A stretch of 64,000 nucleotides of DNA from Citricoccus sp. SGAir0253 (GTDB taxonomy: Bacteria > Actinomycetota > Actinomycetes > Actinomycetales > Micrococcaceae): contig NZ_CP039424.1 in assembly GCF_005877055.1 (NCBI RefSeq), positions 1,860,001 through 1,924,000 of the forward strand, in the 5' to 3' direction. Made by a program: the position numbers and the translations under genes. Position 1 is the first letter of the stretch, and each line of letters opens with the position of its first letter. Under the pieces are notes generated by a model. The model searched no databases, was not told where the DNA came from, and worked only from the letters and a program-made list of their open reading frames with translations. This document shows positions 1 through 64,000 of this stretch, one piece after another.

Positions 1-185
1 GCATCTCCCCGCTCGGACAGCGCCGGCCGGCGCGCACGGTGCTCGACGCCTCCGCGCTCGGCCACCCGCGGGTGTACGTGTCCGCGGGCCAGCGGGGCCT
101 GGACGTGGGCCTGGCCCCCGCCGACCTCGCGGCGCTGACGGGGGCGGTCGTCGCGCCGATCGCCGCGGCGGGCCCGCCCCGCTGA
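1..185 (+). CDS. YbaK/EbsC-type aminoacyl-tRNA deacylase, C-terminal part
   Basis: This is the last 60 or so codons of a gene entering from the left edge, in the frame ending at the TGA at 183-185. The visible peptide contains ISPLGQRR, TVLDASAL and VYVSAGQRGLDVGL, which match the C-terminal half of Cys-tRNA(Pro) deacylase YbaK/EbsC proteins. Members of this family hydrolyse mischarged prolyl-tRNA in the cytoplasm. The catalytic N-terminal region lies outside the window, so substrate specificity cannot be judged. Confidence 0.75.
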   Translation, partial: ISPLGQRRPARTVLDASALGHPRVYVSAGQRGLDVGLAPADLAALTGAVVAPIAAAGPPR

Positions 186-193
186 GGCGCCGG

Positions 194-949
194 TCAGTCC
201 AGGGCGGACGCCCCGCCGGTGGTGGCCGTGAGGGACTCGGCGATGGCGTTCTCCGTGGCCTGGAGCGCCTCGGCCACCGAGGACTGCGTGGCCGGGCTGC
301 CCACGGGGGTGAGGGCGGCGGCGCGGGCGTGGTGCTTGTCCGCGTCCGGGAACAGCCGGTGGAGCAGCCGCGTGCTGCGCATGAGCGAGATGAGCGGCCA
401 CGTCAGCTCGTCGGCCGGCCGGCGGCCCTGCAACACGTCCGCCAGGGCGTCCTTGAGCTCCTGCTCGACGTGCACGTCCCGCTCGATGTACCGCGTGCGG
501 TGGAAGACCCACAGCACGATGCTCTCGTCCTCCTCCAGGATCCCGCGCTTGACGAGGGCCGCGGCCACGGCGTCCCGCAGGGACTGGCGCGAGAAGCGGT
601 TGATCCACTGCTCGGCGTCCCGGTGCCGGGTGAAGGCGCGGATGATGTCCCAGACCTGCTCGAGCGGCCACTCCAGGTCGGTGGTCCCGGCCCACCGCGG
701 CGGCGCGGGGTCGGCGGCGAACACCGGGCCCGGCTGCTCGATCGTGCGCACGGTGGTCCGGGTGACCTCGAGGCGGCCGCGCCGGGCGAGGTCCGCGAGG
801 GCCGCCCCGGCCAGGCCGAGGCCGACGGTCGGCCCGTCGAGCAGCAGCCTGCCGCGTTCGTCGTCGAGGCACAGGAGCAGGAAGTACTCCGGCAGGTTCA
901 GGGGACGGTCGACGACAGGCTCAGGGCTGTCCGGGATGGCCTCGCTCAT
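194..949 (-). CDS. GPP34 (GOLPH3/VPS74-like) family protein
   Basis: A protein of about 250 residues. The N-terminal region (LNLPEYFLLLCLDDERGRL) followed by an L/A-rich helix and RRGRLEV is the signature of GPP34 family proteins, bacterial relatives of the eukaryotic PI4P-binding Golgi protein GOLPH3. Their role in actinobacteria is not established; membrane-lipid association is plausible. I chose the ATG at 949 over the in-frame codon at 967 because CACAAT ends six bases before it, the leaderless pattern seen at several genes here. The start overlaps the end of pgsA on the same strand by 29 bases, so an internal promoter may lie within the pgsA tail. The neighbouring phospholipid gene fits a membrane role, but that is inference. 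Confidence 0.75.
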   Translation of the reverse strand: MSEAIPDSPEPVVDRPLNLPEYFLLLCLDDERGRLLLDGPTVGLGLAGAALADLARRGRLEVTRTTVRTIEQPGPVFAADPAPPRWAGTTDLEWPLEQVWDIIRAFTRHRDAEQWINRFSRQSLRDAVAAALVKRGILEEDESIVLWVFHRTRYIERDVHVEQELKDALADVLQGRRPADELTWPLISLMRSTRLLHRLFPDADKHHARAAALTPVGSPATQSSVAEALQATENAIAESLTATTGGASALD

Positions 950-1571
950 GCCCCCATTGTGCCGCACCGGACCGTGACTGGCGCCGTACGGCGGCCACCC
1001 GCTGGCCCACCGTGACCAGCGAGGCCGCCGCGAGCAGGAACAGCACCACGGTCAGGGCCCAGGGCGTAAGCCCGAGGCCCGTGAGCCCGGCGAACACGAG
1101 GGTCACGATGAGCCGCTCGGCGCGCTCGGCGATCCCGGTGTTGGCCTCGAAGCCGAGCGACTCCGCCTTGGCCCGGGCGTAGGACACGAGCATGCCGAGG
1201 ACCAGGCTCGAGGCCGCGCCCACCCCGGCGAGCGGGAGGTCGCCGGGGCCGAAGAACCAGAGCATGAGCCCCAGGAACACGGCCGCGTCCTGCACCCGGT
1301 CCAGGGTCGAGTCGAGGAACGCGCCCCACGCCCCGGCGCGGCCGGCCAACCGGGCCATCACGCCGTCCAGCACGTCCGAGAAGACGAACAGGGTGATCAC
1401 CACCGTGCCCCAGAACAGCTCGCCGAGGGGGTAGAGCACGAGCGCGCCGAGCACCACGCCGACCGTCCCGGTCACCGTCACCGCGTCCGGGGTGACGCCC
1501 CGGGCCAGCAGGAACCGCGCGAGCGGGGTGAAGGCCTCGGTGGACAGGGCGCGCGCGTGCCGGTTGAGCAT
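921..1571 (-). CDS. pgsA: Phosphatidylinositol-phosphate synthase (CDP-alcohol phosphatidyltransferase)
   Basis: 216-residue integral membrane enzyme. The CDP-alcohol phosphotransferase motif D-x2-DG-x2-AR-x8-G-x3-D-x3-D is complete (DVLDGVMAR followed by GAFLDSTLD, near residues 65-91), and several hydrophobic segments follow. In actinobacteria the gene downstream of thrS and the HIT phosphorylase is PgsA1, which joins inositol 1-phosphate to CDP-diacylglycerol to start phosphatidylinositol and PI-mannoside synthesis. The ATG overlaps the stop of the upstream HIT gene as TGATG, implying translational coupling. The gene order thrS-HIT-pgsA is the same as in Mycobacterium tuberculosis (Rv2614c-Rv2612c). 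The acyltransferase and mannosyltransferase that follow in mycobacteria are absent here. Confidence 0.9.
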   Translation of the reverse strand: MLNRHARALSTEAFTPLARFLLARGVTPDAVTVTGTVGVVLGALVLYPLGELFWGTVVITLFVFSDVLDGVMARLAGRAGAWGAFLDSTLDRVQDAAVFLGLMLWFFGPGDLPLAGVGAASSLVLGMLVSYARAKAESLGFEANTGIAERAERLIVTLVFAGLTGLGLTPWALTVVLFLLAAASLVTVGQRVAAVRRQSRSGAAQWGHERGHPGQP

Positions 1572-2256
1572 CACTCCCGGGTCCCCGGTCCCGGCCCGTC
1601 CGGCGCAGCGGCGGGCTGGCGCGACTGGTGCGCGGCGAACTCGGCCTCCGCGTCCGCCCAGGCCCCGGCCACCGCGGAGCGCACCGTGTCCAGGGTGACC
1701 GTGATGTTCTTGGTCTGGGCGATGATCGGCAGGAAGTTCCCGTCCCCGCCCCAGCGGGGCACGATGTGCTGGTGCAGGTGCGCGGCGATGCCCGCTCCCC
1801 CGGTCATCCCCTGGTTCATGCCCAGGTTGAACCCGGTGGCGCTGGAGGTGCGGCGCAGGGCGGTCATGGCCACCTGCGCCAGGCGCGCCAGCTCCGCCGT
1901 CTCCTCCACCGTCAGGTCGGTGTAGTCGGGCACGTGGCGGTACGGGCAGACGAGCAGGTGCCCGGCGTTGTACGGGTAGAGGTTGCACAGCACGTAGGCC
2001 GTGGTCCCGCGGGCGACGATCAGCGACTCCTCGTCGCTGCGCGCCGGGGCGGCGCAGAACGGGCAGGTCGACTCGTCGGTGACCTGCTCCTGGCCCTTGC
2101 TGACGTAGGCCATCCGGTGCGGGTTCCACAGGCGCCCGAAGCCGTCCGGCGTCCCGGCGAGCTGGAAGCCGTCGGTGACGGAGCCGTCGTCGGGCCCCTC
2201 GTGCGGGCCGCCCGGGGATCCCGGGCCCGGCCCGCCCTGCTGCCCCGGCGCGCCGG

Positions 2257-2260
<4 letters not shown>
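1571..2260 (-). CDS. HIT-family Ap4A phosphorylase
   Basis: 229 residues with the histidine-triad active site H-phi-H-phi-H ([11 protein letters not shown], near residue 165) and an N-terminal CPFC pair that could bind zinc. The orthologue in the same operon position in M. tuberculosis (Rv2613c) is a diadenosine tetraphosphate phosphorylase, so the likely role is clearing Ap4A, a side product of aminoacyl-tRNA synthetases such as the neighbouring ThrRS. The GTG start overlaps the thrS stop as GTGA, and its own stop overlaps the pgsA start as TGATG, so all three genes look translationally coupled. The first 30 residues are Gly/Pro-rich and probably disordered. Confidence 0.9.
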
Positions 2261-4281
<2,021 letters not shown>

Positions 4282-4288
4282 GGGCCAT

Positions 4289-4295
4289 TCCTCCT
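4289..4295 (-). promoter_or_regulatory. Ribosome binding site of thrS
   Basis: Reads AAGGAGG on the minus strand, 8 bases before the GTG start at 4281. It decides between that GTG and an out-of-frame ATG at 4288, which is too close to the site to be used. Confidence 0.75.
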
Positions 4296-4387
4296 TGGTT
4301 GGGGCTTCACGGCTGGTGGCATACGGGGGCCACCGCCAGCCACCGGTCATTCTAGGGCAGGGCCGCAGGTCGGGCCGCCGGTGCCCG

Positions 4388-5510
4388 TCACGGGCGGGCG
4401 CCGGCCGGGAGTAGGCGGCGGGGCGGTGGCGAGGAGGCGGCTAGGAGGCGGCTAGGAGTCCACGGGGCGGCGGTGCGCCCCGCACCACCACCCCCACCGC
4501 GAGCGCGGGGGCGAGCGCATCCGGCGGCCGACGGGGCCGGGCCGGGACGCCAGTACCCGTTGCGCCGCGGCACCTGGCACGGGTCCTGGTAGGCGGCGGC
4601 GATGAACCACGGCACGCCGTGGCGCATCGAGATCCCCCACGAGCCGGCGTGGACGGCATGGTGGTGGTGCGAACAGGGCAGGACGCCGTTGTCCACGGAC
4701 GTGGGGCCTCCGTGCTCCCCGTGCTCGACGTGGTGCGCCTCGCACCACGGAGCGGGGATGGTGCATCCGGGGGCGGCGCAGCCGCCGTCGCGGGCGACGA
4801 GGGCGCGCCGGAGGGTGCGGGTGAGCAGCCGGCGCGACCGGCCGACGTCGAGCACCTCGCCCTCGCCGCCCAGCACCACGGGGACCAGGTCGGCGTCCCC
4901 AGCCCCGGACCCCTGCCACGACGGGCCGCCGGGGATGGCGCCGGGCGTCGGCATGCCGGCCGCCCCCTCTCCGCGGCGGGGGTTCGAGGCCGTGGACACG
5001 ATGGTCTTGAGGATCTCGTGCTGGCCGTCGGTCGCCATGAGGGACCAGCGGTGCAACCCGGCTGAGCGGCCCTTGTAGAACAACCCCTGGGCGGCCTGTG
5101 GCCGCCCGTCGGTCGGTTCCGCACCGTCGGGTCCACGACCGCCCCGAAGCGTGCCCGCCAGTGACCGCAGACCGTGCGCAGGTGTCCGGGTCGCACTCGC
5201 GGGCGGACGCCACCAGCAACCGCTCGCCCTCGCGGAGCATCTCGTCCACGGTCCCGGGCGCCGCGGGGAACCGGTAGGGCCACCGGGGTCTGCTCGTAGG
5301 CCTCGTCGACGAGATCTCCTCGACCTCGTCGACGTAGAGCCCCCACTCGTCAGCGGCGGCGGGGCTGGGCTGCCTTGGGAAGGCGGGCACGTGGACCACG
5401 AGGTCTGGTGTCGTCACCCGTCCGCACGGCTCGGCCAGGAGGACACGGCAGGCCTCGACGAGGTCGGCGGTATCCCCGGAGGACACGTCGTCCGGCACTG
5501 CGAGCGCCAT
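4388..5510 (-). pseudogene. DUF222/HNH endonuclease (13E12-type) gene, frameshifted
   Basis: Pieces of one DUF222-HNH protein lie in three reading frames. From an ATG at 5510 the N-terminal part (MALAVPDDVSSGDTADLVEA) runs to about 5310; related segments with HLRTVCGHWRARFGAVVDPT follow in a second frame; the C-terminal part from about 5083 is in a third frame and holds LFYKGRSAGLHRWSLM, GCAAPGC and the HNH-type stretch CEAHHVEHGEHGG...NGVLPCSHHHHAVH. No single frame covers the whole family fold, and the protein would be shorter than usual, so at least three frameshifts plus internal loss are needed. The zinc-binding HNH end is intact over about 230 codons, so a fragment could still be translated. 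These genes are multicopy in many actinobacteria and decay often. Confidence 0.75.
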
Positions 5511-5974
5511 GGCCCTCCCCTCCCCTGCTCGTCCGTTCGGCACCTGCCGTCCTGGTCCGGCGCCTGCGCCGATCCCGAATGACCTAGTACACATATTCGA
5601 ACACGGACCGGGGACGCCCACGGAGGCTCCCTTCCCCTGGGGGAGCAGATCGAGGCGGCGGCCCGGTGTGGAGGAGCCACCGCGGGCGCAGGGCCGGTGG
5701 ACGGAGCCGGAGGCGGAGCCAAGGGACGGAGCGCCCGGCATCCCTAGTGGCCCGCGGAGGGGTACGCCTACGCTGGGCCTCGCCGCGTGGCGGAGCCCGT
5801 CCCCGCCCGGGCAGGCCGGCGGCCTCGCGGTAGAGCCGGTCCAGCCGGGCAGACCCGCGCGGCACGCCCGTCCATCCCGCAGGCCGGCGCGATCGCCCCC
5901 CCCCCCCCCCCACACACACACGGCACCGCACGACGCCAGTCCCCTCGTCCCCCTCCTCCCGTCAGGATCCCGCC
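5511..5974. other. Intergenic region without a recognisable gene
   Basis: No coding frame here resembles a known protein. The notable content is the simple-sequence tract at 5896-5921 lying about 55 bases before the next start codon. No clear promoter hexamers were seen. Confidence 0.5.
5896..5921 (+). repeat. C16 homopolymer followed by a CA dinucleotide run
   Basis: Sixteen consecutive C (5896-5911) run directly into five CA/AC units. It sits 54 bases upstream of the RibD-like gene at 5975. Such tracts slip easily during replication and, in promoter or leader regions of other bacteria, change expression; nothing here shows that this one does. Confidence 0.9.
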
Positions 5975-6637
5975 ATGACCGCCCCTCGCCCGCCCCGTCC
6001 TCCCCGCGTCCGCGTGCACAACTTCGCGGTCTCCCTCGACGGGGTGGGCGCCGGCCGGAACCAGACCCTCGAGCGGCCGTTCGGTGACCCGGACCCCAGC
6101 CTGCTCATGTCCTGGGCCGGGGCGACGGACAGCTGGCCGAACCGCACCGAGCCGGGAGGCAGCCGCGGCCTCGACGACCACATCGTGCGGGACTTCACGC
6201 ACAACATCGGTGCCGAGATCATGGGGCGGAACAAGTTCGGCCCCGTCCGCGGCCCCTGGCCGGACGAGGACTGGAAGGGCTGGTGGGGCGACGACCCGCC
6301 GTTCCGCACCCCGGTGTTCGTGCTGACGCACCACCCGCGCCCCTCGTTCTCGCTCAGCGACACCACGTTCCACTTCCTCGACGCCGCCCCGCGGGACGCG
6401 CTCGCGGTGGCCCTGGAGGCCGCCGGCGGGAAGGACGTGCGCATCGGCGGCGGCGTGTCCACGGTGCGTCAGTTCCTGGACGCCGACCTCATCGACGAGA
6501 TGCACGTCGCCGTCGCCCCGCACCAGTTCGGCGACGGCCTGCGGCTGTGGGACTCGCCCACGGAGCTGGAGGACCGGTTCCGGCACGAGAGCGTCCCCAG
6601 CCCGAGCGGCGTGGTGCACCACTTCTTCTGGCGCTAG
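5975..6637 (+). CDS. Dihydrofolate reductase-like (RibD C-terminal domain) protein
   Basis: 220 residues forming a RibD_C/DHFR-like fold: VRVHNFAVSLDGVGAG at the N-terminus, EIMGRNKFGPV, and DVRIGGGVSTVRQFL near residue 155, the NADPH-binding glycine stretch of the family. The protein probably is an NAD(P)H-dependent reductase in the cytoplasm, but stand-alone members have no fixed substrate and no flavin or folate genes are adjacent. It is followed convergently by dnaE2, with 42 bases between the stops. The C16 tract lies just upstream. Confidence 0.8.
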   Translation: MTAPRPPRPPRVRVHNFAVSLDGVGAGRNQTLERPFGDPDPSLLMSWAGATDSWPNRTEPGGSRGLDDHIVRDFTHNIGAEIMGRNKFGPVRGPWPDEDWKGWWGDDPPFRTPVFVLTHHPRPSFSLSDTTFHFLDAAPRDALAVALEAAGGKDVRIGGGVSTVRQFLDADLIDEMHVAVAPHQFGDGLRLWDSPTELEDRFRHESVPSPSGVVHHFFWR

Positions 6638-6679
6638 GCGCCCGCGGTCGGGCAGGGTCGGGGTCGGGCAGGGGACCGC

Positions 6680-9600
6680 TCAGTCCTCCGGCGTCGGCAA
6701 CAGCTCCCACGTGTCCGGGTGCGGCACCGGCACGGGCCGGTGCCGGTCCCGATCGCCTGGGCGATCGTCCCGGCGATCGTCCCGCCGGACGCGGGGCACC
6801 GGGGCCATGCCGTTCCCGTCCCGGCCGCTCCCCGGACCGGGGCTCCCCCTCCGGTCGCCCCCGGTCGCCGAGCTCTCCGGCGGGAGCCCGACGGCGCCGC
6901 GCACCTTCACCGGCCAGTCGCCGGTGTCGTGGTGGGGGACGTCGGCCGGCCCCCGGGAGGGGGCACCGCCACCGGCCCCACCGCCACCCCCGGACCCTCC
7001 CGCCCTGCCGGCCCAGGCCGATGCGCGGTCACGCCGCAGCCAGGCCCGCCACTGCTCGCGGCTGTCGTCCAGGTAGTCGGGGTCCGGCAGCGTCTCGGGA
7101 CGGTGCAGGTCCCACGCCCGGACGGCCTGCAGGCTGATCGCCCGGGGGCCGGTCCGGCGCGTGGTGCCCTCGATCAGCAGGAGCCGGGCGGAGAAGAGCA
7201 TCTCCCCCGTCTCGTGCTGGGCCTCCGTGAAGAACGAGGCGTCCACGCACCCCGTGCCGTCGTCCACGGAGATGAAGACCACGCGCTTGCCGCTGCGCAT
7301 GGGCGGCGTCTGCGTGGCCACGCGCACCCCGGCGACCAGGACCCGTGACTGCGAGCGCAGGCGCAGCAGGTCCTCCGCCGCCGTCACCCCGAGCGCGTCC
7401 AGGTAGGGCCGGTGCGACTCCATCAGGTGGGCGGTGGTGTCCATCGCCGTCAGGTCCAGCTCGGTGCGCACCCGCTGGTCCCGGCTCGGGGCGGGGAACA
7501 TCGGCACGATCGCCGCGGCCTCCGTGTCCGGCAGGTCCAGGGACAGCTGGCCCTCGACCTGCCGTCGCGCGGCGGTGCGCCGGCGTCCGGTGGGGGTCTC
7601 GCCCAGGACCCCCGCCGAGCCGCCGGCGTGCTGCAGCTCGAGGTGGTGCACCAGGTCGGTCCGCGAGGCCCCGCCCGGGGGCAGCAGGCAGTCGAGCGCC
7701 CCGAGCTGGGCCAGCCGCTCGAGGTTGCGGCGGGTGGGCCGGGCGCGGTCGCGCACGTCGGCCAGCGAGGCGTACGGCTGCCCCGCCACGATCCGCCGCA
7801 CCTCCGCCTCGCTCAGCCCGGACATGGCGGTCAGCGCCAGCCGGATCCCCCACCGGCCGGGGGGACGGTCGCCCCCGCCGGCCTCGGGACGTTCGGGGGC
7901 CCAGCGGGTGCCGGGCACCTCGGGATGCGCCGGCACCCACTCCATCCGGAAGTGCTCGGTGGAGGCGTTGACGTCCACGGGCAGCACCGGGATGCCCATC
8001 CGGCGGGCCTCGGCGATCATCAGCCGGCGCGGGTACATGCCGGGATCGTGCTCCAGGACCCCGGCCAGGAACGCCTCGGGGTGGTGGGTCTTGAGCCAGG
8101 CCGAGTGGTAGGTGGGCACGGCGAAGGCGGCGCCGTGGGCCTTGCAGAAGCCGAAGGAGCCGAAGGCGTGCAGGGTGCCCCAGACCTCGTCGATGACCTC
8201 CAGCGGGTACCCCCGCTCCAGCGCCGCGGCCCGGAAGCAGGCCTCCACCGCCTGCTCCTGGGGTCCGCCGATCTGCCGGCGGAACTCGTCGGCCCTCGCC
8301 AGCCCGCAGCCGGTCATCACGTCCAGCGTCCGCAGCACCTGCTCGTGGAAGACGGTGACCCCGTGGGTCTCGGCCAGCACCGGCTCCAGGTCCGGGTGCG
8401 GGTAGCGGGCCCGCGCGAAGCCGTGCCGCTGCTCGAGGAAGGGCCGGACCATGTCCGACTGCATGGGCCCGGGCCGGAACAGGGAGATGTCGATGATCAG
8501 GTCGTTGAACTCGACCGGGGCCAGCTTCCCGATCAGCTCCCGCTGCCCGGGCGACTCGATCTGGAACACGCCCAGGGTGTGGGTGGTGCGGATCATCCCG
8601 AAGGTGGCGTCGTCGTCCAGCGGCACCTCCTCCAGGTCCACCCGCCGGCCGGTGGTGCGCTCGATCTCCTCCAGGGTGTAGGCGATGGTGGACTGCATGC
8701 GCACCCCGAGCACGTCCAGCTTGAGCATGCCCATCGGGTCCATGTCGTGCTTGTCGAACTGGCTCATCGGCAGCCCGATCCCCGAGGGCTGCACGGGGGT
8801 GCGGTCCAGCAGGGTCGCGTCCCCCAGGATCACCCCGCACGGGTGCATGGCGATGTGCCGGGGCAGGCGGTCCAGCCGCTCGGTGAGGTCCACCAGCAGG
8901 TCGAGCTGCTGCTGGCCGGCGGCGCGGCCGGACTCGATCCGCTCGGCGAACCCGCGCAGCTCCGGCATCCGCTCCAGGGCCTCCCGGAAGCTGGAGGCGG
9001 AGAACCGCCACAGCTGCTTGGCGATCCCGTCCACCTGCTCCGGCTCCATCCCCAGCGCCATCCCGGCGTCCCGGACCGCCCCGCGCGCGCGGTAGCCGTT
9101 CTGCATGCTCATCAGGGTGGTGCGCTCGGCGCCGAACCGGGCGAAGACCGCCTCGTAGACGTCGTGCCGGCGGGCGGACTCCACGTCCACGTCGATGTCC
9201 GGCAGGGTGGAGCGGTCGTGCGAGAGGAACCGCTCGAAGACCAGGTCGTGCCGCATCGGGTCCACGTTCGAGATCCGCAGCAGGTGGTTGACCAGGGACG
9301 AGGCCCCCGAGCCGCGCGCCGAGACCCGGACCCCCATCCCCTCGATCATCCGCACGACCTCCGCCACGGTGAGGAAGTAGCTGGCGAAGCCGAGCCGGGT
9401 GATGATCCCCAGCTCGTGCTCCAGCCGGTGCTCCAGCTCCCGGCCGGCCCGCGAGGACGAGAACCGGCCGCCCCGGCAGAGGTCCGGGAAGCGGGCGCCG
9501 GCCCCGGCGAGGGCACGCTCGCGCAGGACGGCGACCGGGTCCCCCTCGATCCCGATCACCGAGGCCTCGGGCACCGTGGGCCGGCCCCAGCCCAGGTCCG

Positions 9601-10582
9601 GGCCGGGGTCCAGCCGGCACGCCTCGGCCAGGGCGTGGGTGGCCCCGAGCAGCGCCCGTGCCCCCTCGGCGCCGGTCCCGGCCTCGCGGCAGACCTCGCG
9701 GGCGACCTGGTGCAGCGGGCCGGACGGCTTCAGCCAGCCCTGGCCGTTGGGCTGCAGGTCGGTGACGGCCTCCAGGGAGCTCAGCGCCCGGACGGCGTCG
9801 AGCACGTCCGCGGTGGCGGCCCCGTCCGGGGTGGCGTAGCGCACCGCGTTGGTCAGCACCGCCGGCACGCGGACGTCCCCGGCGGCCCGGAGCATCCGCA
9901 CGGCGTGCGCGGCGGAGAGCCGCTCCCCGGGCGGGGAGAGGTGGCAGACCACCTCCACCCGCAGCGACCCGGCGGGCAGGGCCGCCCTCCAGCGGCGCAG
10001 CAGGGCGCGGCCGGCGGTGTACTTGCGCGCGGCCATCAGGCGCCCGACGTCGGAGCCCGGTCCCAGCAGCACGAACAGTTCCGGCGCGGCGCCGTGGTGG
10101 GACCCGGCGGCGCAGGCCGCCAGCTCGGCCATCGTGACGTACGGGGTGCCCCCGGCGGAGCCGCCCGTGGTGTGGGCGTGGGCCGCCGAGACCAGCCGGA
10201 CCAGGGCCCGGTAGCCGCTGCCGCCGCACCCGCCGCGGGCGAGCACGACGATGCGGCCGGCACGCGCGCCGGGACCGCCGGGCGCCGGAGGGAGGCCGGG
10301 GACCGCGGGAGCGCCCGGGGCCGGGGGGCCGGCCGGACCGGGCCGGCCGGCGTCGGCAGGTCCCCACCGCACCGCCAGGTCCACCCCGGCCACCGGGGCC
10401 AGGCCGTGCTCCAGGCAGGCGCCGACGTGCTTGGCGGTGCCGTACAGCCCGTCCCGGTCGGTGCAGGCCAGGACCTCGGCACCGTCCGCGGCCGCGGCGG
10501 CGGCCAGCTCCGCCGGCCAGGACACCCCGTGGTGGGCGCTGAAGGCGCTGGCCACGTGCAGGTGCGGGAAGCCCGCACCCAT
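6680..10582 (-). CDS. dnaE2: Error-prone DNA polymerase III alpha subunit DnaE2
   Basis: 1300 residues. N-terminal PHP domain, then the polymerase core with the catalytic aspartates in PDIDVD (about residue 460), the motif MLKLDVLGVRMQS, the finger and thumb regions, and an OB-fold around SRVLVAGVRVATQTPP. A Gly/Ser/Pro-rich tail of roughly 120 residues is additional. DnaE2 performs translesion synthesis in the SOS response. Its PHP metal site looks degraded: the usual H-x-H is HLHVAS and the usual TDHDGL is TDRDGL, so proofreading by this domain is unlikely. The ATG overlaps the upstream DUF6504 stop as TGATG. The normal partners imuA' and imuB are not beside it. Confidence 0.93.
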   Translation of the reverse strand: MGAGFPHLHVASAFSAHHGVSWPAELAAAAAADGAEVLACTDRDGLYGTAKHVGACLEHGLAPVAGVDLAVRWGPADAGRPGPAGPPAPGAPAVPGLPPAPGGPGARAGRIVVLARGGCGGSGYRALVRLVSAAHAHTTGGSAGGTPYVTMAELAACAAGSHHGAAPELFVLLGPGSDVGRLMAARKYTAGRALLRRWRAALPAGSLRVEVVCHLSPPGERLSAAHAVRMLRAAGDVRVPAVLTNAVRYATPDGAATADVLDAVRALSSLEAVTDLQPNGQGWLKPSGPLHQVAREVCREAGTGAEGARALLGATHALAEACRLDPGPDLGWGRPTVPEASVIGIEGDPVAVLRERALAGAGARFPDLCRGGRFSSSRAGRELEHRLEHELGIITRLGFASYFLTVAEVVRMIEGMGVRVSARGSGASSLVNHLLRISNVDPMRHDLVFERFLSHDRSTLPDIDVDVESARRHDVYEAVFARFGAERTTLMSMQNGYRARGAVRDAGMALGMEPEQVDGIAKQLWRFSASSFREALERMPELRGFAERIESGRAAGQQQLDLLVDLTERLDRLPRHIAMHPCGVILGDATLLDRTPVQPSGIGLPMSQFDKHDMDPMGMLKLDVLGVRMQSTIAYTLEEIERTTGRRVDLEEVPLDDDATFGMIRTTHTLGVFQIESPGQRELIGKLAPVEFNDLIIDISLFRPGPMQSDMVRPFLEQRHGFARARYPHPDLEPVLAETHGVTVFHEQVLRTLDVMTGCGLARADEFRRQIGGPQEQAVEACFRAAALERGYPLEVIDEVWGTLHAFGSFGFCKAHGAAFAVPTYHSAWLKTHHPEAFLAGVLEHDPGMYPRRLMIAEARRMGIPVLPVDVNASTEHFRMEWVPAHPEVPGTRWAPERPEAGGGDRPPGRWGIRLALTAMSGLSEAEVRRIVAGQPYASLADVRDRARPTRRNLERLAQLGALDCLLPPGGASRTDLVHHLELQHAGGSAGVLGETPTGRRRTAARRQVEGQLSLDLPDTEAAAIVPMFPAPSRDQRVRTELDLTAMDTTAHLMESHRPYLDALGVTAAEDLLRLRSQSRVLVAGVRVATQTPPMRSGKRVVFISVDDGTGCVDASFFTEAQHETGEMLFSARLLLIEGTTRRTGPRAISLQAVRAWDLHRPETLPDPDYLDDSREQWRAWLRRDRASAWAGRAGGSGGGGGAGGGAPSRGPADVPHHDTGDWPVKVRGAVGLPPESSATGGDRRGSPGPGSGRDGNGMAPVPRVRRDDRRDDRPGDRDRHRPVPVPHPDTWELLPTPED

Positions 10583-10911
10583 CAGGCGCTCTCCCGCAGC
10601 CGCACACCGGCGCCGTCGTGGATCCGGACGAGGCGCCAGCGGCCCGAGTCCAGGTGGTGGGAGACGTCCAGGGTGAGCAGGGGCGCGTTGCGGGCCCGCT
10701 CGAGGCGGACCTGGACGCGCCAGACCTCGTGGTCCACCAGCCCGGCGCCCCGGCCCCGCTCGGCCCGGCGCTCCTCGGTCCACCAGCGGCGCCGCTCGTA
10801 CCAGCGCACCGGATCGGCCGCCAGGACGTACGTCCGCCCGTTCCATTCCAGGCGCCGGGGCACCCCTGCGGTGGTGCACTCGACCCTGACCGATTGCGTG
10901 AAGATTCCCAT
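10582..10911 (-). CDS. DUF6504 family protein of the dnaE2 cassette
   Basis: 109 residues beginning MGIFTQSVRVECT, with LEWNGRTYVLAADPVRWYERR and a C-terminal WRLVRIHDGAGVRLRESA. Small proteins of this type commonly sit between imuB and dnaE2 in actinobacterial mutasome cassettes; their role is unknown. The start at 10911 is preferred: upstream the frame stays open to 11124 but codes a low-complexity Pro/Gly/Ser stretch, and that upstream ATG lies inside the SOS box. The gene overlaps dnaE2 as TGATG, so the two are co-translated and should share LexA control. Confidence 0.75.
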   Translation of the reverse strand: MGIFTQSVRVECTTAGVPRRLEWNGRTYVLAADPVRWYERRRWWTEERRAERGRGAGLVDHEVWRVQVRLERARNAPLLTLDVSHHLDSGRWRLVRIHDGAGVRLRESA

Positions 10912-11114
10912 GGGACCTGGTTCCTGCCCTGTTCTCGTCGTGCCTTCTCGTGCCGTGGGGTCACCACCGGCGTGGGCCGGCGGTGCGTCCGGGTGCCCCG
11001 GGGCTCCGGGACCGGCCGTCTGGGAAGGAACGGTCGGTCCGGGGCCGGGACGGCCGGACTGGCGGTAGGAGGTAGACGGCCTGGGGGAAGGCGGGCCGTA
11101 CTCCACCATGGTAT

Positions 11115-11130
11115 TAGAACTCATGTTCTA
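11115..11130 (-). promoter_or_regulatory. LexA-type SOS box of the dnaE2 operon
   Basis: A perfect palindrome TAGAAC-TCAT-GTTCTA. Its core GAAC-N4-GTTC is the actinobacterial/Bacillus LexA operator core. It is about 200 bases upstream of the DUF6504 start on the minus strand. TAATAC lies just downstream in the minus direction and could serve as -10, leaving an untranslated leader of nearly 200 bases. Confidence 0.75.
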
Positions 11131-11273
11131 GTACCAAGGGGGAGGCTACGGACCGCGCCTGACACGATAAGAGCGCAGGTCACGGCCCCCTCGGCGGCGG
11201 GGCGGGCCGCAGGGCGGGCCGCGGGGCAGGGGGGGGACCAGGGGACGCGGGAGGCCGGCGCCGCCCCACGCAC

Positions 11274-11304
11274 GAGGCCGCGGCCCCGTGGGGGCCGCGG
11301 CCTC
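11274..11304 (-). terminator. GC hairpin after the isomerase gene
   Basis: Perfect 14-bp stem (GAGGCCGCGGCCCC and its complement) with a 3-base loop, 74 bases past the stop of the mycothiol-dependent isomerase gene. No T-run follows, as is common in high-GC actinobacteria. It separates that gene from the SOS-controlled dnaE2 transcript. Confidence 0.65.
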
Positions 11305-11377
11305 GGATCGGCCCGGGGGTCAGCGCCCCCGGGCCGGGGTCGTCACCGGGAGGACGGAGCCCCCGGGACGGCCGGCG

Positions 11378-12076
11378 TCACCAGGACGGCAGGGCGGGCA
11401 GCGGACCGTCGGCCTCCACGTTCTCGGCCTCGCCGCGGGCCAGCCAGGCCAGTAGGCCCTCCCGGTCCGACTCCACGCGCAGGGCGCCGTCCCCGACGAC
11501 CCACTCGTCGCGCTCCTCGGTCACGAGCGTCATCCCCGGGGCTCCCTTGGCCCGCATGGTCCGCACGGCCGCCTCGACCGCGTTGAGCAGCGAGTCCGGG
11601 TCCGCCTCCTCGATGGTCCAGGCGGTGTCCAGGTCGTGGTGGTGCACCACGACCTCGGCGATCCGCAGGGCGACGATGGAGGTCACCGGGATCTCCTTGC
11701 CGTGCAGGTCCACCGACTCGACCGCCAGGTCCCCGCTCAGCCGCTCGGACTGGGCCGCGAAGTACTCGCCGGCCTCGCGCAGCCGCGCCACGAGCTCCTC
11801 GCGCGGCAGGGCGGCCAGCTCGTCGATCTCCGCGTCCCGGGCCTCCCGGGAGGGGTACGGCTGCTGCTCCTCGCCGGTCGTGGCCCAGTCGATGAGCCGC
11901 ACGAGGGCCCGGCCGTTGGAGGCCAGGTGCGCCACGACGTGGGCCCGGCTCCACCCCTCGCACAGCGACGGGGCCCGGAGCTCCTCCTCCGACAGGGAGG
12001 CGACGGTGGCCTCGAGCATGGCGGTCTCCCGGCCGAGGCGGGACAGGTCGGAATGCAGTCGCGCAGGGTTGATCAT
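11378..12076 (-). CDS. Maleylpyruvate isomerase family, mycothiol-dependent enzyme
   Basis: 232 residues with the MDMPI/DinB-like four-helix fold: SLCEGWSRAHVVAHLASN (residues 38-55, first metal histidine) and RIAEVVVHHHDLDTAW (about 140-155, the E and H ligands). The family uses mycothiol, the actinobacterial thiol, to isomerise maleylpyruvate in the gentisate pathway, but many members have other substrates. Its position beside a benzoate-type transporter and ben genes supports aromatic catabolism; the specific reaction is inferred. TAGGGT ends seven bases before the ATG, indicating a leaderless transcript, which decides the start over upstream in-frame codons. Confidence 0.8.
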   Translation of the reverse strand: MINPARLHSDLSRLGRETAMLEATVASLSEEELRAPSLCEGWSRAHVVAHLASNGRALVRLIDWATTGEEQQPYPSREARDAEIDELAALPREELVARLREAGEYFAAQSERLSGDLAVESVDLHGKEIPVTSIVALRIAEVVVHHHDLDTAWTIEEADPDSLLNAVEAAVRTMRAKGAPGMTLVTEERDEWVVGDGALRVESDREGLLAWLARGEAENVEADGPLPALPSW

Positions 12077-12083
12077 GCACGCC

Positions 12084-12089
12084 ACCCTA
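12084..12089 (-). promoter_or_regulatory. -10 hexamer of the isomerase gene, leaderless start
   Basis: TAGGGT on the minus strand, followed by 7 bases and the ATG at 12076. Matches the actinobacterial TANNNT -10 consensus with transcription starting at the start codon. No convincing -35 is visible. Confidence 0.55.
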
Positions 12090-12231
12090 TCCGTGGGACC
12101 GGTCACGGGCCACGACCCCCACCGGACCGTCCAGACGCATTCCGTCACCATCGAGAGCGTGGGGATCTCAACGATTCCGACCCCGGGCCGGCACCCCCCA
12201 CCCCCCGGCGGATCACCGGGGAAAACCCTCA

Positions 12232-12258
12232 TATGACGCCGCTCACATCTCTGGAACC
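12232..12258 (+). promoter_or_regulatory. CRP/GlxR-like site plus GGAACC, upstream of benK-type gene
   Basis: TATGA-N6-TCACA (12232-12247) fits the CRP-family palindrome TGTGA-N6-TCACA at 9 of 10 positions. It is followed after five bases by GGAACC (12253-12258). The same arrangement, 20 of 25 bases identical, is found at 21444-21470 upstream of benA. It lies 85-111 bases before the transporter start. Confidence 0.6.
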
Positions 12259-12342
12259 GTAGTCGACAGTCCCGGGACGACTGCCGTCCCGCCACCGATC
12301 CGGCCACCCGGCCGTGACCCCGACCAGAGAGGAACCCCGGGA

Positions 12343-13764
12343 ATGCCACAGGCTCATCACTCCGTCTCCCCGGACCCCGCCAAGGAGCGACGCACCGCCA
12401 ACTGGGTCGCCGCCATCGTCTGCCTCGCGCTGCTGTTCGACGGCTACGACCTGACCGTGTACGGCACCGTGCTCTCCACCCTCATGGACGACCCCGGCCA
12501 CATCGGCGCCGTGGACCCGGCCACCGCTGGCGCCCTGGGCTCCTACGCCCTGCTCGGGGTCCTCGTCGGCTCGCTGACCTGCGGCTTCCTGGGCGACCAC
12601 TTCGGCCGCCGCCGCCTGGTCCTGGGCGGCATCGCCTGGTTCTCGATCGGCATGTTCCTCACCGCGCTGAGCACCTCCGTGATGATGTTCGGCCTGTTGC
12701 GCTTCCTGACCGGCCTGGGGCTCGGCGTGCTGCTGGCCACGGCCGGCGCGACGATCGCCGAGTTCGCCCCGGCCGGGCGCCGCAACTTCTACAACGCCGT
12801 CGTCTACTCGGGCATCCCGGCCGGCGGCGTCATCGCCGCCCTGCTCGGCATGGGCCTGCTCGAGCCGCTCGGCTGGCGCGGGCTGTTCCTCATCGGGGCC
12901 ACCCCGATCCTGTTCCTGCTGCCCCTGGCCTGGTTCAAGCTGCCGGAGTCCCCGCGCTGGCTGCACTCGCGCGGCCGCGTCGAGGACGCCCGCCGGGTCA
13001 GCGAGCGCACCGGCGTCCCGCTCGTCGAGGAGGTCGTCGTCCAGCAGGCCGGCGCCGCCCCCGCCCGCCGCGGCTTCGCCGCGGCCTTCTCCCGCACCTT
13101 CTTCCTGCCCACGGTCCTGCTCGGCTTCATGTCCTTCTCCGGGCTGCTGCTGACCTACGGCCTGAACACCTGGCTGCCGCGCATCATGGAGGGCTACGGC
13201 TTCGACAAGAGCTACTCCCTGTCCTTCCTGCTGATCCTCAACGGCGGAGCCGTCCTCGGGGGGATCGTCGCCTCGATGGCCGCCGACCGCCTCGGCGCGC
13301 AGCGGCTCGTCGCCACCACCTTCGTGCTGGCCGCGATCACCCTCGTGCTGATGACCTTCCAGTTCCCCGCCCCGGTCCTGTTCCTCTACATCGCGATCGC
13401 CGGCGTGGGCACCCTGGGCACCCAGGTGTTGATCTACGGCTTCAGCTCGAACTACTACACCACCAACGCCCGCGCGGCCGGGGTGTCCTGGGTCGCCGGC
13501 TTCGGCCGGATCGGCGGCGTCCTCGGCCCGCTCGTGGGCGGCTGGCTCGCCGCGGCCGGCATCACCGGCGGCACCGCCTTCTACATCTTCGGCGGGGTCG
13601 CCCTCTTCGGCGCCCTCGTCACCATCCTGGTGCCCCGCCAGCGCCGGCTCGAGGCGGCCGAGGAGCGGGCCGAGGAGCTCGCCGCCGGCTCCTCCGGTGA
13701 CCTCGCCGGCCCGGGCACCGGCCAGGGCGCACCCACCGTGGACACCGCGGGCACGCGGGCCTGA
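12343..13764 (+). CDS. benK: MFS aromatic acid:H+ symporter, BenK type
   Basis: 473 residues, 12 predicted membrane segments, AAHS family. Diagnostic pieces are DGYDLTVYGTVL in the first segment (the Asp needed for aromatic acid transport), GDHFGRRR in loop 2-3 and PESPRWL in the middle loop. It most likely imports benzoate across the cytoplasmic membrane with protons, given the neighbouring benABCD and benE. AGAGAGGAA precedes the ATG by 8 bases. The C-terminal 50 residues are acidic and polar, cytoplasmic. A CRP-like composite element lies upstream, matching the one before benA. The substrate could instead be a hydroxybenzoate or gentisate. Confidence 0.85.
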   Translation: MPQAHHSVSPDPAKERRTANWVAAIVCLALLFDGYDLTVYGTVLSTLMDDPGHIGAVDPATAGALGSYALLGVLVGSLTCGFLGDHFGRRRLVLGGIAWFSIGMFLTALSTSVMMFGLLRFLTGLGLGVLLATAGATIAEFAPAGRRNFYNAVVYSGIPAGGVIAALLGMGLLEPLGWRGLFLIGATPILFLLPLAWFKLPESPRWLHSRGRVEDARRVSERTGVPLVEEVVVQQAGAAPARRGFAAAFSRTFFLPTVLLGFMSFSGLLLTYGLNTWLPRIMEGYGFDKSYSLSFLLILNGGAVLGGIVASMAADRLGAQRLVATTFVLAAITLVLMTFQFPAPVLFLYIAIAGVGTLGTQVLIYGFSSNYYTTNARAAGVSWVAGFGRIGGVLGPLVGGWLAAAGITGGTAFYIFGGVALFGALVTILVPRQRRLEAAEERAEELAAGSSGDLAGPGTGQGAPTVDTAGTRA

Positions 13765-13771
13765 GGCCCTT

Positions 13772-13800
13772 CCCCGGTCCCGCACCGCGCGGGACCGGGG
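13772..13800. terminator. Hairpin between convergent benK and luxR genes (first)
   Basis: CCCCGGTCCCGC and its exact complement with a 5-base loop, 8 bases after the transporter stop. Likely terminates the plus-strand transcript. Confidence 0.65.
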
Positions 13801-13813
13801 TCCCCCCACCACC

Positions 13814-13846
13814 GGGCGGGCCGGCGTCGACGACGCCGGCCCGCCC
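13814..13846. terminator. Hairpin between convergent benK and luxR genes (second)
   Basis: GGGCGGGCCGGCGTCG and its complement are almost adjacent, giving about a 14-bp stem with a tight loop. It sits 60 bases past the end of the minus-strand LuxR gene and can serve both directions. Confidence 0.65.
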
Positions 13847-13905
13847 GTGGCATGTCCGGGGCCGCCCCCGACGGCGCGCGGGCCGGCAACGCGGTCCCGG
13901 GGAGC

Positions 13906-16737
13906 TCACTCCCCGCGGCGGTAGCGGGCGGCGAGCTCGCTGCGGGAGCGGATCCCGAGCTTCCGGTAGATCCGCGTCAGGTGGTACTGCACCGTCTTCT
14001 CGGCCAGGAACAGGGACCGGGCGGCCTCCTTGTTGGTGGCCCCGGCCGCCACGAGCTCGGCCACGGCCAGTTCCTGGGCGGTCAGCTCGCTCTCGGCCCG
14101 GCCGACGACGGCCAGCACCGGATCGGCGGGGTCCTCCACGCCGGAGGTGTCCATGCCGGTCGCCTTGAGCTCGCGGTCGCAGCGGTCCACGTAGGTCGTC
14201 GCGCCGAGGGCGTCGTACAGGTCCCGGGCGACCTGCAGCACGGAGGAGGCCAGGCGCCGCTTGCCCGCCCGGCGCATGCTCTGCCCGAAGGCGAAGCTGA
14301 TGCGGGCGCGCAGGTAGGGCCGGTGCAGCCCGCGCAGGTGCAGCAGCGCCCGCTCGAAGTGCTCGCGGGCCGAGTCCGGGTCGCCCTGGGCGGCCACCAG
14401 CCGGCCGCGGGCCCACGCCAGCCGGGCCTCGTCGGTGGGGATCGCCCGTTCGCGCGGCACGGCCTCGAGGTCCCGCAGGAACGCGGCGGCCCGGTCGAGC
14501 CGGTTCGTCATGACGAGCGCGTTGACGTAGGTGTCCTGCCACGGCCAGAACGAGACGCGCTCGGGGGTCCAGGGGTCGATCTCGGTGAGCGGCTCGAGGG
14601 CCTCGAGCGCGCTCTCGTAGTCGGCCCGGGCCTCGTGGAAGCGGGCCCGCGCCAGGTGCGAGGGGACCTGCATGGCCGCGTAGGAGCCCGGGTGCACGGC
14701 GGCGCGCGAGACGTACTGCCGGGCCCGCGCCCAGTCCCCGCGCATGGACCACAGCTCGGCGGCGGTCCAGTACAGCAGCGGCCCCACGAGGGGCATGCGC
14801 GAGGCCTCCAGCCGGGACGAGGCCCGGGAGACCGTGATCGCGGCCGCGTCCCAGTCACCGAGGATCAGCTGGGTCCGGGCCAGCCACGCCTCGGCCCACA
14901 GCGAGATCCGCAGGGACCCCCCGCGCGGCTCGGTGGGGGTGGCGGCCTCGAAGTTGACGAGGGCGTGCTCCACGTCGTCGGCGCGCAGCGCGAGCCAGGC
15001 CGCGCCCATCTGCAGCCGCTGCTTCTGGGCCGTCTCCCCCGCGAGCCCGAGCGCCTCCTCGTAGGCCGCCTCGGCCTCGTGCAGGCGGCCCTGGGCGTAG
15101 AGGCCGAGCCCGTAGATCGCGGCCGACTCGACGTGCGCCGGCGCACCCGCCGGGGTGAGGGACATGGCCGTCTCCGCCCACCGGGTCATGGCCGGACCGT
15201 CCCAGGACGCCAGTCCGTGCAGCACGAGCCGCTGGGCCACCTGCGCCGCGGCCTCGGGGTCCGTGGCGGGATCGCTGGCCTCCCAGGCCTGGGTGAGCTG
15301 GGTCCGGGCGCTGTGGTTCTGGCCGGAGGCGGTGGAGAGGTAGCCGAGCACGGAGGAGCGCAGCGGCGAGGCGGGCATCGACTCGACGGCCGCGGTCCAC
15401 ACCTGCGCCTCGGCGATGCTGCCCGAGCCGACGAGCGCGTCCACGGCGCGCAGCACGCGGTCCCCGCGGTCGGTGCCGTCGGGCGAGAGCCGCGCGGCGG
15501 CGAACAGGGCGTTGGACACGTCGTGCCAGGCCCCGCGCCGGGCCTGGCGCCGGGCGAACTCCTCCAGTTCCCGGGCGAGGTCCTCGTCCGCGCCGAGCGT
15601 CGCCGCCACCCGGTGCGCCAGCCGCTGGCCCTCGTCCGCGACCACCTCGGCGGCCCGGCGGTGCAGGGCGAGCCGGCGGCTCGGCGGCACCAGGTCGTAC
15701 ACGGCCTCGGCGGCGCCGGGCTCCACGAAGTCCACCACCGACCGGGCCTCGTCGCTGCGCAGCCGCACGAGGCCCGCGCGGTGCGCCTCGTCGAGCGCCT
15801 GCATGACGGAGCCCACCCCGCTGACCCGGCCGGTCTCCTCCGGTCCGGCCTGGTCGCCCAGCACGGCCACGGCCTCGACGACGGCCGTCAGCTCCGGCGA
15901 ACCGGCGGCCAGCAGGCCCGAGACCTGGGCGACCATCCGCGAGCTCGCCGGCAGCGACGGGAACCAGCTCTGCCACGTCTCGGGGGGCAGCTCGCCCAGC
16001 AGCTCCACGATCGGCTGGGGCCAGCCGCGGGTGTGCGCGACGAGCCGCTGGGCCGCCGTCGTGCCCAGGTCCAGCCCGAAGTCGCGCCGGGCGAGGTCCT
16101 GGACCTCGCCCGCGGTCAGCGGGTCCAGCTGCAGCCGGCCGGCCCGGTGGCCGTTGAGCGCGCCGAGCAGCCCGGCGGGCAGGCCCTGCGCGCCGGCGGA
16201 GTCCAGCGTCAGGACGAACAGCACGCGCTTGCCGCGCAGCCGGCGCAGCACGAAGACGAGGATCCGCAGGGTCTCCTCGTCGAGGTGGTGGACGTCGTCG
16301 ATCGCGACGACGACGGTCGCCTTGGCCTGGAGGGCCTCCAGGTGCGTCATGAAGGTGGCCGCGTGCGCGGCCGCCTGGGCGGGGGTCAGCTCCGGCACGG
16401 GCGCGGAGGAGGGGACGGCGCCGGCGTCGTAGGCCTTGGCCGAGCGGATCGGCGCCGTCTGCATGAGCTGGGAGTAGCCGGCCAGCGCCAGCTGCCGCTC
16501 CCAGGGGTCGCCCACGGCGCTGAGCACGCGCACGCCGCGCAGCAGCTGGCGGCAGTGCTGCAGGAACACCTCGAGCACCGCGGTCTTGCCGGAGCCGGCG
16601 GGACCCGTCAGCACGACCGTGCGCACGTGGCCGCGGCGCACCTCGCGCAGCGTCTCCTCGAGGTGCGCGAAGACGGCGTCCCGGCCCACGAGCGGCTGCT
16701 CGTGGGCCGGGTCGCCGTCGAGGGCACCGGAGGACAT
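13906..16737 (-). CDS. benR: LuxR-family regulator with N-terminal AAA+ ATPase (LAL), benzoate cluster
   Basis: 943 residues. N-terminal ATPase with Walker A GPAGSGKT (about residue 47) and Walker B VVVAIDDVHHLD; a long alpha-helical repeat middle typical of LAL/MalT proteins; C-terminal LuxR helix-turn-helix (ELTAQELAVAELVAAGATNK to TRIYRKLGIRSRSEL, residues 880-940). It probably activates ben transcription in response to benzoate or an intermediate; Corynebacterium glutamicum has a LuxR-type BenR at the same place in its ben cluster. It follows benD by 59 bases on the same strand but also has its own leaderless -10 (TAGGCT, 7 bases before the ATG). The symbol is by position and family. Confidence 0.85.
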   Translation of the reverse strand: MSSGALDGDPAHEQPLVGRDAVFAHLEETLREVRRGHVRTVVLTGPAGSGKTAVLEVFLQHCRQLLRGVRVLSAVGDPWERQLALAGYSQLMQTAPIRSAKAYDAGAVPSSAPVPELTPAQAAAHAATFMTHLEALQAKATVVVAIDDVHHLDEETLRILVFVLRRLRGKRVLFVLTLDSAGAQGLPAGLLGALNGHRAGRLQLDPLTAGEVQDLARRDFGLDLGTTAAQRLVAHTRGWPQPIVELLGELPPETWQSWFPSLPASSRMVAQVSGLLAAGSPELTAVVEAVAVLGDQAGPEETGRVSGVGSVMQALDEAHRAGLVRLRSDEARSVVDFVEPGAAEAVYDLVPPSRRLALHRRAAEVVADEGQRLAHRVAATLGADEDLARELEEFARRQARRGAWHDVSNALFAAARLSPDGTDRGDRVLRAVDALVGSGSIAEAQVWTAAVESMPASPLRSSVLGYLSTASGQNHSARTQLTQAWEASDPATDPEAAAQVAQRLVLHGLASWDGPAMTRWAETAMSLTPAGAPAHVESAAIYGLGLYAQGRLHEAEAAYEEALGLAGETAQKQRLQMGAAWLALRADDVEHALVNFEAATPTEPRGGSLRISLWAEAWLARTQLILGDWDAAAITVSRASSRLEASRMPLVGPLLYWTAAELWSMRGDWARARQYVSRAAVHPGSYAAMQVPSHLARARFHEARADYESALEALEPLTEIDPWTPERVSFWPWQDTYVNALVMTNRLDRAAAFLRDLEAVPRERAIPTDEARLAWARGRLVAAQGDPDSAREHFERALLHLRGLHRPYLRARISFAFGQSMRRAGKRRLASSVLQVARDLYDALGATTYVDRCDRELKATGMDTSGVEDPADPVLAVVGRAESELTAQELAVAELVAAGATNKEAARSLFLAEKTVQYHLTRIYRKLGIRSRSELAARYRRGE

Positions 16738-16744
16738 GGCCGAG

Positions 16745-16750
16745 AGCCTA
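16745..16750 (-). promoter_or_regulatory. -10 hexamer of the LuxR regulator, leaderless start
   Basis: TAGGCT on the minus strand, seven bases before the ATG at 16737. Shares CGGATAGG with the promoter of the isomerase gene at 12084-12089. Confidence 0.55.
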
Positions 16751-16796
16751 TCCGAGTGCGTGGGCCACCAGCGCGGCCCGGCGACGACCACGGCGG

Positions 16797-17624
16797 TCAG
16801 CCCAGGTCGCCGCCCGCCACCGGCAGGACGCTCCCCGTGAGGTAGGAGGCCTCGCGCGAGGCCAGGAACACGATGGGCGCGGCCTGCTCGTCCAGGGTGC
16901 CGTAGCGCTTGACGAACGAGGAGTCCACGGTCTGGTCCACGATCGCCTGGTACCAGGCGCGCTCGGTCTCCGACTCCGCCTCCGGGCCCCGCTTGACCTT
17001 CCGCGGCGGCGCCTCGGTGCCGCCGGGGGCGGTGGCCACCACGCGGATGCCGCGCCCGGCCACCTCCATGGCCAGCGACTGGGTCAGGGCGTTGACCCCG
17101 CCCTTGGCCGCGGCGTAGGGCACCCGGTTCATGCCGCGGGTGGCCACCGAGGAGACGTTGACGATCACCCCGGAGCCCTGCTCCAGCATGGCGGGCAGCA
17201 CGGCGCGGCAGGACCACAGCGTGGGGAACAGCGAACGGCGGATCTCCCGCTCGATCTTGTCCTCGTCGTACTCCTCGTAGGGCCGGGCCCAGATGGTCCC
17301 GCCGACGTTGTTGACCAGCACGTCGACCCGCCCGTGGGCGGCCAGGGCCGCCTCGACGGCCTCGACGGCACCGGCGAACGTCTCCAGGTCCGCGGTCACG
17401 GCGGTGGCCGAGCCCCCGGAACCGGACCGGCCGGCCTCGCGGTCGATCTCCTCGGCCACCTCCAGGACGAGCTCGGCGCGGTCCACGAGCACGACGGCGC
17501 CGCCCTCGGCCGCGATGCGCTCGGCCACCTTCCGGCCGATCCCCTGGGCCGAGCCGGTCACCACCGCGACCTGGCCGGCGAAGCGGCCCGGCGCGATGAC
17601 GTCCCCGGCATACGGTGCCACCAT
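16797..17624 (-). CDS. benD: 1,6-dihydroxycyclohexa-2,4-diene-1-carboxylate dehydrogenase
   Basis: 275-residue short-chain dehydrogenase. NAD-binding motif VTGSAQGIGRKVAERI near residue 23, NNVGG (about 101), the catalytic Ser in VNVSSVATRG and the Y-x3-K pair in PYAAAKGGVNAL. BenD oxidises and decarboxylates the benzoate cis-diol to catechol, passing electrons to NAD+. The ATG overlaps the benC stop as TGATG, giving tight coupling. The enzymes that take catechol further are not in the window. Confidence 0.92.
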   Translation of the reverse strand: MVAPYAGDVIAPGRFAGQVAVVTGSAQGIGRKVAERIAAEGGAVVLVDRAELVLEVAEEIDREAGRSGSGGSATAVTADLETFAGAVEAVEAALAAHGRVDVLVNNVGGTIWARPYEEYDEDKIEREIRRSLFPTLWSCRAVLPAMLEQGSGVIVNVSSVATRGMNRVPYAAAKGGVNALTQSLAMEVAGRGIRVVATAPGGTEAPPRKVKRGPEAESETERAWYQAIVDQTVDSSFVKRYGTLDEQAAPIVFLASREASYLTGSVLPVAGGDLG

Positions 17625-19198
17625 CAGGCGACCCCCTCCTTGGCGTCGATCGCGGTGCTCATGGTGCCCTTGGCGTCGCGGGCGTGGTCCATGATGATCG
17701 CGCGCGCCCTCTCGCGGTCGCCCTGCTCGAAGGCGGTGACGACGTCCAGGTGGTCCTGGGCCACGCGGGAGAAGATCTCCGTGCCCTTCTCGAAGGTCGC
17801 GGCCATCTGGGCGTGGATGTCCAGGCGGCGGTAGGACTCGAGCAGGGTGGGGTTGCCGGAGATGGTGAAGAGGTACTCGTGGAACTCCTCGTTGGTGCGC
17901 ACGTACTCCTCGGGGTCGCCGACCCGGTCGCCCTCGACGAACGCGACCGTGGCCTCCGCCAGGCGCCGGAACTGGGCGAGCTGCTCGTCGCTGAGCCGGC
18001 CCATCATCAGCTCGGTGATGGCCAGCTCCAGGCCCATGCGGGCGTCGAGGTGGGCGAAGCTGTCCTCCTTGCGGAAGTCCAGCCGGCCCGTCTCCAGGGA
18101 GGAGATCGCCTCGGCGGCGGTGATCGTGTCCCCCTCGGCCGCGACCTTCTCGGGCGAGGCGGGGGCGCCGGTCTCGGCGTCGCCGCCGGTGGTCTCCTTC
18201 GGGGCGAAGCGCTCGAAGTAGAGGTTGGCCGGCTCGATGCCCTCGGAGTCCAGCCACTTCGAGACGGCGTTGACCATCGGCGGCGGGCCGCACAGGTAGA
18301 TGTCCACGTCGCCCTCGTTGACGTGGGTCGGCTCGATGACCTGGGTGACGTAGCCGGTGTGCGGGGCGGAGGTGCCCGGCTCGGAGGCGATGTAGTCCCA
18401 CGTGAAGTTCGGCAGGCGGTCCTCGTAGGCGCGCAGCCAGTCCAGGCCCACGATGTCCGCCTCGCGGGTGACGCCGTAGACCAGGTGCACGGGGTACTCG
18501 GTGGGGCCCTCGCACAGCTTCTCGAGGATGGACAGCAGCGGGGCCAGGCCGGTGCCGCCGGCCAGCAGCAGCAGCGGGCGCTTGGGCTCGCGCAGGAAGA
18601 AGGAGCCGTAGGGGCCGGTGAACTCCACGGTGTCCCCCACCTGCGCGCGGTCGCGCAGGTACTCGGACATGGCGCCCTGCGGGGAGATGCGCACCATGAA
18701 GGAGGTCTCCTCCACGTCCGGGCCGGTGCTGAAGGAGTAGGAGCGCTCCGCGTCCGTGCCCGGCACCTTGATGTTGACGTACTGGCCCGGCAGGAAGGCG
18801 AGGTCCTCGCGGTTCTCCGGGGTCAGGGTGAAGGAGATCGTGGACTCGGAGTGCTTGTCCAGCTGGGTCAGCGTGGAGGTGAACGCGGCGGCCGAGGTCT
18901 TGGCGGACTCGGCGGTGGCCGGCACCTGGATGGTCATGTCCGACTCCGGGACGGCCTGGCAGGTGAGCAGGTAGCCCTTCTCCAGCTCCTCCTCGGTCAG
19001 GGCGTCGTCGATGAAGTCGCCCGGGTCGAACGTGCCGGAGTCGCAGAACGACTTGCACGTGCCGCACGCGCCGTCGCGGCAGTCGGCCGGGATGTTGATG
19101 CGCGCCTTGTAGGCGGCGTCCATGATGGTCTCGAAGTCGCCGACCTTGACGACCTTCGTCACGCCGTCCTCGAAGCTCAGGGCTACCTTGTGTCCCAT
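17624..19198 (-). CDS. benC: Benzoate 1,2-dioxygenase reductase BenC fused to an FCD domain
   Basis: 524 residues. Residues 1-100: plant-type 2Fe-2S ferredoxin with CRDGACGTCKSFC and a later LLTC. Residues about 105-340: FAD domain (RSYSFSTGP) and NADH domain (LLLLAGGTGLAPLLSIL, LCGPPPMV). These pass electrons from NADH to the BenAB oxygenase. BenC of proteobacteria ends near residue 340; here a linker leads to a second domain (about 365-515) with NEEFHEYLFTISGNPTLLES, QDHLDVVTAFEQGD and MDHARDAKGTM, which is the FCD ligand-binding fold of GntR regulators. Metal-site histidines are kept, with Asn where Asp is usual; there is no DNA-binding domain. AGGAGG lies upstream of the ATG. Confidence 0.92.
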   Translation of the reverse strand: MGHKVALSFEDGVTKVVKVGDFETIMDAAYKARINIPADCRDGACGTCKSFCDSGTFDPGDFIDDALTEEELEKGYLLTCQAVPESDMTIQVPATAESAKTSAAAFTSTLTQLDKHSESTISFTLTPENREDLAFLPGQYVNIKVPGTDAERSYSFSTGPDVEETSFMVRISPQGAMSEYLRDRAQVGDTVEFTGPYGSFFLREPKRPLLLLAGGTGLAPLLSILEKLCEGPTEYPVHLVYGVTREADIVGLDWLRAYEDRLPNFTWDYIASEPGTSAPHTGYVTQVIEPTHVNEGDVDIYLCGPPPMVNAVSKWLDSEGIEPANLYFERFAPKETTGGDAETGAPASPEKVAAEGDTITAAEAISSLETGRLDFRKEDSFAHLDARMGLELAITELMMGRLSDEQLAQFRRLAEATVAFVEGDRVGDPEEYVRTNEEFHEYLFTISGNPTLLESYRRLDIHAQMAATFEKGTEIFSRVAQDHLDVVTAFEQGDRERARAIIMDHARDAKGTMSTAIDAKEGVA

Positions 19199-19297
19199 GG
19201 GTCCTCCTTGGTCCGGGCCGCGTCCTCGCGGCCCGCTGAATCGGTGGTGGTGGCCGGCCGCGCTCCGGCGGCCGCCAGGGGTGGTCCGGGCGGGCCC

Positions 19298-19327
19298 GGC
19301 GGGCGGGCCGATAGGGGCCCGCCCGCC
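19298..19327 (-). other. Intergenic hairpin 1 between benB and benC
   Basis: A perfect 12-bp stem, GGCGGGCGGGCC with its complement, and a 6-base loop (GATAGG), 46 bases after the benB stop. With the palindrome at 19341-19358 it could reduce benC-benD relative to benAB or stabilise the benAB message. Confidence 0.6.
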
Positions 19328-19340
19328 GCGGATCGTCCGT

Positions 19341-19358
19341 GCCCGGCGCGCGCCGGGC
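19341..19358 (-). other. Intergenic hairpin 2 between benB and benC
   Basis: An 18-base perfect palindrome GCCCGGCGCGCGCCGGGC, 15 bases after the benB stop. The 174-base benB-benC gap is the only long gap inside the ben operon. Confidence 0.6.
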
Positions 19359-19372
19359 GGTCCCGGAGGACC

Positions 19373-19909
19373 TCAGATCATGTAGATGTCCACCACGTGG
19401 TGGATGTAGTCGTTCTTCAGCACGACCTTCTTGCTGCGGATGACCGGCTCGGCGCCCGAGAGGTCGATCGTGTAGAAGCTGGTGCCGAAGTAGGTGTCCG
19501 TGGACTGGTACCGGTAGTACAGGGTGAACCAGTTGAACCGGACCTTGACCTGGTCGCCGTCGCGCTCCAGCAGCTCCACGTCCGTGATGTTGTGCCCGGT
19601 GCGCGGGTCCGGCAGGGAGGTGGCGGAGGAGCGGTCGGTCTTGATGCGGAAGACGCGGTCCTCGATGCCGCCCCGGTTGTCGTAGTAGATCAGGGAGATC
19701 TCGGACTGCGGGTCCTCGGTCAGCTCGTCGTTGTCGTCCCACGCCGGCATCCAGAACTCGGAGTCGGGGTGGTAGCACTCGAGCCACTCGTCGAACTTCC
19801 GGTCGTCGAGCAGGCGGGCCTCCTTGTACAGGAAGGCGCGGACGGTCTCGAGCGTGACGAGGTCCTCGGTGGTCTTGACGGTGGGCACCGCGGTGGCAGT
19901 GGTGGTCAT
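19373..19909 (-). CDS. benB: Benzoate 1,2-dioxygenase small (beta) subunit
   Basis: 178 residues, the normal length for the ring-hydroxylating dioxygenase beta subunit. Recognisable parts are VRAFLYKEARLLDDRKFDEW, the conserved YHPDSEFWMP, SEISLIYYDNRGGIEDRVFRI and the C-terminal VVLKNDYI. It packs against BenA in an (alpha-beta)3 hexamer and is structural. The GAGGAG site lies before the ATG, 34 bases after the benA stop. Confidence 0.93.
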   Translation of the reverse strand: MTTTATAVPTVKTTEDLVTLETVRAFLYKEARLLDDRKFDEWLECYHPDSEFWMPAWDDNDELTEDPQSEISLIYYDNRGGIEDRVFRIKTDRSSATSLPDPRTGHNITDVELLERDGDQVKVRFNWFTLYYRYQSTDTYFGTSFYTIDLSGAEPVIRSKKVVLKNDYIHHVVDIYMI

Positions 19910-19943
19910 GGGAGCAGCTCCTCGCAGTTCGTGGTGGTCTCGG

Positions 19944-21350
19944 TCAGGCCAGGGCCGGCTCGGCGGTGCGGGGCTCGGCGGTCCCGGACCCGTCCGCGGC
20001 GGCCTCCTCGGCGGCCACGGCCTGCTCCATGACCCCGTGCCAGTACATGTGCTGGATCGGGTAGAGGCCCTCGTCCTCGGTGCGCACACCGGAGGCGATG
20101 ACGTCGTTCATGCCCAGGGCGGCGGCCTGCTCGTCCGGGCCCTCGACCTGGTGGGTGGAGCCGCGGGACATGTCGTTCCACTGGGCGGTCTTGGCCCAGT
20201 AGGTCTTGTTGCAGGAGCGGAACTCCTCCAGGTCGTCCGGGGTGGCCATGCCGGTGGCGTTGAAGAAGTCCTCGTACTGGCGGATGCGCTTGGCGCGGTT
20301 CTCGGCCGACTCGCCCTTGGGGGCGATGCAGTAGATGGTCACCTCGGTCTGGTCCGCGGAGATCGGGCGGAAGTGACGGATCTGCGAGGAGAACTGGTCC
20401 ATGATGTAGACGTTCGGGTAGAGGCACAGGTTGCGCGAGATGTTGATCATGAAGTTCGCCATCTCCTCCCCGTACTTCTCCACCAGCTCGTCACGGCGGT
20501 CCCACAGCGGACGGTCCTCGGGGTTGGTCCACTCCTGCCACAGCAGCAGGTGGCCGTGCGGGTAGGAGTAGAACCCGCCCTTGACCTTGCCCCACTTGCC
20601 GGCGTCCATGGCCTTGGTGGTGTTGGCGGAGTCGCCGGCGGTGCGGCGGGCGGTGGTGGCGGCGTAGTTCCAGTGCACCGAGGTCACGTGGTAGCCGTCC
20701 GCGCCGTTCTCGGCCTGGACCTTCCAGTTGCCGTCGTACGTGTAGGTGGAGGACCCGCGCAGGACCTCGAGGCCCTCGGGCGACTGGTCCACGATCGAGT
20801 CGATCACCTTGGTGGCGTCGCCCAGGTGCTCCTCGAGCGGCAGCACGTCCGCGTTGAGCGAGCCGAAGAGGAAGCCGCGGTAGGAGTCGAAGCGGGCGAC
20901 CTTGGTCAGGTCGTGGGAGCCGTTGGTGTTGAAGCCCTCGGGGTAGCCGCCGTTGCGGCCGTCCTTGACCTTGAGCAGCTCACCGGAGTTCTTGAACGTC
21001 CAGCCGTGGAACGGGCAGGTGAAGGTGGTGCGGTTGTCGGTCTTGCGCCGGCACAGCATCGCGCCGCGGTGGGAGCAGGCGTTGACGATGCAGTTGAGCT
21101 TCTCCTCCTTGTCCCGGGTGATGACCACCGGGGTGCGGCCGATGTAGGTGGTGAAGTAGTCCCCGACGTTGGGGATCTGCGACTCGTGCGCCAGGTAGAC
21201 CCAGTTGCCCTCGAAGATGTGCTTCATCTCGAGCTCGAAGATCTCCTCGTCGGTGAAGATCTCCCGCTTGGCCCGGATGATGCCCTTCTCACGGTCGTCG
21301 ACCACGGCGTCGGTGAGGACTTCCCGGACGTGGGACAGGTTCTCGGTCAT
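19944..21350 (-). CDS. benA: Benzoate 1,2-dioxygenase large (alpha) subunit
   Basis: 468 residues. Rieske 2Fe-2S site C-x-H-x17-C-x2-H visible as [10 protein letters not shown] and CPFHGW (residues 90-115); mononuclear iron ligands in [17 protein letters not shown] (about 215-230) with a later Asp. It dihydroxylates benzoate to the 1,2-cis-diol using O2 and electrons from BenC. AAGGAGA lies 7 bases before the ATG. First gene of benABCD. Upstream is a CRP-like composite element shared with the benK control region. The C-terminal 30 residues are Ala/Glu-rich and not conserved. Confidence 0.95.
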
Positions 21351-21851
21351 GGCGTTCTCCTTCTGGCAGTGACACCGCGCGCCGGGCCGGCGGGCCCGTG
21401 TTCCGGCACGGTGGCGGAAAGTACGCCTGCCAGTCTGCACAACGGTGACTGCGCTCACATCAGGGGAACCCCTAGGCCTGACCAAGGGTCTGATTCATAT
21501 GCCTTTCCTATAGAGTCCCGCGGGGGGCCCTCTTGGAAATCACCACGTCATCGGGCCTATGCTGGCCCGCGGGACCGCGCCGTGTGGCCCGCGTCACGGA
21601 CGCCGGGATCACTCGGTCCCCCGCCCCCGCCGGGCATCCGGGGCCACCCCGGGGGTCCCCCGGGTCGTGTCCCGTACGGGACCGGGATCCCGCCCCCGGC
21701 CCGACGCCGGCCCCACCGGTGCGCGGTCGAGCTCCCCCGGCCCCCCGGGCGGCGGACACCCACGACGGACGGAGGCGCCATGACCGATCGGCACCCGGCG
21801 TGCCCCGCGCCCCGAGACGCCACCGCCCCGCGGCCCGCCGTGCACGTCCGG
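21351..21851. other. benE-benA intergenic control region
   Basis: About 500 bases between benE (whose stop is at 21852) and benA, both on the minus strand. Besides the CRP-like element it holds the 14-base palindrome GTCCCGTACGGGAC at 21669-21682, which may be a benE terminator or an operator. The stretch around 21490-21520 is relatively AT-rich and is the likely benA promoter zone, but I cannot place hexamers with confidence. No protein-like frame was recognised. Confidence 0.5.
21444..21470 (+). promoter_or_regulatory. CRP/GlxR-like site plus GGAACC, upstream of benA
   Basis: GGTGA-N6-TCACA (21444-21459) followed after five bases by GGAACC (21465-21470). It lies 94-120 bases upstream of benA and reads in the opposite orientation to that gene. 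It matches the element at 12232-12258, including spacing. Confidence 0.6.
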
Positions 21852-23201
21852 TCATCGGCCGGGTCCGTCGCCGGCCGCCGGCCCGGAGCCCGACGCGCGG
21901 CCCCCCTGCGCCCCGGCGACCTCCGTGGCCGACGCGACCCGCAGGCCGTCGTGGTCGCGGCGCTCCAGCAGCCGGGACACGGCGTAGCCGATCACGATGC
22001 CCCAGAAGGCCGAGTGCAGGGTGAACAGGTCCAGGCCGGAGATCGTCACCACGAAGGTCACGAGGGCGCCGAGGGTGAAGGTCGTGGAGAAGGCGGTGAC
22101 GAACGCCTGCAGCAGGGCCCGCAGCATCGCGATCCCGCCCAGGGCGAGCACGAACGCCTCGGGGGTGGCCAGCATGAACCGGACCAGTGCGGGGGCGAAC
22201 AGGGCGCAGGCCAGGGACAGCACCGCGTAGACGAGGGCCGCGGTGTACTGCCGGTGACGCTGCCCCGAGGCGGTCAGCAGCGCGTTCGTGGGACCGGTGA
22301 CGCACGCGGACACGGCCCCCACGGCGGCGTTGACGAGCGAGAAGACGCCCGAGGCCATTGCGAACGCGGTGATCGGCGGGCGGTGGCCCGCGGCCCGCAG
22401 CACCGCGATGCCCTGGCCGTTCTGCACGAAGAGCACCGTGATGGCCAGCGGCACCACGAGCTCGAGCTGCGCGGCCCAGGTGAACTCCGGGACGGTGAAC
22501 ACCGGGGCGGCCAGCACGGGACCCTCGCCCCGCAGGGCGAACCGCCCGCTGACGACCACCGCGACGACGCCCACCACGAGCGTGCCCAGCACCGGCGGCA
22601 GGACCCGCCCGAGGGCCGGCACCGCGGACAGCACGAGGTAGGCGATGACCATGGGCACGGCCACCGCGGGGTCGTCCCGGCTCGCGTCCACGATGTCCGT
22701 GCCGAAGCGCAGGAAGACCGCCGCCACCATGGCCATGATGATCGGCATGGGGATCGCGGACATGACGCGGCGGACCAGCCCGGTCATGCCCAGGGCCAGC
22801 ACGAGCACGCCGCAGCCGAAGAACGCGCCGACCACCTCGGCGAAGGACAGGTGCTGCAGGGACGGACCGAGCAGCACCGTGCCCGGGATCGACCACGCGA
22901 AGCCCAGCGGCTGGCGGTAGACGAGGGACATGAGGAGCGTGGCCAGTCCCGCGGACAGGAAGATCCCGAATACCCACGAGGCGAGCTCGGCCTGGGCCAG
23001 CCCCCCGGCCGTCCCGACCGCGAGCGTCACGGCGATCGGCCCGGAGGCGGAGAACACCAGCCCGACCAGGCCGTTGGCGGCGTACTCGGGGCCGAGGTCG
23101 CGCCACGCGCGGCGCAGCCCCGCCGGCCGCGTTCCGGGACGCTCGAACAGCGGCTCGCGGCGCGGTGCCGCGGGCGCCGGTCGGTCCTCAGTGGCGGTCA
23201 T
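21852..23201 (-). CDS. benE: Benzoate/H+ symporter BenE
   Basis: 449 residues with about twelve hydrophobic segments. GLVFSASGPIAVTLAVG, RQPLGFAWSIPGTVLLG and the C-terminal SGLDLFTLHSAFWGIVIGY are BenE family signatures. It imports benzoate with protons, giving this locus two benzoate uptake systems (BenE and the MFS protein at 12343). GGAGGAG lies six bases before the ATG. The last 30 residues are polar and Gly-rich. Same strand as benABCD, 500 bases upstream, probably separately transcribed. Confidence 0.92.
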   Translation of the reverse strand: MTATEDRPAPAAPRREPLFERPGTRPAGLRRAWRDLGPEYAANGLVGLVFSASGPIAVTLAVGTAGGLAQAELASWVFGIFLSAGLATLLMSLVYRQPLGFAWSIPGTVLLGPSLQHLSFAEVVGAFFGCGVLVLALGMTGLVRRVMSAIPMPIIMAMVAAVFLRFGTDIVDASRDDPAVAVPMVIAYLVLSAVPALGRVLPPVLGTLVVGVVAVVVSGRFALRGEGPVLAAPVFTVPEFTWAAQLELVVPLAITVLFVQNGQGIAVLRAAGHRPPITAFAMASGVFSLVNAAVGAVSACVTGPTNALLTASGQRHRQYTAALVYAVLSLACALFAPALVRFMLATPEAFVLALGGIAMLRALLQAFVTAFSTTFTLGALVTFVVTISGLDLFTLHSAFWGIVIGYAVSRLLERRDHDGLRVASATEVAGAQGGRASGSGPAAGDGPGR

Positions 23202-23221
23202 CCCCGCTCCTCCCCGTCCTG

Positions 23222-23248
23222 CTTCTCGTGCTTCTCGTGCTTCTCGTG
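23222..23248 (+). repeat. Three tandem copies of a 9-bp unit upstream of benE
   Basis: CTTCTCGTG occurs three times without interruption, 21-47 bases upstream of the benE start, i.e. in its promoter/leader region. Confidence 0.85.
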
Positions 23249-23386
23249 CCCATCGCCCCGGCGGGACCGGGCTCCAAGCGCGTCACCGGGCGACGCGGGC
23301 CACGCCAGTCCATCATGCGCCGGGACCCCGGCCCCGCCGCCAGGCGTGCCCAGCGCAACCTGGGTATGGCATGCCCAGGCTCCGCC

Positions 23387-23485
23387 GGCGGCGCGGGCGG
23401 CGCGGGCGGCGCGGGCGGCGCGGGCGGCGCGGGCGGCGCGGGCGGCGCGGGCGGCGCGGGCGGCGCGGGCGGCGCGGGCGGCGGG
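23387..23485 (+). repeat. 9-bp tandem array (GGCGGCGCG)x10
   Basis: Ten perfect units from 23387 to 23476, then one variant unit. It lies between the divergent benE and XRE genes, 51 bases before the XRE start. In the XRE frame it would encode Ala-Gly-Gly repeats, so length changes would stay in frame if translation began upstream. Confidence 0.95.
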
Positions 23486-23536
23486 ATCGGCACGGAGGGT
23501 GGGGACAGCAGGTCCACGACGGAAGGCGGCAGGACG

Positions 23537-24526
23537 ATGAGCACGGCACCGGGAACGGCGGAACGGGCGGCGATGCGGGACGCGAGGGGCGAGGCGCGGG
23601 AGGCCGGCACCGCGGCGGCAAGGGGCGCGGGCCCGGGGACGGGCCCGGCCCGGGAGGCGGGCGCGGAGCTGGGAGGGTTCCTCCGGGCGCGCCGGGCCCT
23701 GGTGGACCCGCCCCGGCACGGTGGCGGCCGGCGTCGGGTCCCGGGGCTGCGCCGCGAGGAGGTCGCCGCCCTCGCGCAGGTCAGCACGGACTACTACACG
23801 CGGCTCGAGCAGGGGCGGCACCGCCGGCCCTCGGACGCGGTGCTCTCGGCGCTCGCCGAGGCGCTCGAGCTCGACGACCTCGCCACCCGGCACCTGTTCG
23901 ACCTGGCCCGGGCCGTGCCCGTGTCCGCTCGGGGCTCGGCGCCGGAGCCGGTCCAACGCGTCCGGCCCTCCCTGCACCTGCTGCTCGACTCGTTCACGGA
24001 GCACCCGGCCTTCGTCCGCGGCCGGCGCACCGAGGTGCTGGCCATGAACCGCCTCGCCGCGAGCCTGCTGGCGGACCTGCCCGCGCGCCCCGCCCGCGAG
24101 CGCGCGCTCGTCCGATGGGCCTTCCTGGACCCCGAGGCCCGGCGGCGGTACGTGGACTGGGAGGCGGTGGCCTCCTCCATGGTGGGCACGCTGCGGCTCG
24201 ACGCCGGCCGGCACCCGGGCGATCCGCTGCTGGAGCGCCTGGTGGACGAGCTCAGCGCGGGCAGCGCCGAGTTCCGGGCGTGGTGGGCGGACCACCGGGT
24301 GGCCGAGCGCCGGGACGGGACCAAGCGCCTCGTCCACCCGGTGGTGGGCCGGGTGGACGTGCGCTACGAGGCCCTGGACGTGACGGGGGTGGAGGACCAG
24401 ACCCTGTTCGTCTACACGACGGAGCCCGGCAGCGACTCCCAGGCCGCCCTGCACCGGCTGGCCGGCCTGGTCGCCGCGGACGCGGGCCCCGTCGCGTCCC
24501 GGAGGGGGACTCAGGCGGAGACGTAG
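23537..24526 (+). CDS. XRE-family transcriptional regulator with MmyB-like ligand domain
   Basis: 329 residues. After a variable Ala/Gly/Arg-rich N-terminus (1-50), the helix-turn-helix runs from LGGFLRARRALVDP through RRVPGLRREEVAALAQVSTDYYTRLEQ; a C-terminal domain follows with WAFLDPEARRRYVDWEAVASSMV and the VRYEALDV segment, the MmyB-like sensor fold. The target and ligand are unknown; in actinobacteria these often regulate an adjacent reductase or transporter, but the neighbour here is benE, divergent. An ATG behind GGCAGGAC was chosen; the frame is open upstream through the 9-bp repeat. The gene overlaps the convergent phosphoesterase by 16 bases. Confidence 0.85.
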   Translation: MSTAPGTAERAAMRDARGEAREAGTAAARGAGPGTGPAREAGAELGGFLRARRALVDPPRHGGGRRRVPGLRREEVAALAQVSTDYYTRLEQGRHRRPSDAVLSALAEALELDDLATRHLFDLARAVPVSARGSAPEPVQRVRPSLHLLLDSFTEHPAFVRGRRTEVLAMNRLAASLLADLPARPARERALVRWAFLDPEARRRYVDWEAVASSMVGTLRLDAGRHPGDPLLERLVDELSAGSAEFRAWWADHRVAERRDGTKRLVHPVVGRVDVRYEALDVTGVEDQTLFVYTTEPGSDSQAALHRLAGLVAADAGPVASRRGTQAET

Positions 24527-25722
24527 TCCGGGAAGGCGGCCGGCTGCGCGAGCGGCTTCTTCGCGGGGTCCATGTCGATGCCCAGGTCCTGGGCGAACAC
24601 GGTGTGGCTGCCCGTGTAGACGCCCTCGGCGTTCTCGTCGAGGGTGAACACCCGCGCGCCGCGCAGGGTGTGGGTGTCCGCCGTGCCGTCGTTGAGCCCG
24701 TAGGTGCCGAAGCCGGTGCCCGGGCCGTAGCCGAGCTCGATCCCGAAGTAGTTGCCGATGAACGTGTTGATGTGGTCGTGGCCGCAGTACATGCCCCGGA
24801 CGTCCCCGCGCTCGAGGGCGGCCGCGTACAGGCCCGAGTTCACCAGGCCGGTGTAGATGCCCTCGTTCTTGACGCCGGTGATCCCGTGGCGCTCCACGGC
24901 GGCGGCGTGGCCGGACTCGTCCGAGGTGAACTGCTGGCCGTACCACATGTGGTGGAACTCCCACACGGGGATGTGGAAGAACATCAGGGACGGGACCGTG
25001 CCGTGGCGCTCCTCGGTCTCCAGGGAGAGCCGCCGGTACCAGTCGACCTGCTCCGGGCGGATCCAGTCGTAGCCCATGAGCCCGTCGTGGCCCTGGCCGT
25101 CCAGGGTCTCCGGGGCGTAGCGGCCCGAGTCCAGCAGCCACAGGCCGAAGGCCGGTCGGTTGGCCTTCGAGGAGCGGATGAGCAGCTGGGCGTTGGACTC
25201 GCCGGGCACGTCCGCGCCGGCCTCGCCCACCGCGGGGTTGAGGTTGTGCTCGTACTGGCGCAGGAACTCCACGATCCTCGCCTCGACCATGGAGGTGCCG
25301 TTGTCCGCGACCGAGTCCTCGTCGTGGTTGCCGAAGGTGATGGCCCACGGGATGCCCCGGGACTCCATCGGCATGACCACGTTGTTGTAGGCCTGCTTGA
25401 CCTCGCGGTCGGTGCGCGGGGAGCCGTTGATGACGTCACCGTTGATGACGACGAACCCGGGCTTCTCCTTCTCCAGCACGCCCTCCATCAGCTCGATGGT
25501 CCGGCGGTCGGTGAGCGGACCGTCCTGCGTGTCGTTGAACTGCACGACGGTGAACCTCCCGTCCCGGCCGAAGGACAGCGGCATCCCCCCGGGGGCGGCG
25601 GAGCGCCGGGCGGGGGCGGCGTGCGCGGCGGAGGGCAGGGCGGACAGCAGCCCGGCGGCGGCCAGGGCACCGCCGCCGGCGAGGATTCCGCGGCGGCCGA
25701 CGGAGGGGGTGGTGGGGGTCAT
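24511..25722 (-). CDS. Tat-exported metallophosphoesterase
   Basis: 403 residues. Twin-arginine signal peptide: SVGRRGILAGGGALAAAGLL with an AHA-AP cleavage region near residue 38. Calcineurin-like metal motifs follow: QFNDTQDG (D), VVINGDVIN (GD), ITFGNHDE (GNHD), FFHIPVWEFHH and GMYCGHDH. It is an extracytoplasmic phosphoesterase, possibly scavenging phosphate; substrate unknown. ATG at 25722 has GAGGAG 8 bases upstream; the longer frame adds 13 residues without a site. Convergent with the XRE gene. Confidence 0.88.
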   Translation of the reverse strand: MTPTTPSVGRRGILAGGGALAAAGLLSALPSAAHAAPARRSAAPGGMPLSFGRDGRFTVVQFNDTQDGPLTDRRTIELMEGVLEKEKPGFVVINGDVINGSPRTDREVKQAYNNVVMPMESRGIPWAITFGNHDEDSVADNGTSMVEARIVEFLRQYEHNLNPAVGEAGADVPGESNAQLLIRSSKANRPAFGLWLLDSGRYAPETLDGQGHDGLMGYDWIRPEQVDWYRRLSLETEERHGTVPSLMFFHIPVWEFHHMWYGQQFTSDESGHAAAVERHGITGVKNEGIYTGLVNSGLYAAALERGDVRGMYCGHDHINTFIGNYFGIELGYGPGTGFGTYGLNDGTADTHTLRGARVFTLDENAEGVYTGSHTVFAQDLGIDMDPAKKPLAQPAAFPDYVSA

Positions 25723-25867
25723 GGACAGGCTCCTCAGGATCGATGGCGCCCGCGTCGGCACGCGAGCCCAGCGATCGTAGGAGCGCCACGGGACGGGCAG
25801 GGGGCCACCGTCCTGCCGCCGGGGGTACTGCGGGTGTCCGGCCGGTGAACGCGGCCGAAGCCGGGCC

Positions 25868-26737
25868 TCAGACGAGCGTGTCCTGCTGGCCGGGACCGCA
25901 CGCCGGGACGAGGAGCTCCGGGCCGTTGTTGCGCACGTTGCCGACCTCGGGGCCGACCTCGTCCAGGGTCCACCCGGAGGCGGTCCGGTACGCCTGCTCC
26001 CGCACCCGGTCCACGAGCTGGGCGGCGGCCTCGGCGGAGGGCAGCTTGACCGGCTCCAGCCACGCGTCCATCGTCCCGGCGTCCATCGGCAGCGGGAGCC
26101 GGTCGTGCAGGGCGTGCAGCCGCTCCAGGGTCTCGTCCCCGGTGCCCGCCTCGGGGGACGGGCCGGTGAGGATGCTGCAGCTGAGCAGCCACCGGCCGGG
26201 CTCGCCCTCCGGCACCGACTCGTCCTTCCACCACTCGTACAGGCCCGCGAAGAAGATCAGGGACCCGTCCGCCGGGTGCACGTAGAACGGCCGCTTGCGC
26301 GCGGCCTTCCCGTCCGGGCCCTTCTCCCCCGCGGCCGGCTTGAGCCACTCGTAGTACCCCTCGACCGGCACGGCGCAGCGGCGGGCGCGCACGGCCGCGC
26401 GGAAGGTGGGCTTCTCCGTCACGGTCTCGGACCGGGCGTTGAACGCGCGCGAGCCGGTCGAGGGGTCCTTGGCCCATGGCGGGACGAGCCCCCAGCGGGC
26501 CACGTGGACCTCCCGGCGCACCTCGCCGTTCCCGGGCTGCCCGGCCTCCCGGCCGTCGTCGTCCGCGGAGCCCGGCCCTCCCGACGCCGGCACGGCGCGT
26601 TCCAGCACCACGGCCACGTCCGCGGTGGGCGCCACGTTCCAGTTCGCGCGCAGGTCGAGTCCCTCCTCGGGCTCGACCGCCCCGGACTCGGCCACCAGGT
26701 CACCGATGGCCCGTGCCATCACATACCGTCCGCACAT
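25868..26737 (-). CDS. SOS-response-associated peptidase family (HMCES/YedK, abasic-site shield)
   Basis: 289 residues. Starts MCGRYVMA, so Cys2 becomes the N-terminal nucleophile that forms a thiazolidine with abasic sites in single-stranded DNA. The other conserved parts are present: RWGLVPPWAKD, RAFNARSETV (Asn), CAVPVEGYYEW (Glu) and ALHDRLPLPM (His). It protects abasic DNA in the cytoplasm. An insertion of about 25 Gly/Asp residues occurs near residue 60. The start at 26737 is fixed by the need for Cys2. CACACT lies 6 bases upstream, a possible leaderless -10; no LexA box was seen. Confidence 0.92.
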   Translation of the reverse strand: MCGRYVMARAIGDLVAESGAVEPEEGLDLRANWNVAPTADVAVVLERAVPASGGPGSADDDGREAGQPGNGEVRREVHVARWGLVPPWAKDPSTGSRAFNARSETVTEKPTFRAAVRARRCAVPVEGYYEWLKPAAGEKGPDGKAARKRPFYVHPADGSLIFFAGLYEWWKDESVPEGEPGRWLLSCSILTGPSPEAGTGDETLERLHALHDRLPLPMDAGTMDAWLEPVKLPSAEAAAQLVDRVREQAYRTASGWTLDEVGPEVGNVRNNGPELLVPACGPGQQDTLV

Positions 26738-26797
26738 GGGACCAGTGTGCCGCACGGCCGGGCCGCCGGTGAGTCCCGGGCGACCGCCGCCGGGGCC

Positions 26798-28681
26798 TCA
26801 GGCGGAGCGGGCGCCCCCGGGCCCCCGGCCGGGAAGGAGGTCGGGGGCGGCGGGCCCGGGGACGGCGGCCGGGGGCGGCCACGACGCGGTGCACCGCACG
26901 CCCGCCTCGCGCAGCGCGGCGTCGGCCAGGATCATCCCCAGGTGGCTGAAGGCCTGCGGGTAGTTCCCGGCCAGCCGGGCCGTGACCGGGTCGTACTCCT
27001 CGGCCAGCAGCCCCAGCTCGCCGCCGTACCCGACGAGGCGGTGGAACAGGGCGTCGGCCTCCGCGGTGCGCCCCGTGCAGGCGTACTGGGAGACGAGCCA
27101 GAAGCCGCAGATGAGGAACGGGGACTCCGGGCCGTCCAGGCCGTCCACGGCGGAGTCGGTGCGGTACCGGCGCACCAGGCCGTGCTCGTCCACGAGCTCG
27201 TCCTCGATCCGCCGGACGGTGGCCAGCATGCGCGGGTCGTCCGCGGCCACCAGGCCCGTGTGGGGCAGGGCCAGCAGGGAGGCGTCGGCCTCGTCGCTGT
27301 CGTAGGCCTGGAGGAAGACGCCGCGGCGCCCGTCCACGCCGTGGTGCTCGATCTCGGCACGCAACCCGTCGCGGATCGCCCGCCACCGCGTCGCGTCCCC
27401 CTCCAACCCGTGGCGCTCCACGGCCCGGACGCCGCAGTCGAAGGCTGCCCACAGCATGGCCCGGCCGTGGGTGAAGTAGCGCCGGCGCCCGCGCATCTCC
27501 CAGATGCCGTGGTCCTTCTCGCCGAGCCGCTCGGCGGCGCGCCGCAGCAGGGTACGCTGCAGGCTCCAGGAGAAGGAGTCCTCCTCCACGCCGGCCTCCC
27601 GGAGCCTCTCGAGGGCGAGCATCGCCTCGCCCACGACGTCGGCCTGGTACTGCACCGTGGCGCCGTTGCCGATGCGCACCGGGCGGGAGGACGCGTACCC
27701 GGCCAGGTGCCCGAGCGTGCGCTCCCCCTCGATCCGCTCGCCGCCGATCCCGTAGAGCACCTGCAGGTCGTCGTAGTCGCCCGCGATCGCCCGCAGCAGC
27801 CAGTCCCGCCAGGTCCGGTCGGCCACGCCGTGGGCGATCATCGCCTCGATGGTCATGGCCGAGTCCCGCACCCACACGTACCGGTAGTCCCAGTTGCGCA
27901 CCCCGCCGAAGGCCTCCGGCAGGGACGTGGTGGCGGCGGCCACGATCCCCCCGGTGTCCCGGTGGGTCAGGGCCCGGAGCACCAGCAGCGAGCGGCGGAT
28001 CGGCTCGGTGTGCGCGGTGGACCGGATTCCCTCGGCCCACCCGCGCCACGCGCCCACGGTGGCGGCCAGGGCCGCGGGCACGTCCACGGCGGCCAGCGGC
28101 CGCTCCCAGGAGCGCATGCAGGTCAGCGACCAGGACAGCCGCTGGCCGGCGGTGAGGGAGAAGTCCCCGACGTGCCGGTCACCGTCGGGGTGCAGGAGCG
28201 GACCGTGCAGGACCAGGCCGTTGGGCCCGGAGACGGCGGTGAGCATCTCCTCGCCGTGGGAGGTGAGCCGCCGCACCCAGGGCTTGCTCAGGCCGTAGCG
28301 GAAGCGCATGACCAGCTCGTGCCGGACGGTCACCTCGCCCCGGACGCACTCGACCTGGCGCACCACGTCCACCCGGTCCTCGGTGTCCGGCATGAACTCG
28401 GTGACCACCGCCTCGCCGCCCGGCGTGCGCCAGCGGGTGACCAGCACGAAGGTGTCCCGGAGGTACTGCCGCCACACGACCTCGCCGTCCACGGGGGCCA
28501 GGCTCCAGTGTCCGTTGCCGTGCGTGCCGAGCAGGGCCGCGAACACGGCCTCCGAGTCGAAGCGGGGCAGGCAGAGCCAGTCCAGGCTGCCCTCCCGGGA
28601 GACCAGCGCCGCGGTCCGGCGGTCGGCCAGCAGGGCATAGGAGTCCAGGGGAGGATGGCCGCCGTCGGGGGTGGTCTGCAT
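26798..28681 (-). CDS. Glycoside hydrolase family 15 protein (glucoamylase/trehalase type)
   Basis: 627 residues. N-terminal beta-sandwich (starts [20 protein letters not shown] and [12 protein letters not shown]) followed by an (alpha/alpha)6 barrel with [46 protein letters not shown] and [20 protein letters not shown], the region of the second catalytic acid. Members of this intracellular group cleave alpha-glucosides, and some mycobacterial ones are trehalases; the substrate here is unproven. No signal peptide. The last 30 residues are Pro/Gly-rich. It lies 60 bases upstream of the HMCES gene on the same strand and is divergent from the SnoaL-like gene. Confidence 0.88.
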
Positions 28682-28867
28682 GAGGGCCGCACCTTTCGCG
28701 CTCGTGCCGCCCCGGGGACACCCGGGGTCCCATGGTGGCCCGGCCGGGAGGGCGCTGCCCAGCCCCTGGGGCCCCGCGGGCGGCCGAAGGCGGGCTGGGG
28801 CGGCCCGGGCGGGGTCCGCGGCGCGCGGTGGGTGCGCCGGGCGCCGGGACGGGGGCATCATGACCGG

Positions 28868-29269
28868 GTGGAACCGTGGCAGATGCGTGAGTGGCACGCG
28901 GAGTACCTCGAGGCCTGCAACCGCCACGACCTGGAGGCGATCCGCTCGTTCCTGGACCCCGAGGTGCGGCGGGCACACCTGCCGGGCGGGGACCGGGCGT
29001 GGCTTGACGACCTGGACGCGCTCTTCCGGGCGTTCCCGGACTGGCGGTGGCGCCGCGTCCACCTCGTGGTGGAGGACGACCGGCTCGCGGTGCACTTGCG
29101 CGGCAGCGGCACCCACCGCGGCCCGTTCCGGGGCATCACAGCGACCGGGCGGCACGCCAACGTGGCCGAGTTCGCGATGTACCGGGTGGCGGGCGGACGC
29201 ATCACCGAGTCCTCCGGCCTGGTGGACGAGCTCACGCTGCTCGCCCAGCTCCGCCGCGGCGTGCCCTGA
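28868..29269 (+). CDS. SnoaL-like/NTF2-like protein
   Basis: About 133 residues of the SnoaL cone-shaped fold: [20 protein letters not shown], the hallmark [37 protein letters not shown] and a final [15 protein letters not shown]. Members are ester cyclases, isomerases or binding proteins; no substrate is evident. The GTG at 28868 and the ATG at 28883 are both possible, with only weak G-rich sequence upstream of either. Divergent from GH15, with 186 bases between them that hold no recognised gene. Confidence 0.7.
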
Positions 29270-29453
29270 CCGCTCGGCCGGCCGGAGCCGGGGACGCGGA
29301 GTCACCGGGAGTCATCCCCGTCAGCCTCACCCACACCGCGCCCGGGGTGTGGTGGGATGGGGGCAACCCCCGCCCCACCGGCCGGCGGCCGGGCCGCGTG
29401 CCCGGCACCGTCCCGCGCCGGGCGGGCACCCGTGCACAGCGAGAAGGAGCATC

Positions 29454-30545
29454 ATGCCGCAGAAGGTCCAGGGCGTCGTCGCGACCGCGAAGGACGCCCC
29501 CGTGAGCATCCAGACCATCGTCATCCCCGACCCGGGGCCGGGCGAGGCCGTGGTGGACATCCTCACCTGCGGGGTCTGCCACACCGACCTGCACTACGTC
29601 CAGGGCGGCATCGGCGACGACTACCCCTACCTGCTCGGCCACGAGGCCACCGGGGTGGTCTCGGCCGTCGGCGCCGGGGTCACCGAGGTCGCCGTCGGGG
29701 ACAAGGTCATCCTGAACTGGCGGGCCGTCTGCGGGGAGTGCCGGGCCTGCAAGAAGGGCCAGCCGCAGTACTGCTTCAACACCCACAACGCCGCCCAGAA
29801 GATGACCCTCGAGGACGGCACCGAGCTGTCCCCGGCCCTGGGCATCGGCGCGTTCGCCGAGAAGACCCTCGTGGCCGCGGGCCAGTGCACCAAGGTCGAG
29901 GGCGTCACCGAGGACCAGAACGCCGCCGCCGGCCTGCTGGGCTGCGGGATCATGGCCGGCATCGGCGCGGCCATCAACACCGGCGAGGTCAAGCGCGGCG
30001 AGTCCGTGGCCGTGATCGGCTGCGGCGGGGTCGGCACCGCCGCGATCGCCGGGGCGGCCCTGGCCGGGGCGACCACGATCATCGCCGTGGACCTGGACGA
30101 CCGCAAGCTGGAGACCGCCCGCGCCCTGGGCGCCACCCACACCGTGAACTCCAGGGCCACCGACCCGGTCGAGGCGATCCGGGAGCTCACCGGCGGCTTC
30201 GGGGCCGACGTGGTGATCGACGCGGTGGGCCGCCCGGAGACCTACAAGCAGGCGTTCTACGCCCGGGACCTGGCCGGCCGGGTCGTCCTCGTCGGGGTGC
30301 CCACCCCCGAGATGACCCTCGAACTGCCCCTGCTGGACGTGTTCGGCCGCGGCGGGTCCCTGAAGTCCTCCTGGTACGGGGACACGCTGCCCTCCCGGGA
30401 CTTCCAGATGCTCATCGACCAGTACCACCTCGGCCGGCTGGACCTCGACGCCTTCGTCACCGAGACCATCGGGCTGGGCCAGGTGGACGAGGCCTTCCAG
30501 ACCATGAAGTCCGGCGAGGTCCTCCGCTCGGTGGTGGTGCTCTGA
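29454..30545 (+). CDS. mscR: S-(hydroxymethyl)mycothiol dehydrogenase (formaldehyde detoxification)
   Basis: 363-residue zinc-dependent medium-chain dehydrogenase. Catalytic zinc ligands in CGVCHTD and GHEATG, structural zinc cysteines in [15 protein letters not shown], and a Rossmann motif GCGGVGTAA near residue 180. The sequence is of the MscR/AdhE2 type, which oxidises the spontaneous adduct of formaldehyde and mycothiol (and nitrosomycothiol) with NAD+. GAAGGAGC lies six bases before the ATG. It overlaps the next gene as TGATG; in mycobacteria the same pair is Rv2259-Rv2260. Confidence 0.9.
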
Positions 30546-31192
30546 TGGCGCGCATCAACCGGCTCGTCACCTCCGGGACCTTCTCCCTGGACGGCGGCAC
30601 CTGGGACGTGGACAACAACGTGTGGATCGTCGGGGACGACGAGACGTGCGTGGTCATCGACCCGGCGCACGACGCCGAGGCCGTCCAGCGGGCCGTGAAC
30701 GGACGCCAGGTGGTGGCGATCCTGCTCACCCACGGCCACGACGACCACATCCGCGCCGTCGGGATGTTCCGCGCCCTCGTGGACGCCCCGGTCCTGCTGC
30801 ACCCGGACGACCGGATGCTGTGGGACGCGGTCTACCCGGACCAGGGCCCCGACGGCACGATCGAGGACGGCGACGCCTTCACCGTGGCCGGCACCACCCT
30901 GACCGCGCTGCACACCCCCGGGCACTCCCCCGGCTCGGTGTGCTTCCACGCCCCCGGGCTGACCGGCGAGGACGGCGCCCCGGGCGTGGTGTTCACGGGT
31001 GACACCCTGTTCCAGGGCGGCCCGGGGGCCACCGGGCGGTCGTACTCGGACTTCGGCACGATCATCGAGTCCATCAGGGCCCGGCTGCTCACGCTGCCGG
31101 CCGAGACCACGGTCCACACCGGCCACGGCGACTCCACCACCATCGGCGCCGAGGCCCCGCACCTGCAGGAGTGGATCGACCGCGGCCACTGA
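30545..31192 (+). CDS. MBL-fold hydrolase, probable S-formylmycothiol hydrolase partner
   Basis: 215-residue metallo-beta-lactamase fold. Metal ligands in LLTHGHDDHIRAVG (HxHxDH), TPGHSPGSV and VFTGDTLF, with the late VHTGHGDST. It resembles glyoxalase II-type thioesterases. Translationally coupled to mscR (TGATG), which suggests that it hydrolyses the formyl-mycothiol made by MscR to formate and free thiol; this is the accepted guess for the mycobacterial pair but the substrate is not proven by sequence. Confidence 0.82.
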   Translation: MARINRLVTSGTFSLDGGTWDVDNNVWIVGDDETCVVIDPAHDAEAVQRAVNGRQVVAILLTHGHDDHIRAVGMFRALVDAPVLLHPDDRMLWDAVYPDQGPDGTIEDGDAFTVAGTTLTALHTPGHSPGSVCFHAPGLTGEDGAPGVVFTGDTLFQGGPGATGRSYSDFGTIIESIRARLLTLPAETTVHTGHGDSTTIGAEAPHLQEWIDRGH

Positions 31193-31202
31193 GGCCGCGG
31201 TC

Positions 31203-31246
31203 GGTGGAGGTCACCGTCGGCTAGGGTACCGACGGTGACCTCCACC
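31203..31246. repeat. 18-bp perfect inverted repeat around the kinase start
   Basis: Left arm 31203-31220 (GGTGGAGGTCACCGTCGG) and right arm 31229-31246 are exact complements around the 8-base spacer CTAGGGTA. It covers the -10 TAGGGT and the GTG start codon of the downstream gene and lies 11 bases after the MBL stop. Confidence 0.95.
31222..31227 (+). promoter_or_regulatory. -10 hexamer of the uridine-kinase-like gene, leaderless start
   Basis: TAGGGT in the loop of the inverted repeat, seven bases before the GTG at 31235. Confidence 0.55.
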
Positions 31247-31870
31247 CCCCATCCCCTCACCGGGGACCTCGTCCTGCTCGGCGGGGCCTCCGGCTCGGGC
31301 AAGTCCTACCTGGCCCGCTCCTACGGCCGGCCGCACCTGCAGCTCGACGCCTTCTACCGGGAGGCCGCCGAGGACGCCGCCGCGGGCGGCCCGGGCCCGC
31401 TCTTCCCCCGGACCGCGTACGGCGAGGTCGACTGGGACCACGCGGACACCTGGAACCTCCAGGGTGCCGTGGACGCCGTGGTGGAGCTGCTGGAGACCGG
31501 CCGGACGCGCGTGCCGGAGTACTCCATCACCACCTCGTCCATCACGGGCTTCGCGACCCTCGAGCTGTCCGGGGGCCCGATCGTCGCCGAGGGCATCTTC
31601 GCGGCCGAGCTGCCCCGCGCCCTGGCCCGGCTCGGCGTCGACTACCGGGCTTGGTACATCGACCAGCACCGCCTCCCGACGGCGGCCCGCCGGCTCGCGC
31701 GCGACCTCGCGGAGCGGCGCAAGCCGGTGCCCTTCCTCCTCCAGCGCGGCTGGTCCCTGCTGCGCACCGAGCGGACCCTGCGCGAGCACTACCTGGCCTC
31801 GGGCTTCACCCCCGTGCCCAAGCCCGAGCTGCACCGGCGGCTGTCCGGGGGGCGGCCGGCCGGGGCCTGA
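31235..31870 (+). CDS. Uridine kinase-like P-loop protein
   Basis: 211 residues. P-loop GGASGSGKSYLARS near residue 16, then LQLDAFYREA, VDWDHADTWN (the Asp region of uridine/phosphoribulokinase folds) and IVAEGIFAAEL. It may phosphorylate uridine or a related metabolite in the cytoplasm; nucleoside genes are not adjacent. GTG start chosen because transcription probably begins there (TAGGGT 7 bases upstream). The start lies in the right arm of an 18-bp-armed inverted repeat, so it could be controlled by a bound protein or by read-through RNA folding from the mscR operon. Confidence 0.78.
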   Translation: MTSTPHPLTGDLVLLGGASGSGKSYLARSYGRPHLQLDAFYREAAEDAAAGGPGPLFPRTAYGEVDWDHADTWNLQGAVDAVVELLETGRTRVPEYSITTSSITGFATLELSGGPIVAEGIFAAELPRALARLGVDYRAWYIDQHRLPTAARRLARDLAERRKPVPFLLQRGWSLLRTERTLREHYLASGFTPVPKPELHRRLSGGRPAGA

Positions 31871-31876
31871 CCGGGA

Positions 31877-32689
31877 TCACCCCGCGGCGGGGGCGCTCGC
31901 TGCCGGGACCGCGCCGAGCAGCTGCGCCCAGTCCCGGTCCACGATGCCGCCCGCCGCACTCGCGTGCCGCGCATAGGTGCGCCGCAGGCCCGCGGCCACG
32001 TCCTCGACGGTGAGTCCGGGGACCGCGTCGCTCGCGGCGCCGGCGGTGTCCGGGTCCCAGTCCAGCCCGAGGGCCTCGTAGACGTCCACGAGCACCGCCC
32101 GCACCGGCCCGGGGTCCTCGACGACGAGCGAGGACGAGAACAGCCACGCCCCCTTGACCACCCGCTGGGCCGTGCCGGCCAGCTTGACCGGCGTGCGCGC
32201 CGTGCCGTCGGCCGCGGCCGGCAGGGGGGTGTGCACGCTGAACTCGCCGGGGCAGTACTCCCCCGGCACCTCGCCGACGGCGGCCGGGACGCCGGCGGCG
32301 CGGAACACCTCCACGAACAGCCCGCCGAAGGCCGCGAACCGCTCGCGGAACCCGCGCATCGCCTCGGCGTCGCGCTCGAGGTGGTCGACCACGAGACTGC
32401 CCGGGTGGTAGGCCGCCGCCCGGCCCCCCGCACGCCGCACCACGGGGGCGAAGCCGTGCGCCCGGCAGGCCTGCCGGGCGCGCTCGAAGCCCGGCAGCCG
32501 CGCGTCGCGCTGGCCGAACGCGACGGTGGGGGCGGGCCGGTAGAGCCGGACGAGCGGGGCCGGCGCGGCGCCGGACTGCACCCCGCGGAGCAGGGTGAGC
32601 CCGTGGTCCAGGTCCTCGGCGGCGCCCAGGGAGGCGTCCTGGTGCACCCAGTGCAGGGGTTCCCCGTGCGGGGGACGGCGCTCAGTCAT
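31877..32689 (-). CDS. Lipoate/octanoate transferase, LplA/LipM-like
   Basis: 270 residues of the biotin/lipoate protein ligase fold. LVRLYRPAPTVAFGQRDARL, VVRRAGGRAAAYHPGSLVVD (the ligase glycine/arginine motif) and VKLAGTAQRVVKGAWLFSSS (conserved Lys) are visible. A Cys in GEYCPGEFSVH is at the position used by LipM-type octanoyltransferases, so it may transfer octanoyl or lipoyl groups to E2 or GcvH proteins. Overlaps the upstream thioesterase gene by 8 bases, an operon. Convergent with the kinase gene with 6 bases between stops. Confidence 0.82.
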   Translation of the reverse strand: MTERRPPHGEPLHWVHQDASLGAAEDLDHGLTLLRGVQSGAAPAPLVRLYRPAPTVAFGQRDARLPGFERARQACRAHGFAPVVRRAGGRAAAYHPGSLVVDHLERDAEAMRGFRERFAAFGGLFVEVFRAAGVPAAVGEVPGEYCPGEFSVHTPLPAAADGTARTPVKLAGTAQRVVKGAWLFSSSLVVEDPGPVRAVLVDVYEALGLDWDPDTAGAASDAVPGLTVEDVAAGLRRTYARHASAAGGIVDRDWAQLLGAVPAASAPAAG

Positions 32690-33572
32690 CGTTCCCGGGC
32701 ATCCTCCGCACCGTCTGGACCTGCTCGGAGCGGCCGAACGGTCCGAGCGCGTCGTGCAGGACGGCCGAGGTCAGGCCGACGCCGTCCGGGCCCACGTGGG
32801 AGGTGGTGGCCAGGCCCAGCCGGGTACCGACCGGCTCCCGGTACAGGTGGACCTGCAGGTCCACGTTGGCGTAGCCGTAGCCCCCGGGGCCGGTGGGCAG
32901 CACGGGGGCCACGCCGTTGGCGACGTCCACCATGCCCATCAGCCGGGCGACGTCCGTGGTGGGCTCGCCGGCGATCATCTCCACCTCCGAGCTGGTCCAG
33001 CACCGCCCGTGGCCGGGGGCGTGGTCCGGGGCCACGTGGATGTCCAGGGCGCGGATGAAGCCCCCGGGCCAGCGCTCCCCCATCTCGGCGTAGTGCTCGC
33101 ACTCCTCGAACGGTGCCAGGGCGGCGTCGTTGGCCAGGGCCCGGTCCGCGGTGTCCGAGGTCACGAGGCGCCAGGCGCGGGCCACGAGGGCGGCCCGGCC
33201 CTGTGCCTCGAGCGTGGCCTCCACGAGCTCGATCGTGCGGCCGGGGCGGATGGTGCGCGTGGTGACCGTCAGCGGCCCGTAGTGCAGGGTGCCGAGGATG
33301 TCGAAGGAGATCCGCGCCAGCCGCAGGTCCTCGCGGGGGGCGTGGGCGAGCAGCTCGGCGGTCACCAGCCCGGAGACGGGGGCCATGTGCAGCTCGTCGT
33401 CGCGCCACGCGCCCTGCGCGTGGATCACCGAGTCGAAGGCGGACACGCGGGTCCCGTCCTCCACCCGGGGAGGCGCCGTGCGCCGGAAGTTGGCGGCGCC
33501 GACGTCGGGCTCCCGCGGCTGCGCGGACGGACCGGTGGACGCGCGGACGGGGGACGCGGGACGGGAGGTCAT
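32682..33572 (-). CDS. Acyl-CoA thioesterase, TesB-like double hotdog
   Basis: 296 residues. Two hotdog halves: FDSVIHAQGAWRDDELHMAP and SFDILGTLHYGPLTVTTRTIRPG in the first, CWTSSEVEMIAGEPTTDVARL and ANVDLQVHLYREPVGTRLGL in the second, typical of actinobacterial TesB-like thioesterase-family proteins. It probably hydrolyses acyl-CoA; chain preference is unknown. Overlaps the LipM-like gene by 8 bases, which suggests joint handling of medium-chain acyl groups. CATCAT lies 6 bases before the ATG, a possible leaderless -10. Confidence 0.78.
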   Translation of the reverse strand: MTSRPASPVRASTGPSAQPREPDVGAANFRRTAPPRVEDGTRVSAFDSVIHAQGAWRDDELHMAPVSGLVTAELLAHAPREDLRLARISFDILGTLHYGPLTVTTRTIRPGRTIELVEATLEAQGRAALVARAWRLVTSDTADRALANDAALAPFEECEHYAEMGERWPGGFIRALDIHVAPDHAPGHGRCWTSSEVEMIAGEPTTDVARLMGMVDVANGVAPVLPTGPGGYGYANVDLQVHLYREPVGTRLGLATTSHVGPDGVGLTSAVLHDALGPFGRSEQVQTVRRMPGNDD

Positions 33573-33595
33573 GCAGCCATGATGCCAGAGGCCAA

Positions 33596-33623
33596 GGGCC
33601 CGGTGGTCGTCTCCACCGGGCCC
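33596..33623 (-). terminator. Hairpin after the SLH amidase gene
   Basis: GGGCCCGGTGG and its exact complement with a 6-base loop, 34 bases past the amidase stop on the minus strand and just upstream of the thioesterase start. Confidence 0.65.
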
Positions 33624-33656
33624 CTGGCCGTCCTCGTCAGCGCCGGGGGCGCGACG

Positions 33657-36431
33657 TCATCGCCGGTCGTAGCGGTACAGGATGGCCGCCACCTCGGCGC
33701 GCGTGATGTCGCGGTCCGGACGGAAGGTGCCATCGTCGTAGCCGCCCGCGAGACCCTCGCTCTCCATCCACGAGATGGCCGCGTGGTGGGCGCTCCAGGT
33801 CGGCACGTCCGGGAAGGACCGCGTGCGCGGCACGGTGTAGCCCGGACGGGCGGCCCGGTACAGGAAGGAGGCGAACTCGGCGCGGGTGACGTCCTCGCCG
33901 ACGCCGAAGGTGCCGTTCCCGTAGCCCTTGGCGATCCCGCGGTCCCTGGCCCAGCTGATGGGCTCGTAGAAGGTGTCCCCCTGGCGGACGTCGGAGAACG
34001 GCCGGGTGGAGGTGGGGGTGTAGGCGGGGTCCATGTACCGGTACACGAAGGCCACGGACTCGCCGCGGCTGATGCGCCGGGTCTTGCCGTACGTGTTCGT
34101 GGCCGCGTAGCCCTGGGACACGCCCGCGGTCTGCATCCAGTCCACGGCGTCGTAGAACGAGCTGCCCGGGGGGTTGTCCGCGAAGCCGCGGACGCAGCGG
34201 TCCGCCGTGTCCAGGTACGAGGTCTGCCCCTGGCGGTTGAGCAGCAGCCGGGTGATCGTCACCGGCGTGCTCGAGCGCGACACGAGGCGGACGTTCGATC
34301 CGCCCGGCAGGGACAGGGCGCAGTGGGCGGATCCCGACTGCAGGATCTTGATGGTGCCGACGTACCGGTAGTCGTCCTGGTACACGTCGAGGTGGGCGTA
34401 GCCGCCGGAGGGGACGTAGGTGGCGAAGGAGACCCGCCGGACCTGCTCGGTGTCCTCCACGCGGATCACGGAGTCCTTGCCCTGCGTGCGCACGGCGCGG
34501 CCCTCGATGCCGCTGGGCGCGGAGATGGAGGTCATCCGGGCGGTGTACAGGTCGTCGTCGTCCCAGGCGATGGGTCCGGTGTGCTGGCCGAGATAGGCCT
34601 GTGGCCCCACGGCTCCGTTGGCGACCGCGCGCACGGCGTACTGGGCGGTCTCCCCCGGCTCGTTCGTCAGCGTGGTGCTGGTGGTGGAGACCGTCTTGCC
34701 CGCGATCCACGGCTGGTTGCCCACGGCGCCGCCGTCGTGCGGCACGGCCCGGTACATGATCTGGTAGCCGGTGGCCCCGGGGACCGCGTTCCAGCGGGCG
34801 GTGGCCTTCAGCCCTGGCGTGCTCAGGACGTAGCGGTTCCACGGCAGGGTGGGCGCGGTGAGCGGGGTGGCCTGGCCATAGCGCGTGAGGGCGGCGTTGA
34901 CCCGCTGGTCCACGCTCGAGCGGATGGACGGGATCTTGGCGTCCAGGTACTGGCCCGGGCAGGAGGTGAAGTTCGTGACCTTGTGCCCCAGGATGGTGGG
35001 GACCGTGACCGTCGTGCCCGAGGTCCACCGTGCCGTGCCCTTGCCGCTCTGGGTGAGGCGGGTCGTCCCGGTGGGGTCCACGCCGTAGCGGTAGGCCTGC
35101 CAGGCCAGGACGCGTTCGATCGCGTCCACCATGGCCGCCGGTGCGGCGGCCTCCTGGTAGTTGCCCATGGCTGAGACGCCGATGGTGTCCGTGTTGAACC
35201 CCCCGGCCTGGGCCCCCATGACCGGGGCGTCGATCGAGCCGCGGCGGCCCTGGTAGATGGTGCCGTACTTGTCCACGAGGAACTGGTAGCCGATGTCCCC
35301 CCAGCCCAGGGTCTTGGCGTGGTAGGTGAAGATGCCGCGGATCTGGGCGTAGGCACCGGAGGGGGTATAGCTGTTCGAGCCTGCCGTGTGGTGGATGTAC
35401 AGCGCCTTGAGGTCCGTGGACGGGGTGCCGAAGTCCCGGACGATGGACTCGTCGGCGCCCCACTGGGCACGCGTGACGATCGCCGGCTTGAGCGCGTCCG
35501 CGGTGGAGTCGGTGTTGTACGCGACCGGCTCCGCGGCGGCCGTCCCGGTGAGCAGCCCCTGCTGCCCGGCCAGGGCGGGGGCGAAGGAGGCCTCCGCGCC
35601 CGTGGCCGGGGACGGCCCCGATGCCGGTGCGGCCTCGGGCACCGAGGAGGCGGCCTGCGGGGCGCCGGAGCCTGCCGCGGCCCGGCCGGCTGGGGCGTCC
35701 AGCGGCGCGGCAGCACCGGCGGGCGAGGCCGGCGCGAGCTCGCCGTCGGTCTCGGAGGTGCCCGGGTCGATGAGGGCGACCTCGAGGCCGGCAGGCGTCT
35801 TGCCGGAGGCGGTCAGCACGCGCACCTGGATGCCGTCGGCGCCGTTCGTGACGAGCGGCTCGGTGCCGGTGCGGGCGGCGCCGGGGCGCTCGTCGCCGTC
35901 GTGGACCTCCAGGGAGGACCAGTCCGTCCACTCCCCGCCCTCGCGGACGCGGATGGAGGCCTCGGATACGGGGTCGGTGCCGTCGATGTCCCACGTCAGG
36001 CCAGCGATGAGGAAGTCCTTGGTGGCGGTCGGCTCGCTCAGCGCGGCGAGCTCGTCCACGTCGTCCTCCGGCAGGGCGGTCTCGGCCAGTTCCTGCTCCA
36101 CGGGCTCCGCCTCGGCCGAGGACGACGGCGAGGGGACCGGGGCGCCGGCCCGGCCGGTGATGGCCTCCTCCGGCAGCTCCGCGGGGACCTCCTCCGGGAG
36201 CGCGTCGGCACTGATGCCGTCCACGGGGATGGACTGCTCCGCCTTGCCGACGACCGGGGCGGCCTGCCGGCCGGGGGCTGTCGTCGAGGGGGTTGCCTCG
36301 ACGGCCGGTGCCGCAGGTGCCTGGGGCAGTCCGGGGGCTGCCGTGGCGGGGAGGACGGTGGTCGCTGCCAGCGTGGCCGCCAGGGCGGTGGCGGCGCAGG
36401 TACGCAGGGCAGGGCGAAGGGCCAAAGGCAT
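33657..36431 (-). CDS. Secreted PGRP-type N-acetylmuramoyl-L-alanine amidase with SLH repeats
   Basis: 924 residues. Sec signal peptide (residues 1-32: basic start, ALAATLAATTVLPATAA); a Pro/Ala/Glu-rich region; a beta-rich domain of about 150-230 (ATKDFLIAGLTWDI, GEWTDWSSLEV); a second Ala/Pro linker; PGRP/Amidase_2 domain of about 315-490 with zinc ligands in YIHHTAG and GHKVTNFTSCPGQYL plus IGYQFLVDKYGTIYQGR; a fibronectin-like stretch; three C-terminal SLH repeats (from about 735: FYDAVDWMQTAGVSQGY, FYEPISWARDRGIAKGY, HHAAISWMESEGLAGGY). It cleaves the lactyl-peptide bond of peptidoglycan and is anchored through the SLH domain to a cell-wall polymer. Single gene with its own promoter region. 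Confidence 0.92.
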   Translation of the reverse strand: MPLALRPALRTCAATALAATLAATTVLPATAAPGLPQAPAAPAVEATPSTTAPGRQAAPVVGKAEQSIPVDGISADALPEEVPAELPEEAITGRAGAPVPSPSSSAEAEPVEQELAETALPEDDVDELAALSEPTATKDFLIAGLTWDIDGTDPVSEASIRVREGGEWTDWSSLEVHDGDERPGAARTGTEPLVTNGADGIQVRVLTASGKTPAGLEVALIDPGTSETDGELAPASPAGAAAPLDAPAGRAAAGSGAPQAASSVPEAAPASGPSPATGAEASFAPALAGQQGLLTGTAAAEPVAYNTDSTADALKPAIVTRAQWGADESIVRDFGTPSTDLKALYIHHTAGSNSYTPSGAYAQIRGIFTYHAKTLGWGDIGYQFLVDKYGTIYQGRRGSIDAPVMGAQAGGFNTDTIGVSAMGNYQEAAAPAAMVDAIERVLAWQAYRYGVDPTGTTRLTQSGKGTARWTSGTTVTVPTILGHKVTNFTSCPGQYLDAKIPSIRSSVDQRVNAALTRYGQATPLTAPTLPWNRYVLSTPGLKATARWNAVPGATGYQIMYRAVPHDGGAVGNQPWIAGKTVSTTSTTLTNEPGETAQYAVRAVANGAVGPQAYLGQHTGPIAWDDDDLYTARMTSISAPSGIEGRAVRTQGKDSVIRVEDTEQVRRVSFATYVPSGGYAHLDVYQDDYRYVGTIKILQSGSAHCALSLPGGSNVRLVSRSSTPVTITRLLLNRQGQTSYLDTADRCVRGFADNPPGSSFYDAVDWMQTAGVSQGYAATNTYGKTRRISRGESVAFVYRYMDPAYTPTSTRPFSDVRQGDTFYEPISWARDRGIAKGYGNGTFGVGEDVTRAEFASFLYRAARPGYTVPRTRSFPDVPTWSAHHAAISWMESEGLAGGYDDGTFRPDRDITRAEVAAILYRYDRR

Positions 36432-36903
36432 GACGGTTTCCCTCAGAGAGACGCGCGGTGGTGGGCGCCTCTCGGGCGCCGCGACCCACTCAGGATAGCA
36501 ATCATTGGTTGCATTTGGGTTACTCCAGTCACATTTTCACCACTGTTCACGTGAGCTACGCGTGTCGTTCGTGTGCGTCTCGAGACCTGTGACGTAGGCC
36601 TCCATCGGGTCCCAAGTGGCCCATGACGAGGGACGTTCTGGCCGGATGCCGGGGCCTTGAGGTAAAGGCAGCATCACGGTGCGGGCACGGATCCCCCGTG
36701 CCCGGCCTCTCGCGAGGACGGGTCGCTTGAGCCAAAACTGAGGATCTCGCGGGAAAACTGCAGGGCCGCTGCAGCGGGACTGCCGCGCATCCACCCCTGA
36801 TCCCGATCTCTCAGCCGCAGGCACCACCGTGGCGACGAATGCTACGGCTACCCGTCAATGCCGGCGGTAGGACATCGGATCAGGGAACAGCACGCCTGAT
36901 GCC
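36432..36903. other. AT-richer intergenic region between the amidase and the helicase gene
   Basis: Next to the amidase start it holds TATCCT (36492-36497, minus strand, a possible -10), the inverted repeat GCAA-N7-TTGC (36499-36513) and spaced GTTAC/GTCAC/TTCAC pentamers (36519-36550) that resemble MtrA-type direct repeats. The rest contains a hairpin at 36682-36704 and two CTGCAG inverted sites at 36758-36774. No protein-like frame was recognised. Confidence 0.5.
36682..36704 (-). terminator. Possible terminator of the helicase-nuclease gene
   Basis: CGGGCACGG, a 5-base loop and the exact complement, about 200 bases past the helicase stop on the minus strand. Far from the stop, hence uncertain. 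Confidence 0.4.
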
Positions 36904-39900
36904 TTATGTGCAGAGGATCGTGTCAACCAAGGCCTCGATCTCCGCCGAGGAGATTGATCCGTCGGGGCGGTCCCTGGTGATGATGAGACGCCCGTCGGCC
37001 CGCTTCGTTGACCCCTCACCCCACGGGTGAATGCCGTGGTCGCGGTACCAGCGCAGTTTCTCCTCCCATTTCCTCCGGTAGGAGTCGTTGTTCAGCATGC
37101 CGAGGTGTTCCCAGTAGTAGGTCTCGCCGGTGTCGGCATCCTCGATGGTGAAGTCAGGGAGCCGCGTCATCCCTCCGCGGACCAATGGTTGCTCGTAGGC
37201 GAAGTCGATTCCCTTCGAATAGAGCAGATCGGCGATGATGACCTCGGATTTCGATCGGACGTGGATGCCCTTTCGAGCGTGGTGGATCAGCCCCTTCTCC
37301 ATGTACCGCCCATCGACCTCCACCGGCTGGGGGTCGCTGAACAGGTTGGTCATCCTCGCCGCGGTCTCCGAATAGCGAGGCGACGCGTAATCGCGCAATT
37401 CGCTCAGATTCCCCTGCAGGAGCAGCACGACACGGTGTTGGTGCCTTGTCAGGGCGGTGTAGAGGAGCTCCCGACTCAGCAGGCGACAAGGGCTGGGAAT
37501 GACGATGAGCGTCGTCCCGAACTCACTGCCCTGGGCCTTGTGGACCGTCAAGGCATAGGCCAGTTCCAGCCCCGGGCTGCCATCCTCGTCCCCCAGGTCT
37601 GATCGCCAGTACTTGTAGGCGACGTCCGGTTGGGTGGCGAACTCCACCTCCCACTGGTTGAGCGAGATCTTGGCTCCCTTTCGCCTGAAGGGACCAACGA
37701 CGACGCCGATCTCGCCATTGGCCACGTATTCCAAGGCCTTGCCCTCAGGAGGGTAGAAGTGCTTTCGTGCCTTGTTCCGGACGTTGATGACCTTGTCCCC
37801 ATAGACAATCTCCTGGGGTCCAGTCGGGGCCGGAATCCTCCGCCTCCATGGCGTCTGTTCGTGGGCCAACTCGCGGACGGAGGATCGATACGTGTGCTGG
37901 AGGTAGCGGTTCAACTCGTTGACACCGCCAGCGACGCTACGGACCGGCGAGAGTACTTGCCACGATTCGGCGCATTTGGCGCTGCCCCTGTTGAAATACG
38001 CGTAATCACCGATGACCGTGCCGCCATAGGACTCCTGGAACCCCAACTCATCGTCAGGGTCCTTCATCAGCTCCAGGGAGTTCGCCAACTCGGTCCGCAG
38101 CAGATCGTGCAACTCAGACGGGGTGGACCACTGGCGAACCGCCAAGGTCTCGAACTCGGTCCGGCGTTGCAGGTCGTCCCACACGCTGTCCGATCCCGGG
38201 GGTACATCCGCACCGGAGAACCAGTCAGCAAGCACCATGTCCGGCCGTTCGGTATCGCCGTCCCCCCTGGCATCGACCTTCGTGACGGAATTTGCAGGCG
38301 GTCCACTCTTCTTCTGGACGTGACGACGCTTGATGGTGAGTTCGGCAAATGACGCGTCAACGAGGGGAAAGCCGGTCACATGATGCGCGGAACGGAGGTA
38401 TTCAACGATGTCCACGAAGGGACGGCCTACGCCGATGGGTGGCAACTGACGAGGGTCCCCCACCAAGACGAGTCGCTTGTAGCCGGCGAGCCCGTCCAGG
38501 AGGGCATCGAGTTGTTCCTCCGTGAGCATCGAGCACTCATCGATGATGACGGTGGCGAATCCCCGGCGGGGCGGGGCATCGGACCGCCGATACCGTCCGG
38601 TCTCGGGGTCGTACCTTCCCGACTTCACGAGGAATTGGGCGATCGTCTGTGCCGACCGCCCGATCGCCGACTGCATGCGCACGCGTGCCTTGCCGGTGGG
38701 CGCCAGGAGGAGGATGTCTTCGTTTGCAATCCCCGTCAGGGAACACAACACTTCCAGCAGCGTCGTCTTCCCGGTCCCCGCCGGTCCGATGAGGACGGAC
38801 AACCGTGACTGCGCCAGCGACTGCAACGCGCGCGCCTTCTCGCGACGGGCGTTTTCCTCGTCCACGTCACCCTTTGGAAAGTCCCCCAGCCGACGGTCGA
38901 TCTCCCCGCGCCAGTCGGCTTCGACGGGTAGCGACTTCGCCTCCAAACGTTTCCGCACGAGGGTGGAGATCTTGTCGCGCGCGGCGTGCAGGCGGGACAA
39001 CTGGTAGGCAGGCTTGCCGTCGCCCATCATCACCGTGGTGATCTCTGGGGCGAAGTGACCTTCCGCCACGGCCATGACGTCCTCCGTGACCGGGCAGGAG
39101 GGGTCCAGGGGGGCATCCCTGACGGCCTGAACCAAGCGGGCCTGGGACATGAGGGAATGGCCCTCGTTGCCGGCGCGTTCGAGCTGGTCGATCGCCATCG
39201 CCCGGACGCGGCGTTCGTCCAGGCCGTCCTTCACGCGGGCCTTACCGGCCACGGGATGTGCCTCCCGGAGGGAGTCGGTGGGGAAGACTCCTCGATCGAT
39301 CGTGGAGAACGCCGTGGGATCGGGGCGGAAGCGATCAACCTCGAAGATGCGATACGGGTTGTCGAGCAGTTCCCCGTCGCTGATGTCGATCCCCGCCGTG
39401 ATGCGTTCGGAGCCGACGAACATCCGCGTAGCCTGCTCGATCGTGAGGTCGAATCGCGAGAGCAGCATGAGCAGGTCTCGCCGGTCCTGACGAAGAGCGA
39501 GCCACGTCTTGCACAGCATCTGGCTCGGGACGGGGTGCAGGTTCAGGAACTCACTGGGGTCGCGGAATATCCGGTCCACGACGTCCCACGGATTATCGCC
39601 CTCGTGAACCATGCTCCGGACGGCGTACGAGAGCAGGACGCCCTGCGGCATGCCGAACGCCGTCAGGGCCGCTCCCAGGCCGGGAAAGGCGCCGCGCGCC
39701 CGCCATGCTGCGGCGACCTCGGCGTTCAACCAGGACCGGACGCGATCCCACTCGCCGGGCACCACTTGGGCGAATCGCTCGACGCTCGCCGTCAGGGCCA
39801 GCAGCAGGTTCAGGGCCGCGTCATGGGTGACGTGCTCGGTGGCGTACGAGAACTGCTCCGTGAACTCCTCGGGGACCAGCACGACGTACTCACTGGGATC

Positions 39901-40671
39901 GAGGCCCCGCTGTTGAGACACATCCATGAGGTGCTGGTACGGCAGGAGGAAACCGTCCTCCATCGTGGGACGGATGGAGTGTTGGACGGGGGTCTCCCAC
40001 GTCACCGACTCGAAACCGCCGCGGCGGTTCCCATATGCCTGGCTGGGGGTCCAGCCCGTCACACGGCCGACGCCCACCAGGACGCGCCGCGGATCGTCGG
40101 ACAACGGAGTGTCCTTCGCGTAGAAGAACACCAATGACGCACCGGGCTCGACCGCTGAGAAGAAGGTGTCCAGCATGGCCCGCTGGTTGCGCCCGTGCTG
40201 GATCCAGGCGGGGTCGTTCAACTTCGCCTCGGCGTCCACCTGTTCCTCCAGGCGGTATTCGAAGTCGATGCCGTGCACGTCAGCAAGTCGCACCGCATTG
40301 TCCCGGAGCAACCAGCGGAACGGCACGCAATCCGCGGAGTACGCCGGCAGGTCGAGCCGGACAGGCTCGAACTTCCGGTAGACCTCGTTCCATTCCGCGT
40401 ACGGGTGTTCCTTGGAGACGCTCCGGGACCTGGCGGACATGAATCCGGCGCGTTCCAGGTGACAGGGCGGCAGTTCCGCTCCTGGCAGTTCTGCCCACGA
40501 CTTGCCGGCGTGCGCTACCTCTAGTGCGTCACAACGCTGTTCGGCGATGCGCTTGAGGCGTAGGCACGAGCCGTTGTTGAGGGGGTCCGCGCAGACATGC
40601 CCGTTCCACCCCGAATCGTGCCAAGGTATCCGGACCGACAGGTGCTGATATGGCAAGGATCGTGCTTTCAT
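36904..40671 (-). CDS. RecD-like SF1 helicase with Cys-rich N-terminus and C-terminal PD-(D/E)XK-like nuclease
   Basis: 1255 residues, not a family I can name. Residues 1-80: PYQHLSVRIPWHDSGWNG followed by Cys27, Cys36, Cys47 and Cys70-His71, possibly zinc-binding. About 95-330: uncharacterised, with SLVFFYAKDTPLSDDPRR. About 600-1100: SF1 helicase of RecD type with Walker A LIGPAGTGKTTLLE (627), DECS (712), GDPRQLPPIG (735), TVHKAQGSEFG (1043) and LLYTALTRHQHRVVLLL (1073). About 1120-1255: nuclease-like domain RSKSEVIIADLL, RLPDFTI (1171) and YYWEHLGM (1188), with His where the ExK lysine is expected. GC is low (52% by hand count at 37201-37260). No partner gene. The architecture suggests nucleic-acid attack, perhaps anti-phage defence; this is inference. 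Confidence 0.85.
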   Translation of the reverse strand: MKARSLPYQHLSVRIPWHDSGWNGHVCADPLNNGSCLRLKRIAEQRCDALEVAHAGKSWAELPGAELPPCHLERAGFMSARSRSVSKEHPYAEWNEVYRKFEPVRLDLPAYSADCVPFRWLLRDNAVRLADVHGIDFEYRLEEQVDAEAKLNDPAWIQHGRNQRAMLDTFFSAVEPGASLVFFYAKDTPLSDDPRRVLVGVGRVTGWTPSQAYGNRRGGFESVTWETPVQHSIRPTMEDGFLLPYQHLMDVSQQRGLDPSEYVVLVPEEFTEQFSYATEHVTHDAALNLLLALTASVERFAQVVPGEWDRVRSWLNAEVAAAWRARGAFPGLGAALTAFGMPQGVLLSYAVRSMVHEGDNPWDVVDRIFRDPSEFLNLHPVPSQMLCKTWLALRQDRRDLLMLLSRFDLTIEQATRMFVGSERITAGIDISDGELLDNPYRIFEVDRFRPDPTAFSTIDRGVFPTDSLREAHPVAGKARVKDGLDERRVRAMAIDQLERAGNEGHSLMSQARLVQAVRDAPLDPSCPVTEDVMAVAEGHFAPEITTVMMGDGKPAYQLSRLHAARDKISTLVRKRLEAKSLPVEADWRGEIDRRLGDFPKGDVDEENARREKARALQSLAQSRLSVLIGPAGTGKTTLLEVLCSLTGIANEDILLLAPTGKARVRMQSAIGRSAQTIAQFLVKSGRYDPETGRYRRSDAPPRRGFATVIIDECSMLTEEQLDALLDGLAGYKRLVLVGDPRQLPPIGVGRPFVDIVEYLRSAHHVTGFPLVDASFAELTIKRRHVQKKSGPPANSVTKVDARGDGDTERPDMVLADWFSGADVPPGSDSVWDDLQRRTEFETLAVRQWSTPSELHDLLRTELANSLELMKDPDDELGFQESYGGTVIGDYAYFNRGSAKCAESWQVLSPVRSVAGGVNELNRYLQHTYRSSVRELAHEQTPWRRRIPAPTGPQEIVYGDKVINVRNKARKHFYPPEGKALEYVANGEIGVVVGPFRRKGAKISLNQWEVEFATQPDVAYKYWRSDLGDEDGSPGLELAYALTVHKAQGSEFGTTLIVIPSPCRLLSRELLYTALTRHQHRVVLLLQGNLSELRDYASPRYSETAARMTNLFSDPQPVEVDGRYMEKGLIHHARKGIHVRSKSEVIIADLLYSKGIDFAYEQPLVRGGMTRLPDFTIEDADTGETYYWEHLGMLNNDSYRRKWEEKLRWYRDHGIHPWGEGSTKRADGRLIITRDRPDGSISSAEIEALVDTILCT

Positions 40672-40786
40672 GTGGCCCCCGCACGGGTCATAGGCGGGGA
40701 CCGGATCGCGCTGCCATCACGCCCGAATCCCCCGTTGACGTGGACTTCTCCTGAGGCCAATATCCCAGACGGCCCGGGCGAAATGA

Positions 40787-40820
40787 AGGGGAGCCGCCTG
40801 ATCTCTCAGGCGACTCCCCT
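40787..40820 (-). terminator. Rho-independent terminator of nrdHIEF
   Basis: 15-bp stem with one mismatch (AGGGGAGCCGCCTGA against TCAGGCGACTCCCCT), 4-base loop, and TTCATTTC following in the minus direction. It starts 46 bases past the nrdF stop. Confidence 0.8.
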
Positions 40821-40866
40821 CGGGACGTGTCACAAGGACAGCGATTCGGATATCACTGGAGCGGGA

Positions 40867-44157
<3,291 letters not shown>

Positions 44158-44161
<4 letters not shown>

Positions 44162-44625
44162 GCCCAAAACCTTTCCAATCCTTCACGCACGGCCGTGACG
44201 TCCTCCGGCGTGCCCATGAGCTCGAATCTGTACATCAGGGGGACCTGGCACTTGCGCGCGATGATGTCCCCGGCGAGGCCGTACGCCTCGAAGAAGTTCG
44301 TGTTCCCCGCGGCGATCACGCCCCGGATCAGGTCCCTGTTCGCCTTGACGTTCAGGAACTTGATGACCTGCTTGGGCACGGCGCCCCGGCCGTCCCCCCC
44401 GCCATAGGTCGGCACCACCAGCACGAAGGGCCGGGTGGCCAGCAGCGTCGGCTCCCGGGTCATCAGCGGGAGCCGCGCGGTGTCCTCCGGGTCCAGGCCC
44501 AGCTTGGTGACGAAGCGGTGGGTGTAGCCGGAGGCCGAGGAGAAGTAGACCAGGCGGGCGTCGGTGGGCCGCGGCGCCGGGGTTCCCGCCGCCGCGACCG
44601 TGCCCTCGCCCGCCACGCTGGTCAT
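44158..44625 (-). CDS. nrdI: Flavodoxin-like NrdI, activator of NrdF
   Basis: 155 residues. Flavodoxin fold with [16 protein letters not shown] (FMN phosphate loop), [20 protein letters not shown] and [20 protein letters not shown], all typical of NrdI. It supplies the oxidant for assembling the manganese-tyrosyl cofactor of NrdF. An N-terminal Ala/Pro extension of about 20 residues is unusual but harmless. It is 16 bases downstream of nrdH and overlaps nrdE by 4 bases. Confidence 0.93.
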
Positions 44626-44641
44626 GGGGACCGCCGGGACC

Positions 44642-44887
44642 TCAGGCCACCGAGGAGGCGGCCGTGGCGGCCAGCTCCTCGATCTTGTCCGGGCGGAAGC
44701 CGGACCAGTGATCGTCGCCGGTCATCACCACGGGGGCCTGCATGTAGCCGAGGGCCCGCACCCGCTCCAGGGCCGCGGGGTCCTGGGACATGTCCACGAC
44801 CTCGTAGGCGATGCCCTTCTTGTCCAGGGCCCGGTAGGTCGCATTGCACTGGACGCACGCCGGCTTGGAGTAAACGGTGACGGTCAT
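44642..44887 (-). CDS. nrdH: Glutaredoxin-like NrdH
   Basis: 81 residues. [20 protein letters not shown] with the CVQC redox pair, [10 protein letters not shown], then YMQAPVVM and [14 protein letters not shown]. It reduces the NrdE C-terminal cysteines and is itself reduced by thioredoxin reductase. AGGGG lies 7 bases before the ATG at 44887; another in-frame ATG at 44893 is possible but too close to that site. First gene of nrdHIEF. Confidence 0.94.
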
Positions 44888-45069
44888 GGTCATTCCCCTG
44901 TCCTCGGTTACCGCCTCCGGAGACCGGGCCGGCGGGCATCGATGCTGTTCGTGGATGTCTGTGCTGTGTGGTGCGATGGACCGCTCCGTTGCCCCGGAAG
45001 GGGGCGGATCCGGCCCGTCCCGGCCCCCGGGCCGCACGCGGGGCCGAGAACCGAAGTCATGGCCTCAAT

Positions 45070-45113
45070 ACTACATCTAGTGGTCTGCGCATGCACCAAC
45101 CACAAGATCCTGT
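45070..45113 (-). promoter_or_regulatory. Pair of NrdR boxes upstream of nrdHIEF
   Basis: ACTACATCTAGT (45070-45081) and ACAAGATCCTGT (45102-45113) both fit the AC(A/T)A-N4-(C/T)(A/T)GT core of NrdR boxes. Their start-to-start distance is 32 bases, the three-turn spacing usual for paired NrdR sites. They lie 183-226 bases upstream of nrdH and suggest repression of the operon when dATP is plentiful. Confidence 0.7.
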
Positions 45114-45224
45114 TCCCTCCCCGCGCTCGCGCGTTTCCCCACGCTGTCCACAGGCCCGGTGGACGGACGCCGTGGGCACCATGCGCCCGGAACGCCGGAA
45201 ACACGCGGCTCGGGCCGCGCGCCC

Positions 45225-45256
45225 CCGCGGTCGTCCACAGGTGTGGACCACCGCGG
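45225..45256 (-). terminator. Near-perfect 32-base palindrome after the TPP enzyme gene
   Basis: 15-base arms (CCGCGGTCGTCCACA and its complement with one mismatch) around GG. It begins 87 bases past the stop of the TPP gene; with almost no loop it may be an operator instead. Confidence 0.5.
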
Positions 45257-45342
45257 GGCGCTTCGTGCACAGCCGGGAACGGGACGGGAATCTCCCGCGG
45301 CGGCGGCGTGTCGTCGGCGCGTCGCGGCGGACGGCACCCGGC

Positions 45343-47040
45343 TCAGTGCCCGGAGAACGCCTCCGCGAGCCACCACGCGCCGCGGTCGGAGGCGATGCGC
45401 GCGTCGATCACCAGCGGGGCCTGCCGCGGCCCGTCCACCCAGGCCCGCACCGCGGCCAGGTCGGCCACGGAGCGCACCACCACGCCCTCGGCGCCGTGGC
45501 CGCGGGCGATCGCGGCGATGTCCGTCACGGGGAACACCACGGTCTCGTAGTCGAAGGGCTCGCCCTCGAAGTGGTGTACCTCCGCGCCGTAGGCCGCGTC
45601 GTTGTAGACGATGACCACGAGGGGGATGCCCAGGCGCACCACCGTCTCGAGCTCGGCGATCGCCATGAGGAACCCGCCGTCACCCGTGCCGAGCACCGGC
45701 AGCCGGTCCGGACGGGCCGTGGCCGCCCCGATCGCCGTGGCCAGCCCGAGCCCGATCGACTGGAATGCCTGGGTGAAGCAGAAGCCGGCCTCGTCCGGCA
45801 CGCGCAGGTACGCGCTCGGGTAGCCCATGAAGTTGCCCGAGTCCACGGACACGATGCGCTCGTCCGGCAGGATCGCGTCCAGCTCCCGGGACAGCACGCG
45901 GGGGTCGATGAGCCCGCCCCCGGAGAGGTCCTCGGTGGCCACGCGGTTCCACCGGGCCTCGGCCGCGATGCGCGCGGCCATCCGCGGCGTCCGGTAGCCC
46001 TGGCTGCGGTAGCCGGCCCCACCGCCCGCCGCACCGGCCATCGCGGCGATCGCGTCGCCGTCGCCGCCCAGCACCGCCAGGACCTCCCGCGCCGTCTCGG
46101 CGCAGTCCCCCAGCACGCCGAGGTCCACGGGGCGGTGGGCGCCGAGGGCGGCGTGCTCCACGTCCACCTGGACCACGGTGGCCTCCGGGCCGATGAGCCG
46201 GCCGTGGCGCATGGTCCACATGGACAGCGCGCAGCCCCAGCCCACCACCAGGTCCGCCCCCGCGATCACCTCGGCGGTGAACGGGGAGGAGAACCCGCCC
46301 GAGATGCCCAGGTCGTACGGGTCGCCCTCGAACAGTCCGTGGGCGACGGCGGAGGTCGCCAGCAGCGCGCCGGTCGCCTGCGCGAGGGCGGCGAGCGGCT
46401 CGCGGGCCCCCCGGGCGCCCCGGCCGGCCACGAACACCGGCCGGCGCGCGGCGCGCAGCAGCCCGGCCAGCTCCGCCACCGCGGCGGCCCCGGGGCGGAC
46501 GGGCACCGGGGCGGGCACCGGCCCGACGTCGGCCCCCTCGGCCGGCGCGGGCTGGGCCTGGACGTCGATGGGCAGGGACAGCACCACGGTCCGCCGCTCG
46601 TGCACGGCGGTGCGGTAGGCGCGCACCGTGTCCGCCACTGCCGTGGCGGCGGAGTGGACGCGCTCGGGCACCGCGCCGACGCTGCGCGCCAGGGCGTCCT
46701 GGTCGATCCGGAAGTTCGAGCGGACGGCGCCGGCGGCCACGTCCGCGGTGAGCACGATCATCGGGGTGCGCGACTTCGCGGCCTCGCCGATACCGGTCAC
46801 CGCGTTGGTCAGCCCGCAGCCCTGGTGGGTGGAGACCACGCCGACCCGTCCGGACATCCGGCCGTAGGCGTCGGCCATCGTGGCGGCGCCGCCCTCGTGC
46901 CGGGCCGCGGTGAAGGGCACGCCCGCCCGGCGCAGGGCGTTGGTCACGGCGAAGTTGCCGGAACCGACCACGCCGAACACGTGCCCGGCCCCGAGCCGGG
47001 CCAGGGCCTGCCCGACGACGTCCGCCACGGTACCGGTCAT
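45343..47040 (-). CDS. Thiamine pyrophosphate-dependent enzyme, specificity unknown
   Basis: 565 residues with three domains. N-terminal TPP-binding half: VVGSGNFAVTNAL, ARHEGGAATMADAYGR (catalytic Glu) and STHQGCGLTNAVTG; middle domain with RPVFVAGRGARGAREPLAAL; C-terminal TPP domain with the GDG-N motif in LGTGDGGFLMAIAELETVV and VYNDAAYGAEVHHFEGEPF. This is the family of acetolactate synthase, benzoylformate decarboxylase and related 2-oxo acid enzymes. No partner small subunit is adjacent. It is divergent from a cyclase-family hydrolase, with a 7-bp-armed palindrome between them, so the pair probably works in one unidentified catabolic pathway. GGAGG precedes the ATG. Confidence 0.82.
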   Translation of the reverse strand: MTGTVADVVGQALARLGAGHVFGVVGSGNFAVTNALRRAGVPFTAARHEGGAATMADAYGRMSGRVGVVSTHQGCGLTNAVTGIGEAAKSRTPMIVLTADVAAGAVRSNFRIDQDALARSVGAVPERVHSAATAVADTVRAYRTAVHERRTVVLSLPIDVQAQPAPAEGADVGPVPAPVPVRPGAAAVAELAGLLRAARRPVFVAGRGARGAREPLAALAQATGALLATSAVAHGLFEGDPYDLGISGGFSSPFTAEVIAGADLVVGWGCALSMWTMRHGRLIGPEATVVQVDVEHAALGAHRPVDLGVLGDCAETAREVLAVLGGDGDAIAAMAGAAGGGAGYRSQGYRTPRMAARIAAEARWNRVATEDLSGGGLIDPRVLSRELDAILPDERIVSVDSGNFMGYPSAYLRVPDEAGFCFTQAFQSIGLGLATAIGAATARPDRLPVLGTGDGGFLMAIAELETVVRLGIPLVVIVYNDAAYGAEVHHFEGEPFDYETVVFPVTDIAAIARGHGAEGVVVRSVADLAAVRAWVDGPRQAPLVIDARIASDRGAWWLAEAFSGH

Positions 47041-47063
47041 GATGCCTCCACTTCCTGCCAGGG

Positions 47064-47094
47064 GTGTCCACTCGTGATGGTATGGCCTGGACAC
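47064..47094. promoter_or_regulatory. Palindrome in the divergent TPP enzyme/cyclase promoter
   Basis: GTGTCCA (47064-47070) and TGGACAC (47088-47094) are exact complements 17 bases apart, inside the 74-base gap between two divergent start codons. A shared operator is likely; the binding protein is unknown. Confidence 0.5.
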
Positions 47095-47114
47095 GACCCG
47101 GGAGGACCACCACC

Positions 47115-47912
47115 ATGACCGCCGACTCCGGCACCGCCACCGCCCTGGACGGGCTGCTCACCGACCTGGCCACCGGCCGGGTCGAGATCGTCGACCTGAC
47201 CAACCGGCTCAGCAGCGCCACGCCCACGCTCGAGCTGCCGGCCCCCTTCGCCAACCTCATCGACTTCTCGCTGGAGACGGTCAGCGAGTACGACGAGCCG
47301 GGGCCGTTCTGGAAGCACGCCAACATCCACACGGGCGAGCACATCGGCACGCACATCGACGCCCCGATCCACTGGGTCTCCGGCCGGGACAGCCACGACG
47401 TGGCGGACATCCCGCTGCCGCGGCTCATCGGCCCCGCCGTGGTGCTGGACTTCTCGGCCGAGGCCGCCGCGGACCCGGACTTCCTGCTGGAGGTGGAGCA
47501 CGTGCGGGCGTGGGAGGAGGAGCACGGGCCGCTGCCCGCCGCCGGCTGGGTGCTGTACCGCACGGGCTGGGACCGGTTCGCGCAGGACCGCGAGCGGTTC
47601 CTCAACGCGGACGCGGCCGGCTCCCACACCCCCGGCGTCTCGGCCGCGTGCGCCGAGTGGCTGGCCGGGACCGGGATCGCCGGCTTCGGCGTGGAGACCG
47701 TGGGGATCGACGCGGGCAACGCCGGGGTGCTCGAGCCGCCGTTCCCGGTCCACTACCACCTCATGGGCTCGGACAAGTACGGGATCACCTCCCTGCAGAA
47801 CCTGTCCCGGCTGCCGGTGCGCGGCGCCGTCATCATCGTGGCGCCGCTGCCGATCGTCGGCGGCACCGGCAGCCCCGCCCGCGTGCTCGCCCTCGTGCCG
47901 CGGGGGTCCTGA
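47115..47912 (+). CDS. Cyclase-family (kynurenine formamidase-like) metal hydrolase
   Basis: 265 residues. Metal-binding motif HIGTHIDAPIHW (HxGTHxDxPxH, near residue 78), VVLDFSAEA, GWVLYRTGWDRF and IAGFGVETVGIDAGN. The family hydrolyses amides or lactones, for example N-formylkynurenine, isatin or cyclic imides. It does not carry other tryptophan-pathway genes nearby, so the substrate remains open; co-regulation with the divergent TPP enzyme is more informative. GGGAGGA lies 8 bases before the ATG at 47115. TM2 gene follows after one base. Confidence 0.82.
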   Translation: MTADSGTATALDGLLTDLATGRVEIVDLTNRLSSATPTLELPAPFANLIDFSLETVSEYDEPGPFWKHANIHTGEHIGTHIDAPIHWVSGRDSHDVADIPLPRLIGPAVVLDFSAEAAADPDFLLEVEHVRAWEEEHGPLPAAGWVLYRTGWDRFAQDRERFLNADAAGSHTPGVSAACAEWLAGTGIAGFGVETVGIDAGNAGVLEPPFPVHYHLMGSDKYGITSLQNLSRLPVRGAVIIVAPLPIVGGTGSPARVLALVPRGS

Positions 47913-47913
47913 G

Positions 47914-48186
47914 GTGCCGGCCGCCGGCGGGCCGGGGCCTCAGGGCCGGGTGAAGGACCTCGGGGTGGCCTACGCCCTGTGCGCCTTCCTCGGGCTCGTG
48001 GGGGCGCACCGCTTCTACCTCGGCCACCTCGGCGCCGGCCTCGTCTACGCGGTGCTGACCGTGACCGGCCTGGCGAGCGCGCGGTGGGGCATCGGCTTCC
48101 TCTTCGGCGCCCTCGTCATCCTGCTCGTGCTCGTGGACCTCGTGCGCCTGCCCGGGCTCGTCCGGCGCGCGAACGGCGGCCTGTAG
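47914..48186 (+). CDS. TM2 domain membrane protein
   Basis: 90 residues. The TM2 signature is clear: VAYALCAFLGLVGAHRFYLG followed by the second hydrophobic segment (IGFLFGALVILLVLVDLVRL) with the conserved D before the end. Function unknown. GTG start directly after the cyclase stop, so it is probably co-translated with that gene. Confidence 0.85.
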   Translation: MPAAGGPGPQGRVKDLGVAYALCAFLGLVGAHRFYLGHLGAGLVYAVLTVTGLASARWGIGFLFGALVILLVLVDLVRLPGLVRRANGGL

Positions 48187-48221
48187 GACGCCGGCCCGGA
48201 GGACGGCCGGGGCCGGCCCGG

Positions 48222-50558
48222 TCAGTCCTGATCGGCCCCGTGGTCCTGGGCGTGCGGGTCCGGAGCCTCACGGATCTCCACGGCGTCCTCGGCCGCCTCC
48301 GGGGTGGTCGCGCGCACGTCGACGGCCGCGATGTCTCCGGTCGTGGGCGGGGCGGGGGTCAGGACGGAGGCGTAGTCGTGCTCATGCGAGTAGGCCAGGA
48401 AGCCGAGGTGCGCCTCGTAGCGGTCCAGGACGTCGTCGATGACCTGCTGGCGGGACACCCCGTAGAGGTCGTAGCCCTCCGAACCGGTCTGGGCGAACAC
48501 CTCCACGCGGTAGTACACGTCGGTGGCCCGGGACATGGACCCGCGCCCCCCGAAGTTCGGCACCGGGGCCTCCACCACCTGGGCGTGGTACTGGAACGCC
48601 CGGTGGTCCGGGATGGTCACCGTGAGCCGGTGACCGGCGATCGTGGAGTCCGGGTCCGGGGTCACGTCCAGCGTCGCCACGTAGCCCTGCGCCTGGAACT
48701 CGCGCAGGACGTCCGCCAGGGCCGGCTGGACCGTGCGCTCCATGAACTGGGCGACCTGCCGCTTCGAGGGGTAGGAACGCATTCCCGCGAGACGCTGGCG
48801 CCACGACCGCTCGGGGACGTGGCCGCCGTGGGCCGCCGTCGTGGGCCGGCGCAGGACCTGGCCCTCGCGCTCGGCGCGCTCCATCCGCAGCACCTTGGAG
48901 AACGACAGCATCACCAGGTAGGCGATGACCGTGAACGGCAGGGCGAAGATGAGCGTGGCGTGCTCCATGGTGGTCACGCCCCCCGCGATCAGCATGGCGA
49001 TCGTCAGCAGCGCGGTGACCAGCGCCCAGAACACCCGCAGCCACTTGGCGCCGTCATCGGACGGGTTGGGGATGGAGGAGGAGAAGTTCGCCATCACCAT
49101 GGCACCCGAGTTGGCGCTCGTGAGGTAGAACAGCAGTCCGGACAGCGTGGCCAGGCCGATCAGGAAGGCCGCGCCGGGAAACATCTCCAACAGGGCGTAC
49201 CAGCCCCGTTCGGGACTGTCGATCGCCAGCCGGGCGAAGTCCGTGTTCCCGTTGAACACCTGCCACAGGGCCGAGTTCCCGAAGATGGACACGATGAGGA
49301 AGTCGCACAGCACCGGGGCGGTGATCGCGGCGATGACGAACTCCCGGAGCGTCCGCCCGCGGGAGATGCGGGCCAGGAACAAGCCGACGAAGGGCCCCCA
49401 GGCGAGCCAGAAGGCCCAGAAGAAGAGGGTCTGCCCGGCCATCCAGGCGGCGCCGTCCGATTCGTAGGCGAAGGTCTGCAGCGTCCGCTCGGGCAGCGTG
49501 AAGACGAAGCGCCCGATGTTCTGGACGATCCCGTTCAGCAGGAACGAGCCCTGGCCGGTGACGAGGATGTACAGCAGCATGGCGGCCGCGGACCAGATGT
49601 TCAGCTCGGAGATCCATCGGATGCCCTTGTCCACGCCGGAGGTGGACGCCGCCACGGTGAGCACCACGGCCACCAGCACCAGGGCGATCTGCAGGGCCAG
49701 TCCCTCCGGCAGGCCGAAGATCCACGCGAAGCCGATGTTCAGCAGCACCACGCCGATGCCCATGGACGTGGCCACGCCGAACATGGTCCCGAGCAGGGTG
49801 ACCACGTCGATGGCATCGCCCACTCCGCCCTTCACGCGCTTGCCGAGCAACGGGTAGAGGGCGGCCCGGATGGACAGGGGCATGCCCCAGCGGTACGCGA
49901 AGTAGCCCATGGCCATGCCCAGCAGCGCGTACATGGACCAGCCGGCGATGCCGTAGTGGAACATGGTCCACACGACCGCGTCCTGGGCGGCCTCGGGGGT
50001 CCCGCCCTCACCGGCCGGGGGCTGGAGGTAGTGCTGGATCGGTCCCGTGACCGAGTAGAAGAGCATGTCGATGCCCACGCCGGCGGCGAACAGCATGGCG
50101 ACCCAGGTGAACAGCTTGTACTGGGGGCGGGAGTGGTCCGGCCCGAGGCGTACGCCGCCCTCCTTGGACAGGGCCACCCACAGGACGAAGACGATCACGG
50201 CGACGACGGTGACGACGTAGTACCAGCCGAGGTTCGTGGAGATCCAACCGACGACGGACTGCATGACCGCCGAGGCGTTCCCGGGCAGGAGCATCGCCCA
50301 GAGGGAGAACAGGATGATGATGGCGGAGGAGATCGCCAGGACCCGCCAGTTCACCCGGGGGCGGTCGTCGATATTGATCTCGGCCGGACCGCGGACGAGT
50401 TCGCTGCTGGTGACCGGGGCGCGCAGTTCCTCCTCACGGCTCTGCCGCTGCCTTCGGCGGTCGACCGCCGGGTCGGTACCCCCCAGGCGGGTGCGCTCGA
50501 GGGAGGACTCGGTGGATGGTCGGCGCGGTGCCGATGAAGTGCCGTCTGCGTCGGACAC
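48222..50558 (-). CDS. BCCT-family transporter, BetT type with long C-terminal domain
   Basis: 778 residues. A hydrophilic N-terminus of 70 residues, twelve membrane segments with the trimethylammonium-binding GWSMYALLGMAMGYFAYR and LFFWAFWLAWGPFVGLFLAR, then a cytoplasmic C-terminal domain of about 200 residues. BetT-type choline transporters have such long C-terminal domains that sense osmolarity, so uptake of choline, betaine or a similar solute is likely. Choline oxidation genes are not adjacent. The last 40 residues are strongly acidic. Convergent with the TM2 gene, 35 bases between stops. Confidence 0.88.
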   Translation of the reverse strand: MSDADGTSSAPRRPSTESSLERTRLGGTDPAVDRRRQRQSREEELRAPVTSSELVRGPAEINIDDRPRVNWRVLAISSAIIILFSLWAMLLPGNASAVMQSVVGWISTNLGWYYVVTVVAVIVFVLWVALSKEGGVRLGPDHSRPQYKLFTWVAMLFAAGVGIDMLFYSVTGPIQHYLQPPAGEGGTPEAAQDAVVWTMFHYGIAGWSMYALLGMAMGYFAYRWGMPLSIRAALYPLLGKRVKGGVGDAIDVVTLLGTMFGVATSMGIGVVLLNIGFAWIFGLPEGLALQIALVLVAVVLTVAASTSGVDKGIRWISELNIWSAAAMLLYILVTGQGSFLLNGIVQNIGRFVFTLPERTLQTFAYESDGAAWMAGQTLFFWAFWLAWGPFVGLFLARISRGRTLREFVIAAITAPVLCDFLIVSIFGNSALWQVFNGNTDFARLAIDSPERGWYALLEMFPGAAFLIGLATLSGLLFYLTSANSGAMVMANFSSSIPNPSDDGAKWLRVFWALVTALLTIAMLIAGGVTTMEHATLIFALPFTVIAYLVMLSFSKVLRMERAEREGQVLRRPTTAAHGGHVPERSWRQRLAGMRSYPSKRQVAQFMERTVQPALADVLREFQAQGYVATLDVTPDPDSTIAGHRLTVTIPDHRAFQYHAQVVEAPVPNFGGRGSMSRATDVYYRVEVFAQTGSEGYDLYGVSRQQVIDDVLDRYEAHLGFLAYSHEHDYASVLTPAPPTTGDIAAVDVRATTPEAAEDAVEIREAPDPHAQDHGADQD

Positions 50559-50626
50559 GGGGGTGCTCCTCTGCTGGGGTACGGGAATGATGCAACATCA
50601 CCCGGCCACCCGGAACCGCCAGGGTT

Positions 50627-50642
50627 CCCGGCGCACGCCGGG
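50627..50642 (-). terminator. Short hairpin after the IclR gene
   Basis: CCCGGCG-CA-CGCCGGG, 115 bases past the IclR stop and 69 bases upstream of the BCCT start; a weak terminator or leader hairpin. Confidence 0.4.
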
Positions 50643-50756
50643 CGTCCGGGCCGGCGGAATGCAGCCGGCGCATCCTGACTCTATCCCCGCTCCCGTGACG
50701 TGGCGCCGGCCGAGGTCACGTCCGGGGCGGCCGCGCGGGGCGCGGACCGGCAGTGG

Positions 50757-51578
50757 CTACCGGGCGGCGAGGAAGTCCGCCAGGTCCGCCTCGAGCGCGG
50801 CCCGGGCGCGCGTCACCTCGGCCACGAGGCCGTCGTCGAGCGCCTGGCGGAAGCGCTGCTGCGGGACCGCCACGCTGATCCCGGCCACGACGGCTCCGGA
50901 GCCGTCCCTGACGGCCATCCCGACCGCGCTGATCCCCTCCTCGGTGCCCTCGTCGTTCGTGGCGTAGCCGCGGATGCGCACCGCGTCGAGCTCCACGGAT
51001 AGCCGGGCGTGCCCGCGCGCGTCGAAGGCGTGGCCCTCCTGCTCGGCGCGGCGCCGGTAGGCCCGCTCGACCTCGGCCGGGTCCATGCCCGCCAGCAGCG
51101 CCTTGCCGCCCGAGGCCCCGGAGGCCGGCAGCACCACGCCCTGCCGGTCGCCCACGCGCACGGGGCGCTCGCCCTCAACGGAGGCCAGGAAGCGCACGTC
51201 CGTGCCGGCCAGCACCAGCAGGTTGGACGTCTCCCCCGTCCGTTCCGCCAGGGCCTCGAGATGCGGGTGGGCCAGGCGCCGCAGCTCCACCGTCCACGCC
51301 ACCCCGGCCGGCGGCAGGCCCATGGCGGGCCCGGGCACGTAGCGGCGGGCATGGTCCTGCACGGCGTAGCCGCGGTACACGAGCATCGCCATCAGCCGGT
51401 GGGCCGTGGAGACGGAGACGCCGAGCAGGTCGGCGGCCACGCTCAGGCGCACCCGGCCGTAGTCGCGGACCATCTCCATGAGGGCCAGCGCATGGTCCAC
51501 GGAGTCGATGGGGTACTTCGGCTTCTGCCGCAGGGGGGTGTTTTTCTGCACGGTAGAACAGTCTGGCATTTCAAGCAT
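50757..51578 (-). CDS. IclR-family transcriptional regulator
   Basis: 273 residues. N-terminal winged helix: YPIDSVDHALALMEMVRDYG, VSVSTAHRLMAMLVYRGYAV (recognition helix near residue 55). C-terminal effector domain with HPHLEALAERTGETSNLLVL, PASGASGGKALLAGMDPAEV, and GISAVGMAVRDGSGAVVAGI. It probably controls the divergent MFS gene 22 bases away, responding to an aromatic acid. The ATG at 51578 has GAGG about 9 bases upstream; a GTG at 51551 is an alternative without such a site. Confidence 0.88.
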   Translation of the reverse strand: MLEMPDCSTVQKNTPLRQKPKYPIDSVDHALALMEMVRDYGRVRLSVAADLLGVSVSTAHRLMAMLVYRGYAVQDHARRYVPGPAMGLPPAGVAWTVELRRLAHPHLEALAERTGETSNLLVLAGTDVRFLASVEGERPVRVGDRQGVVLPASGASGGKALLAGMDPAEVERAYRRRAEQEGHAFDARGHARLSVELDAVRIRGYATNDEGTEEGISAVGMAVRDGSGAVVAGISVAVPQQRFRQALDDGLVAEVTRARAALEADLADFLAAR

Positions 51579-51600
51579 TGCCTACCTCACAGTTGTCGCT

Positions 51601-52941
51601 ATGATCCAGCACACTTCCGAGCCGTCGTCCGCCCCCGGGCGACCGGCATCCTCCTCCACGGCACCGGCGGGAACCGGTCCGCTCACGCGCCGGCAGGCGA
51701 TGATGGCCGTCATCGTCTGCTGGCTCCTCGTCGTCTTCGACGGCTACGACCTGATCGTCTTCGGCACCGTCCAGACCTCCCTGCTCCAGGACACCGACTG
51801 GGGCCTGACGGACGCCGGCCTCGGCGTGGTCGGCTCCATGGCCTTCGTGGGCATGATGCTCGGCGCCCTGTTCGCCGGCCGCCTCGCCGACGCCCTGGGC
51901 CGGCGCCGCACCATCCTGGCCTGCGCGGTCACCTTCTCGGTCTTCACGATCCTGTGCGCCTTCGCGCCGAGCGCCTGGGTCTTCGGCGCGTTCCGCCTCG
52001 TGGCCGGCATCGGCCTGGGCGGTCTCGTCCCCTCGGCCAACGCGATGGTGGCCGAGCTGGTCCCCGCCCGCTGGCGCTCCTCGATCGCCACCCTGATGAT
52101 GTCCGGCGTGCCGATCGGCGGCACCCTGGCCGCCCTCATCGGCATCCCCGTGATCCCGGCCTTCGGCTGGCCCGCCATGTTCCTCGTGGCCCTCCTGGCG
52201 CTCGTCGTGGTGGTCCCGCTCGGCTTCGCCTTCCTGCCGGAGACCCTGGCCTCGGAGCAGCGGTCCTCCCGCGCCCCCGCCCGGGGCGCCGGGGACGCCG
52301 AGCCCCGGCGCGCCGGCGGCTTCGCCGGGCTGCTGCGCCCGCCGTACCTGCTGGTGTCCGTCATGTTCGCCCTGGCCACGCTGGCCACCCTGTTCGCCTG
52401 GTACGGGCTGGGCACCTGGCTGCCGCGGGCGATGGAGTCCCTCGGCTACGACCTGGGCTCGGCGCTGACCTTCGCCCTCTCCCTGAACATCGGCGCCGTC
52501 GTGGGCTCGGTCGTCACGGCCTGGGCCGGGGACCGCTACGGCAGCGTGAAGGCCGGCGTGGTCGCGGCCGCCCTGGCCGGCGTGGCCCTGCTCGCCCTGC
52601 TGCTCTCCCCGCCGGTGTGGCTCGTCTACGTGATCCTCATGGTGGCCGGCGTGGGCACCCACGGCACCCAGTGCCTGATCATCGCCGCCGTCAGCAACCA
52701 CTACCCTGGCTACCTGCGCGGCACCGCCCTGGGCTGGGCGCTCGGCGTGGGCCGCCTGGGCGCCGTGACCGCCCCGCTCGTGGCCGGCTTCCTGCTCAAC
52801 AACGGCTACGGCGCGGGCTCGCTGTTCGTGGCGTTCGGCATCGCCGCCGTGGCGGCCGCCGTCCTGCAGGTGATCATCATCGCCCAGGGCCACGGTGGGC
52901 GCAGCACCGACCGCGGCGTGGCGGCCCCGGCCGCCTCCTGA
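51601..52941 (+). CDS. MFS aromatic acid:H+ symporter (AAHS), second copy
   Basis: 446 residues, twelve membrane segments. First segment has LLVVFDGYDLIVFGTVQTSL with the essential Asp, loop 2-3 has GRLADALGRRR. Similar in type to the transporter at 12343 but clearly a separate gene. Divergent from the IclR regulator with only 22 bases between the ATGs. No ribosome site precedes the start; CACAGT lies 7 bases before it, so a leaderless transcript is likely. Substrate is unknown; no ring-cleavage genes are adjacent. Confidence 0.87.
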   Translation: MIQHTSEPSSAPGRPASSSTAPAGTGPLTRRQAMMAVIVCWLLVVFDGYDLIVFGTVQTSLLQDTDWGLTDAGLGVVGSMAFVGMMLGALFAGRLADALGRRRTILACAVTFSVFTILCAFAPSAWVFGAFRLVAGIGLGGLVPSANAMVAELVPARWRSSIATLMMSGVPIGGTLAALIGIPVIPAFGWPAMFLVALLALVVVVPLGFAFLPETLASEQRSSRAPARGAGDAEPRRAGGFAGLLRPPYLLVSVMFALATLATLFAWYGLGTWLPRAMESLGYDLGSALTFALSLNIGAVVGSVVTAWAGDRYGSVKAGVVAAALAGVALLALLLSPPVWLVYVILMVAGVGTHGTQCLIIAAVSNHYPGYLRGTALGWALGVGRLGAVTAPLVAGFLLNNGYGAGSLFVAFGIAAVAAAVLQVIIIAQGHGGRSTDRGVAAPAAS

Positions 52942-53004
52942 GCCTCCCCCCTGGCCCCGGCACCTGGCCGGAGGCCCCGCCCGCGGGACCGCCGCCCCCT
53001 CCCC

Positions 53005-53038
53005 CAGCGCCCGGCCGGATCCCTCCGGCCGGGCGCTG
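53005..53038. terminator. Bidirectional terminator between AAHS transporter and rnz
   Basis: Perfect 15-bp stem (CAGCGCCCGGCCGGA and complement) with loop TCCC, 64 bases after the transporter stop and 67 bases after the rnz stop on the other strand. Confidence 0.75.
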
Positions 53039-53104
53039 TCGCGTCTCGCGGAGGACGCCGGCCGCCGGCCACGGTGGTCCGGCGGGGTCCCGCCCGGGGG
53101 CCGG

Positions 53105-54088
53105 TCAGCCGGTCCCGCCCGGGGGCGGCGCCGGGCCATCGGACGGCGCTCCCGGACGGTCCGGACGGTCCGGGCGGTCCGGGTGGACCCGGCCCGCGGG
53201 GCCGCGCACCCGGCGGCGCGGCAGGCGGAAGCGGTCCAGGTCCCGGGCGGCCACGACGTCGGCGCCGCCGGCCCGCGCGAGGGCCTCGAGGCGCAACGGC
53301 TCGACGTCCTGGTACCGCGAGGAGAAGTGGGTGAGCACCAGCCGCCGCGCCCCGCCGGCGGCGGCGAGGTCCCCGGCCTGGCCGGCGGTGAGGTGCCGGT
53401 AGCCGCGGGCCAGCGCGGCCTCGGCCTCGGCGTAGGTGCACTCGGCCACCAGCAGGTCGGCACCCTCGGCCAGCTCCTCGGCGCCCGGGCACGGCGCCGT
53501 GTCCATGACGAGGGCGAAGCGCTGGCCGGGCCGGGACACGCTGACCGCGGCCACGTCCACCCCACGCAGGCTCCCCTCCCGCACCAGGCGGCCCACGTCC
53601 GGGCCGCGGATACCGGCGCGCTCGAGCAGCTCCGGCACCAGGGTGAGGCCCGCGGGCTCGGCGAGCCGGTAGCCGTAGGTCTCCACCCGGTGGTGCAGGG
53701 GGCGCACCTCCAGGCCCGGTGCCACCGGGCCTGCCCGGCCGTGCGGGTGCCGGCGCAGGTCCAGGTGGCCGGTGACCACGGAGACCAGCGCCCGGACCAC
53801 ATCCTCGCCGGAGGCCGGATAGTGCAGGTGGACGGGGTGCTCCACGCGGTCCAGCGCCAGGCGGGACAGCACGCCGGGCAGCCCGAAGCAGTGGTCGCCG
53901 TGGACGTGGGTCAGGCAGATGCGGTGGATCCGGCTCGCCGGGACCCCGGCGTGGATCAGTTGCCGCTGGGTGCCCTCGCCGGGGTCGAAGAGCAGGGCCT
54001 CGCCGTCCCACAGCAGCAGGTAGCCGTTGTGGTTCCGCTCCCGGGTGGGCACCTGCGAGGACGTGCCGAGGACCACCAGTTCGCGCAT
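53105..54088 (-). CDS. rnz: Ribonuclease Z (tRNA 3'-processing)
   Basis: 327 residues. Metallo-beta-lactamase fold starting MRELVVLGTSSQVPTRERNH, metal ligands in ICLTHVHGDHCFGLPG (HxHxDH), ALVMDTAPCPGAEEL (Asp), LLVAECTY and LVLTHFSSRY (late His). It cuts the 3' trailer of tRNA precursors. The family's exosite arm is between residues 150 and 200. The C-terminal 35 residues are Pro/Asp-rich and not conserved. Confidence 0.9.
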   Translation of the reverse strand: MRELVVLGTSSQVPTRERNHNGYLLLWDGEALLFDPGEGTQRQLIHAGVPASRIHRICLTHVHGDHCFGLPGVLSRLALDRVEHPVHLHYPASGEDVVRALVSVVTGHLDLRRHPHGRAGPVAPGLEVRPLHHRVETYGYRLAEPAGLTLVPELLERAGIRGPDVGRLVREGSLRGVDVAAVSVSRPGQRFALVMDTAPCPGAEELAEGADLLVAECTYAEAEAALARGYRHLTAGQAGDLAAAGGARRLVLTHFSSRYQDVEPLRLEALARAGGADVVAARDLDRFRLPRRRVRGPAGRVHPDRPDRPDRPGAPSDGPAPPPGGTG

Positions 54089-54176
54089 GGACCCGAGGCT
54101 CCCACCGACGGCGTCGCGACGGAAGGCCTCCGCGCTGGCCCACGCCCACCCCCACGCGGGCCGGGCGCGCTCCGGG

Positions 54177-55040
54177 CTAGACGACCGGGCCGTGCAGCTC
54201 GCGGTGCAGGCGCTCCATCTTGCCGTCCAGCTCGGCGGCCGTCAGGGCGGCGTCGTGGAGCTCGCGGAGGATCCGGTCGGGGACCTTCGCGTCGTACTTG
54301 TAGTAGATCTTGTGCTCGAGGCTGGCCCAGAAGTCCATGGCGATGGTGCGGAACTGCACCTCGATGTGGACGTCGATCCGTCCGGTGGACAGGAAGACGG
54401 GTACCTGCAGGATGGCGTGCAGGCTCTTGTAGCCGTTGGGCTTGGGCTCGGCGATGTAGTCCTTGACGTGCACCAGTTCGACGTCGTCCTGCTCGGTGAG
54501 CAGGTCGAACATGCGGTAGGTGTCCTCCACGAAGCTGCAGGTCACGCGCGCCCCGGCGATGTCCGTGATCTCGGTGCGGATCCGGTCCATGTCCGGCAGC
54601 AGGCCCTTGCGGGTGGCCTTGGCCAGCAGGCTCTCGGCCGTCTTCACCCGGGAGGAGACGTGCTCGATGGGGTTGTAGTCATGCAGGTGCATGAACTCCT
54701 CGCGCAGGATGGCGATCTTCGTCTCGATCTCCCGCAGGCCGAACTCGTGCTCCAGCAGCATCTGCTGGATGTCCTGGCGCAGCCGGACGAGCTCCTCGGG
54801 GGTGAACGTCAGCGGCCCGCTGCCGGTCTGCACGGTGAGCCCGCCCGAGCTCGCGGAGTGCGGCCGCGTCTCCAGCGCCGTGCCCGCGGGCGGCGCGTCC
54901 AGCGACGGCAGGGTGCCCTCGAGGGGCGCGGCGTCCAGGGCCGAGGTGGGGTCGAGGGCCACGGCGGTGTCGAGCGGCGGAGGGGTCGCCACGGCTGGAG
55001 CGGTGCCCTCGGGGTCGGAGGGGTCCTGGTCGAGGGGCAC
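54177..55040 (-). CDS. Small alarmone synthetase (RelA/SpoT synthetase domain only)
   Basis: 287 residues. After a Pro/Ala-rich, probably disordered N-terminal 80 residues, the synthetase domain shows VKTAESLLAKATRKGLLPDM, ITDIAGARVTCSFVEDTY, VKDYIAEPKPNGYKSLHAIL, and IEVQFRTIAMDFWASLEHKI. No HD hydrolase, TGS or ACT domain, so it makes but does not degrade (p)ppGpp. GTG start at 55040 selected because GGAAG lies 5 bases upstream. Single gene. Confidence 0.88.
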   Translation of the reverse strand: MPLDQDPSDPEGTAPAVATPPPLDTAVALDPTSALDAAPLEGTLPSLDAPPAGTALETRPHSASSGGLTVQTGSGPLTFTPEELVRLRQDIQQMLLEHEFGLREIETKIAILREEFMHLHDYNPIEHVSSRVKTAESLLAKATRKGLLPDMDRIRTEITDIAGARVTCSFVEDTYRMFDLLTEQDDVELVHVKDYIAEPKPNGYKSLHAILQVPVFLSTGRIDVHIEVQFRTIAMDFWASLEHKIYYKYDAKVPDRILRELHDAALTAAELDGKMERLHRELHGPVV

Positions 55041-55110
55041 GGTGCTTCCTGTCTGTCGTGGGCCGCTCCAGCCTAGCGGCACCGACTGGGGAGACCCTGG
55101 AGGACCGAGG

Positions 55111-56607
55111 TCAGGACGCGGTGGCCTTCATCTCCTCGTAGGCGTCGAGGGCGTGCCGGCGAGACTGCTTGAGGTCCACGATCGGCTCCGGGTACCCGCT
55201 GAGCGGCTCGAGGGCCTCGGGCAACCACCGGCGGACGTAGGCGCCGTCCGGGTCGAAGCGCTCGCGCTGGGTCTCGGGGTTGAACACCCGGAAGTACGGG
55301 GCGGCGTCCGCCCCGCAGCCGGCCACCCACTGCCAGGACACCGGGTTGTTGGCCTCGTCCGCGTCCACGAGGGTGTCCCAGAACCACTGCTCCCCGTCCC
55401 ACCACGGGTGCAGCAGGTTCTTGGCCAGGAAACTGCCGACCACGAGCCGGACCCGGTTGTGCATCCACCCGGACTGCCAGAGCTGGCGCAGGCCCGCGTC
55501 GACGAGGGGCACCCCGGTCCGCCCGCGCTGCCAGGCCCGCAGCGCGCCGTCGTCGGGCTCCCAGGGGAAGGAGCGGAACTCGGGGCGCAGCGGCTCGCGC
55601 TCCAGCGGCGGGCAGTGGTAGGTGAGGTGCCAGGAGAACTCGCGCCAGTAGAGCTGGCGGACCCACGCCCGCCGGCCCTCGTGGTCCGGGGCGGCGGTGC
55701 GCGGGTCCGTGGTGACGGCGTGGACGAGCTGGCGCGGGGAGAGCTCACCGAAGCGCAGCCGGGGCGAGAGCCGGGAGGTGCCGTGCTCGTCCGCGGGCCG
55801 GTCGCGGCCGTCCGCGTAGCCGTCCACGGTCCCGGCCACCTCGTCCAGTGCCGCCTCGGCCGCCGCGCAGCCGGGCTCCCAGTGCCGGGCGATGGTCTCC
55901 TCCCACCAGCGCGGCGTGTCCGCCGCCGCGGTGGCCCCGGAGCCGGTCCCGGTGCCGTCCAGCAGGCCCAGCCCCGCCAGCGGGAGCACGACGCCGGCCT
56001 CCTCCAGTTCCGTGATCCGCCCGCCGAGGCCGGGGGCGTCCCGGTCCGGGTCCTGTTGGGCCGGGGCGGCCAGCGGTGCGCCCACCGGCAGCTCCGCCGC
56101 GGCCTTCCAGAAGGGGGTGAAGACCCTGTAGTGGCTCCCCGAGCCGGTGGCGACCTCCCACGGCTCCACGAGCAGCGAGCCCGGGTGGCTGTGCACCTCG
56201 AGCCCCGCGCCGCGCAGCGCGTCCTTGAGCGCCTCGTCCAGCGCGCGCGAGGCCGGCGCGTACCGCCGGCTCCACCGCACGGCCGTGGCGCCCAGGCCCT
56301 CCGCCACGGCCGGCAGCACGCGGGCGGCCGGCCCGGCGGCGAACAGCAGCGGGATGCCGAGCCCGTCCAGCCCGGCGGCCAGCGCCTCGAGGGAACGGTG
56401 CGCCCACCAGCGGGCGGCCCCGCCGAGGGGCCGGGGGCCGCGCCCCTCGGCGTCGCGCTCCTCGCGGATCCAGAGCCCGACGACGGCGCCGGCCTCGCGC
56501 GCGGCCACCAGGGCCGGGTGGTCGGTCACCCGCAGGTCGTCCCGGAACCACAGGACGGTGAGCGGGGCGGGGGCGGAGGTGCCGGAGGTCTCGGGGGTGT
56601 CGGGCAT
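55111..56607 (-). CDS. phr: Deoxyribodipyrimidine photolyase
   Basis: 498 residues. N-terminal photolyase alpha/beta domain (TVLWFRDDLRVTDHPALVAA), C-terminal FAD domain with [52 protein letters not shown] and the hallmark CGADAAPYFRVFNPETQRER. It repairs pyrimidine dimers with blue light. TACGCT ends 6 bases before the ATG, a leaderless promoter. An insertion of about 40 residues near 190-230 is Gly/Asp-rich. Confidence 0.93.
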   Translation of the reverse strand: MPDTPETSGTSAPAPLTVLWFRDDLRVTDHPALVAAREAGAVVGLWIREERDAEGRGPRPLGGAARWWAHRSLEALAAGLDGLGIPLLFAAGPAARVLPAVAEGLGATAVRWSRRYAPASRALDEALKDALRGAGLEVHSHPGSLLVEPWEVATGSGSHYRVFTPFWKAAAELPVGAPLAAPAQQDPDRDAPGLGGRITELEEAGVVLPLAGLGLLDGTGTGSGATAAADTPRWWEETIARHWEPGCAAAEAALDEVAGTVDGYADGRDRPADEHGTSRLSPRLRFGELSPRQLVHAVTTDPRTAAPDHEGRRAWVRQLYWREFSWHLTYHCPPLEREPLRPEFRSFPWEPDDGALRAWQRGRTGVPLVDAGLRQLWQSGWMHNRVRLVVGSFLAKNLLHPWWDGEQWFWDTLVDADEANNPVSWQWVAGCGADAAPYFRVFNPETQRERFDPDGAYVRRWLPEALEPLSGYPEPIVDLKQSRRHALDAYEEMKATAS

Positions 56608-56613
56608 GGGGCC

Positions 56614-56619
56614 AGCGTA
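56614..56619 (-). promoter_or_regulatory. -10 hexamer of phr, leaderless start
   Basis: TACGCT on the minus strand, six bases before the ATG at 56607. Confidence 0.5.
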
Positions 56620-56641
56620 CGGCGCCCGACCACGGCGCGGG

Positions 56642-57118
56642 TCAGCGGGCCTCGAGCACCGCCTTGAGCCGGTCCAGGTCCCTCCGGTTCTCGCGGCGCA
56701 TCATCCGCGCCAGGACGGGGGCGAGCAGGCGTCCGGGACCGGAGGGGCCGCCGTCGTTGCGCAGCTCCATGACCGTCGCCGCCACCGGGGCGCCCGGTCC
56801 GCTGGGGCCGCCGGGGGCGGCGGGGGCGGCGGCGTCGCGGAACCGGTAGGTGGTGCGCATGGGGAAGGGGCCGTCGTCGGTGGACATCACCAGCAGCTCC
56901 CCCGGGACCAGCTCCCGGACGGCGTACTCGTACCGCAGCGTGCGGCCGGCGAAGCGCGCCTGGAAGGCCAGGCGCGAGCCCACCGCGAGGGGCCCGGCGG
57001 TCAGCACCGAGACCCGGTGGATGTTGGCGTACCAGGCCGGCACGTTCTCCGGGTCCATGGCGAAGGCCGCGACCTCGGGACGCGGCCGGTCGATGACGAC
57101 GTGGGTGGTGACGTCCAT
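56642..57118 (-). CDS. SRPBCC/polyketide-cyclase-like protein
   Basis: 158 residues. Starts MDVTTHVVIDRPRPEVAAFA followed by DPENVPAWYANIHRVSVL and a helix-grip beta sheet, ending in a long C-terminal helix. The fold binds hydrophobic ligands; no function can be assigned. CACACT lies 6 bases before the ATG. It is 35 bases from phr on the same strand. Confidence 0.75.
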   Translation of the reverse strand: MDVTTHVVIDRPRPEVAAFAMDPENVPAWYANIHRVSVLTAGPLAVGSRLAFQARFAGRTLRYEYAVRELVPGELLVMSTDDGPFPMRTTYRFRDAAAPAAPGGPSGPGAPVAATVMELRNDGGPSGPGRLLAPVLARMMRRENRRDLDRLKAVLEAR

Positions 57119-57141
57119 GCCGCCAGTGTGCCACGCGCTCG

Positions 57142-57180
57142 CGGCCCGTCCCCGCGGCGGTGGGAGGCGGGGACGGGCCG
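57142..57180 (-). terminator. Hairpin after the first phoD gene
   Basis: CGGCCCGTCCCCGC and its exact complement with an 11-base loop, 5 bases past the phosphatase stop on the minus strand. Confidence 0.7.
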
Positions 57181-57184
57181 GGGG

Positions 57185-58819
57185 TCAGCGCTCGGGGCGC
57201 AGCACCTTCGAGTAGACCGTGGTGCCGTTGGCATCGCGCAGGCTGACGGTGAAGGTGTCGTCCTCGTCCAGGTCCACGTGCCCGAAGAACTGGCCCTCGC
57301 CGTCGCGCGGGGACTCGTTGGCGTAGTCCCCGGACTTGGCGAACACGACCTCCGGGCCGAACGTGCCGTCCATCGTGTTCGGCCCGAAGCTGCCGGCGTT
57401 GATGGGGCCGGCCACGAACTCCCAGAAGGGGTCGAAGTCCGTGAACGCGGCGCGCTCCGGGGAGTAGTGGTGCGCGGCGCAGTAGTGGACGTCGCCGGTG
57501 ATGAACACGACGTTCTTCACGCCGTGGTCCTTGAAGGCCTTCAGCACGCGGGCCAGCTCGAGCTCGCGGCCCAGCGGGGCGCCGTGCTCGGCGTTGGAGA
57601 TGGACTCCTGGCCCTTGCCGTCCGGGACGATGATGCCCAGCGGCAGGTCGCACGAGATGACCTTCCACGTGGCCTTCGAGGTGGTCACCTCGCGGATGAG
57701 CCACTGCACCTGCTCCTCGCCGAGCAGCGCGGTGGCGTGCGGCTCCAGGCCGTCCGTGTTCTCGCCCTTGTGGGTGCGCATGTCCAGGGCGAAGAGGTCC
57801 AGCTGGGGACCGCGCTCGATCTTGCGGTAGATGCGGGCCGGCTCGAAGCCGGTGCCCGGGCGCAGGGCGCGGGCGTCCGCGATCGGCATGTACTCCTGCC
57901 ACGCCCGGCGGCCGCGCGCGGCGAGGGTGTCCACGTCCCGCACGGTGTAGCGGGGGTCGTCGATGGTCTCCCCGTGCCACCAGTTGTTGGTGGTCTCGTG
58001 GTCGTCCCACTGGGCCACGAGCGGGACCTGCGCGTACATCGCGCGGACGTTGGCGTCCATCATCGTGTAGCGGTGCCGGCCGCGGAACTCGTTGAGCGTC
58101 TCGGCGACCTTGGAGACCTCCTCGGTGACGAGGTTGCGCCAGACCTGGCCGTCCGGCTCCACCACCTCGGCCTGGATGGGGCCGTCCGCGTAGACGGTGT
58201 CCCCGGCGTGGACGAAGAAGTCCGGGGCGGTCTCCAGCATGGCCCGGTAGCCGCGCATGCCGCCGATCTCCTCGTTGATGCCCCAGCCCTGGCCCGCGGT
58301 GTCCGCGGTCCAGACGAAGGACTGGCCGCGCCGGCCCAGTCCGGCCCCGCGCCCGCGGGACCGGCCGTGCGCGGCCGCTCCGGGCGCCGTCGAGAACGTG
58401 CCGGTGCCGGACTCGGAGAGGTTCCCGTCCTCGTCCTCGAACCGCAGGGTGTACTGGAAGCGGGTGCCGGCGGGCAGGTTGCCCGCGCTGATCTTGGCCG
58501 TGAAGTCCGTGGCCTCGCTCGCCCAGGAGCCGCGCAGCACGCGCTCGAAGCCGTCCTTCCGGGCCAGGGGCCGACCCTCGGCGTCCACGGCGCGGACCGT
58601 GGCGACGAGACGACCGGCCCCGGAGGCGCGGGACCAGAGCACGGCCGAGCGGGAGGTGACGTCGCCGGTGGCGATGCCGCTGGGCAGGGTGAGCCGGGAG
58701 GAGCGGACGAGGGCGGCGGCGGGACGCGGCGCGGCCGTGGCCGGGGCGGCGGCGAGCGAGGCCGCGGCGGCGGTGGCGGCGGATCCGAGCAGGAGGGAAC
58801 GACGGGAGATCTGGGTCAT
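57185..58819 (-). CDS. PhoD-like alkaline phosphatase, Tat-exported
   Basis: 544 residues. Twin-arginine signal (QISRRSLLLGSAATAAAASL, cleavage near ATA-AP at 30). N-terminal fibronectin-like domain, then metal motifs FFVHAGDTVYADGPI, VAQWDDHETTNNWW, NVVFITGDVHYCAAHH. PhoD enzymes use iron and calcium to cleave phosphomono- and diesters outside the membrane. AGGG lies near the ATG. It is followed by a strong terminator hairpin. No PHO-box-like repeats were seen upstream, unlike the PhoD gene at 59821. Confidence 0.9.
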   Translation of the reverse strand: MTQISRRSLLLGSAATAAAASLAAAPATAAPRPAAALVRSSRLTLPSGIATGDVTSRSAVLWSRASGAGRLVATVRAVDAEGRPLARKDGFERVLRGSWASEATDFTAKISAGNLPAGTRFQYTLRFEDEDGNLSESGTGTFSTAPGAAAHGRSRGRGAGLGRRGQSFVWTADTAGQGWGINEEIGGMRGYRAMLETAPDFFVHAGDTVYADGPIQAEVVEPDGQVWRNLVTEEVSKVAETLNEFRGRHRYTMMDANVRAMYAQVPLVAQWDDHETTNNWWHGETIDDPRYTVRDVDTLAARGRRAWQEYMPIADARALRPGTGFEPARIYRKIERGPQLDLFALDMRTHKGENTDGLEPHATALLGEEQVQWLIREVTTSKATWKVISCDLPLGIIVPDGKGQESISNAEHGAPLGRELELARVLKAFKDHGVKNVVFITGDVHYCAAHHYSPERAAFTDFDPFWEFVAGPINAGSFGPNTMDGTFGPEVVFAKSGDYANESPRDGEGQFFGHVDLDEDDTFTVSLRDANGTTVYSKVLRPER

Positions 58820-58970
58820 GGACCCTGATGATGGCCATGCCGGGCGGGCCGGTTCCTGCCGATGGACGACGGCGAGGTGAACGGCGCGGGACGATTCGGT
58901 GGTGGCCCGTGATCCCGGTCGCAGGCCGGGGTTCCCGCTCCGCGTCCGGCCCGCGGTCCGGGCCGGCGTC

Positions 58971-59705
58971 TCAGGCCTCGGCGCCCGGGGCGTCGCCCGG
59001 CGCGCCCGCGAGGCGCCGTCGCAGCTGCGCCCGCCAGGGAGCGGGCAGTTCCGGGGAGGCGAGCACGCGGGCGATGCCCACGCGGTCCCCCCGGTCCACG
59101 TTCATCACGCGGTGGATCTCGGCCACGGACACCGATCCGCCGGGCCGGTCCACCAGCGCCATGGCGTCCCCGGCGCCGATCCGGCCCTCCCGCAGCACGC
59201 GCAGGTAGTAGCCCGCGCGTCCGGTCCGCTGGACCTCGGCCACGAGGTCGGGCATGCCCCACCGGTCGGACAGGGTGCGGCACGGCCGACGGGGCTGGGT
59301 CACCTGCACCAGGGCCTCGCCGATCGCGAAGACGTCCCCGGCGTGCACGCGCGCCCCCGGCCAGCCGGTGACGGTGAGGTTCTCGGAGAACCCGCCCTCG
59401 GGGATCTCGCGCCCCTCGGTCCACCAGGCCGCGTAGTCCTCGCGCGCGTAGGCCAGCAGTGCCTTGTCCGGGCCGCCGTGGTGCCGGCGGTCCCCCTGCT
59501 CGTCCCCGGGCAGGCCGAGGACACCGAGGGGAACGGGGCCGGCGAGCAGGTGCTTCACGGCCGCGGTCGCGACCTCCCGCCCGCACCAGTGCTGCCGGCG
59601 GACGGGCCCTGCGCGGACGGCGACGACGGTCCCCGCGGGGGCATCATCGCCGGCGGCCGAGCCCTCCGGCACGGGCCCCGGCGAGCGGATCGGCTGCGCG
59701 TCCAT
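58971..59705 (-). CDS. MOSC domain protein, YiiM-like
   Basis: 244 residues. GTVVAVRAGPVRRQHWCGRE near residue 24, LPGDEQGDRRHHGGPDKALL, FSENLTVTGW and VTQPRRPCRTL with the conserved MOSC cysteine, then a C-terminal three-alpha region. MOSC proteins handle molybdenum cofactor sulfur or reduce N-hydroxylated compounds with a partner. No molybdopterin genes are adjacent. CACAAT ends six bases before the ATG, suggesting a leaderless start. Confidence 0.85.
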   Translation of the reverse strand: MDAQPIRSPGPVPEGSAAGDDAPAGTVVAVRAGPVRRQHWCGREVATAAVKHLLAGPVPLGVLGLPGDEQGDRRHHGGPDKALLAYAREDYAAWWTEGREIPEGGFSENLTVTGWPGARVHAGDVFAIGEALVQVTQPRRPCRTLSDRWGMPDLVAEVQRTGRAGYYLRVLREGRIGAGDAMALVDRPGGSVSVAEIHRVMNVDRGDRVGIARVLASPELPAPWRAQLRRRLAGAPGDAPGAEA

Positions 59706-59743
59706 CCCCCCATTGTGGTCATCCCCTCCGGGAAGCGCACCCT

Positions 59744-59769
59744 GAATCGCTACCGAACAGTAGGTGAAC
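59744..59769 (-). promoter_or_regulatory. Probable PHO box upstream of the second phoD gene
   Basis: On the minus strand three units at exactly 11-base steps begin GTTC (59766-59769, GTTCACC), GTTC (59755-59758, GTTCGGT) and ATTC (59744-59747, ATTCAGG). Eleven-base direct repeats with GTTCACC are the PhoP binding pattern of actinobacteria. It ends 51 bases before the likely start. Confidence 0.55.
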
Positions 59770-59806
59770 ACGGCCGCGCCCCTCCCCGTCCGCCGGCGCC
59801 CCCGTC

Positions 59807-59812
59807 TACGCT
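59807..59812 (+). promoter_or_regulatory. -10 hexamer of the second phoD gene
   Basis: TACGCT, eight bases before the GTG at 59821; fits a PHO-activated, leaderless promoter and favours that start over the GTG at 59764. Confidence 0.45.
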
Positions 59813-59820
59813 CGGTGCCC

Positions 59821-61494
59821 GTGCACGCATCCCAGATCCCCCCTGTCACCGCCCAGCCCACGCGGCGCGCCGTCGTCCGCACCGGCGCGCTCGCGGGTGC
59901 CGCCGCCCTGGCCGGCGCCGCGCCCCTGATCTCCCCCGGTCCCCGGCCCGCCGCGGCCGCCACGGGGCCCTTCCGCCACGGCGTCGCCTCCGGGGACCCC
60001 CTCCCGGACGGGATCCTGCTGTGGACGCGGGTGACCCCCACCGAGGACGCGGCCCCCGGCTCCGGCCTCGGCGCGGACGTCACCGTCTCCTGGACGGTCG
60101 CGCTGGACCCCGGGTTCACCCGCGTGGTCGCCCGCGGCACCGTGCGCACCGGCGCGGACCGCGACCACACCGTGAAGGTCCCCGTGGCCGGGCTCGCCCC
60201 GGCCACGGACCACTGGTTCCGGTTCGGACTGCAGGGCGCCGTCTCCCCCGCGGGACGCACGCGGACCGCACCGGCCGCCGGCGCCGCCGTCGAGCACCTG
60301 CGCTTCGGCGTGGTGTCCTGCGCCAACTGGCAGGCCGGGCACTTCTCCGCCTACCGGCACCTGTCCCGCGAGCGCCTGGACGCGGTGCTGCACCTGGGCG
60401 ACTACCTCTACGAGTACGGCCCCGGGGAGTACCAGGCGCGCGACGTGGTGGTCCGCCCGCACGAGCCGGCCCGCGAGATGACCACGCTGGCCGACTACCG
60501 GGTGCGCCACGCCCAGTACAAGACGGACCCGGACCTGCAGGCCCTGCACGCCGCCGCGCCGTTCATCGTCACGTGGGACGACCACGAGTCCGCGAACGAC
60601 GCCTACGACGACGGCGCCGAGAACCACACCGAGGGCACGGAGGGCTCCTGGCCCCAGCGCCGGGCGTGGGCGCAGCGGGCCTACGCCGAGTGGATGCCGG
60701 TGCGCTACGAACCGGGCGGGGAGCTGTACCGCCGGCTGGGGTTCGGCACCCTGGCGTCCCTGTCCATGCTGGACCTGCGAACGTACCGGGACCGGCAGGC
60801 CTCCTCCCAGCTCGCCGGGGAGGTCGACGACCCGGACCGGTCCATCACCGGCGCCGCGCAGATGGACTGGCTGCTGGCGGGGCTCACGGAGCAGGGCCCG
60901 CAGTGGAAGCTGGTCGGCAACCCGGTGATGATCGCCCCGGTGCGCTTCCCCTCGACGCTGAGCACCGCCGAGCTGGCGGGCATGCACGAGCTGCTGGGCA
61001 CCACCACGATCGATGGCGTGCCGTACAACGTGGACCAGTGGGACGGCTACGTGGCCGACCGCACCACCGTGGTGCGCCACCTGCGCGACCACGCGGTGAA
61101 GGACACCGTCTTCCTGACCGGGGACATCCACTCGGCCTGGGCCTGCGACCTGCCCGCCGACCCGCTGACCTACCCGGTCACCGGGGACTCCGTGGCCACG
61201 GAACTCGTGTGCACGTCCGTGACGAGCGACAACCTGGACGACATCCTCGGCGTGCCCCCGCGCACCGGCTCCCTGGCCGTGGAGGCCGCGATGAAGGCCG
61301 CGAACCCGCACGTGCGCTACCTGGACTTCGACTCCCACGGGTACTCGGTGCTGGACGTGACCCCCTCCGGCGTCCGGATGGACTTCCACCGGCTCGCCGA
61401 GCGCACCTCGCCGGGCTCGGGGGCCTCGCGGACGGCGTCGTACACGGTTGCCGCCGGCACCCAGCGCGTGCGGTCCACCGGGGGCGTGCTGTGA
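59821..61494 (+). CDS. PhoD-like alkaline phosphatase, Tat-exported, second copy
   Basis: 557 residues. Tat signal ([20 protein letters not shown], cleavage near AAA-AT at 46). PhoD N-terminal domain ([20 protein letters not shown]), then [28 protein letters not shown] and [16 protein letters not shown]. It releases phosphate from organic esters outside the cell. It differs from the PhoD at 57185 and is more like the classical Bacillus-type PhoD. A probable PHO box lies upstream. The stop overlaps the next gene as GTGA. The alternative GTG at 59764 lies within the PHO box. Confidence 0.9.
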
Positions 61495-62837
61495 GGGCGC
61501 GGGGCGGCGGGGCCCGGGCGGACGTGTCACCGGAGCGGGGCGCCGGGGCGGCGCCGCACCGACCCTCGGCGCCGGGGACCAGCCGGCGGTCCTTCCTGCG
61601 CGCGGCGGGCGCCACCGGGGCGGGCGTGCTGCTCTCCGCGGCCGCCTCGGCCGGGTGGGGCGGCACGGCCGCGAGCGCGGCGGGGCGCACCCGCGTGCAC
61701 GTGCTCGTGGTGGACGGCTGCGGGCCGGACGAGATCACGGCGACGGGCACCCCCCGGCTGGCGGCCCTGCGGGATGCCGGCACGTGGTTCCCCCAGGCCC
61801 GGTCCCTGCCGGTCATGGAGACGATCCCCAACCACGTCATGATGATGACCGGTGCCCGGCCGGACCGCACCGGGGTGCCGGCGAACGCCGTCTTCGACCG
61901 CGCGCTCGGCGAGGTGCGCACCCTGGACCGCGCGACGGACCTGCGCTTCCCCACGCTGCTGGAGCGGGTGCGGGAGCGGGGGCTGACGAGCGCCAGCGTG
62001 CTGAGCAAGGAGTACCTGTACGGCGTCTTCGGGGACCGGGCCACGTTCCGCTGGGAGCCGGAGCCGATCGTGCCGGTCAGCGGACACGCCCCGGACGCGT
62101 CCACGATGGACGCCCTGCTGGCGATGGTGGACGCCGCCGACCCGGACCTGTGCTTCACCAACCTCGGGGACATCGACCGGATGGGCCACAGCGACCTGAC
62201 CGGCACCACGCTGCGCGCGGCACGCGGGGCCGCCCTGCTGTCCACGGACCGGCAGGTGGGGCGGCTGGTGGACCACCTGGTGGGGCGCGGACTGTGGGAG
62301 AGCACGGTGCTGGTGGTCCTGGCCGACCACTCCATGGACTGGTCCTATGCCTGGAAGACGGTGTCCGCGACCGAGGTCCTGGCCGCCGATCCTGAGCTGG
62401 TCGAGCACCTGGCCGTGGCCCAGAACGGCGGGGCGGACCTGTTCTCCTGGACCGGGCCCGACGTCGGCCGGTCTGCCGCACTCGAGCGCGCGGCGGCCCT
62501 GCTGCGCGCCCACCCCGGGGTGCTCTCCGTCCATGCCCCGGCCGAGCTGCGGCTCGGCGCCGAGGCCGGCGACCTCGTGGCCTACTGCCGGGCCGGGTGG
62601 CGGTTCACGGACCCCACCGTGGTGTCCAATCCGATCCCGGGCAACCACGGGCACCCCGCGACCGAGCCGATCCCCTTCATGGTGACGGGCGGGTCCCCGC
62701 TGGTTCGCCGGGGCCACGTGTCCTCGGAGCCGGTCCGGACAGTGGACGTCGCGCCCACGGTGGGCTCGCTGCTCGGGCTCGGCGCGCCCGCCGGGGGCTA
62801 CGACGGGACGGCGCGGACCGCGGCGTTCGTGGGGTGA
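61491..62837 (+). CDS. Exported alkaline phosphatase superfamily (phosphodiesterase/pyrophosphatase) protein
   Basis: 448 residues. Tat signal [20 protein letters not shown] from residue 24, then an alkaline phosphatase-superfamily catalytic domain: [12 protein letters not shown] (metal Asp), the nucleophile region [20 protein letters not shown] (Thr in ETIPNH), [13 protein letters not shown] (Asp, His), [10 protein letters not shown] (Asp-His) and a late GNHGHP. The GTG start overlaps the phoD stop as GTGA, so it should be made together with PhoD under phosphate control. Substrate may be nucleotide or phospholipid diesters. Confidence 0.85.
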
Positions 62838-62883
62838 GCCGGGCGGCGGGGCGCTCTCCGCACGGGGCGCCACCCAGGTGGGG

Positions 62884-63279
62884 TCATCCGACGAACGCGT
62901 CGGCGATGGAGACCACGAGCCCGACCAGCCCGGCGGCCACGAGCGTGGCGCCGAGGGCCAGGGACACCGTGGTGATCGGCAGCCGCCGCTCCAGCCGCAT
63001 CTGCGCCGGATTGGTGGGGCTGACGTAGGCGAGCGTGAAGTCCCGGCCGTCCAGCCGGGAGCGTTCCCCCGGGCGGAGCGGCCGTTCGTGGATGTCCTCG
63101 GCGTCGAACCAGCGGGCGCGGGGGTCGTCCGGCTGGCCCACGATGACGACCTCCGTGGTGACCAGGTCACGCTCCCGGGCCCGCAGGACGATCCCGCCCA
63201 CGAGCAGGGGCAGCCCGATCATCGGCCCGAGCCAGGCCATCACCTCCGCGGCGAGGCCGAGGACTTGGAAGCCGTTCAC
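62884..63279 (-). CDS. Small membrane protein, unknown
   Basis: 131 residues with two hydrophobic segments: VMAWLGPMIGLPLLVGGIVL near the N-terminus and TTVSLALGATLVAAGLVGLV at the C-terminus, separated by a polar domain (RWFDAEDIHERPLRPGERSR and FTLAYVSPTNPAQMRLERR). The layout resembles DUF3592-type proteins but I am not sure of the family. The GTG at 63279 is preceded by TAGCCT and seven bases, a leaderless start; the longer open frame upstream gives Arg/Pro-rich nonsense. Confidence 0.7.
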   Translation of the reverse strand: MNGFQVLGLAAEVMAWLGPMIGLPLLVGGIVLRARERDLVTTEVVIVGQPDDPRARWFDAEDIHERPLRPGERSRLDGRDFTLAYVSPTNPAQMRLERRLPITTVSLALGATLVAAGLVGLVVSIADAFVG

Positions 63280-63286
63280 GCTCCCA

Positions 63287-63292
63287 AGGCTA
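63287..63292 (-). promoter_or_regulatory. -10 hexamer of the small membrane protein gene, leaderless start
   Basis: TAGCCT on the minus strand, seven bases before the GTG at 63279. Confidence 0.5.
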
Positions 63293-63397
63293 GACGGGTC
63301 CTCCGTGGCGTGGGTCAACACCGCAAGGGTCCGGGCGGGCGGGACATCGGGGCGCGGGTGGCGGCAAGATGGCGTCACGAGCAGAGGGGGGCCCACC

Positions 63398-63991
63398 ATG
63401 CGACCTGCGGCGACCACCCCGGCGAATCGAGCCGCGGAGCCGGCCCGCCGCGCCCGGGCAGGAGGGCCCGCGAGGAGCGCGGGGGTGGCGCTGCGACGCC
63501 GGTGGGACTGCACGGCCTCCTCGGTGATGGTCGGTGCCCTGCTGTCGTCCTGCGGGGTCGGCGATCCGCTCGCGGCGACCGGGTCCGTGCCTCCCCCGGA
63601 ACCTGCGGTGACGTCGTCATCCCCTCACGAGACTGCAGGGCGCTTCGCCAGCCTGGACGAGCTCTTCCGGGAGGTGGACGGGCAGCTGGGCTGTCCCGAG
63701 GACAGCGCAGACCACTACTTCATGGTCGACGGCGCGCCGACGGGGCTGCCGGGACGACAGTGCGGGAGCGGCGTGGTGATGGCCTGGTCCGAGAACCCAG
63801 CCATGGCGGACCACGCCGAACAGGTATTGCGGGACGCCGGCGGCCCCGTGCCGCGGGCCACGGGCCCGGGCTGGTTCGTGGCCGACGTGTCCGCCGTGGT
63901 CGAGACGGGCGGTCTCGAACCCTCCATGCCGGACTCCACGGACCTGCGGAACCTCGCCGGAAGCCTGGGCGGTCGGTACACGGCAGGATAG
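63398..63991 (+). CDS. Putative lipoprotein, unknown function
   Basis: 197 residues. An Arg/Ala-rich N-terminus is followed by a short hydrophobic stretch and a lipobox-like VGALLSSCGVGD, so Cys52 is the likely lipidation site. The mature part has two further cysteines (LGCPEDS and GRQCGSG) that may form a disulfide, and a region MAWSENPAMADHAEQVLRDA. No family recognised. AGGGGGG lies 7 bases before the ATG. The N-terminal extension before the hydrophobic segment is unusually long; an inner start is possible. Confidence 0.65.
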   Translation: MRPAATTPANRAAEPARRARAGGPARSAGVALRRRWDCTASSVMVGALLSSCGVGDPLAATGSVPPPEPAVTSSSPHETAGRFASLDELFREVDGQLGCPEDSADHYFMVDGAPTGLPGRQCGSGVVMAWSENPAMADHAEQVLRDAGGPVPRATGPGWFVADVSAVVETGGLEPSMPDSTDLRNLAGSLGGRYTAG

Positions 63992-64000
63992 TCCCGCCTC

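Follow-up and report, generated by a model that had tools for sequence, protein, structure and literature searches.

The window, a stretch of 64,000 nucleotides from Citricoccus sp. SGAir0253, contains at positions 36904..40671 of the minus strand a gene for a protein of 1255 aa (plus the stop codon), which combines a putative EVE/YTH-like reader with a RecD2-like helicase and a PD-(D/E)XK-type nuclease; all protein segments described below are encoded on the same strand. The open reading frame (ORF) starts with ATG and has no internal stop, which bears out the single gene of 1255 codons proposed in an earlier note on this DNA, and the motifs quoted there (IPWHDSGWNG, SLVFFYAKD, SEV, PDF, and EHLG) were all located in the translation. 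The gene has a single match in its own genome. It is no chance ORF, since 45 other near-full-length homologues, with identities of 25 to 71%, align along the entire length. The closest relative is an Arthrobacter sp. protein (71% identity), and its N-terminal residues align with those of the window protein, making the ATG start plausible. The two genes differ at 23.1%, 14.2%, and 56.5% of the first, second, and third codon positions, respectively (1240 aligned codons), which fits selection on the encoded protein.

The gene is separated from nrdF by an intergenic region (40672..40866) with a G+C-rich hairpin (40788-40819) that was read by eye and is absent from the terminator scan output. On the other side (36432..36903), the end of the intergenic region next to the amidase gene resembles, by eye, the sequence upstream of the amidase gene in two congeners (L116 and L117). 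The C-terminal part (approximately residues 745 to 922) of the product of this amidase gene (33657-36431) matches repeatedly within the genus, with 5 to 24 matches per genome.

The earlier note matched the protein to no named type and compared it with Nhi, and neither statement held. The PADLOC profile PDLC05065 of PDC-S68 spans the protein end to end with 1563.9 bits (protein residues 7 to 1252 on positions 4 to 1218 of the 1221 of the profile), and this PADLOC candidate (models PDLC05064-66) is also like the window protein in length. For Nhi, a profile match over most of the protein would be expected, whereas the PADLOC Nhi model reached 12.3 bits and was limited to residues 617 to 742. Homologues of PDC-S68 occur across many bacterial phyla and in some archaea. 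A literature search, the scope of which was publications other than bioRxiv preprints, returned no paper containing "PDC-S68" and none combining "PDC-S", RecD, and PADLOC. As far as was found, PDC-S68 is thus so far only a catalogue name, and the domain reading proposed here was not found in print. The family itself is already catalogued; what is new is the proposed architecture and mechanism. The order of the N-terminal, helicase, and C-terminal domains, as well as the intact ATPase and acidic nuclease motifs, were obtained computationally.

Residues 485 to 1090 (37402..39219) form a RecD2-like SF1 helicase core (3e1s RecD2, E 3.7e-27). It includes the Walker A sequence GPAGTGKTT (residues 629 to 637; 38761..38787) and the Walker B region IIDECSM (residues 709 to 715; 38527..38547), and the residues of the RecD-type Walker A, Walker B, III, V, and VI motifs (K635, D711, E712, Q742, H1044, Q1047, G1048, and R1076) are present in all 46 aligned proteins. 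The RecD-type SH3 insert was matched weakly, with 16.9 bits against a cut-off of 41. The window protein thus has the SF1 core with all its motifs in common with RecD2 (TIGR01448; 3e1s), whereas the additional N- and C-terminal domains belong to the window protein. Its score with the RecD2 equivalog model TIGR01448 was 204.8 bits, compared with a curated cut-off of 500, and it is therefore no RecD2 equivalog; membership in a housekeeping repair family, which the earlier note had named as a finding that would speak against defense, was accordingly not observed with this model.

The C-terminal segment (residues 1115 to 1255; 36907..37329) was assigned, on the basis of a structural model and fold comparison, to the EDxHD/Vsr-like type of the PD-(D/E)XK fold. 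The model has the alpha-beta-beta-beta-alpha-beta core of this superfamily with its acidic residues, in agreement with the nuclease fold that had been suspected from the sequence. The first acidic residue of the motif, Glu1143 of SKSE (37243..37245), is present in 46 of 46 full-length proteins, and PDF (residues 1172 to 1174; 37150..37158) and YYWEHLGM (residues 1185 to 1192; 37096..37119) are both conserved without exception in the 57 domains aligned. The canonical Lys two residues past the last acidic residue is absent from all 46 proteins, which have Leu1190 at this site. The suggestion of a PD-(D/E)XK-like domain in which His replaces Lys was therefore correct as to the domain but not the residue: the His of WEHLG corresponds to the x of ExK, and it is as invariant (46/46) as the Leu at the Lys position. 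The fold comparison also revealed a resemblance to Bax1, Vsr, and archaeal Holliday resolvases, which target DNA structures or mismatches; Bax1 is the nuclease partner of the XPB helicase. The likeness to I-Bth0305I (an EDxHD homing endonuclease), Vsr, and Bax1 is one of fold, and the window nuclease differs from them in being fused to an SF1 helicase and in its motif SKSE...PDF...YYWEHLGM.

This nuclease module is not restricted to PDC-S68. Among the 80 loci retained by the genome search, 27 (L054 to L057 and L059 to L081) match through the C-terminal domain only. They include stand-alone WEHLGM proteins of about 260 aa, mostly from Clostridia, fusions to RecQ-like helicases that score with PsyrT and DpdF models (L066 and L077), one MkoB-like fusion (L054), one fusion with a zinc ribbon, and two short frames (L055 and L056) that may be remnants of longer genes. 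The module has thus been joined to several kinds of partner. The C-terminal nuclease module is the sole part that PDC-S69 and the stand-alone or fused WEHLGM proteins have in common with the window protein; their N termini do not match the putative reader, and their partners are RecQ-like (PsyrT/DpdF-like), MkoB-like, or missing. The PADLOC S68 models matched all seven C-terminal-only proteins scanned through the WEHLGM module alone, so that these models may over-call unless coverage is required. One homologue of 1505 aa (L014, 7968-12482) has a C terminus extended by about 250 residues past the nuclease domain and is directly followed by a gene for a DrmD-like helicase.

The N-terminal domain, which the earlier note had left unmatched, may be an EVE/YTH-like reader of modified bases, a role that is moderately supported. 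In the structural model, residues 1 to 305 (39757..40671) probably adopt an EVE/YTH (PUA-like) fold interrupted by an insertion. The first 25 residues contain the invariant R14 and W17 and the near-invariant H10, H18, D19, and W22; they are followed by the mainly helical insertion (residues 26 to 172; 40156..40596) and by the second half of the EVE/YTH-like core (residues 173 to 305; SLVFFYAKD...VLVGVGRV; 39757..40155). Of the cysteines pointed out previously, Cys27, Cys36, and Cys70 of the insertion are invariant (46/46) and may form a metal site, whereas position 47 is Cys in the window protein alone (1/46) and position 71 is variable. A further helical region (residues 306 to 484; 39220..39756) is covered from residue 362 by phrog_4412 (exonuclease V), which matches residues 362 to 757. 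In the VIA comparison of the N-terminal domain, EVE/YTH/ASCH-type chains occupied the 50 matches listed, which include THYN1 with 5mC DNA and VcaM4I; the best of those listed were Mmi1 YTH domains, some of them in RNA complexes. The EVE call is weak, and Pfam EVE (PF01878) gave no match in residues 1 to 305 at E values up to 1 and is absent from the best 25 matches for the whole protein. Four conserved aromatic residues, W17 (46/46), W22 (44/46), Y184 (46/46), and W225 (45/46), would suit a base pocket. Separately, a McrB-like protein at another locus (L153, 271-2730) carries a Pfam EVE domain at 411-530, and its N terminus (ITWQENYWTG, VFFYSGGYIVGIYG) looks, by eye, like a second EVE-like domain missed by Pfam and akin to the PDC-S68 N terminus.

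The distribution of the gene indicates that it is a late, horizontally acquired arrival. Apart from the copy in the genome itself, no full-length homologue was found among 58 relatives, including 7 congeners, so that the vertical conservation that would have contradicted the earlier note is not seen; 18 of the 58 match at all, through portions of the helicase core. All seven congeners have nrdF, and in five of them (G001, G002, G004, G006, and G007) the gap between nrdF and the amidase gene measures 265 to 482 bp, compared with 4435 bp in the window. The sixth (G003) has about 4.5 kb of other genes in this place, and the seventh (G005) gave no full-length amidase match. By eye, the genes of G003 at this place (L113, ~3550-8010) encode a membrane protein, a peptidase resembling M28, and a methyltransferase. 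As to base composition, the G+C counts given earlier (31 of 60 bases at 37201-37260 and 45 of 60 at 6001-6060) are exact, and the claim of AT-rich codons stands for GC3, which is 0.815 in the window gene and 0.936 to 0.994 in 11 neighboring genes. The low total GC of the gene (0.641) is shared by nrdF (0.620) and nrdE (0.647), and GC3 rather than total GC is therefore the real signal.

The gene is also rare and accessory: the N-terminal profile was found in 2 of 396 genomes of the phylum of the window and in 5 of 398 genomes of that of Aminobacter (centre genomes included in both cases), each time within a long frame of 884 to 1270 aa. Among plasmids, 440 records gave some match, and 6 of these carry near-full-length homologues. 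On a tree of the 46 proteins, of a quick kind and with three long branches, the phylum labels require 24 changes, the least possible number being 13 and the mean of 200 shuffles 29.0; the labels are thus more clustered than in the shuffles. Two short records from human feces that were deposited as phage (MT837260 and MT839248) contain near-full-length homologues with 31% identity, possibly as stray bacterial fragments.

The surroundings of the homologues are rich in defense genes. The flanks of 20 homologues, taken to 4 kb on either side with one flank shorter, yielded 116 proteins (simple greedy ORF calling, minimum of 120 aa), which matched 163 PADLOC families at E<=1e-20. As a control, 20 stretches of 8 kb located elsewhere on these contigs yielded 142 proteins, which matched 5 families; these numbers count families and not distinct proteins. 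The control families were mad3 (three proteins), mad8 (one protein), and three RtcR models (one protein each), with no restriction enzyme and no SNF2 helicase among them. Similarly, the first 25 Pfam families listed for the flanks include ResIII (five proteins), SNF2 (four), and N6_Mtase (three), whereas transport and metabolism head the list for the controls. Around 49 loci, we found a DrmD/BrxH-like SNF2 helicase in 11, a type III methyltransferase in 5, and a type III restriction enzyme, a type I methyltransferase, and a type I restriction gene in 3 each, and at least 14 of the 49 had one of these neighbors. These counts are based on greedy ORFs of at least 90 aa and rest on BLAST clustering, since a single representative of each main cluster was scanned. 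The positions of the flanking genes vary, which makes them neighbors rather than fixed partners, and the window copy stands alone between nrdF and the amidase gene. Taken together, the PDC-S68 match, the absence from 58 relatives, the short gap in congeners, the GC3 value, and the defense-rich flanks support the earlier proposal of a single-gene, horizontally acquired, defense-type helicase-nuclease; that PDC-S68 is a defense gene is well supported, albeit indirectly.

Considering the three domains, we propose, with a probability of roughly 0.5, that the protein is a horizontally acquired, one-protein anti-phage (anti-mobile-DNA) restriction machine of type-IV-like character that consists of reader, RecD2-like motor, and nuclease. 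The N-terminal EVE/YTH-like domain with its Cys-containing insertion would bind a modified base in foreign DNA, the SF1 motor would load beside the bound site and unwind or travel along the DNA with ATP, and the EDxHD/Vsr-like domain would cut the DNA. We infer the reader function, the base read, the strand cut, the dependence on modification, and the protection against phages. The mechanism would parallel the one described for restriction enzymes with EVE domains (PMC7641849), but with a different motor. Whereas EVE-McrB, EVE-HNH, and EVE-PD(D/E)XK enzymes have McrB or no motor, the window protein has a RecD2-like SF1 helicase; the main text of the 2020 EVE survey (PMC7641849) contains no mention of "RecD". 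Somewhat more tentatively, PDC-S68 proteins may form a class of their own among type-IV-like restriction enzymes, with all parts in one polypeptide: an EVE/YTH-like domain would recognize a modified phage base, the RecD2-like motor would open the DNA from there, and an EDxHD/Vsr-like nuclease that lacks the Lys would destroy it. This nuclease module also occurs in other defense-like helicases (PsyrT/DpdF-like and MkoB-like).

A defense helicase-nuclease that senses DNA ends, forks, or other non-self structures, in a RecBCD- or Gabija-like manner, and in which the PUA-like domain just grips nucleic acid, would agree with the RecD2-like core, the weak EVE call, and the nuclease fold shared with Bax1, Vsr, and archaeal Holliday resolvases; we regard it as unlikely, given that EVE/YTH/ASCH-type chains, THYN1 with 5mC DNA and VcaM4I among them, fill the 50 VIA matches listed and that the four aromatic residues would suit a base pocket. 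Less likely still, and improbable in our view, is the same machine aimed at RNA, whether modified or foreign, or at RNA-DNA hybrids. Eukaryotic YTH domains read m6A in RNA, and the RNA-bound Mmi1 structures among the best VIA matches listed point the same way, but DNA is the substrate of RecD2-like helicases and of EDxHD/Vsr-type nucleases, DNA restriction genes adjoin the homologues in relatives, and an archaeal YTH-McrB has been reported to bind m6A in DNA (PMC7641849). A role in host DNA repair or recombination, as the RecD2-like core and the position beside nrdHIEF could suggest, is disfavored as very improbable by the absence of the full-length gene from 58 relatives, the scarcity of the N terminus in both phyla, the defense-rich flanks, and the number of phylum changes on the tree (24 against a minimum of 13, though below the shuffle mean).

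If the reader call of the restriction machine proposed here is correct, the sensing of modified DNA, movement along it, and its cleavage would be combined in a single protein, whose RecD2-like motor would stand where the known EVE systems have McrB. The predicted targets would then be phages with modified bases, a prediction that could be tested with a single cloned gene.
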